Notes: generated by a model not told the origin, from the letters alone. A stretch of 28,825 nt of DNA from a virus (IMGVR_UViG_3300048591_001619:1-28825), one strand, 5' to 3'; shown: positions 1 to 28,825, numbered from the stretch's first letter. Numbers and translations: made by a program.

Positions 1-334
1 GCACGCTCCACCGGCTGAACAGGCTTCCGTAGGCGAGGGCACGCATCCACTCGCGCACCACTTCCACCGTGACCTCGCGCCCGTTGAAATCCTCCACCGC
101 TAGAGGCGAACCAGTCAGCTCGCGGGCCACCATCTCCACCACGCTGGTCTTTCCCACACCGGGCGGCCCATAGAGCAGCAGCTTCATGGAACCGATGACC
201 GGGTCTGCGGCGGAAAGGCGGCGGGCCTTGGTCACCTGGGCCTTGGCCACGCGCTTGGCTTGTCCGATCAGGTCGTTCGGAGAGGCGGGTTTCCAGTTCA
301 TGGGGGACACGAGAAGATCAGGTTCAGCAGGCAT
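1..334 (-). CDS. AAA+ ATPase, RarA/RFC-like, 3' end outside window
   Basis: N-terminal 111 codons of an AAA+ ATPase running off the left edge. A Walker A motif, GPPGVGKTS, lies at about residues 56-64, after an N-terminal stretch (SPNDLIGQAKRVAKAQ) like that which opens RarA/MgsA, RuvB and clamp-loader proteins. Such proteins use ATP to load or remodel complexes at replication forks. I place the start at ATG 334-332, which overlaps the end of the 62-residue gene by 11 bases; an in-frame ATG at 301 is the alternative. It is the last visible gene of a minus-strand run joined by overlaps. Walker B and the C-terminal domain are outside the window, so the subfamily is open. A separate gene at 4967-5548 looks like the C-terminal domain of this family. 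Confidence 0.8.
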   Translation of the reverse strand, partial: MPAEPDLLVSPMNWKPASPNDLIGQAKRVAKAQVTKARRLSAADPVIGSMKLLLYGPPGVGKTSVVEMVARELTGSPLAVEDFNGREVTVEVVREWMRALAYGSLFSRWSV

Positions 335-512
335 GGGTGTCGGGATGGTCGGGGTTGGCGTGCGGCGTGGTGAGTCGCGTGAGAGCTTGGGCAACTGCCG
401 TGGCGCCCTTCTTGTAGACCGTGACCGCGAGCAGCTCGCCGTCGAGCCACACGGCCCAGTTGCGGGAGCCGTAGCGGGTGATCTCGACGCGCTTGGAAAC
501 GGCTGCATTCAT
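324..512 (-). CDS. Small hypothetical protein (62 aa)
   Basis: Short basic protein of 62 residues with no family I can name. The centre, RYGSRNWAVWLDGELLAVTVYKKGA, reads as alternating beta strands with a clear hydrophobic pattern, which favours a real folded protein. Its ATG overlaps the stop of the HTH protein (ATGA), and its stop overlaps the start of the AAA+ gene, so it sits inside a translationally coupled operon. No membrane segment or signal peptide is seen. Its position suggests an accessory role to the neighbouring HTH or AAA+ protein, but nothing in the sequence proves that. Confidence 0.7.
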   Translation of the reverse strand: MNAAVSKRVEITRYGSRNWAVWLDGELLAVTVYKKGATAVAQALTRLTTPHANPDHPDTHAC

Positions 513-1231
513 GAGTGTGCCCAGCCCTCCTTCCTGGCCCGCGCCTTCACCGTGTTCACCGAAAGGTCGAAGGCGGCGGCTGTCTGCTTGAGGCTGCGGT
601 TGCGGCGGTAGAGCTTCTTGACCGCTTTCCAGTCGATCACCCGTCCGTCCACGGTGACTGAGGGGCGTCCTCGCGGTCGCTTTTGGCGCGGTTGCCGCTG
701 CCGCCGCTGTTCCGCATTGGACTGAACCCGCTCCACCACGTCCTCGCTTGGCGGCGGGGAGCCGGATCGCATCTGATCGCGGATCTCGGTGAGCTGGCGT
801 TGGGCGTGACTCCGCACCCGTTCGAGTTCTTCCTCGCTGAGCTGCGAGGTGTCGCCGTCGCTGAACGGATCGAAGCGTTCGTGGCTCCCGTTGGTTTGCG
901 GCTCGGTTCTTGGAGCGGCGAGAGCCTCCGCGCGCAGTTCACCGAGCTGTTTCCGCACTTCCTCCGCCGCCGCGACGCGGATGGCTTCCCCGACGCTCGG
1001 TGGCGTGGAGCCGTCCTCGAAGCGCCGGAGCGCCTCGGCCACCTTGGCTTCGGCGATCTCGCCGATCAGTTCCACGGGGATCTCGGTGATCGAATACACG
1101 ATCCCGGTGAGCGAGCGCATCCCGAGCAGGGCGCGCATCTGGTTGCGGGCTTCGCGCGGGGTAGGTGCTTCGAGGCGGTCGTCGAAAACCACGCGTCCGC
1201 CCTGGCTGGCGATGATCTTGAATAGCTTCAT
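509..1231 (-). CDS. HTH/AT-hook DNA-binding protein (240 aa)
   Basis: Likely regulator or DNA-packaging accessory protein. The N-terminus (about 1-75) is a compact alpha/beta region starting MKLFKIIASQGGRVVF. The middle (about 75-180) is charged and probably helical. Near the C-terminus is an AT-hook-like KRPRGRPS, followed by a probable helix-turn-helix (DWKAVKKLYRRNRSLKQTAA, then FDLSVNTVKARARKEGW) of the type seen in phage and transposon DNA-binding proteins. The start at ATG 1231 overlaps the amidotransferase stop (ATGA) and has ACCCTAAC nine bases upstream. The same frame stays open for 210 codons further upstream, but that stretch is a shadow of the amidotransferase. The target DNA is unknown; the end of the 48-bp repeat copy lies 32 bases upstream of its own start. 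Confidence 0.75.
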   Translation of the reverse strand: MKLFKIIASQGGRVVFDDRLEAPTPREARNQMRALLGMRSLTGIVYSITEIPVELIGEIAEAKVAEALRRFEDGSTPPSVGEAIRVAAAEEVRKQLGELRAEALAAPRTEPQTNGSHERFDPFSDGDTSQLSEEELERVRSHAQRQLTEIRDQMRSGSPPPSEDVVERVQSNAEQRRQRQPRQKRPRGRPSVTVDGRVIDWKAVKKLYRRNRSLKQTAAAFDLSVNTVKARARKEGWAHS

Positions 1232-1959
1232 TGGCAATGCGTTAGGGTCAGGGATGAAATGAGGCTCTGAGCCGTGGCGCGTGGTGTCGCGCCGTTTTGA
1301 TCGCCATTTTCCGAGGCCTCTGGAGTCCAGAACTCGGACTGCTGAAAGCCGGCGGCGCAGGCCGCGGGATCGGAGAGGTCGAGGCCGCCGGAAACGGGGA
1401 CGCCGAGCCGCCGCAGGAAATTGCGGTTGCTCACCCGCATCCCCTCGAACTCCGCCCACGGGCCGTAGAGCCGGGTCTGCTTGGCGTTCATCCAAACCCA
1501 CCGGCCGGGCAGCTTGGAAAGGATGCGCCTGCCGTGGGCATGCACGCAGAGCGCGGCGGCGCGGGTATCGCTCATCGGACCGCGCGGGAGCCGCTTGCCA
1601 TGTTCCTGGCGCAGGCGGCGCAGGGCCTCGTCGTAGGCCGGCCAGGTGCCGTTGTGGAAGAGCACGGTGTTCGCCTCTCCAAAAAGGTCGGTCTTCGACC
1701 AGCGGGTCACCGGGAACGGGTGGCAGAGATCCGCATCGACGCCGCCGACGCTGGCCCAGCGGAAGTGGATGATGACTTCGCCGTCGAGTTCCGCGAGCAG
1801 CGCCTCCACATCGTCCACATCGAGGTTCTTCATCCAGCGGACTTTTCCGCGTTCCCGCCAAGCCATCCCTGCCCCGTGGGGGTTGGCATCGTGGCAGGCT
1901 TCGAGCACGTCCCGCGCGGGGCGCGCGTTTTCATCGGGGCATACGAGTATCACACACAT
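1228..1959 (-). CDS. Class II glutamine amidotransferase-like protein
   Basis: Predicted Ntn hydrolase that would release ammonia from glutamine and pass it to a partner ligase. The sequence begins Met-Cys, so Cys2 becomes the N-terminal nucleophile after methionine removal. HFRWAS (65-70) and FHNGTW (101-106) match the conserved Arg/His and Asn-Gly elements of the class II (GATase_2) fold. At 243 residues it is a stand-alone amidotransferase domain with no synthase domain attached. It lies directly downstream of the amidoligase, as in amidoligase cassettes described by comparative genomics. ACCCTAAC is 12 bases before the ATG. Its last ~25 codons are encoded by the 48-bp repeat, giving ENGDQNGATPRATA. 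The fold assignment is good; the substrate is unknown. Confidence 0.85.
   Translation of the reverse strand: MCVILVCPDENARPARDVLEACHDANPHGAGMAWRERGKVRWMKNLDVDDVEALLAELDGEVIIHFRWASVGGVDADLCHPFPVTRWSKTDLFGEANTVLFHNGTWPAYDEALRRLRQEHGKRLPRGPMSDTRAAALCVHAHGRRILSKLPGRWVWMNAKQTRLYGPWAEFEGMRVSNRNFLRRLGVPVSGGLDLSDPAACAAGFQQSEFWTPEASENGDQNGATPRATAQSLISSLTLTHCQ
1263..1310 (-). repeat. 48-bp leader repeat, copy 1
   Basis: Copy 1 lies in the 3' end of the amidotransferase gene, ending 32 bases before the HTH-protein start. Minus-strand core AAAATGGCGATCAAAACGG, then GCGCGACACCACGCGCC, which can fold into a GGCGCG/CGCGCC stem with loop ACACCA. Confidence 0.85.
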
Positions 1960-2032
1960 CTTAGTAGTTCTGTTAGGGTTCTGAGGCCAAAGGCTCTCAT
2001 GGATGGGTTCAGGGTTGGGTGGAGCCGACGCC

Positions 2033-3004
2033 TCAGAGCTGGGCGTCGGGGAAGCGCTGATCGAAGCGCTTGCAGAGGCGCTGGGCTTCCTTGCGGATGG
2101 CGGGCAGTTCCGCGTGCAGGGTGCCGAAGAGCCCGAGGGCGGCGGGCCGCTTGGAGCCGATCCAGCCGAGGTAATCGTGCAGGTAGCGCAGGGCGGAGAC
2201 GGCGGTGGCGGTGCGCTTGATCTGCGCCTTGTTCTTGGTGAATCCGCCGAGGCACTTCACTTCGTGGGCGCGGCGGCAGAGGCCGAGCACCGTGCCAAGG
2301 TGATGCAGGATCTTCTTGGCGTTGAGCGTGCCGGCGAAGACGCGGAACTCCACCACTCCACAGTATTTGCCGGAGGCGTCGCGCTTGAAGGCCTTGCGGA
2401 AGTTGAGCATCCCGCGCCCGCACTGCTCGACGCACTCGGCTTTGACCCGCTCCTCCTCGGTGGTGACCAGCCGCCGCATCTTCGCTCCGGTGTCCTCGAA
2501 GAGCGGGTGGCTGTAGTGGTTCAGGTGGCGCGCGGTTCCCGTCTGGCCGTAGAGACCACGGGCGTGCCACCGGCTGATGTGGGCGAGCTTGCGGATGAAC
2601 TCGCTCACCACCCTCGGATCGTCCGTTCCGATCACGCTCTCGATCCCCACGGTGATGTGGCAGCCGCAGCTGTCGTTCACCGTGGCTCCGATGGCGTGCG
2701 TCCATTCCACGAAGCGCAGCAGGCAGGCAATGCCCTCGTCGCCGTGGAGGATGGGTGACACGAATTCGCAGGGCGACTGGTCCGCGTCGCAGCGGATGGA
2801 GCCGTCGCGCTCGGCTTTCCATCGGCTGCCCCGGAAATCGGGGGCGTTGACGGGGAGCGTGCTGCTCGCGTCGATGCCCACTTGGACCGGGTGGCCGCGG
2901 TGGTAGCCGCCGACGTTCACCCCGGCGGTGGTGGGGATGCGGGTCTCCAGCTCGATCCCCCACCGGATCTGGCTGGCTTGATGGTCTGGCTGCTTAACTT
3001 TCAT
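2033..3004 (-). CDS. Amidoligase_2-family COOH-NH2 ligase
   Basis: Predicted ATP-dependent ligase that joins a carboxylate to an amine (GS-like fold, Amidoligase_2 family). Family signatures in order: WGIELE at 15-20, CEFVSP at 79-84, CGCHITVGI at 113-121 (equivalent to the GxHVH-type motif), and GVVEFRVFAGTLNAKK at 216-231. The 323-residue length is usual for the family. The ATG at 3004 is preceded by ACCCTAAC 11 bases upstream and by a 48-bp repeat. The class II amidotransferase follows after 73 bases. Published comparative genomics of this family predicts peptide-tag or small-metabolite modification, often with a class II amidotransferase partner. The actual substrate here cannot be read from sequence. 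Confidence 0.85.
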   Translation of the reverse strand: MKVKQPDHQASQIRWGIELETRIPTTAGVNVGGYHRGHPVQVGIDASSTLPVNAPDFRGSRWKAERDGSIRCDADQSPCEFVSPILHGDEGIACLLRFVEWTHAIGATVNDSCGCHITVGIESVIGTDDPRVVSEFIRKLAHISRWHARGLYGQTGTARHLNHYSHPLFEDTGAKMRRLVTTEEERVKAECVEQCGRGMLNFRKAFKRDASGKYCGVVEFRVFAGTLNAKKILHHLGTVLGLCRRAHEVKCLGGFTKNKAQIKRTATAVSALRYLHDYLGWIGSKRPAALGLFGTLHAELPAIRKEAQRLCKRFDQRFPDAQL

Positions 3005-3039
3005 AGGATCAATGGGTTAGGGTTTCCTTGACCCTTTGA

Positions 3040-3087
3040 GCCTCTTCACCGTCCCTCGTGGTGTCGCGCCGTTTTGATCACCATTTT
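3040..3087 (-). repeat. 48-bp leader repeat, copy 2
   Basis: Copy 2 is intergenic, 36 bases upstream of the amidoligase start. Core AAAATGGTGATCAAAACGG and GCGCGACACCACG are conserved; the stem's right arm is changed to AGGGACGG, so the hairpin is lost here. Confidence 0.85.
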
Positions 3088-3131
3088 AACGACGGGAATC
3101 AGCCAGCCCCGATGGGGGGGGAATCCCGACG

Positions 3132-3167
3132 AAAAAGGCCGCGCCCCTCGACGGGAAGGACGCGGCC
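3132..3167 (-). terminator. Rho-independent terminator after DNA ligase
   Basis: Read on the minus strand, GGCCGCG pairs with CGCGGCC (3137-3143 with 3161-3167); inside the loop CCC/GGG around GTCGA can extend pairing. A run of five T follows (A-tract 3132-3136 on plus). It lies just after the ligase stop and before the amidoligase leader. Confidence 0.8.
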
Positions 3168-3190
3168 CTGGCGGATGGTTTGAGGGTTTC

Positions 3191-4075
3191 TCACAGGTCC
3201 CACGCCTCGCGGAACCCGAGGAACTTGGGGAAGCGCGGCGCTTCCTTTGCCCCGCTCGGCTGGTGGCGGAACTTCACCAGTCTCCCCACCAGCGTCTCGC
3301 GCCGCTCCCAGAGGGTGACCCGGTCGATCCCGCCGAGCACATGGTTGTAGCCGACCCGGAACTCCACGCCGGTCTCCGCGTGGCGCACGACGAAGCCGCC
3401 CAGCTCGCCGCGCCCGACCAGACCGGCCTGGGCGAGGCTGCGCTTGGTCCTCCCGAAGGCGTCCTTCTCGGCGGGGTTCAGGTTGCTCATGCCTTCGTAG
3501 GTGTCGATGACCACCGCCTCGTCGTCCTCGAAGCGCTTGATCTTGAGCAGGTGCCCCTCGCGCTCGGTGGACCGCCCGCACTTGTAGGGCGAATGCGGCG
3601 TGCGGATCATGACGCCCTCGTAGCCCTCGCCGACGCAGCGTTCCTCGTAGGCCATCAGCTCGTCGAGGCAGCCCTGCCGCTCCGGCAGGATCTTGTCCAC
3701 CCGCTCGTAGTCCGGCAGGCGGCTCAGTTCACCCATGCGTTCGGCGTAGGGCTTGCCGAGCGCCTCGCTCACGTAGTCGAACACGGCGAAGGTGAAGTCC
3801 GGCTCGCCCCCGGCGCGGCCCACGTGCCCGGCGGTCTCGCTGAAAGTCGTGCCTTTCACGATCAGCTCGCCGTCGAGTCCGTCGGGCAGGTTCGCCTCGA
3901 TCCACTCGCGGATGAAGCGGTTGGACACGGGCTTGAAGGAGCGGGTCAGGGCGCGTCCGCCGACCTTGAGGCAGCGGATGCCGTCGAGCTTGGGTGTGGC
4001 CAGCAGCGGGAAGCTGAGGGACTCGGGGCGCTCGCACTTGCCGGCGAGCATCGGCTTGGTGATGGGATGGTTCAT
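3191..4075 (-). CDS. ATP-dependent DNA ligase
   Basis: Seals nicks in DNA by an adenylated-lysine mechanism. Motif I is PKLDG with Lys29 as the expected AMP acceptor; motif III is DGLDGELIV (about 75-83); motif IV is EGVMIRTP and motif V is HLLKIKRF. The C-terminal part (about 210-294) fits an OB-fold. At 294 residues it is a minimal ligase of the T7-like or ChlV-like size. I start it at ATG 4075; an upstream in-frame ATG at 4168 would only translate the 48-bp repeat. A strong terminator lies just downstream (3132-3167), so it probably ends a transcription unit. It likely serves phage replication or repair. Confidence in family is high. Confidence 0.92.
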   Translation of the reverse strand: MNHPITKPMLAGKCERPESLSFPLLATPKLDGIRCLKVGGRALTRSFKPVSNRFIREWIEANLPDGLDGELIVKGTTFSETAGHVGRAGGEPDFTFAVFDYVSEALGKPYAERMGELSRLPDYERVDKILPERQGCLDELMAYEERCVGEGYEGVMIRTPHSPYKCGRSTEREGHLLKIKRFEDDEAVVIDTYEGMSNLNPAEKDAFGRTKRSLAQAGLVGRGELGGFVVRHAETGVEFRVGYNHVLGGIDRVTLWERRETLVGRLVKFRHQPSGAKEAPRFPKFLGFREAWDL

Positions 4076-4408
4076 GATGTCTTCACTGGGTTTGGGTTCG
4101 GTGGCCCTCGTGGGCCGCTTCCTGCCTCTTGCCCGTGGCGCGTGGTGTCGCGCCGTTTTGATCACCATTTTGCGTTAGTGGGGCGCGAAAGCCGCGAAGT
4201 GTCGTAGATTCCACGATTCGAGGGAGGATTTGCCCCGCCATCGACGCTCTTGAACGCCTTCTTGGCGTGTCATCGTCCTCCCTTTGCAATGCCCCAATGC
4301 CCATCACCTTTGCATGAAGCCGCAGAATGATTTGTTTTACGCCGGGTGAGGCTCCCCCATGATCATGCACACGAACACAGCAACTCCTGAAGAATTTCTC
4401 CATCCCGA
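4076..4408. other. Intergenic region between ligase and HNH gene
   Basis: 333 bases without a convincing gene. It holds repeat copy 3, a small hairpin (ACGCC/GGCGT near 4255-4271), a GGGAGGA/TCCTCCC inverted pair around it, and A/T-richer sequence near the HNH start. A frame of 106 codons on the minus strand is open but has no protein-like pattern. Promoters for the two divergent genes are expected here; I cannot identify a clear -35/-10 pair. Confidence 0.5.
4124..4171 (-). repeat. 48-bp leader repeat, copy 3
   Basis: Copy 3 is upstream of the DNA ligase gene by 49 bases. It has the complete GGCGCG/CGCGCC stem and an ATGGTG in frame with the ligase, so a longer ligase would start inside it. 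Confidence 0.85.
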
Positions 4409-4909
4409 ATGACCTTAGAAAAACTGCCTAACAAAACATATCCAGCGCTGGGTCTGTCACTCATTGATCGAGCGTTCAAGGAAGCACATGCGGAAAGGTG
4501 CCCTTTGAGCGCGCTAGGCGAGATCAAGGCCTACTTCGAGGCAGATGGCGGGCTCCGCTGCGTCTATTGCGGTGATGAGAGCCCTTCACGCTGGGATCAC
4601 TTCTTCCCGGTTTCGAAGGGCGGCGACACCGTTCCTGGCAATCTCGTTCCGTCATGCGCTCGCTGCGATGATTCAAAGCAGCACAAGACGCTTGAGGAGT
4701 GGTTTTCCAGCAGGGCAACTCACAAGCCCCCGGAGAATTTACACGATGCTATTGTAATGAGAATTGCACGCTATCAGAAACACTTTGGCTATACCGAGCG
4801 CCCCTTTTTGGAGAAAATCGATGAACCAACGAGAGAGAAATACGAGCGGCTCACCACAGCTCTCCAGACAGTCCGCGATGTCCTAAGGGCGGACGGCATT
4901 ATCAACTAG
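4409..4909 (+). CDS. HNH endonuclease
   Basis: Small HNH nuclease of 166 residues. CVYCG (about 51-55), WDHFFPVSKGG (about 62-72), NLVP and CARCDDSKQHK (about 83-93) form a beta-beta-alpha metal finger with two zinc-binding CxxC pairs. It is the only plus-strand gene in an otherwise minus-strand arm, and its base composition is visibly richer in A/T than its neighbours. That suggests recent acquisition as a moron or free-standing homing endonuclease. No clear Shine-Dalgarno sequence precedes ATG 4409. It could also be a cellular HNH gene picked up from a host. Cleavage target unknown. Confidence 0.85.
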   Translation: MTLEKLPNKTYPALGLSLIDRAFKEAHAERCPLSALGEIKAYFEADGGLRCVYCGDESPSRWDHFFPVSKGGDTVPGNLVPSCARCDDSKQHKTLEEWFSSRATHKPPENLHDAIVMRIARYQKHFGYTERPFLEKIDEPTREKYERLTTALQTVRDVLRADGIIN

Positions 4910-4966
4910 GTTTCTCGAAGCGAACGTGGTTTCTCACTTAGCCAGTAGGCCGGCTGCCATTGGAAA

Positions 4967-5548
4967 TCACGGCAGGTCGTCGAACAGGCCCGGCTGGTGG
5001 GGTTCCAACGCCTCCTGCTCGGCCTTGAAGAAGTCCTTCTTCGTCTTGCCCCGCTTCCGACCTTCACGCGTGTGGCAGTCGTAGGCGTAGTTGGGGATGG
5101 GCACGTAGTCGTCCGCCTTGCGCAGTTCGTCGGCGAGCGTGTTCGGGTCGAGCCCGGCGCTCTCGTCGTAGACGAAGTTTTGCAGGTGGTCGGCGTCCCG
5201 GCTCTTCTTGGAAAGGCAGAGCAAGATCACCGCCTTCGAGATGAAGATTCGGCCACGGTGCTTCTTGGCGGGTACACCTTCATTGACCGCGAGGTAGGCG
5301 TCGTGGAGCGCCTTGACCTCCTGGGTGAGGATGCCCCAGCAGTCCTCCGCGCTCACGGTGAGGAGCCGCTTCCAACAGTATTTGCCGAAGCCGCTCGCCC
5401 ACAGTTCCAGCGCCCAGTAACCGGCCAGCGCGGCGTCGCCCCGGCGGATGCCTTTCTGCATCGCCGAGGACACCTCGCTGAATTGGTAGCCGCGCTTGGT
5501 GCGAAGGTTCATCGGATCGTTGAGTAACAGGTTAGGTAGGTCGTCCAT
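4967..5548 (-). CDS. RarA/MgsA C-terminal-domain-like protein
   Basis: Helical protein of 193 residues resembling the C-terminal half of RarA/MgsA or the collar domain of clamp loaders. The stretches SAMQKGIRRGDAALAGYWAL, WKRLLTVSAEDCW and RGRIFISKAVILLCLSKKSR line up by eye with the RarA pattern (K-x-R-x-D-x-x-AALYW, R-R-L-x-x-x-A-x-ED, and G-R-x-x-x-x-AV-x-x-L). It has no ATPase motif of its own. The start is most likely ATG 5548 (MDDLPNLLL); an ATG at 5584 lies inside repeat copy 4. It may pair with the AAA+ protein at the left edge, which would make a split loader. The match is from memory of the family, so confidence is moderate. Confidence 0.65.
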   Translation of the reverse strand: MDDLPNLLLNDPMNLRTKRGYQFSEVSSAMQKGIRRGDAALAGYWALELWASGFGKYCWKRLLTVSAEDCWGILTQEVKALHDAYLAVNEGVPAKKHRGRIFISKAVILLCLSKKSRDADHLQNFVYDESAGLDPNTLADELRKADDYVPIPNYAYDCHTREGRKRGKTKKDFFKAEQEALEPHQPGLFDDLP

Positions 5549-5555
5549 GGGAGGA

Positions 5556-5603
5556 GCCTCTTGGCCGTGGCTTTGAGGTTCCATCCGTTTGCATCACCAT
5601 TTT
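5556..5603 (-). repeat. 48-bp leader repeat, copy 4 (diverged)
   Basis: Copy 4 lies just before the RarA-C-like gene (start 5548). The ends AAAATGGTGAT and AGCCACGGCCAAGAGGC are kept while the middle differs. In the NGD frame the product stays similar (NGDANGWNLKATAKR against NGDQNGATPRATGKR). Confidence 0.75.
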
Positions 5604-5665
5604 CCGGCAGGTGGCTGGGTGGGTCGCGATAAAAGGAGGGTGTTCGGGGGTGCCTCATCATGAAC

Positions 5666-6475
5666 TCAGCGGTGCAGGTTGAGGCTCTGCCGCCGGGGTG
5701 CGTGGATCGCGACACGCTCCTGGCTCTTGTAATTTTCGAAGCGGATGTGGACCTTCCACTTGCGCTTGAGGTGGCGCTTTTCCGCTGTGATCCGGTCGGC
5801 GGTTCGGAAGATCGAGTTGCCACCAAGGTTCTTGTCCCTTCCCTGGACGAAGCAGAACCGCGCCTCGTTCCAGACCAGCCGGGTGTCGAGCAACTCCTGG
5901 AGCGTGGCATCGATGTCGCACTTGCACTTGAGCAACTCGTCCCACTTGGGCGCGTTGCCGTTCTCGTCCCGCACGATGCCGACCGCCCCGCCAACCCAGT
6001 GGTTCACGCCGAAGGGATCGTTGCGCTGAAGGAGGCGGGGATCGCTGCGCTGGTGCCAGCCGAAAAGCCGGGCGTCCGCGCCCCGCGCACACCACGCTGC
6101 GTTCGTGATCATGGCGAGGGTTTCTTCCGGGCTCAGCTTCCGGCAGCGGAGGCTCACCATGCAGACGCAGGCGGTGATGTCGTCGTCGAGCATGACGACG
6201 GCGTCCTCAGTGAAGCGGTCGAGGATCCAATTCCGCACGGCGGACACGCCCGTGATCTCATCCGGGATGAGCACGGTTTCCGGCAGCGGGATGCCGGCGT
6301 AGTCAGCCTTTTCGCTTTCGGGAACGACCAGCGTTGCGCTGGGGAACAGCTTGTGGCTGGTCATCGTCCTTGCCCGGCTGCGGCTCAGGATCACGAGCCT
6401 CAGTTTCAGGGGACGGAGTTCCGGCCACGGGTTGTCCGGCGGCGCGCTGGCAGAGTTGGAGCAGTCGTTTTCCAT
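5666..6475 (-). CDS. TAGT-like (TET/JBP-associated) glycosyltransferase
   Basis: Predicted GT-A-type glycosyltransferase of 269 residues. A first strand with an SRSR turn (28-34, VILSRSR) is followed by TLVVPESEKADY, then GVSAVRNWILDRF (76-88), and a DDD metal/sugar-nucleotide site in VVMLDDDI (93-100). Later come CDIDATLQEL and FVQGRDKNLGGN. This order matches the TAGT family predicted to glycosylate oxidised pyrimidines in phage DNA. The ATG at 6475 has a good GGAAGG ribosome site upstream. The first 58 codons overlap the ParB-like gene in another frame. No base-oxidising or hydroxymethylating enzyme is in the window, so a non-DNA acceptor remains possible. Confidence 0.65.
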   Translation of the reverse strand: MENDCSNSASAPPDNPWPELRPLKLRLVILSRSRARTMTSHKLFPSATLVVPESEKADYAGIPLPETVLIPDEITGVSAVRNWILDRFTEDAVVMLDDDITACVCMVSLRCRKLSPEETLAMITNAAWCARGADARLFGWHQRSDPRLLQRNDPFGVNHWVGGAVGIVRDENGNAPKWDELLKCKCDIDATLQELLDTRLVWNEARFCFVQGRDKNLGGNSIFRTADRITAEKRHLKRKWKVHIRFENYKSQERVAIHAPRRQSLNLHR

Positions 6476-7094
6476 GTAAAACCCTTCCGATTCCGAGCTT
6501 CTTGGTGGTGCGGGTGATCGAGTAATCCACCTCGCGCACCCCCATGAGCTGGAGCGCCTGCATCCAGTCGCGCAGGTCGTGGAACATGAAGACGAGGTAG
6601 TCGTGGTGCTCGAAGGCCTGGCACTCCATCCGGGGGATCGGCTCGATGTCGTCCGCCGGGTCGTCGTCCTCGAAGAGCTTGCGGATCTCGTCCTCCATGA
6701 AGCCGGTCAGCTCGATGTCGAAGTCCGGATCGGCTTCCTCGATCTGTTTGAGGAGGCTGCGCAGGTCGTCCTCGTCGAGCTCGGCCAGTTCCGCGAGGCG
6801 GTTGTCGGCCAGGAGGTCGGCCAGTTCCTCAGCGTCCGAACCGTAGTCCTGTTCGTCGAGGGGCACGGTATCGCAGCCCAGCAAAAGCGCCGCCTCAAGA
6901 CGCCCGTGCCCGCGCACGACAAGGCCGCTGCGCTTCGACACGGTGATCGGATTGCGCCAGCCCTGGTCCTGGATGATCGAGGCGAGCAGCTGGATCTGGT
7001 GCGCGCTGTGCCGGTTCGGGTTGGCCGGGTTCGGCTTCAACTCGTTCGGGTCGGCTTCGCGGGTGTGGGCGCAGTGGACGGGAATGCTCACCAC
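6303..7094 (-). CDS. ParB/Srx-fold protein
   Basis: ParB N-terminal-domain protein of 263 residues. The core is ELKPNPANPNRHSAHQIQLL (about 18-37), followed by IIQDQGWRNPITVS and GLVVRGHGRLEAALLLG, which is the classical ParB box 1/box 2 layout. The middle is strongly acidic (about 85-150), and no methyltransferase motif follows, unlike many phage ParB-methylases. Two GTG codons start the frame (7094 and 7091); TTGACA lies 13 bases before the second. The stop comes 173 bases inside the glycosyltransferase gene, so the last 57 residues are a disordered tail encoded out of frame. It may act as a nuclease/NTPase-like DNA-binding partner of the glycosyltransferase; this is inferred from neighbourhood only. 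Confidence 0.85.
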   Translation of the reverse strand: MVSIPVHCAHTREADPNELKPNPANPNRHSAHQIQLLASIIQDQGWRNPITVSKRSGLVVRGHGRLEAALLLGCDTVPLDEQDYGSDAEELADLLADNRLAELAELDEDDLRSLLKQIEEADPDFDIELTGFMEDEIRKLFEDDDPADDIEPIPRMECQAFEHHDYLVFMFHDLRDWMQALQLMGVREVDYSITRTTKKLGIGRVLHGKRLLQLCQRAAGQPVAGTPSPETEARDPEPQPGKDDDQPQAVPQRNAGRSRKRKG

Positions 7095-7147
7095 GCGGGC
7101 GGGCTGTCAACGGCGTGAGGTTCGTTGACTTCGAAACCCCGGGCAAT
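7095..7147. promoter_or_regulatory. Divergent control region, ParB vs terminase
   Basis: The two arms diverge here over 53 bases. TTGACA on the minus strand (7110-7105) faces ParB and TTGACT on the plus strand (7125-7130) faces the small terminase. No matching -10 boxes are seen, so promoters may lie within genes or be phage-specific. Confidence 0.45.
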
Positions 7148-7762
7148 ATGGAATCCGTCCTGCCGCCAGACGTAGCCCGCAAGCTGCTGCACAAGGATCT
7201 CGCGAACCTGGTCAAACGGGTCCACGAGGGAAAGAAGCTGACCCGCGCCGAGCGCACCATGCTCCAGAACCTCGCCGGGGCGCCGGCGGGGCATTCGGGG
7301 CCGACCCACGCCCGCAACTACGTCGAGCTGGCCGAACTGCTCGGCGTGAGCCGCCAGGCGCTCGGAGGGTGGCGCCGCCGCAAGGATGCCCCGAAAGCGG
7401 CGGCCAACGGTCTGCACGACGTGGGCGCGTGGCGCGAGTTCATGGCCCGCCACCACCTCAAGGGATCGGACGCGCCCGCCACCGATGAGGAGGCATCACT
7501 CAAGGCGCGCAAGCTCCTCGCCGAGGTGGAGGAGCGGGAGCTGCGCCTCGCGGTGAAGAAGGAACTCTACGTCCCGCTCGACCTGGTGAAACAGGAGTGG
7601 ACGACGCGGGTCGGCCGGGCGGTCGCCCTGTTGCGCAACAAGTTCGAGTCGGAGCTTCCACCGATCCTCTCCGGCCTCGACGCCGTCGGCATTCAGGAGG
7701 AGTGCCGCCGGGCCATCGACGAGGTGATGGCGATCCTGCACGCGGGCGAGGATGAACCTTGA
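7148..7762 (+). CDS. Terminase small subunit
   Basis: DNA-recognition subunit of the packaging motor, 204 residues. It holds an HTH of the Nu1/terminase type (YVELAELLGVSRQALGGWRRR, about 59-79) and then a long charged helical region (EEASLKARKLLAEVEEREL) as in lambda Nu1, with KELYVPLDLVKQEW typical of the family. It sits directly before the large terminase and overlaps its start by 11 bases. I chose ATG 7148, with TTGACT 17 bases upstream; a GTG at 7115 is the longer alternative. It is the first gene of the plus-strand virion block and probably binds the phage packaging site nearby. Confidence 0.85.
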   Translation: MESVLPPDVARKLLHKDLANLVKRVHEGKKLTRAERTMLQNLAGAPAGHSGPTHARNYVELAELLGVSRQALGGWRRRKDAPKAAANGLHDVGAWREFMARHHLKGSDAPATDEEASLKARKLLAEVEERELRLAVKKELYVPLDLVKQEWTTRVGRAVALLRNKFESELPPILSGLDAVGIQEECRRAIDEVMAILHAGEDEP

Positions 7763-9548
7763 GCTGATCGGCGAAGTCTGGCGGGGCAGCTGGAAGCCGC
7801 CCGACCGCCGTCCGCCCTGGGCGTGGGCCGAGGAGCACGTCCACCAGATCCCCTATTCGCCCGTGCCCGGTCGGTTCCGCGCCGACAATTCGCCCTGGCT
7901 GAAGGAACCGCTCGAAGCGCTGGTCGATCCGAAGGTGCGCGTCGTCTCCGTGATCGCCTCGATCCAGTCGAGCAAGACCACCATCGGCGAACTCGGGCTC
8001 TGCTACATCATCGCCAACCTGCCCGGGCCGACGCTCTGGCTCGACCAGGCCGAGAGCCGCCTCGGCCCGGTCTTCGAGGAGTGCCCTCCGGTGAAGGCGC
8101 TCTTCCCGCGCAACCGCCACCGGATGAAGACGGCGACCAAGCACTTCTCCAACGGCATGACGCTCTGGGTGCTCGGAGCCCACAACAAGACCAACCTCCA
8201 GCGGCGCTCGATCCGGTGGTTGGTCTGCGATGAAACATGGAGGATGCCGCCCGGACACATGGCCGAGGCGGAGGCGCGGGTCACCGCCTTCGGCTGGCTG
8301 GGCAAATGCCTGTTCCTCAGCCAGGGCGGCGAGGAACACGACGACACCCACCGCAAATACGAGACTACCGACCAGCGCGAGTGGACCTACGAATGCCCGG
8401 AGTGCGCGCTGCGCCAGCCGTGGAAGTGGGAGAACGTGGAGTGGAGCAAGGACGCCCGAGGCGAGGACGGCGAGTGGAACTTTTCCCAGGTGCGGGCGAC
8501 CACCTCGCTGCGTTGCGAAGGCTGCGGCCACCAGTTCGAGGACTGCGACAAGACCCGCCGACGGCTGAACAAGTCCGGGCGCTACGTGGCGCAGAACCCG
8601 AACGCTTCGCCCGAGAACGTCGGCTTCCACTGGAACGCGCTCTGCGCGATGAGCTGGGGCAGGCTCGCCGAACTCTACCTCCGCGCCAAGATCGCCGCGA
8701 GGATGGGAGATCTGGAGCCGCTCAAGATCTTCTACCAGAAGCGCCTCGCTGAACCCTGGCGGGATTTCGTGGACGACTTCCGCCTGGAGATCGAGCCGAG
8801 CGGCTACCGCCTCGGGGAATCGTGGGAAGGCGAGGCCGCGCTCGACGCCAAGGGCCGTGTCCTCGAAGCGCCGGTCGATCCCGAGGCGGCGGCTGCCCCC
8901 ATGCGCATCCTCACGGTGGACTGCCAGATGGACCATCTCTTCGCCGTGGCGCGTGGCTGGGCGGCGGACGGATCCTCCCGCCTGCTCTGGCACGAGCGTC
9001 TCCTCACCTGGGACGATGTGGACGAGTTGCAGGAGCGCTTCGGCATCCATTCCAACCTCGTCTTTGTCGATGCCGGCCACGCCACCTACGACGTGTATCG
9101 CGAGTGTGCGAAACGGGGCTGGACCGCGCTGATGGGCGACCGCCGCCCCACCTTCATCCACCGGCTCCGGGACGGGCGGAAAGTTCACCGGTTCTATGCG
9201 CCGCGAAGAAAGGTGGTGCTCAACCGGACGCAGGGCTGCTCGGTCTTCTACTGGTCGAACCTCAACATCAAGGACATGCTCGCCCGCCTGCGGCGCAACC
9301 AGGACCCGGAGCGCGGACCGACCTGGGAAATCCCGGAGGACGCGGGCGAGGATTACCTCAAGCAGATGGAGAGCGAGCGCCGTGTGAAGAAGGGCGGCAA
9401 GTGGCTCTGGCAGCAGATCGGCGACCGGCCCAACCACTACCTCGACTGCGAGGCCATGCAGGTGTGCGCGGCGGTGATGCTGAAGCTGGTGGGACGCGAG
9501 GCCGGGGGCGACACGCCGGACGGCGAGGAATCCGGCGAGGGCGATTGA
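7752..9548 (+). CDS. Terminase large subunit, lambda GpA-like
   Basis: ATPase and nuclease that packages and cuts phage DNA, 598 residues, close to the usual GpA family length. SIQSSKTT (70-77) is the Walker A-like motif with Lys75; RWLVCDETWR (155-164) is Walker B with Asp160-Glu161. Two CxxC pairs (Cys215/218 and Cys255/258) form a zinc-binding insert. Acidic residues in ILTVDCQMD (Asp390) and NLVFVDAGH (Asp440), and the later HYLDCEAM, fit the RNase H-like nuclease. The ATG at 7752 lies inside the small-terminase gene. The stop TGA is part of the TTGACA that precedes the next gene. Confidence 0.95.
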   Translation: MNLELIGEVWRGSWKPPDRRPPWAWAEEHVHQIPYSPVPGRFRADNSPWLKEPLEALVDPKVRVVSVIASIQSSKTTIGELGLCYIIANLPGPTLWLDQAESRLGPVFEECPPVKALFPRNRHRMKTATKHFSNGMTLWVLGAHNKTNLQRRSIRWLVCDETWRMPPGHMAEAEARVTAFGWLGKCLFLSQGGEEHDDTHRKYETTDQREWTYECPECALRQPWKWENVEWSKDARGEDGEWNFSQVRATTSLRCEGCGHQFEDCDKTRRRLNKSGRYVAQNPNASPENVGFHWNALCAMSWGRLAELYLRAKIAARMGDLEPLKIFYQKRLAEPWRDFVDDFRLEIEPSGYRLGESWEGEAALDAKGRVLEAPVDPEAAAAPMRILTVDCQMDHLFAVARGWAADGSSRLLWHERLLTWDDVDELQERFGIHSNLVFVDAGHATYDVYRECAKRGWTALMGDRRPTFIHRLRDGRKVHRFYAPRRKVVLNRTQGCSVFYWSNLNIKDMLARLRRNQDPERGPTWEIPEDAGEDYLKQMESERRVKKGGKWLWQQIGDRPNHYLDCEAMQVCAAVMLKLVGREAGGDTPDGEESGEGD

Positions 9549-9665
9549 CACGGGGGCCGGGGCAATCGCCCGCCCATGCCCCGACCGGACCATCTGCGAC
9601 GACGAATGACCGCCGCGCGGAACCGGCGGAGGACGGAACGGGACAACCCGAAACGCTCTCGCCCC

Positions 9666-9890
9666 ATGAAGAACAAGCAATTCCTCCAGGGAAAACTCAC
9701 CTACGTCGGCATCCTGCTCACCGCCCTCGGCGCCCTCGGCAGCCTGTTCGGCTTCACCGTCCCCACCGACGAAGTGAAGGGCATCATCGGCTGGATCCAG
9801 ACCAACTGGGATTCGGTGATGGAGTTCGTCGGCCTGGTCGTCGCCGCCTACGGCCGGATCCGGATCAACTGGCGCAAGGACAAAGCATGA
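9666..9890 (+). CDS. Holin-like small membrane protein
   Basis: Membrane protein of 74 residues (from ATG 9666) with one clear transmembrane segment (YVGILLTALGALGSLFGF, about 13-30) and a second, amphipathic hydrophobic stretch (WDSVMEFVGLVVAAYGRIRI, about 48-67), ending in a basic tail. Overlap with the endolysin start (ATGA) places it in a lysis cassette, so a holin role is likely: timed holes in the inner membrane. In-frame ATGs at 9576 and 9606 would add a very basic leader of 20-30 residues. TTGACA 25 bases before 9576 leaves that longer form possible. Confidence 0.7.
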   Translation: MKNKQFLQGKLTYVGILLTALGALGSLFGFTVPTDEVKGIIGWIQTNWDSVMEFVGLVVAAYGRIRINWRKDKA

Positions 9891-10468
9891 AGCCGGACGC
9901 CCTCGCCGCCCAGATTGTCCGCGAGGCGAGCCGCTTCGTCGGCCTGCGCGAAGTCCGCCGCAACTCGGACTGGGACAACCCCAGGACGCCGGAGCGTGAC
10001 TACGCGCTGGCGGAGGAACTGCGCCAACTGATGCGTCCCTCGCCGTGGGAGGAAGGATGGGCCTATTGCGCCGCCTATACCGAGGGAGTCGTGGTCGCGG
10101 CCTTGCGGGCGCTCGGTTTTCCCGAGCCGAAGGTTAAGCGCTGGCAGAAGGTGATGACGCCCCACTGCGTCACCAGCGCGGGCAACTTCCGCGCGCGGGG
10201 GATGCTCGGCGAGAAGCCCGCCACCGGTGCGGTCTGGCTGGCGCGACATGGAACCTCCTCCAACGGCCACGCCGGGATCGTCACCGCTTCGTCGGGTCGC
10301 AGCATGTCCACGATCGAGGCCAACACCTCGCTTGATCCTTCCACCCCGGCGAAGGAGCGCGAAGGCGACTGGATCACCACGCGTGTCCGCTCCGTCGTCG
10401 GAACCGGCAGGCTCAAGACGATGGGCTTCGTCACGCCGGAAGCCATCCTCGCTTTCCTCGAATCCTGA
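9887..10468 (+). CDS. Endolysin, CHAP/NlpC-P60-like amidase or peptidase
   Basis: Peptidoglycan-cutting lysis enzyme of 193 residues. EEGWAYCAAYTEGVV supplies the catalytic Cys61, NGHAGIVTA the catalytic His128, and TIEANT (142-147) the polar third residue, the usual order in CHAP-type papain-fold hydrolases. The N-terminus (VREASRFVGLREVRRNSDWD) matches similar phage lysins. No signal peptide, so export would depend on the holin-like neighbour. ATG 9887 overlaps the previous stop and an AAGGA ribosome site lies seven bases upstream, one of the few clear ones in this arm. Cleavage bond not determinable. Confidence 0.8.
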   Translation: MKPDALAAQIVREASRFVGLREVRRNSDWDNPRTPERDYALAEELRQLMRPSPWEEGWAYCAAYTEGVVVAALRALGFPEPKVKRWQKVMTPHCVTSAGNFRARGMLGEKPATGAVWLARHGTSSNGHAGIVTASSGRSMSTIEANTSLDPSTPAKEREGDWITTRVRSVVGTGRLKTMGFVTPEAILAFLES

Positions 10469-10692
10469 TGTCGATGAACCTCCATCTCACCGGCAAGGTC
10501 CACGACCTGATCGCCACCGCCACTGCGGGCGGCGTGGTGGCCGTCGCCCTGAGCGATTTCGACATCGCGCTCAAGATCGTGGTCGGCGTGCTGACCAGCG
10601 TGTTCCTCCTGCTCGGCATCCTGATCCGTGCGCGCGAGCTGCGGGCGCGGTGCAAGGACGAAAAGAACCACGGCCGGGGTGACCCGCGTTGA
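10468..10692 (+). CDS. Small membrane protein, second holin or spanin-like
   Basis: Protein of 74 residues with a weakly hydrophobic segment (LIATATAGGVVAVALS, about 14-29) and a strong transmembrane segment (IALKIVVGVLTSVFLLLGIL, about 33-52), then a basic cytoplasmic-type tail (RARELRARCKDEKNHGRGD). Its start overlaps the endolysin stop (TGATG), so it belongs to the lysis cassette. Two-helix topology suggests a second holin or antiholin; an i-spanin would need a longer periplasmic coil. ATG 10468 or 10474 may be used. The stop TGA lies inside TTGACA. Confidence 0.7.
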   Translation: MSMNLHLTGKVHDLIATATAGGVVAVALSDFDIALKIVVGVLTSVFLLLGILIRARELRARCKDEKNHGRGDPR

Positions 10693-10707
10693 CAGCCGGT
10701 TCCGCGC

Positions 10708-10968
10708 ATGGCTCGCGGCCTTTTCATCACCGGTTTCACAGCAGCCGAAGTCCTGCAAATCCAGGCCAAGGCCAAGGAACTCCTCTTGGAGGGCAAGACC
10801 CTCATGGCCTGGGGCGAGAGCGGATCAACTGCCACCAAGCAGTTTCCGATGACGGTGCGCGAGGTGCTGGAGGAATGCGCCCACGCCCTGCCCATCCTTG
10901 ATCCGGAAACCTTCGGACGCCCGCCGCGACGGGTCGGATCGACCCGGGTCGGATCTCTCCCGAAATGA
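10708..10968 (+). CDS. gpW-like head-tail connector
   Basis: Protein of 86 residues in the usual place of lambda gpW, between the lysis genes and portal. The sequence ITGFTAAEVLQIQAKAKELL, then EGKTLMAWGESGSTATKQF and MTVREVLEECAHAL, follows the gpW family pattern (helix, short hairpin, helix). gpW proteins plug the portal and stabilise packaged DNA before tail joining. TTGACA lies 13 bases upstream of the ATG and no Shine-Dalgarno sequence is seen. Its stop overlaps the portal start (ATGA). The basic C-terminal extension (GRPPRRVGSTRVGS) is longer than lambda gpW. Confidence 0.75.
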   Translation: MARGLFITGFTAAEVLQIQAKAKELLLEGKTLMAWGESGSTATKQFPMTVREVLEECAHALPILDPETFGRPPRRVGSTRVGSLPK

Positions 10969-12398
10969 ACGCCACGCTCCAGCGACTCGCGGTGTCCCTC
11001 CTGCCGCCGATCCTCGTCCCGAAGGCCTGGTCCTCGGTCTACGACAACGCCCAGAACTCGCCCCGGCGCGGGCCGGTTCCGGGAGCCTCGCCGCGCGACG
11101 CCCGCAAGGATCTCACGCCCGCCGCCCGCCGCGAGTTGGTGCGTCGATCCCGCTACCTCTACAAGAACTCGGGTTTCGTCCGCGAGATGGTCTCGTCGAT
11201 GGCGATTTACTCGACCGGGGACGGCATCCGGCCCCAGGCGCAGTCGCCCGACCCGGACTGGAACCAGCGGGCGGAAGATTACTTCAAACGCTGGGGCGCG
11301 GGCTGCGAGGTGACCGGTCGATTCAGCTTCGAGGAATGCCAGGGGCTGGTCTGCCGGGGGCTCGACATCGACGGCGAATACTTCGTGATGAAGACGCGCA
11401 ACCGGCTCGGGTTGCCGTCGCTCCAGCTCATTGAGACCCACCGCATCGGCGACGACGAATACGCTCCGACTTCGGTGGACGGGGTTACGCTGGACGACTG
11501 GGGCGCGCCTCAGAGCTACCGCCTCATCGAGGACGGCGGCCACCGCGACGTGCCCGCCTACCAGATGCTCCACGTTTTTGAGCCGGAGCATTCCTCCGCC
11601 GTCCGGTCCGCGCCGACCATCCAGCATTCGATCAACCACGTCATCGACGAGATGGAGTTGCTCGCGCTGGAGAAGCACGCCGTGAAGGACAACGCCGACG
11701 TGACCCGCGTCCTCAAGAACCAGGCGGGGGCGCTGGAGGAAGGCACCGACTTCGAGTTCCGCGACGGCGACGCGGCGCTGGAATCGGACAACAGCAACCC
11801 GACAGATCTTCAGCGCATCGTGGGCGGCAAGCTGGTGGCGCTGAAGCCGAACGAATCCCTCGAATCGTTCGAGTCGAAGCGGCCCAGCCCGACCTTCACC
11901 GGATTTCTGGAACACCTGCGGCGCGATTCGGCGCTCGGCGTGCTGCCCTTCGAGTTCGCCGCCGATTCCTCGAAGATCGGCGGGGCGGGCGTGCGGCTCG
12001 TGGTGGCCAAGGCCGACCGGCGGTTCTCGCTCCGGCAGATGACACTGGTGCAGAGGCTGATTCGCCCGGTGTGGTTCTACGTGATCGGTGACGCCATCGA
12101 CCGGGGCGAGTTGGAGGCGGTTCCGAACTGGTGGCGGATCAGCTGTGTTCGGCCCAAGCGGCTCAGTGTGGACGCCGGGCGCGAATCCCAGCAGAACCGC
12201 GCCGACGTGGAGATGGGGTTGAAGACAATCAGCACCCACTACGAGGAACTTGGCGCGGACTTCGGCGAGGAGATCGAGCGCCGCGCCCGCGACGTGCGCA
12301 TGATCCTCGACGCCGCCAAGAAACACGGCGTGCCGGTGGAACTGCTCTGGAAACCGGCCGGCGAATTGGCTCCCGTTGACAGCGGCAACGGGACGTGA
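10965..12398 (+). CDS. Portal protein, lambda type
   Basis: Dodecameric channel protein for DNA entry and exit, 477 residues. The N-terminal NSPRRGPVPGASPRDARKDL and RRSRYLYKNSGFVREMVSSM are typical of lambda gpB-like portals (Phage_portal_2), as are LDIDGEYFVMKTRN and FEPEHSSAVRSAPTIQHSIN. Late in the protein PVWFYVIGDAIDRGEL and RESQQNRADVEMGLKTISTH match the wing/stem regions of the family. The start overlaps gpW; the stop overlaps the GTG start of the protease gene. Location between gpW and protease agrees with lambda gene order (W-B-C). Confidence 0.92.
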   Translation: MNATLQRLAVSLLPPILVPKAWSSVYDNAQNSPRRGPVPGASPRDARKDLTPAARRELVRRSRYLYKNSGFVREMVSSMAIYSTGDGIRPQAQSPDPDWNQRAEDYFKRWGAGCEVTGRFSFEECQGLVCRGLDIDGEYFVMKTRNRLGLPSLQLIETHRIGDDEYAPTSVDGVTLDDWGAPQSYRLIEDGGHRDVPAYQMLHVFEPEHSSAVRSAPTIQHSINHVIDEMELLALEKHAVKDNADVTRVLKNQAGALEEGTDFEFRDGDAALESDNSNPTDLQRIVGGKLVALKPNESLESFESKRPSPTFTGFLEHLRRDSALGVLPFEFAADSSKIGGAGVRLVVAKADRRFSLRQMTLVQRLIRPVWFYVIGDAIDRGELEAVPNWWRISCVRPKRLSVDAGRESQQNRADVEMGLKTISTHYEELGADFGEEIERRARDVRMILDAAKKHGVPVELLWKPAGELAPVDSGNGT

Positions 12399-13720
12399 CG
12401 CCGCTCGACGCCATCCGATCCCGCCAGCCCTGGCTCATCACGCCCGAGGCGCTGGATCATTTCGCCGCCCGGACGACCGCCTTCGCGACGGGGCAGCTTT
12501 TCCAGGATGACCCGCCCACGCATCCGCTCCTCAGCATCGAGGACGGTGTCGGCATCGTCAGCCTGGACGGGCCGCTGATCCGTCGCCCCGGCCTCATCGA
12601 GAGCTGGCTCTTCGGCGCGGTGGATACCGAGGACGCCATCGGCGCGATCCGCGAGGCGGTGAAGAACGAGAAGGTCGATGCCATCCTGCTCGACATCGAT
12701 TCGCCGGGCGGAACCGTGAACGGAACACCCGAACTCGCCGAAGCGGTCGCGGACGCATCGCGGGAGAAGTTCGTCTACGCCTTCTCCGGCGGCCTCATGT
12801 GCAGCGCGGCCTATTGGGTGGCTTCGCAGTGTGATGCCATCTACGCCTCGCCCAGCGCGCGGATCGGATCGGTCGGCGTGATCATTCCCTTCCTCGACAG
12901 CGCCGAGGCTTACCGGCAGGCGGGCCTCCACATGGAGGTGTTCGCCTCCGGCAAGTTCAAGAGCATCGGCACGCCGGGCACCTCGCTTACCGACGAACAG
13001 CGCGAGCTGCTCCAGGGCGAGGTGGAGGAAATTTTCGCCGACTTCCGCACGGCCGTTCTGACGCGAGGCCGGAAGATCCCGGACGAGGCAATGGAAGGCC
13101 AGACCTTCAGCGCCCGCCAGGCCCAGCGGCACAACCTCGCCGGGATGGCCAAGAACCGGGACGCCGTGCTCGCCCGCCTGCGCCGCCTGCACTCCGCCAA
13201 AGTTGACACGGTGGCCCGGTCGATTCCGCACGCGATCATGAAGACCGTTGAAGACCAGCTTTCCGAAGCCCTCGCCCGCATCGAAACCTTCGAAGCCGAG
13301 GCCGGGGAACGAGATCACGAACTCAAGCAGCTCTCCGGGCAGCTCGAAGAAGCCAAGGCCTCGCTGGAGGCGAAGGAAGCCGAGCTGACCACGGCGACCC
13401 AGGAACACGAAACCGCACTCGCCGACCTGAACCGCCAGTTCGAAGACGAGCGCGCCCAGGGCCGGGAGCAACTGGCCGGTGCGCGGACCGAGATCGACCA
13501 GCTCACCCAGCAGGTGACCGGGCTGACCGAAGCCAACGCCGACCTCGCCGCCCGCGAACAGGACATCGAGAAGCGGGCCGCCCTCCGTGCCGCGCAGATC
13601 GCCGCCGAATCCGGCAGCCGGACGCCCGCCCACGTCACCCCGGCGGGAGACGACCAGCCTGACCAAGCACCCAAGAGCGCCGCCGCCGTCTGGAACCGCC
13701 AGTTCCAGCCCGCCCGCTGA
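12395..13720 (+). CDS. S49-type capsid protease with C-terminal scaffold region
   Basis: Head maturation protease, 441 residues, in a lambda C/Nu3-like arrangement. The protease half (about 1-270) has DIDSPGGTVNG (100-110), the nucleophile region SGGLMCSAAYWVAS with Ser137, and the likely general base in ASGKFKSIG (Lys189), the Ser-Lys dyad of SppA/S49 enzymes. From about residue 282 the protein becomes a long charged coiled coil rich in Glu, Ala and Gln, which is scaffold-like. It starts at GTG 12395, with TTGACA 13 bases upstream. An internal ATG at 13238 could give the free scaffold. Confidence 0.9.
   Translation: MTPLDAIRSRQPWLITPEALDHFAARTTAFATGQLFQDDPPTHPLLSIEDGVGIVSLDGPLIRRPGLIESWLFGAVDTEDAIGAIREAVKNEKVDAILLDIDSPGGTVNGTPELAEAVADASREKFVYAFSGGLMCSAAYWVASQCDAIYASPSARIGSVGVIIPFLDSAEAYRQAGLHMEVFASGKFKSIGTPGTSLTDEQRELLQGEVEEIFADFRTAVLTRGRKIPDEAMEGQTFSARQAQRHNLAGMAKNRDAVLARLRRLHSAKVDTVARSIPHAIMKTVEDQLSEALARIETFEAEAGERDHELKQLSGQLEEAKASLEAKEAELTTATQEHETALADLNRQFEDERAQGREQLAGARTEIDQLTQQVTGLTEANADLAAREQDIEKRAALRAAQIAAESGSRTPAHVTPAGDDQPDQAPKSAAAVWNRQFQPAR
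13238..13720 (+). CDS. Putative internal-start scaffold protein (Nu3-like)
   Basis: In-frame candidate product of 160 residues nested in the protease gene, beginning MKTVEDQLSEALARIETFEA. The sequence is a nearly continuous coiled coil with heptad-like Leu/Ile/Ala spacing (about 1-115), then a disordered tail ending AAAVWNRQFQPAR, as expected for a scaffold that binds capsid through its C-terminus. Lambda makes Nu3 in this way from gene C. TTGACA occurs 29 bases upstream of the ATG, further than at other genes, and no clear Shine-Dalgarno is seen. Direct evidence for separate translation is lacking. Confidence 0.4.
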   Translation: MKTVEDQLSEALARIETFEAEAGERDHELKQLSGQLEEAKASLEAKEAELTTATQEHETALADLNRQFEDERAQGREQLAGARTEIDQLTQQVTGLTEANADLAAREQDIEKRAALRAAQIAAESGSRTPAHVTPAGDDQPDQAPKSAAAVWNRQFQPAR

Positions 13721-13752
13721 ACCAAGCCCATTTCTCCAACCCACATCCGACC

Positions 13753-14661
13753 ATGCCCGTTCCCACTCTTCTCGATCTTGCCAAGCTGGATGCCGGCGTC
13801 GGCTACCCGATCATCGAGGAAGCCGTCAAGAGCGCGCCCGAACTCCGGGCGGTTCCGGCCTCCACCATCATGGGCACCACCATGGAGCTCACGGTGCGCA
13901 CCGGTCTTCCCTCGGTCGCCTTCCGCGATGCCAACCAGGGCGTGGCGCGCAGCAAGTCGAGCTACGAGACCCGCACCTTCCAGACTCACATCCTCGACCA
14001 CCAGATCGCGGTCGATGAGCAGATCGTGAACGGGGCCAAGGATCGCGGACGCCTTCTCGAAAACCACGTCATCGGCGTGATGGAGGCGGCGATGCAATAC
14101 GTGGGCAGCCAGTTCTACTACGGCACCGGCCACGACGCGAAGGGCTTCCCCGGCCTGCTCGCCCAGTACGCCGCCGACAACGACCACACCGTCGATGCCG
14201 GAGGCGCCACCGCCAAGACCTCGGTCTGGTTCCTCAAGCTCGGCCCCGAGTGCCTGGAGTTCCTTTTCGGCAATGGCCAGACCATCGGCCTGAACGATAC
14301 CTGGGAGCTGGAGACCGTCTATGACGACGACGGCAACCCTTACAAGGCCTGGACCAACTGGATGTCCGGTCGGGTCGGACTGCGCCTCGCCAACCGCAAC
14401 TGCGCGGTGCGGATCAAGAACGTGGAGGAGTCCGGCGAGAACAAGAAGACGGTCACCGACGAGATCCTCTATTCGGCCTACGAGAAGTTCACCGAATTCG
14501 GCATGGAGCCGACCCACATCTTCATGAACGGGCGCTCCCGCGAGCAGCTTCGCGGCAGCCGCACGGCCACCAACCCGGCGGGCAACCCCGCGCCGCTGCC
14601 CACCGAATGGGAGGGCATCCCCATCATCCGAACCGCCTCGATCGTGAACAGCGAGGCCTGA
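13753..14661 (+). CDS. Major capsid protein, HK97 fold
   Basis: Probable major capsid protein of 302 residues directly after the protease-scaffold gene. It begins MPVPTLLDLAKLDAG, and carries an N-arm/E-loop-like strand region (ELTVRTGLPSVAFRDANQGV), a long spine-helix-like segment (LLENHVIGVMEAAMQYVGSQ), and a C-terminal WEGIPIIRTASI that matches the closing strand of HK97-type P-domains. The leader before ATG 13753 is C/A-rich with no Shine-Dalgarno sequence. No extra delta domain is obvious, in keeping with a separate scaffold. Assignment rests on position, length and pattern. Confidence 0.85.
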   Translation: MPVPTLLDLAKLDAGVGYPIIEEAVKSAPELRAVPASTIMGTTMELTVRTGLPSVAFRDANQGVARSKSSYETRTFQTHILDHQIAVDEQIVNGAKDRGRLLENHVIGVMEAAMQYVGSQFYYGTGHDAKGFPGLLAQYAADNDHTVDAGGATAKTSVWFLKLGPECLEFLFGNGQTIGLNDTWELETVYDDDGNPYKAWTNWMSGRVGLRLANRNCAVRIKNVEESGENKKTVTDEILYSAYEKFTEFGMEPTHIFMNGRSREQLRGSRTATNPAGNPAPLPTEWEGIPIIRTASIVNSEA

Positions 14662-14685
14662 TCCTCACATCCCGACCACTTCATC

Positions 14686-15078
14686 ATGCACTCTCTCAAA
14701 GACGCCGAACTGACCCGCACGCTGGCGCTCCCGGATGCTGGGAACAGCGCTTCCAGCGAATCGATCGATCTCAGCGCGACCGAACAGGTCGAGTGTCATT
14801 TCGAGGTCGAGATCGCCGTGCCCGCGCTCGCGAACCTGGCCGAGGCCAAGAAGCTCACCGTGACGCTCGAAGACTCGGCGGACGACTCCAGCTTCACCGC
14901 GATCGCCGGGTTGGCTCCGCTCGAAGTGACCGGTGGAGTGGGAGGCGGATCCGCTGCGGCCTCGCTCCGCGTGCGCCTTCCCAACACGGCCCGGCGCTAC
15001 CTGCGCGCCACCGCCGACGTCGAAGCCGCCGGGGGCGACAGCACGGGAAGCAGCCTCACCCTCGGCCTGATCTTCTGA
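14686..15078 (+). CDS. Capsid decoration/cement-like protein (Bbp16-like)
   Basis: Beta-rich protein of 130 residues immediately after the capsid gene. It starts MHSLKDAELTRTLALPDAGN, then alternates hydrophobic strands (VECHFEVEIAVPAL, KKLTVTLEDSADDSSF, ARRYLRATADVEA) and ends LTLGLIF. This pattern recalls the Bbp16-type proteins found next to capsid genes in BPP-1-like phages, which act as capsid cement. The position fits. A strong terminator follows about 50 bases downstream, so this may close the head operon. Could also be another minor head protein. Confidence 0.6.
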   Translation: MHSLKDAELTRTLALPDAGNSASSESIDLSATEQVECHFEVEIAVPALANLAEAKKLTVTLEDSADDSSFTAIAGLAPLEVTGGVGGGSAAASLRVRLPNTARRYLRATADVEAAGGDSTGSSLTLGLIF

Positions 15079-15127
15079 TCGAATCACTTTCCCGGCACAC
15101 GCGTCTCGCGGTTCTCGGGGTTAGGGT

Positions 15128-15165
15128 AAGCCCCGGTCGGTCTTCAAAACCGGCCGGGGCTTTCT
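15128..15165 (+). terminator. Rho-independent terminator after head genes
   Basis: GCCCCGGTCGG (15130-15140) pairs with CCGGCCGGGGC (15150-15160) with a single G-U, giving an 11-bp stem and a 9-base loop, followed by TTTCT. It separates the head genes from the small gene at 15212. A competing short hairpin between GGGG near 15117 and the CCCC of the left arm (15131-15134) is possible. Confidence 0.75.
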
Positions 15166-15211
15166 AGTCTGGGCAGTGGACGAGACTGCCTTTCCACTCC
15201 ATCGTGGCAGC

Positions 15212-15547
15212 ATGTGGATCGCCTCGAAATACGGTTTCTTCAGCATCGTCAAGAAAGAAGACGTTTTCCACGTCCGGGCACGCTGCCAAGCCGACTTGGA
15301 CAACCTACGCAGCGCCTCTGGGATCAGTGACGATGTGAAGGAGAGCTATCCAGGCAGCGACTACCCGTGGCGACTGATCGTCGGGACGGAATCCTTGGGG
15401 AAAGTGTTTCAAGCGTTGGAAGCAACGATCGACTACGGCAATTTCAAAGGGATGATCGGAACCACTTCCGACCAGCGGGACAAACTCGACGCCTACCACC
15501 ACATCTGGGCGGAAATGAATCGCTGGCAGGAATCCAAGGGCAGGTAG
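15212..15547 (+). CDS. Hypothetical moron protein (111 aa)
   Basis: Hypothetical protein of 111 residues starting MWIASKYGFFSIVKKEDVFH, then VRARCQADLDNLRSASGI and YPWRLIVGTESLGKVFQALE, ending in a basic tail. It reads as a small alpha/beta protein and resembles uncharacterised bacterial proteins of the same opening, with no known function. An upstream ATG-less extension to 15176 is possible but covers a hairpin (AGTGGA/TCCACT, 15175-15198). The gene is flanked by a terminator upstream and a perfect palindrome downstream and has lower G+C, which fits an autonomous moron rather than a structural gene. Confidence 0.7.
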   Translation: MWIASKYGFFSIVKKEDVFHVRARCQADLDNLRSASGISDDVKESYPGSDYPWRLIVGTESLGKVFQALEATIDYGNFKGMIGTTSDQRDKLDAYHHIWAEMNRWQESKGR

Positions 15548-15564
15548 TTCGTTGCGCAACGAAC
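15547..15564. repeat. Perfect 18-bp palindrome
   Basis: GTTCGTTGCGCAACGAAC is a perfect palindrome starting on the last base of the moron gene stop codon. It has no U-tract, so it may be an operator or a weak terminator/RNA-stabilising hairpin. TTGACA of the next gene lies 10 bases further on. Confidence 0.7.
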
Positions 15565-15596
15565 TTCGCTCGGATTGACAGACGAAGCGGGTAAGG

Positions 15597-15908
15597 ATGC
15601 CCGCCTCCCGCTACGACGAACTCGACGCCGATCTCGCCGCGATCATCGATGAAGTCGGGATCGAGGTGACTTGGAATGACGGCACCTACAAGGCAGTCGT
15701 CGCCGATCCCCGCGTCGAGCTGGACCTGCAGACCGGCGGCTTCATGCCCGAAGCCGACTTCCAGGTGAAGATCCGCAAGGCCGAGCTGCCCGATCCCGGA
15801 CCGCGAATGCGGCAGACGGTCGTCATTCGCGGCGAGACCTTCGCCATCAAGGGGCTGACCGACCGCCCCACCAGCCCGCTCCTGATCCTGCACGTCGCCC
15901 GCGCATGA
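15597..15908 (+). CDS. Head closure/head-tail connector protein
   Basis: Protein of 103 residues in the place of a head-closure (stopper) protein, between capsid genes and the tail terminator. The latter half (VVADPRVELDLQTGGFMPEA, FQVKIRKAELPDPGPRMRQT, VVIRGETFAIKGL) reads as a small beta barrel, as in lambda FII-type or gp16-like stoppers. The ATG has TTGACA 16 bases upstream. The stop overlaps the start of the tail terminator (ATGA). Assignment is mostly from order and size. Confidence 0.6.
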   Translation: MPASRYDELDADLAAIIDEVGIEVTWNDGTYKAVVADPRVELDLQTGGFMPEADFQVKIRKAELPDPGPRMRQTVVIRGETFAIKGLTDRPTSPLLILHVARA

Positions 15909-16312
15909 ACGCCTACGTCGAGAATGCCTTAGCCGACTGGCTCGTGGATGCCGGGATCACGGCCCCCGTGCATACCGGAGCCTCGGCGGAGGAATTCGAT
16001 CCCGAGCGTCTCGCGATCATCGTATCGGTGCCGGATGTGGAACATTCCGCCGGCCCGCTGCACCGCGCGACGGTGAACCTGATCGTGACCGGCCCGGCCT
16101 ATCACGCCACCCTGCAAAGCTACCGGGACGCCGCCGCAGAGATCCGCAATCTGGTGGATGCCCACGCCGACAACGGTCTGGCCGATGCGGTCGCGGAACA
16201 GGCCGGAGCCACCTTCGGCGGGCTCTGGGTGCGCGAAAGCAGCGAACGGATCGAGGAAGACCGGTGGATCCACACCCTGACTGTGGTGGCCGGTCTGGTG
16301 CGGCCGGTTTGA
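15905..16312 (+). CDS. Tail terminator-like protein (gpU-like)
   Basis: Protein of 135 residues with the length and alpha/beta pattern of tail terminators: N-terminal helix (VENALADWLVDAGI), strand (ERLAIIVSVPDVEH), strand (HRATVNLIVTGPAY), helix (QSYRDAAAEIRNLVDAHA), then closing strand (RWIHTLTVVAGLVRP). Such proteins cap the tail tube and bind the connector. It follows the head-closure gene with a 4-base overlap. The stop TGA lies inside the TTGACA that precedes the next gene. Confidence 0.65.
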   Translation: MNAYVENALADWLVDAGITAPVHTGASAEEFDPERLAIIVSVPDVEHSAGPLHRATVNLIVTGPAYHATLQSYRDAAAEIRNLVDAHADNGLADAVAEQAGATFGGLWVRESSERIEEDRWIHTLTVVAGLVRPV

Positions 16313-16328
16313 CACCCTGCCGCCTGGG

Positions 16329-16580
16329 ATGACGCAGGAGATCTACAGGCATTCGTCCGGGCGCTTCCGCGTAATCTTGATTCTCACAGCGCAGTTCGTG
16401 CTGCCGATGGGCGAAGCTCATCCGCCCCATTCACCGGGCACCTACCTGATCCAGCGGCGGCGGTGGCTTTGGTGGAGAACGCTCACGCGGCAAGGGTTCT
16501 CGAATCGAAGTGATGCGGTGCAGCGTTGCCGCGCCCTCGCCGACTGGGAGCGGCGAACGGGCGCGAGCGCATCGCGTTGA
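16329..16580 (+). CDS. Small basic hypothetical protein (83 aa)
   Basis: Very basic, Trp/Arg-rich protein of 83 residues with a hydrophobic patch (FRVILILTAQFVLPMG, about 13-28), followed by YLIQRRRWLWWRTLTRQGFS and a C-terminal helix with DAVQRCRALADWERRTG. No family recognised. It sits between the tail terminator and tail tube, where structural genes are normally adjacent, so it looks like an inserted accessory gene. TTGACA lies 14 bases before the ATG and its own stop is inside the next TTGACA, which supports it being translated. Confidence 0.6.
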   Translation: MTQEIYRHSSGRFRVILILTAQFVLPMGEAHPPHSPGTYLIQRRRWLWWRTLTRQGFSNRSDAVQRCRALADWERRTGASASR

Positions 16581-16595
16581 CAGAGCCATCCGGTT

Positions 16596-16922
16596 ATGCC
16601 CGCCCATCTCGGAGTCGCCACCAACTTTGGCCTGACCACACCGGCCGGCGGTTACGTCCAGGAATCGTCCCGCGAGGACAGCGTGGAAATCGCCACCATC
16701 CGCAATGAATCGGGCGTGACCGTCAAGGCCGTGCCCAAGCCCATGGTCACCCGCTCGGTCAGCATCAAGGGCAAGGGCGACGCCGAACTCGCCGCCGTGG
16801 CCAGCGGTTCCTTCACCGCCGGGGCGCTCCGCATCACCGAAGCCAAGCAGAGCGAGAGCAACGAGGACTTCCCCGACTTCGAGATCTCCGGCACCGCCTA
16901 CCTGAACCTTCCCGAACCTTGA
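16596..16922 (+). CDS. Tail tube-like protein A
   Basis: Protein of 108 residues, beta-rich, with SVEIATIRNESGVTVKAVPK and SVSIKGKGDAELAAVASGSF, then FPDFEISGTAYLN. This is the small single-domain layout of tail tube proteins of some siphophages and of related tube-fold proteins. TTGACA is 13 bases upstream. The next gene looks like a diverged copy, sharing the SLKGxGD-type turn, so the tube could be built from both, or one may be an initiator or terminator subunit. Confidence 0.6.
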   Translation: MPAHLGVATNFGLTTPAGGYVQESSREDSVEIATIRNESGVTVKAVPKPMVTRSVSIKGKGDAELAAVASGSFTAGALRITEAKQSESNEDFPDFEISGTAYLNLPEP

Positions 16923-16926
16923 TCCC

Positions 16927-17259
16927 ATGCCTGTCACTCTGACCAACATCGGTATCCAGTCCGTGGACATCACCCTCGCCGAAAGCGTGGAGGTGAGCGC
17001 CAAGGTCGAGGCCAAGCCGCTCCTCGACAAGGACGGCAAGTTCGCCGATGGCGCGGCCTTCGATCCCACCTCCGACTTCAGCCTCAAGGGCCGGGGCGAT
17101 CTGCCCGCCGGGCTTGCCGTGGGCAGCGATGGCGGGGCGGACGTGGACGGCCTGTTCGCGGGCGGCGTGACCATTGTCAGCTCGGTGAAGGAGATGGAGA
17201 AGAACGACGACTGGAACTCCTGGGAATGTTCCGGCCAGAACTTCCCGAACGCTGCCTGA
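16927..17259 (+). CDS. Tail tube-like protein B, paralogue of A
   Basis: Protein of 110 residues with VDITLAESVEVSAKVEAKPL, DFSLKGRGDLPAGLAVGSDG and NDDWNSWECSGQNFP. It aligns by eye with the preceding protein around the IKGKGD/LKGRGD turn and the final acidic turn plus WECSG/FEISG strand, so the pair probably arose by tandem duplication. It starts four bases after the previous stop, preceded by a short C-rich leader. Role as second tail tube subunit or related tail protein is inferred. Confidence 0.55.
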   Translation: MPVTLTNIGIQSVDITLAESVEVSAKVEAKPLLDKDGKFADGAAFDPTSDFSLKGRGDLPAGLAVGSDGGADVDGLFAGGVTIVSSVKEMEKNDDWNSWECSGQNFPNAA

Positions 17260-17266
17260 CCCGACC

Positions 17267-17725
17267 ATGAAGAGCGGACAAAAGATCATCTTCGTGCGCG
17301 GCAACGAGCCGCCGCTCAAGAGCCGGGACACCGCGCTCATCGCCGCCGCCGTGATCAGCGGCGCGAAGCTGGCCGGGGACAAGCCGCTCATCGACACCAT
17401 CGAGGAAGCCGGGGACGAAGCCCGGCGCACCGCCACCTGGAGCGTGGACGGCGGAAGCGAGATGGCCTTTCGCCCGAACTTCCCGGCGGAGACCATCGAC
17501 TTCGCCGAGTTCCGCAGGCGCTTCGAGGACGACGCCTGGTGCCGGGCCAATCCCGACCATCCCATCGCCTACCTCCGCGCCTTTGCCGACACCTTCACCG
17601 ATCTCCGCGAACAGCTTCGCGGTCGGAAGCCCGCCTTCCTCATCCGCAAGGGCAAGCGCTTCGCCGTGATCCCGCAGGACGCGGAGCCGGAGCAAAAGCG
17701 GGAGATCCTCGAACTGCTCGGCTGA
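17267..17725 (+). CDS. Hypothetical tail-region protein (152 aa)
   Basis: Protein of 152 residues not recognised as a family. It starts MKSGQKIIFVRGNEPPLKSR, has an Ala-rich helix (DTALIAAAVISGAKLAGDK) and a later acidic/aromatic section (FAEFRRRFEDDAWCRANP, AYLRAFADTFTDLREQL), ending EQKREILELLG. Mostly helical by appearance. Position between tail tube and the frameshifted chaperone suggests a tail assembly role. Seven bases separate it from the previous stop, and there is no Shine-Dalgarno. Confidence 0.65.
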   Translation: MKSGQKIIFVRGNEPPLKSRDTALIAAAVISGAKLAGDKPLIDTIEEAGDEARRTATWSVDGGSEMAFRPNFPAETIDFAEFRRRFEDDAWCRANPDHPIAYLRAFADTFTDLREQLRGRKPAFLIRKGKRFAVIPQDAEPEQKREILELLG

Positions 17726-17746
17726 CCCTACCACACCCACCAACCC

Positions 17747-18169
17747 ATGCCCGACAACACCCGAACCCAGAAACTCGAAGCCGCCTTCGCTGATTCCAAC
17801 GAGGACGACACCGTGATCGGCAGCCTCCGCCTTCGCCCGTTTTCCCTGGGCACTCTCAACGTGTGTCGCCAGCTCGACCTCACGCTCTTTCTCGATGGCG
17901 AGGTGGAGCTGAGCGACGAGGAAAAGCAGCGCCAGATCGTGGCCTTCGCGTGGGCGCAGTCCGCGCCGCTGCCTGAAGTGCTGAAATCGCTGCGATCTGG
18001 TGACGCTGAGGACCGCATCGCCGAGTTCGAGTTCCGCATGGACGTGGGCGATCTGCCGGAGCTCATCCGGGAGATCCAGCGCATCTCCGAACTGGCGGCG
18101 GCAGCGGCGGTCGAGGTGGCCCCGAAGCCGGGTTCGACCGGCGACGAGGACGCGCCCCCAAACTACTAG
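17747..18169 (+). CDS. Tail assembly chaperone, short form (gpG-like)
   Basis: Short product (140 residues) of the tail assembly chaperone pair. It begins MPDNTRTQKLEAAFADSNED, with IGSLRLRPFSLGTLNVCRQL and a helical DEEKQRQIVAFAWAQSAPLP. It sits upstream of the tape measure gene, as gpG does in lambda. The frame ends at TAG 18167, two codons after a slippery heptamer that can send ribosomes into the -1 frame and make the long form. No Shine-Dalgarno precedes ATG 17747; the leader is C/A-rich. Confidence 0.75.
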   Translation: MPDNTRTQKLEAAFADSNEDDTVIGSLRLRPFSLGTLNVCRQLDLTLFLDGEVELSDEEKQRQIVAFAWAQSAPLPEVLKSLRSGDAEDRIAEFEFRMDVGDLPELIREIQRISELAAAAAVEVAPKPGSTGDEDAPPNY

Positions 18170-18399
18170 AGCCGGGGTGGACGGCCTCGATCGTCTTCAC
18201 CCTGGCACGCGAAACCGGCTGGCCCGAATCCTTCCTCGTCTGGCGGCTCCCGCTGCCCCGCGCCCTCCAGTATTACCACTGCGCGTTGCGTGCCTCGCTC
18301 GCCTGGACGGTGCCGCCAAGCGAACCGGCAAGCAACCGCCTCGCCCGGCTGGAGGCGCTCGCCGCCAGCCTTGCCGTTGACGAGGACGACGAGGCGTAG
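17747..18399 (+). CDS. Tail assembly chaperone, long frameshift form (gpGT-like)
   Basis: Predicted -1 frameshift product of about 217 residues: 139 residues of the short form up to the AAC codon at 18161-18163, then 78 residues in the -1 frame. The downstream frame is open from the slippery site to TAG 18397 and has no good start of its own. It encodes GWTASIVFTLARETGW and VWRLPLPRALQYYHCALRAS, a convincing T-domain (Ala-rich helices with YYHCALR), ending SLAVDEDDEA. In lambda gpGT recruits tape measure for tail assembly. The frame and site are seen directly; the function is from family knowledge. Confidence 0.8.
18157..18163 (+). promoter_or_regulatory. -1 ribosomal slippery heptamer CCCAAAC
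   Basis: CCCAAAC in zero-frame phase C CCA AAC fits the X XXY YYZ rule for -1 slippage. It lies one codon before the TAG of the short form. Downstream, AGCCGG (18170-18175) can pair with CCGGCT (18215-18220), with GGTG (18176-18179)/CACC (18198-18201) nested inside, which could form a pausing stem. Confidence 0.8.
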
Positions 18400-18401
18400 G
18401 C

Positions 18402-19049
18402 ATGAGCACCGAAATCGAAGTCGACACCCGAGAATTCATGGCCACGGCGGCGCGGTTCCTCGCCACGTCAAAGCGGGATCATCTCGTCGTGATGCGCGAG
18501 CAGGCCAAGGGCGTGATCCGCGAGGTCATCGCCCTGACGCCTCCGGGCCGACCCGGTGCGACGAAGGCTAGGGGACGTGGCACGGCCAAGGTGAAGGCGG
18601 ACATCCTCAAGCTGGTGAAGGGCACGTCCAGCGAGGCCAAAGTCCAGCGTCGCGACATCGCGGCCATCCATGCCTCGCGCCGCCGACGGGGCCGGGTGAC
18701 GAACGAGATCAGCCCGCGCATCGTGGTGCCGATGGATGCCTTGCGCGCCTACATCAAGGAGCGTCAGGCGCGGGTCGGCCACCTCGCTTCCGGCTGGAAC
18801 ACCGCCGCCGCCAAGCTCGGCTACAAGCCGCCCGCCTGGGTCTGGCGCAACGACGGGCAGGGCGCCATCCAGATCCACGTCACCGACAAGGACATCATCA
18901 TCCGGGCCACCAACCGTGTCGCCTTCGCCTCGGAGATTTCGATGCTCAACCGCCGCATCCAGGCGGCGCTCAACATCCAGCGCAACAAGATGGAGCGCCG
19001 CCTCGCCTCCTACCTGAAGCGGGCGGCGGCGCGCTCCGGATTCAAGTGA
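18402..19049 (+). CDS. Hypothetical tail protein before tape measure (215 aa)
   Basis: Strongly basic protein of 215 residues between the chaperone and tape measure. The N-terminal half (VDTREFMATAARFLATSKRD, IREVIALTPPGRPGATKARG) has the helix-TPPG-Ala/Gly style of several small tail-completion proteins. The second half holds beta strands (QGAIQIHVTDKDIIIRATN) and a long Arg-rich helix (RRIQAALNIQRNKMERRLAS). No firm family. It starts three bases after the -1 frame stop. A tail-tube-interacting or minor tail role is inferred. Confidence 0.6.
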   Translation: MSTEIEVDTREFMATAARFLATSKRDHLVVMREQAKGVIREVIALTPPGRPGATKARGRGTAKVKADILKLVKGTSSEAKVQRRDIAAIHASRRRRGRVTNEISPRIVVPMDALRAYIKERQARVGHLASGWNTAAAKLGYKPPAWVWRNDGQGAIQIHVTDKDIIIRATNRVAFASEISMLNRRIQAALNIQRNKMERRLASYLKRAAARSGFK

Positions 19050-19056
19050 CCGACGC

Positions 19057-20832
19057 ATGGCCGCCATCACCGCCGAACTGGCCCTCGAGGTCTCGAAGTT
19101 CCAGGGATCGCTGCGCCAGGCGCAGGATTCGCTGAGGAGCTTCCGTTCCCGCGCCCAACGCCAGGGCTCCGGCCTCGGCACATCGATGTTCGCCGGCGTG
19201 GGCAAGGCGGCGGCGGGACTCGGCGCGATTCTGGCCGGAGCGGTGGCGGCGGTCGGTGTCGGCAAAGTCGTGTCCGGCGCGATCAGCCGGGCGGTTTCCG
19301 ACGAGCAACTCCAGGTGAGCTTCGACGTGCTGGTCGGCGATCCGACCAAGGCCAAGGAAACCATCAATTCGCTGCGCAAGCTCGGCACCGAAACGCCCTT
19401 CGAGTTTCCGGAACTGGCCGAGGCCGGCAAAAAGCTGATCGCTTTCGGCGAGGGCGCGGATTCGGTGACCGGCACGCTCCGACGGATTGGTGACATCTCG
19501 AGCGGCATCCAGGCGCCCATCGGCGACATCGCCGAGATCTATGGCAAGGCGAGGGTGCAGGGACGGTTGTTCGCCGAAGACATCAACCAGCTCACCGGTC
19601 GCGGCATCCCCGTGATCCAGGAGTTCGCCAAGCAGTTGGGCGTGACCGATGCCGAGGTGAAGTCGATGGCCAGCGCCGGGAAGCTCAGCTTCGACAATCT
19701 GGAGCAGGCCTTCATCAGCCTCACGGCGGAAGGCGGCAAGTTCGGCGGCATGATGGCCCGCCAGAGCCGCACCGTGGGAGGGCTATGGTCCACGTTCAAG
19801 GACACCGTGGGCGAGGTCTTGCTCGCCTTCGGCCAGCCGATCAACGACGCCCTGCGTCCGCTTCTCGACGAGGCCATCGAGCAGGTCGGCGCACTCAAGG
19901 AGGCCGCCACGAGGATCGGCACGGCGGTGGCCAACGCGCTGAAAACGATGATCGCCTTCTTTCAGGAGTTCAGCGCGGCGGAGATGGGCAAGCTCGTGCT
20001 CGACTCGCTCGTGCTCGGGTTCAAGACCGCGGTGAACGTGCTGTTCCGCGGATTGGTTGGCGTGTTCGCCGCCACCGGCCAGCTCATCATCGAGAACTTC
20101 AAGAACGCGATCACCCTCTTTTCCATCCTCACCACGGCGGACTTCTGGAAGGGGATGGGACACGCGCTGATCGGCGTGGGCAAGTCCTTCGGTGCCATCA
20201 TTCTGGAGTTCCTCGCGAAGGCCGTAGCAGGACTGAAGAAGATCCCGGGCCTCGGCAGGCTCTTTGGTGAAGCCGACGCCTCGCTCCGCAGCAAGGCGCA
20301 GGCGGCACGCGAAAGCGCGTCCCAGAGTTTCTCGCGCAGCAAGGATCTGCTCACGCCCGCCTGGGAAGCGGTGCAGGATCGCTTCGGCGAGACGATCCGG
20401 AACGTGGGCCAATCGTTTTCCGACACCTACGAGAACACAGGCAACCTGTTCGACACCTCGAAACAGGAGGCGGCACTGGCGGAGGCGGCTACCCGTCTGA
20501 GCGGCCGTCTCGCCGCCAGCGAGGCCAAGGCCCGGCAGCTTCAGGCGGAGGCCAAGGCCGCCGAACGGGAACCGGCTCCCGGCCCGGCAACCGCAACGGC
20601 TGCTGCCGGATCGGCCCGTCTTTCTCCCGGCACCTTCGCCTCGGCGATCAACCTGGTCATGGGCCGGAGCGCCAACGAGCTGATCCTCGACGAAACCAAG
20701 AAGCAGACCGAAACCCAGCGCCAGATGGCGGGGCAGCTCCGGCAGATCAACGAGAAGCTCACACCGCGCCCGCAGAACGGTACGCCCGCCTCCCCGGTGC
20801 CGGTGGTTGATATGGTGCCCCGCTTTGCATGA
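19057..20832 (+). CDS. Tape measure protein
   Basis: Sets tail length and helps DNA ejection; 591 residues, which for a tape measure suggests a tail of several tens of nanometres, short for a siphovirus. The N-terminus ITAELALEVSKFQGSLRQAQ and the Gly/Ala-rich hydrophobic GLGAILAGAVAAVGVGKVVS are classical. GTETPFEFPELAEAGKKLIA, NQLTGRGIPVIQEFAKQLGV and GGLWSTFKDTVGEVLLAFGQ match tape measure signatures (TIGR02675-type region). Hydrophobic segments around 330-350 may cross the host membrane. The stop overlaps the next gene's start (ATGA). Confidence 0.92.
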   Translation: MAAITAELALEVSKFQGSLRQAQDSLRSFRSRAQRQGSGLGTSMFAGVGKAAAGLGAILAGAVAAVGVGKVVSGAISRAVSDEQLQVSFDVLVGDPTKAKETINSLRKLGTETPFEFPELAEAGKKLIAFGEGADSVTGTLRRIGDISSGIQAPIGDIAEIYGKARVQGRLFAEDINQLTGRGIPVIQEFAKQLGVTDAEVKSMASAGKLSFDNLEQAFISLTAEGGKFGGMMARQSRTVGGLWSTFKDTVGEVLLAFGQPINDALRPLLDEAIEQVGALKEAATRIGTAVANALKTMIAFFQEFSAAEMGKLVLDSLVLGFKTAVNVLFRGLVGVFAATGQLIIENFKNAITLFSILTTADFWKGMGHALIGVGKSFGAIILEFLAKAVAGLKKIPGLGRLFGEADASLRSKAQAARESASQSFSRSKDLLTPAWEAVQDRFGETIRNVGQSFSDTYENTGNLFDTSKQEAALAEAATRLSGRLAASEAKARQLQAEAKAAEREPAPGPATATAAAGSARLSPGTFASAINLVMGRSANELILDETKKQTETQRQMAGQLRQINEKLTPRPQNGTPASPVPVVDMVPRFA

Positions 20833-21524
20833 GCGCCGCCCCCTTTCAAATGCTCGGGCTGAGCGCCAGCCGCGACGAGCGCGGGCTGGTGAGCATCTCG
20901 GTGCCGTGGAACTGCAAATCGCTCGCCCAGACGATGAGCGTCGGCGGCGGATCGCCCTTCGGCCTGCCCGAAACGGGAAGGCAGGTGAGCCAGCTGGAGG
21001 ACGCCTCTTATCAGGTCACCATCACTTACGAGGGAACCGAGGACGAACCGGGTGAGGAGCAGAGTTATGAGTTCGATTCGAGCTTTCGCGAGGAACCGAT
21101 CGAGAGCCATCCCAAGATCAACCAGATCAGGAAACGCTTCGGCGGGGTGATCGGTGATGACGGACGAATCACCTTTCCCGAGAAGCTGCCCAGCGCCACT
21201 GGCGAGGGAACCGGTCTGTCGGGAGCCGAATCGACCAGCGCCGAAAAGAACCCGATGTTCGGCCAGGCGACCTACCTGGTGCTCAACGCTGTGTTCCGCC
21301 GCACCTACTTGGAACGGCGGGTACCGAAGGATCTGCTCGACGGTGTGGGAACCACCAGGGAACGGCTGCCAGGGGGGCTACCCACGCCGAAGGGACGCAA
21401 CTGGCTCGTCATGCCGCCCAAGGTGGCCCGGCGCGGCAACGTGTTTGAGATCACCGAGGAATGGATGCTCTCCAAGCCCGGGGAGAAGTGGCCGGAAGCA
21501 ATCTATGGGCTGATCGAGCGATGA
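20829..21524 (+). CDS. Tail protein after tape measure (231 aa)
   Basis: Protein of 231 residues directly after the tape measure gene, where lambda has distal tail proteins. Not recognised in detail. It has strand-rich parts (GLVSISVPWNCKSLAQTMSV, ASYQVTITYEGTEDEPGEEQ) and a C-terminal FEITEEWMLSKPGEKWPEAI resembling virion proteins. Overlapping starts link it to the genes before and after. A distal-tail or tail-hub role is likely from position, not from motifs. Confidence 0.65.
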   Translation: MSAAPFQMLGLSASRDERGLVSISVPWNCKSLAQTMSVGGGSPFGLPETGRQVSQLEDASYQVTITYEGTEDEPGEEQSYEFDSSFREEPIESHPKINQIRKRFGGVIGDDGRITFPEKLPSATGEGTGLSGAESTSAEKNPMFGQATYLVLNAVFRRTYLERRVPKDLLDGVGTTRERLPGGLPTPKGRNWLVMPPKVARRGNVFEITEEWMLSKPGEKWPEAIYGLIER

Positions 21525-22135
21525 TCGACCTGCGCGATCTCTACGTGCGTCCCGGCGAGCCGGTGATGCCCGCCTGGCAGCGGCTCCTCGAATGGGCGAA
21601 ACAGTTCCGACTCTTCGCGGGCCGGGGCGTGCGCCTCACCCGCACCCCGAACGGCACCTATGTCGTCGCCGATCTCAAGGCGAATCCCTGGAACCATCCG
21701 TTCAAGGTCAGACTCGCGGAGCGGGAAGTGACCGTGGGTTTCGGCACGGTGGAGGGCATCGTCCCGAGGATCGGCAGCAAGACCATCGACGGGCTCGATG
21801 CGAGCGGCAAGGAAACCGAGCCGCCCAAGCTGCCCATCGCCGGTGAGCCGAACGACGCCCTCCGCTCCTGGGTGGTCGTGGAGGTGAAGGTCGCGCCCGA
21901 AGGCGGGGAGATCGATCCCGAGGACTCGGAAGCCGTCACCATCCGCCACGTCAGGGAACTGAAATCGGATGACCCCCAGGTCGGGCGCCATCCGCTGGCC
22001 ATGCTGATCTGGGCGTCCAACGGAACCACGATTCTTCGGGCGAGGCAGATCACCCATTTCAATATCAGCCACCTCTACGTGGTGGATCGGGGAGCCGAGG
22101 AACGCCCCGGCCGCCATCTCTTCTGGGCGACATGA
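21521..22135 (+). CDS. Tail protein (204 aa)
   Basis: Protein of 204 residues starting MIDLRDLYVRPGEPVMPAWQ. I chose ATG 21521, which overlaps the previous stop (ATGA); a longer frame upstream is shadow. The segment RLLEWAKQFRLFAGRGVRLT and later strand-rich DALRSWVVVEVKVAPEGGEI suggest a folded virion protein. It belongs to a four-gene block (20829-23362) of unrecognised tail proteins with coupled starts. The C-terminus ends HLYVVDRGAEERPGRHLFWA. Function unknown; probably part of the tail tip. Confidence 0.65.
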   Translation: MIDLRDLYVRPGEPVMPAWQRLLEWAKQFRLFAGRGVRLTRTPNGTYVVADLKANPWNHPFKVRLAEREVTVGFGTVEGIVPRIGSKTIDGLDASGKETEPPKLPIAGEPNDALRSWVVVEVKVAPEGGEIDPEDSEAVTIRHVRELKSDDPQVGRHPLAMLIWASNGTTILRARQITHFNISHLYVVDRGAEERPGRHLFWAT

Positions 22136-23142
22136 AGACGATTCTCGCCAGCGCCTGGAACGCCCTGATCGACCGGCTCCGGCGCGATCAGTTGCTCGGC
22201 TGTACCGTCCTCCAGCGGGGAAGCTGGAAGCACCCGTGGCAGGTGACGCCGACCTGGGATCCGGAACGCGAACGATGGGTGGCCGCGATTCACCCCGGCT
22301 TCGTGAATGGCCTCGACGCCGAAGTCCGGATCCGCGAGGACGAAGTGCCTCCCGAAACGCTGGAGCGTCTCGACATCGATCCCAACAACGCCACCGGAGG
22401 TCGCATCGACGCCTGGCTTACCGAGACGCCCCAGTTGCCGCTCAACCAGTGGCGCTCGATTGGAAGGGACGCCTTGCCCACGAGTGTGTCGGTGTCGGGC
22501 TTCGAGAACATCGTGGCCTCCTACGAGACCGTGCCGGATTTCTTCCTCGCGCTCGGGGCGGGAGAACCACCGGAGGGAATCTTCGCCCCCGTCGGAAGCA
22601 AGGGCGGCACACGGCTGCTCCGCGCCACGGAGATCGTGCTGCACAAGGACCGCATCACCACGGGCACCGATTGGACCTTCGGCGCAGGCGTGGATGGCAC
22701 CTTCGCCCAATTCAACGTGATCTACCGCCTGCCACCTGGAGCGAGGGAACGCGCCTACATCCGAACCACCGCCAGGTACGAACCACCGCAACGCCCCGAT
22801 GCGTTGGAACGGCTTCGCGGGAACTGGGAGGACGTGTCCTACGACCCGCTCCATCTCTCAACGGTCTATCTGCTCTCTCCCGAGGACGCGCCCGCCGGTT
22901 CCGAGCCGGGGCCGGAATGGTCGCCCTACGTGAAGCATCGGGTGTTCTGGAACCTCAACCACGCCGTCAGCTTCGAGCCGCCCACCACCCGGCACGACAA
23001 CATCACGATGTTCACCGGCTTGGCCGGCGGCGTGGCTGATGGCCTCATCAACCAGATGCTCGCTACCATCAACGACCAGAACGCGGCGCTGTCCGAGTTC
23101 CTGGGAAACCGCACCATTGAGGGCCGCTACTGGACGACATGA
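22132..23142 (+). CDS. Tail protein (336 aa)
   Basis: Protein of 336 residues without a recognised domain. Strands and turns dominate, such as RWVAAIHPGFVNGLDAEVRI and TRLLRATEIVLHKDRITTG, then TFAQFNVIYRLPPGARERAY. Near the end LINQMLATINDQNAALSEFL looks like a short helical coil that may trimerise. It overlaps its upstream neighbour by four bases (ATGA). By position it is a tail tip or baseplate component. No enzymatic motif seen. Confidence 0.65.
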   Translation: MKTILASAWNALIDRLRRDQLLGCTVLQRGSWKHPWQVTPTWDPERERWVAAIHPGFVNGLDAEVRIREDEVPPETLERLDIDPNNATGGRIDAWLTETPQLPLNQWRSIGRDALPTSVSVSGFENIVASYETVPDFFLALGAGEPPEGIFAPVGSKGGTRLLRATEIVLHKDRITTGTDWTFGAGVDGTFAQFNVIYRLPPGARERAYIRTTARYEPPQRPDALERLRGNWEDVSYDPLHLSTVYLLSPEDAPAGSEPGPEWSPYVKHRVFWNLNHAVSFEPPTTRHDNITMFTGLAGGVADGLINQMLATINDQNAALSEFLGNRTIEGRYWTT

Positions 23143-23143
23143 C

Positions 23144-23362
23144 ATGACAGACGAACCGACCGAAGAAGAGCTGATCGCCGCGCTGGAGTCGCGTGCCGAC
23201 GAGATCGAGAGAAACGATGGTTTCGGCCTCGACAAGACGGCCCGCCTCACCGCGCAGCGAGAGCAACGGGCGGAAGAAGATCGCCCCAAACCGCTCAATC
23301 CGCCGTTTCCCTACCGGGTGGTTTCGTTCGATCCGATCTTCGTGCGGAGGCGAGGATTGTAA
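23144..23362 (+). CDS. Small charged tail-region protein (72 aa)
   Basis: Protein of 72 residues starting MTDEPTEEELIAALESRADE, mostly charged helix, then a Pro-rich end (RPKPLNPPFPYRVVSFDPIF). ATG 23144 starts two bases after the stop of the preceding gene; the frame is open further upstream but that part is a shadow. No family is recognised. It could be a short linker or chaperone in tail tip assembly. Confidence 0.6.
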   Translation: MTDEPTEEELIAALESRADEIERNDGFGLDKTARLTAQREQRAEEDRPKPLNPPFPYRVVSFDPIFVRRRGL

Positions 23363-23389
23363 GGATGTTGACAGCCCGCACGCCTCGAC

Positions 23390-25861
23390 GTGCAGGCCTT
23401 GCTCTACGCCAACCTTACCGAACGCTCGCTTTCGGATTCTCTCGGCGGCCCGGACTTCGATTGGCCGGAGCTGATCGAGGGGGACACCATCCGGGTCGGG
23501 CTTCGCTTTGCCCAGACGCTCGGCGACGAGGAACTGGAGATCGAGCGTAGCGTCCGCCTGGTGCGCGCTTCGCTGGGGCGTCTCGACACCCGGCCGGAGG
23601 AAGGACAGTGGGCGATCCAGATCGGGATCGATTCGCCCGAAGTGGGCGTCAACACCACAACGCTCCTCGCCCATGATGCTTCGGCGGAGGACGTTCGGAA
23701 CGCCGTGCAAGCCCTACTGGATGCGCCGGGCTTCTCCGTCCCCGGAGTGACAGCAGACGCGGTGACCGTGGATCAGAAGAACGGGAGCTGGCTGCTCCGC
23801 TTCCAGGAAGGCGGCAATCCCTATCCGGAAGAACTCGAACTTCGGGCGGGCCGCAACGCACTGGAGCCGATCTCGTTCCTGCATTCGCGCACCTACCGGG
23901 TGGACGGTCGCTGGGTTCACGAACTTCGGCTCGTCCAATCGCCCGCCGCGTTCACCGACACGTCCGCAAGGGTGGTGCCGCCCGCCCCCAAGATCGGTGA
24001 GGTTCAGGATGGCGGGACGGATGGCGAGATCGAGTGGAACGAGATCCAGTCGCTCACCGTGCCGCCCCAGTTCCGAGGAGCCTACCAGATCAAGCGTGGG
24101 GACACCTTCGCCCGATCCGGTCTGCTCAGCGTGGCGGACGGGATCGAGGAAATCGCCGAGGCGATCAAGCCGCTCGCCGACGAGGACGGCGAGTTCAACG
24201 TGACCAACCCCTTGCCCCACGTCGCCCACATCGAATTCGCCGGGGCGATGCGCGGCCTCAACTACGATCTCCTCCAGGTGGAAGTGATGACCGCCCCGCC
24301 GGGCGATGTGACCTTCGAGTTGAATCTCGCCACCGCCGAACTGGCGAACCTGCTGCGGGCCGCCCCGGTCGTCGAGAACCTGCCGTTCGAGATCGAGGTC
24401 ACCTACGAGGACGAGAACGATCCCGACGAGCTGCATGTCTGGACCTACCGCGCCGAGGTCACCCTGCGCCGCGAACTGATCCACGAAGAACTCGCCGCCG
24501 CGCAGAACATCGACTGGATCCGGCCACCGCTACCGAAGGACTACGTGCCATTCACGCCCGACCAGATCATCACGGGCGTGCAGCATTATGTCACCACTCT
24601 TGGCGACGGGGCGAACACCGCCTTCGTCATCGACCACAACCTCGCCACCGAGGCGCTGCATCTCACGCTGCGGGAAAACGCCGCCAGCGGTTCCATCCTC
24701 CGGACCGGTATCGACTACGAAACGGTGATCGCCGGACCGAATTCGGTGGAGGTGACTCTGTTAGGGGACTTCGCTTCACCGCCTCCCATGGTGGGAGCCT
24801 TGGCCGCCGTCATCAGCACGGCGGGACCGGTGTCCGCGTTTCAGGCGCACACCCACACCATCGCCCAGATCGTCGGCCTGCAGACGATCCTCGATGCCTT
24901 CGGCGCGGACATCGCCGCTCTCAAAGCTCTGGCCCCGGCGGGCGCCCTGGCTTCCACGGACAAGGACTCGGGACTCATCACAAGCTGGACACTGCCCAAA
25001 CTGTTCGAGATCTACCCGACCCGCAAGAAAGTGGAACCGACCGACAACGGCCTGATCGATCTGATCAATGCCGGCGACGCCGCCTTGCCTCGCGCGGGCG
25101 GTTTGCTCGCCGCGGTTCACGATGCCGCTGCGGAAGCGCTGCCTGATCCGCTTCCTCAACCGGACGTCACCCTGATCGACCGGGTGTTCGAGAACCAGGG
25201 CGCGGAAAGCATCACCATCCCCGGTGGCCTGGGCCGGCGAAGCATCGAGCTGGCTCCCGGCGAGTTCGCCGCCTGCGACGGTCGCGTCTGGTATCGGGTT
25301 GAGCAGTTTGGCGACGCGCCAGAAACCAGCTTCTACCCGAGCGACTTCACCCGCGAGCTGTTCCGCTTCTTTGTGAACGACCGCCAGCTTCGGCTCAAGA
25401 CCGAGCTGTCGCTTCAGTTCGCCCTCGAGGCGGCGGTGCTCAAGTCCAACACCAACTGCCAATGGACAGTAGCCATCGAACTCGGCTCCGCGCCTCAGGA
25501 TGTCGATCCCGCGACCACAGGGATCAACCTGCAGAACGTGATCTGGACACCAGCGCCCGCACTGGAACAGCGGATCATTCTCACGCCGGTTCCTTGCACC
25601 CACACCTTCGGCATCCGAGTGAAGCGCTACCGCAGCGGGCTCACCGAGGTGATCGACCTCGACCAGCTGCTCTACGGCACGGCGGAGGGCGGCACCGCTC
25701 CGGCCACGGCGAACTTCGCGGTCCGCGCCCGGCTGCTGCGTTTCGACACCGAGAACAACCAAAGCGATCCCCGAGGATTCGTGGCGGTGCGCGGCCTCGA
25801 TCTCGAAGCCGAGGGCAACAACAACCTCAAGGACATCGGCAAGGCCATCATCCGAAAATAG
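23390..25861 (+). CDS. Large tail tip/baseplate-like protein (823 aa)
   Basis: Largest gene in the window, 823 residues, starting at GTG 23390 with TTGACA 16 bases upstream. It is built of beta-rich blocks that begin with a GDT turn (EGDTIRVGLRFAQTLG near 30; RGDTFARSGLLSVADG near 235). TAFVIDHNLATEALHLTLRE (about 416-435) resembles fibre or tail-protein strand repeats. Later, AHTHTIAQIVGLQTILDAFG is a short coil, then a C-terminal domain ending DLEAEGNNNLKDIGKAIIRK. No hydrolase motif. The following gene has a related block. Likely tail tip or receptor-binding structure. Confidence 0.75.
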   Translation: MQALLYANLTERSLSDSLGGPDFDWPELIEGDTIRVGLRFAQTLGDEELEIERSVRLVRASLGRLDTRPEEGQWAIQIGIDSPEVGVNTTTLLAHDASAEDVRNAVQALLDAPGFSVPGVTADAVTVDQKNGSWLLRFQEGGNPYPEELELRAGRNALEPISFLHSRTYRVDGRWVHELRLVQSPAAFTDTSARVVPPAPKIGEVQDGGTDGEIEWNEIQSLTVPPQFRGAYQIKRGDTFARSGLLSVADGIEEIAEAIKPLADEDGEFNVTNPLPHVAHIEFAGAMRGLNYDLLQVEVMTAPPGDVTFELNLATAELANLLRAAPVVENLPFEIEVTYEDENDPDELHVWTYRAEVTLRRELIHEELAAAQNIDWIRPPLPKDYVPFTPDQIITGVQHYVTTLGDGANTAFVIDHNLATEALHLTLRENAASGSILRTGIDYETVIAGPNSVEVTLLGDFASPPPMVGALAAVISTAGPVSAFQAHTHTIAQIVGLQTILDAFGADIAALKALAPAGALASTDKDSGLITSWTLPKLFEIYPTRKKVEPTDNGLIDLINAGDAALPRAGGLLAAVHDAAAEALPDPLPQPDVTLIDRVFENQGAESITIPGGLGRRSIELAPGEFAACDGRVWYRVEQFGDAPETSFYPSDFTRELFRFFVNDRQLRLKTELSLQFALEAAVLKSNTNCQWTVAIELGSAPQDVDPATTGINLQNVIWTPAPALEQRIILTPVPCTHTFGIRVKRYRSGLTEVIDLDQLLYGTAEGGTAPATANFAVRARLLRFDTENNQSDPRGFVAVRGLDLEAEGNNNLKDIGKAIIRK

Positions 25862-25867
25862 CGACCC

Positions 25868-26878
25868 ATGGCGATCCCCATCATCAACGGCAACACCTCA
25901 CTCCTCGCCATGACGCGCGGCGTGGCGTTCCAGTTTCAGCCCACCGGCGAAAACCTTCCGAGGGCGGACGCCACGGCCTCGGCGGCGACCGACATCCTCA
26001 CCTTCGCCCAAGCCTCACCACCGCTGGCGAACGGAGATCGTGTCAGGGCATGGCCGCTGAGCGGAGAGGATTTGCCAGCGCCTTTGGACGCGGAACTCGA
26101 ATACTTCATCCGCGACCTCACCGCCACCACCTGCAAGCTCGCGGCCACCAGCGGCGGGGCGGCGATCAACCTTACCACGAACGGCGGCTTCTTCCGCCTT
26201 CTGCGCGCCGATACCTGGAGCGCCGATGGCCTGCCGGAGGGAATCGGAATCAATCCCGCCTCCGGTCTCATTTCAGGCGCTCCCACCGTGCCCGGCGTCT
26301 ACAACGTGAACCTCCGCGCCCGCAACGCCGATGGCCAGAGCGCCGATCATATCATCGTGATCGGCGTGGAGCCGAACCGCTACCTTCAGGACGCTTCGAT
26401 CGAGATCGACATCAATCTGCGCGACGGCCGGGTTCGCCTCGCGGGGCCGCCCGCAGTTTCCTCCGGAAGCCAGTCCAACGAGCCGCAGCCGATCCTGCAT
26501 GTGAAGTCGGGCGACAAGTTCGTGCTGAGCGTCGGGTTCATGAAGGACGAGACCTTGGTCGAACTGCCGCTCGACCAGATCCGCTTTGGCCTGAAGGAAT
26601 TCGAGCCCGAACGCCTCCACCTGGTCAACGACGGTTCCTTCACCCAGGTCGGACAGTTTGAGGACGCCCGCTACCAGATCGTGGCCGAGTTCGACGATGC
26701 CGCGCTCGATTCGATTCTCTCCGGTTACGAGGACGACGTGGACACCTTCTTCGACGCGGTGGCCGAGATCGAGTTCGTCACCCTCTACGAACACTTCGGC
26801 GAGCTGCGCGAGATGCGCCGGACCACGCGTTCGTTCCTCGTCCGCGTCCACCGCGAAATGATCGTGCCGAACGGCTGA
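25868..26878 (+). CDS. Tail protein with putative Ig-like (He_PIG) domain
   Basis: Protein of 336 residues. Residues about 119-165 (SADGLPEGIGINPASGLISG, then APTVPGVYNVNLRARNADGQ) match the He_PIG/Ig-like putative-surface-domain pattern often found on tail proteins. A C-terminal block (about 210-330) with SGDKFVLSVGFMKDETLVEL and YQIVAEFDDAALDSIL, ending in TRSFLVRVHREMIVP, resembles blocks in the 823-residue protein. It starts seven bases after that gene. Such Ig-like domains commonly help weak surface binding; that role is inferred. Confidence 0.75.
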   Translation: MAIPIINGNTSLLAMTRGVAFQFQPTGENLPRADATASAATDILTFAQASPPLANGDRVRAWPLSGEDLPAPLDAELEYFIRDLTATTCKLAATSGGAAINLTTNGGFFRLLRADTWSADGLPEGIGINPASGLISGAPTVPGVYNVNLRARNADGQSADHIIVIGVEPNRYLQDASIEIDINLRDGRVRLAGPPAVSSGSQSNEPQPILHVKSGDKFVLSVGFMKDETLVELPLDQIRFGLKEFEPERLHLVNDGSFTQVGQFEDARYQIVAEFDDAALDSILSGYEDDVDTFFDAVAEIEFVTLYEHFGELREMRRTTRSFLVRVHREMIVPNG

Positions 26879-26888
26879 TGCCTGCGCC

Positions 26889-27989
26889 ATGCCCGAAGTC
26901 CTTCTCCAACCTCCGAAGACCATGCCGCTGCCGGCGGCCCTCCGCTATGCGCGGGAGGGCTACGCCATTCGGCGTGTTTTCTGGGATGGAAGCTCCGGCG
27001 GTCACGAGATCGCCTGGATCATCTACCGGGGCGGCCTCTTCTTCTATCTGGATGCCGAGGGACGTTGGGTGGTTCAGAACGACGAGGTGATCCGCGAGGA
27101 TTTCCTCGCGCAAGATTGGACGCTGCTTCCGCCCGGATGCGTCTCGGACGCCGACGTGTGCGCCTGCGGACCGGGGGCGGTGAACGCGCTTCCCTATCCC
27201 GACTGGGAGGACGAGCCGGATCCCATCGCCGCCTTCGACAACCTCAACCCGAACAGCGCCCTCGGCCTGGTCGATTGCCAATGGCAGAGCGGTTCCTGTG
27301 AATGCGGCGGTGGAACGGAGACCGTCCCGCCCCCATGGCCCGACCCGCCCGGCGGCGATCCTCCGGGACCACAACCTCCCGGCGGCGATCCCGGACCGGG
27401 CGGCGACGACGGTGGTGGAGATGGGGGCGGTGGCGATGGAGGCGGCGGCGATGGAGGAGGCGGAAGCGGCGGAGATTCAGGCGGAGGAGGTGGTGCTCCG
27501 GGTGGAGGCTTCGGCGGCGGTGGAGGCGGAGGGGGTGGAGGCAGCCGTCGACCACGACGCCGACCGCGCCCAAGGCAACTCCCGCAGATTGAACTGGAAG
27601 CCCAGGTGTTGGATCAGAGCTGCATCCCGCGTCTCCCGGAGGCCCCGTGCGGCCATCTCAACCTGCCGGACAACTCGCTCAAGACTCGCCAGGTGGTGGG
27701 CACGATTCGCATTGGGCCGCACCCGGAAGGACGGCGCGACCTCTGTTGGATCAGCGTGTGGTGCGGAGGGAAGACGCTGCTTCGCCAGATCGGTGCGCCG
27801 GGCGATGCCTTCGATTTCGGCCCGGAAGCGTTTCGCCAACCGGCGGGCGGTTCACAGCCCGTGTTCGCCACGGTTCACTTTCCCGGCCAGCACGGCGGAA
27901 CAGTGACCGCCCGCGCCCAAGCCGACTGGCCGCCGCTCTGCGATCCCGAAGGCCCGTGCCCGCCCGACCCCGGATCGATGTCGTCATGA
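26889..27989 (+). CDS. Gly-rich tail protein with Tad2/DUF2829-like N-terminus
   Basis: Protein of 366 residues with three parts. Residues about 12-80 (LPAALRYAREGYAIRRVFWD, IIYRGGLFFYLDAEG, EDFLAQDWTLLPPG) follow the DUF2829/Tad2 style with its closing DxxAxDW. CxC motifs follow (VCACG, CECGG). A very Gly-rich linker (about 170-219) and an Arg/Pro patch come next, then a C-terminal domain with paired Cys (DLCWISVWCGG) and RIGPHPEGRRDL. The Gly-rich part may join the tail to a distal domain. N-terminal match is tentative. Confidence 0.7.
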   Translation: MPEVLLQPPKTMPLPAALRYAREGYAIRRVFWDGSSGGHEIAWIIYRGGLFFYLDAEGRWVVQNDEVIREDFLAQDWTLLPPGCVSDADVCACGPGAVNALPYPDWEDEPDPIAAFDNLNPNSALGLVDCQWQSGSCECGGGTETVPPPWPDPPGGDPPGPQPPGGDPGPGGDDGGGDGGGGDGGGGDGGGGSGGDSGGGGGAPGGGFGGGGGGGGGGSRRPRRRPRPRQLPQIELEAQVLDQSCIPRLPEAPCGHLNLPDNSLKTRQVVGTIRIGPHPEGRRDLCWISVWCGGKTLLRQIGAPGDAFDFGPEAFRQPAGGSQPVFATVHFPGQHGGTVTARAQADWPPLCDPEGPCPPDPGSMSS

Positions 27990-28825
27990 TCGTCTACATC
28001 CTCAGCGTCGAAGGATCGCACATGTCGGCGGTCCAGCACTGCGCCTCCCGCCTCAGGGATCGGGGCGAGGATTGTCGCGTCGCCGTGTTCGATTCGGCGG
28101 ATCGCCCGCTCGGCCGGAAACCCGACTGCGACTTCTACCGGCGGAGGGCCGGAGGGAACGGAAGCTGGAAGGACGACCTCGCGCTTTTGGCCTCCACGTT
28201 TCGTGCGCTCCCCGAAGCCAGGTGGATCGGGAGGGTGGAGCGAATCGGCGAGCCGCCCGCGCTGCCCAAGGATCGGCGGCGGGAACTGGACTGCTGGATC
28301 ACCCCAAACGGCTACTTCGTTCGCCGCAGCTTCCTGCCGAGGATCATGGAGAGCGAATCGGGCCACGAATCCCAACCGCCAAGGACGGCGATCGCGGATC
28401 TCGTTCGCAACGCGGGCGGAAGGGTTGGAAGGAACCAGCAGGGGCAGCCGAAGCCGGACTACGTCACCACACCGGCGCTCTCGAATCACATCCCGCTTTC
28501 GGCGAAGGCCTTCTGCGCGGTGGCGACGGTGGACGTGATCGACGAGGTGACCATGCTCGTCACCACGCTGCGCCGCCATCATCAGGAGCCGCTGGTTCTG
28601 GTCTGCGACGAAGCGGTGGCGGAGCGGATGCGGGAACTTGAGCTTCCGAATGTCGAGATCGAGCCGATCACCGCCGCGCTCAGGGCTCGCGCCGACAAGT
28701 TGAGCGAGCGGGTGGTCAGCCACGACCCCTACTGGAAGCCGGAGGCCATCGCACTGAAGTTCCACGCCCTGCGCACCGCCATCCGCCGTCACGGTCCAAC
28801 GCATCTACTCGACGCGGACATCGTG
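27986..28825 (+). CDS. Glycosyltransferase-like protein, 3' end outside window
   Basis: First 280 residues of a protein cut by the right edge. Residues about 1-165 (MIVYILSVEGSHMSAVQHCA, then RALPEARWIGRVERIGEPP) are an unrecognised alpha/beta region. From about 170 (FCAVATVDVIDEVTMLVTTL) the sequence looks like a GT-A fold with LLDADIV at the very end as the DxD-type nucleotide-sugar/metal site, as in GT8-like enzymes. It overlaps the previous stop (ATGA), so it is co-translated with tail genes. It could modify phage or host surface glycans. Confidence 0.7.
   Translation, partial: MIVYILSVEGSHMSAVQHCASRLRDRGEDCRVAVFDSADRPLGRKPDCDFYRRRAGGNGSWKDDLALLASTFRALPEARWIGRVERIGEPPALPKDRRRELDCWITPNGYFVRRSFLPRIMESESGHESQPPRTAIADLVRNAGGRVGRNQQGQPKPDYVTTPALSNHIPLSAKAFCAVATVDVIDEVTMLVTTLRRHHQEPLVLVCDEAVAERMRELELPNVEIEPITAALRARADKLSERVVSHDPYWKPEAIALKFHALRTAIRRHGPTHLLDADIV

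Follow-up and report, generated by a model that had tools for sequence, protein, structure and literature searches.

Organization of the locus

The window analysed here, i.e. the whole stretch of 28,825 bases that constitutes one virus record, is a phage fragment; it is a piece of a temperate tailed phage with relatives in Verrucomicrobiota genomes. Its left part is transcribed from the minus strand in the order ParB, TAGT, MGSA, LIG, AMI, GAT, HTH and the first part of an AAA+ ATPase gene, while terminase and structural genes follow on the plus strand (Table 1). The start of HTH overlaps the stop codon of GAT (ATGA), and HTH is placed after GAT in most relatives. MGSA, which corresponds to the carboxy-terminal domain of RarA as a gene of its own, also matched PHROG 16866 (1.8e-60) and the NCBIfam RarA model (0.0013). 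The DDD motif of TAGT is invariant in our alignment, and a homologue of the truncated AAA+ ATPase (L111:4139-4846) matched AAA at 3.1e-10. The first 93 related loci lack a counterpart of the HNH endonuclease gene that lies between MGSA and LIG, and a search of the window against Rfam gave no match. In related contigs, genes were called with a simple GC3-based caller together with HMM hits.

Table 1. Features of the left part of the window and of the adjoining terminase genes.
Feature	Coordinates	Strand	Basis
AAA+ ATPase (clamp-loader/RuvB-like), truncated by window end	1..334	-	sequence
HTH, conserved N-terminal domain and C-terminal helix-turn-helix	509..1231	-	sequence, profile
GAT, predicted class II glutamine amidotransferase / glutaminase domain with N-terminal Cys, 243 aa	1228..1959	-	GATase_6, fold, residues
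Element copy 1, before HTH, within GAT 3' end	1265..1313	-	
AMI, GS-fold amidoligase (Amidoligase_2), 323 aa	2033..3004	-	Pfam, AF2, Foldseek, invariant catalytic residues
Element copy 2, before AMI	3042..3090	-	
LIG, ATP-dependent DNA ligase, optional module member	3191..4075	-	PHROG 114 1.9e-54
Element copy 3, before LIG	4126..4174	-	
HNH endonuclease, opposite strand, inserted between MGSA and LIG	4409..4909	+	low GC
MGSA, MgsA_C-like (RarA C-terminal domain as own gene)	4967..5548	-	MgsA_C 1.7e-4
Element copy 4, before MGSA	5558..5606	-	
TAGT-type glycosyltransferase, overlaps ParB 3' end	5666..6475	-	Pfam TAGT 2e-6
ParB N-domain protein	6303..7094	-	PHROG 620 2e-33
Small terminase (context)	7115..7762	+	PHROG 57 1.1e-8
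Large terminase GpA (context)	7752..9548	+	Pfam GpA_ATPase 4.2e-33

The amidoligase and the amidotransferase

The first-pass annotation had described an amidoligase with the motifs GIELE, CGCHITV and VEFRVFAGTLN, followed directly by a Cys2-type class II amidotransferase, and both are indeed present, on the minus strand. The profile search that it had proposed placed AMI above the curated cut-off of Pfam Amidoligase_2 (PF12224; E=1.6e-11, 45 bits, cut-off 22), and AMI also matched PHROG 2443, "amidoligase enzyme", at 4e-15. Since a profile of AMI matched nothing among PDB sequences, a fold search was needed. The AlphaFold2 model of AMI (pLDDT 95.4) matched the GS fold of GmaS, PafA, YbdK and GS in the PDB when searched with Foldseek (E-values of 1e-4 to 1e-3 for GmaS, PafA and GS); structures were predicted without the distant human-gut homologue L008. 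Residues G16, E18, E20, D67, S69, E80, G114, H116, N201, E219 and R221 are invariant in 58 homologues, and the Glu/His/Arg residues among them (E18, E20, E80, H116, E219 and R221) make up the catalytic set. On its model and alignment, AMI is a GS-fold Amidoligase_2 protein that keeps every catalytic residue and is predicted to form amide bonds.

GAT matched GATase_6 with an E-value of 2.2e-5 and 24.9 bits, about 2 bits below the curated cut-off of 27, but we count it as a class II amidotransferase because its residues and fold support membership. The predicted fold is that of the glutaminase domains of GlmS, PurF and AsnB (E-values down to 1e-6), the roughly 40 carboxy-terminal residues being predicted with low confidence. 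In 52 homologues C2, R67 and G104 are invariant, N103 and D131 are conserved in at least 90%, and the RWA, HNG and SD motifs are invariant or almost so. From what is established for GlmS, Cys2, Arg67, Asn103-Gly104 and Asp131 are the counterparts of the nucleophile, the arginine that binds the glutamine carboxylate, the oxyanion pair and the aspartate that binds the amino group, respectively. GAT is thus predicted to be a Cys2 class II glutaminase with all of its catalytic residues kept. Loss of such residues, which had been named as grounds for rejecting the cassette, was seen in neither protein.

Pairing and selection

In the window, AMI and GAT are separated by 73 nt. The two genes are adjacent and in the same direction in 74 loci, with a gap of 12-107 nt in all except one, for which a paralogue had been picked. 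No AMI–GAT fusion protein was found in the fetched loci, and an apparent GAT-before-AMI order in L073 proved to be a product of stop-to-stop ORF coordinates, the true order being AMI, GAT. A search of IMG/VR with AMI and GAT returned 70 distinct contigs, 62 of which carry both genes according to the models. The contigs with GAT only, L087 and L091, both have a divergent amidoligase immediately upstream, recognised by motifs and profile comparison in L087 and by a Pfam match below the cut-off in L091. As AMI and GAT themselves had retrieved these 70 contigs, we repeated the search with MGSA alone and found both genes in 42 out of 42 distinct contigs that extend at least 4 kb downstream; LIG was found in 29 of these. 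The pair is therefore obligate in relatives that carry the MGSA module, and a failure of the two genes to co-occur, the other outcome that had been held to count against the cassette, is not what the relatives show. Both genes are under purifying selection, with dN/dS values of 0.09-0.27 in phage settings as well as where virion genes are absent nearby.

The amidoligases that lack GAT (L006 and L031-L035) are the more distant ones. There was no match to the GAT model on the contigs of L031-L034, and 18 Verrucomicrobiota genomes harbor distant amidoligases with no GAT close by, which indicates that an amidoligase can work without GAT.

A module in phages and in elements without virion genes

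All 16 loci found among 84,980 species genomes belong to Verrucomicrobiota, including Chthoniobacter flavus Ellin428, Akkermansiaceae, Prosthecobacter and Chthoniobacterales, and members of the GAT family occur in two verrucomicrobial orders, in 25 of 387 sampled genomes of one and in 8 of 213 of the other. The related phages encode a tyrosine integrase. In prophages, the conserved order is terminase / ParB–TAGT–MGSA–(LIG)–AMI–GAT–HTH–AAA–AAA2, and this comparison of neighbourhoods, which the first-pass annotation had called for, supports its view that the pair is joined to an HTH protein and to DNA-metabolism genes in a phage. The wider module, which also exists without virion genes, had escaped that annotation.

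The block from MgsA_C to AAA2 was also found on small elements of the chromosome that lack terminase, portal, ParB and TAGT. In L218 and L220 (both from genome G466), L234 (G498) and L104 (G024), an integrase gene lies directly before MGSA, and the fetched stretches of these four loci gave no match for terminase, portal, ParB or TAGT, nor to the protease, capsid or tape-measure models. The block of L218 spans about 8.5 kb and is flanked by ordinary chromosomal genes. The four integrases share 58-89% identity with each other and about 45-50% with the closest phage integrases; they form a clade of their own, so the arrangement is inherited and does not stem from random decay. Another locus, L101, adjoins a tRNA-Met gene, with chromosomal genes on both sides. 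In the AMI tree, non-phage copies are scattered among phage copies, and no attachment repeats longer than expected by chance were found at the integrase-led elements; some of the virion-less copies could be prophage remnants. L095 and L096 were rejected as chromosomal cassettes: since the same genome has TAGT on other contigs, they may be pieces of a prophage.

Some AMI copies are disrupted. The gene of Chthoniobacter flavus is broken by an in-frame stop and that of L104 across two frames, and in the G025 prophage another integrative element is inserted in AMI. Newly described here are the verrucomicrobial module and its form without virion genes, the sequence element shared by its genes and the amidoligase gene as an insertion site, and the phage and non-phage forms of the newly delimited element can now be compared.

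A shared start-associated element

A 49-nt repeat, belonging to an element of 47-49 nt, occurs in four copies in the window. A model of the element recovered 83 copies, spread over 25 of the 106 loci; 66 of these copies precede gene starts (AMI 23, MGSA 21, LIG 13, HTH 5 and AAA2 4), mostly 23-60 nt upstream and always on the strand of the gene itself. In seven host genomes, matches to its pattern are confined to the contig stretches that bear the module. An RNA structure was considered for the 47-nt element and rejected (z = -0.6). Since the same element precedes AMI, MGSA, LIG and AAA2, it ties the amidoligase to genes of DNA transactions.

Proposed function of the pair

Our preferred reading, which we hold tentatively and with less than even confidence, is that AMI and GAT together make up a single glutamine-dependent, amide-forming enzyme of two subunits that is expressed early. 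The N-terminal cysteine of GAT (Cys2 after removal of Met) would attack the gamma-amide of glutamine and free ammonia; AMI would use ATP to activate a carboxylate, presumably through an acyl-phosphate of the kind known from glutamine synthetase, GmaS and PafA, and would capture the ammonia handed over by GAT to yield a primary amide. The substrate may be a host or element carboxylate, be it a protein side chain or C-terminus, a small metabolite or a cell-wall precursor, that is needed by a mobile-element module whose other members include a DNA ligase and a split AAA system resembling RarA. The observed folds and catalytic sets, the adjacency and obligatory pairing of the genes, their retrieval with MGSA, the dN/dS values and the shared start-associated element all favour this reading, as do the replication genes beside the pair in unrelated phages (primase, helicase and polymerase in MEP401; a replication initiator and an exonuclease in C75C1). 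Counting against it are the amidoligases that occur without GAT and the GATase_6 score of GAT below the cut-off. Because the pair travels in a presumed early-gene module that is also present on virion-less integrase elements, it probably modifies a component of the cell or of the element early in infection.

The two-subunit amidotransferase ranks as the most likely reading, and its main rival is a gamma-glutamyl cycle, which we consider possible though less probable. In such a cycle AMI would join an amine to the gamma-carboxyl of glutamate or of a Glu tag; GAT would hydrolyse gamma-glutamyl-amides and so reverse or limit the modification. GmaS and PafA, which AMI matches best by fold in the PDB, both form gamma-glutamyl amides; however, their Foldseek E-values are modest (1e-4), so a substrate deduced from the fold of AMI carries little weight. 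Phages C75C1 and ctfjg026 encode a GAT homologue as a fusion with a gamma-glutamylamine cyclotransferase (GGACT), the amidoligase and GAT of UFV-P2 are clustered with a GGCT-like gene, and AtdA1/AtdA2 of aniline degradation provide a published precedent for a GS-like protein acting with a GAT-like one (PMC11335346). The GATase-GGACT fusions and AtdA1/AtdA2 fit gamma-glutamyl chemistry at least as well as amidotransferase chemistry. Yet there is no GGACT gene in 17 records of relatives or of the neighbouring lineage, and the closest folds of GAT are glutaminase domains that produce ammonia. Modification of the cell wall, in which the pair would amidate or ligate onto peptidoglycan precursors and so block superinfection or premature lysis, seems unlikely to us. 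It is the role proposed for the amidoligase/GATase of phiEco32, in a citing paper that attributes it to Iyer et al. 2009 (PMC10580990), and retention under purifying selection in integrated elements would suit a trait that benefits the lysogen, but no cell-wall gene was seen in the module, and the neighbours and shared start element indicate DNA transactions. Slightly more doubtful still is an anti-phage or anti-element defence cassette of prophages and small integrative elements. The presence of the module on small integrase-led elements without virion genes and the resemblance of AAA2 to the IetA/IteA ATPases would agree with such a role, whereas PADLOC gave no match for AMI, GAT, HTH, the ligase, MGSA or TAGT, the AAA match concerns an ATPase of generic type, and no partner protease for it was seen in the module.

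Hypermodification of a DNA base is the alternative to which we give the lowest probability. Here AMI and GAT would amidate a carboxylated base together with TAGT and ParB, after the manner of CmoX/CmoY and TET-TAGT. ParB and a TAGT with an invariant DDD motif lie in the same phage operon, and CmoY homologues with a glutaminase domain have been predicted to use ammonia on 5cxmC, with ParB as a frequent neighbour (PMC12783734). Against this, 14 relatives gave no match for thymidylate synthase and have no intact C5-methyltransferase, the only trace being a 28-position fragment with a stop in G011, and AMI and GAT are kept in eight genomes without a TAGT match, although these assemblies may be incomplete. 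No TET/JBP match was obtained in 18 records, a result that weighs little since the search matched no control genome either. The suggestion of the first-pass annotation that the target may be DNA-associated thus keeps the shared operon with ParB and TAGT in its favour, and is weakened by the missing base-preparing enzymes and by the eight genomes without TAGT.

A more speculative extension, which we regard as improbable, is that AMI and GAT are the enzymatic effector core of a control module of verrucomicrobial mobile elements, common to temperate phages and integrase-led satellites: a replication protein of the host or of the element would receive from them a reversible mark, either an amide or a gamma-glutamyl group, the split RarA-like AAA pair and AAA2 would act on the marked target, and the module-specific 47-nt element would govern all the genes. 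If so, the module would represent phage-borne, pupylation-like protein marking.

For more than ten years phage amidoligase–GAT pairs have been recognised in sequences, and the verrucomicrobial family narrows the question of their substrate. The pair is independent of its ParB/TAGT neighbours and is tied by the shared start-associated element to DNA-transaction genes; as it is present on virion-less elements, it is dispensable for virion functions. It is also a compact two-gene system suited to direct biochemistry.

Comparison with known systems

A phage amidoligase–GATase cassette was predicted by Iyer et al. 2009, according to papers that cite that work, and amidoligases with GATases have been published, with proposed functions, for phages tf, UFV-P2 and those of OM43, which bears out the earlier remark that cassettes of this type had already been described in phages. 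The LUZ24-like phages UFV-P2 and tf and the OM43 phages MEP401/402 share with the window an Amidoligase_2 gene near a class II GATase, among replication genes. However, UFV-P2 adds a COOH-NH2 ligase, an ATP-grasp protein and GGCT, none of which was seen in the verrucomicrobial module: GGACT is absent from 17 records and ATP-grasp from the 25 commonest families in our content scans. Unlike the phage cassettes, the verrucomicrobial module includes MgsA_C, ligase, HTH and a pair of AAA genes and also occurs outside phages.

In gene make-up the pair resembles AtdA1/AtdA2 and NpaA1/NpaA2, two-gene systems of a GS-like gamma-glutamylanilide synthase and a GAT-like hydrolase, but these belong to a catabolic pathway with a dioxygenase, and no such genes were seen in the verrucomicrobial module. 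CmoX/CmoY, which make a 5-carboxymethylcytosine amide, are similar in that ParB lies near an amide ligase of a phage, which in some cases has a glutaminase domain; CmoY, however, is an asparagine-synthetase homologue and not a GS-fold protein, and an intact C5-methyltransferase of the CmoX type was not found in the relatives. Pupylation (PafA/Dop with Mpa) likewise combines a GS-fold ligase with an AAA ATPase, the counterpart in the module being AAA2, an ATPase of the Cdc48/FtsH type, although AAA2 is only distantly like the proteasome ATPases and neither a Pup-like tag nor a proteasome was seen.

Phage-satellite traits, namely an integrase of their own and no structural genes in the fetched stretches, are a matter of the relatives L218, L220, L234 and L104 and do not concern the window. 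The integrative element within AMI of the G025 prophage recalls the helper-embedded PICI satellites (PMC10111431), which also reside inside a prophage gene; PICI target late genes, whereas the target in G025 is the amidoligase gene of a non-structural module. Finally, start-associated sequences are known in cluster K mycobacteriophages (PMC3203893), and the 47-nt element resembles them in its placement.

Repeats and insertions associated with the module

The 47-49 nt element is restricted to the module that carries the amidoligase (AMI) and class II glutamine amidotransferase (GAT) genes, where its copies are found 23-60 nt upstream of gene starts both in phages and in integrase-led elements. 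The alignment of 18 copies contains no gaps, several copies harbor a short ATG/TTG...TGA frame, and no RNA structure was found for the element. The HNH endonuclease gene of the window has a low GC content and is probably a recent insertion; none of the 93 related loci examined first carries an equivalent gene.

Locations of the features described
Feature	Location	Strand or context
47-49 nt element, four copies	window 1265-1313, 3042-3090, 4126-4174, 5558-5606	minus
HNH endonuclease, between MGSA (MgsA_C-like) and LIG (ATP-dependent DNA ligase)	window 4409-4909	opposite to MGSA/LIG
Class II GATase + GGACT domain fusion	L353:3501-4397	phage C75C1
Class II GATase + GGACT domain fusion	L354:3501-4718	phage ctfjg026
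Tandem GAT + second amidoligase + second class II GATase	L088 10001-12846	single phage contig
Integrative element, ~28 kb	L228 about 6,975 to L229 about 15,305	genome G025, contig C9

Neighboring genes and domain fusions

In the window, the 5′ end of the glycosyltransferase gene TAGT and the 3′ end of ParB share 173 nt (6303-6475), unlike in the related locus L003, where the two genes do not overlap. Nucleotide-sugar epimerase genes occur in four related phages (including G010:33562-34491 and G014:33220-34149) and could possibly supply the TAGT glycosyltransferase.

The fusions of GATase with gamma-glutamylamine cyclotransferase (GGACT) hint at gamma-glutamyl chemistry; in C75C1 an annotated amidoligase lies upstream of the fusion gene. 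The tandem in L088 lies close to possible glycosyltransferase genes.

The amidoligase gene as an insertion site

The amidoligase gene of the G025 prophage is split by an integrative element with an integrase at its edge, a 17-bp direct repeat (GTGAAGTTCCTCTGGGA) on both flanks, and protein kinase, UvrA-like ATPase, SNF2 helicase and TauD genes. Since the amidoligase genes of three other loci (L106, L107 and L109) end early, near residues 186-206, and are followed by unrelated sequence, we suggest that this gene is a recurrent insertion site. Within an integrase-led element of host genome G466, genes resembling a DinB/ImuB-DnaE2 translesion cassette were recognized by eye (L220 12466-18231). 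The G025 element is reminiscent of helper-embedded satellites, but differs in that its target is the amidoligase gene.
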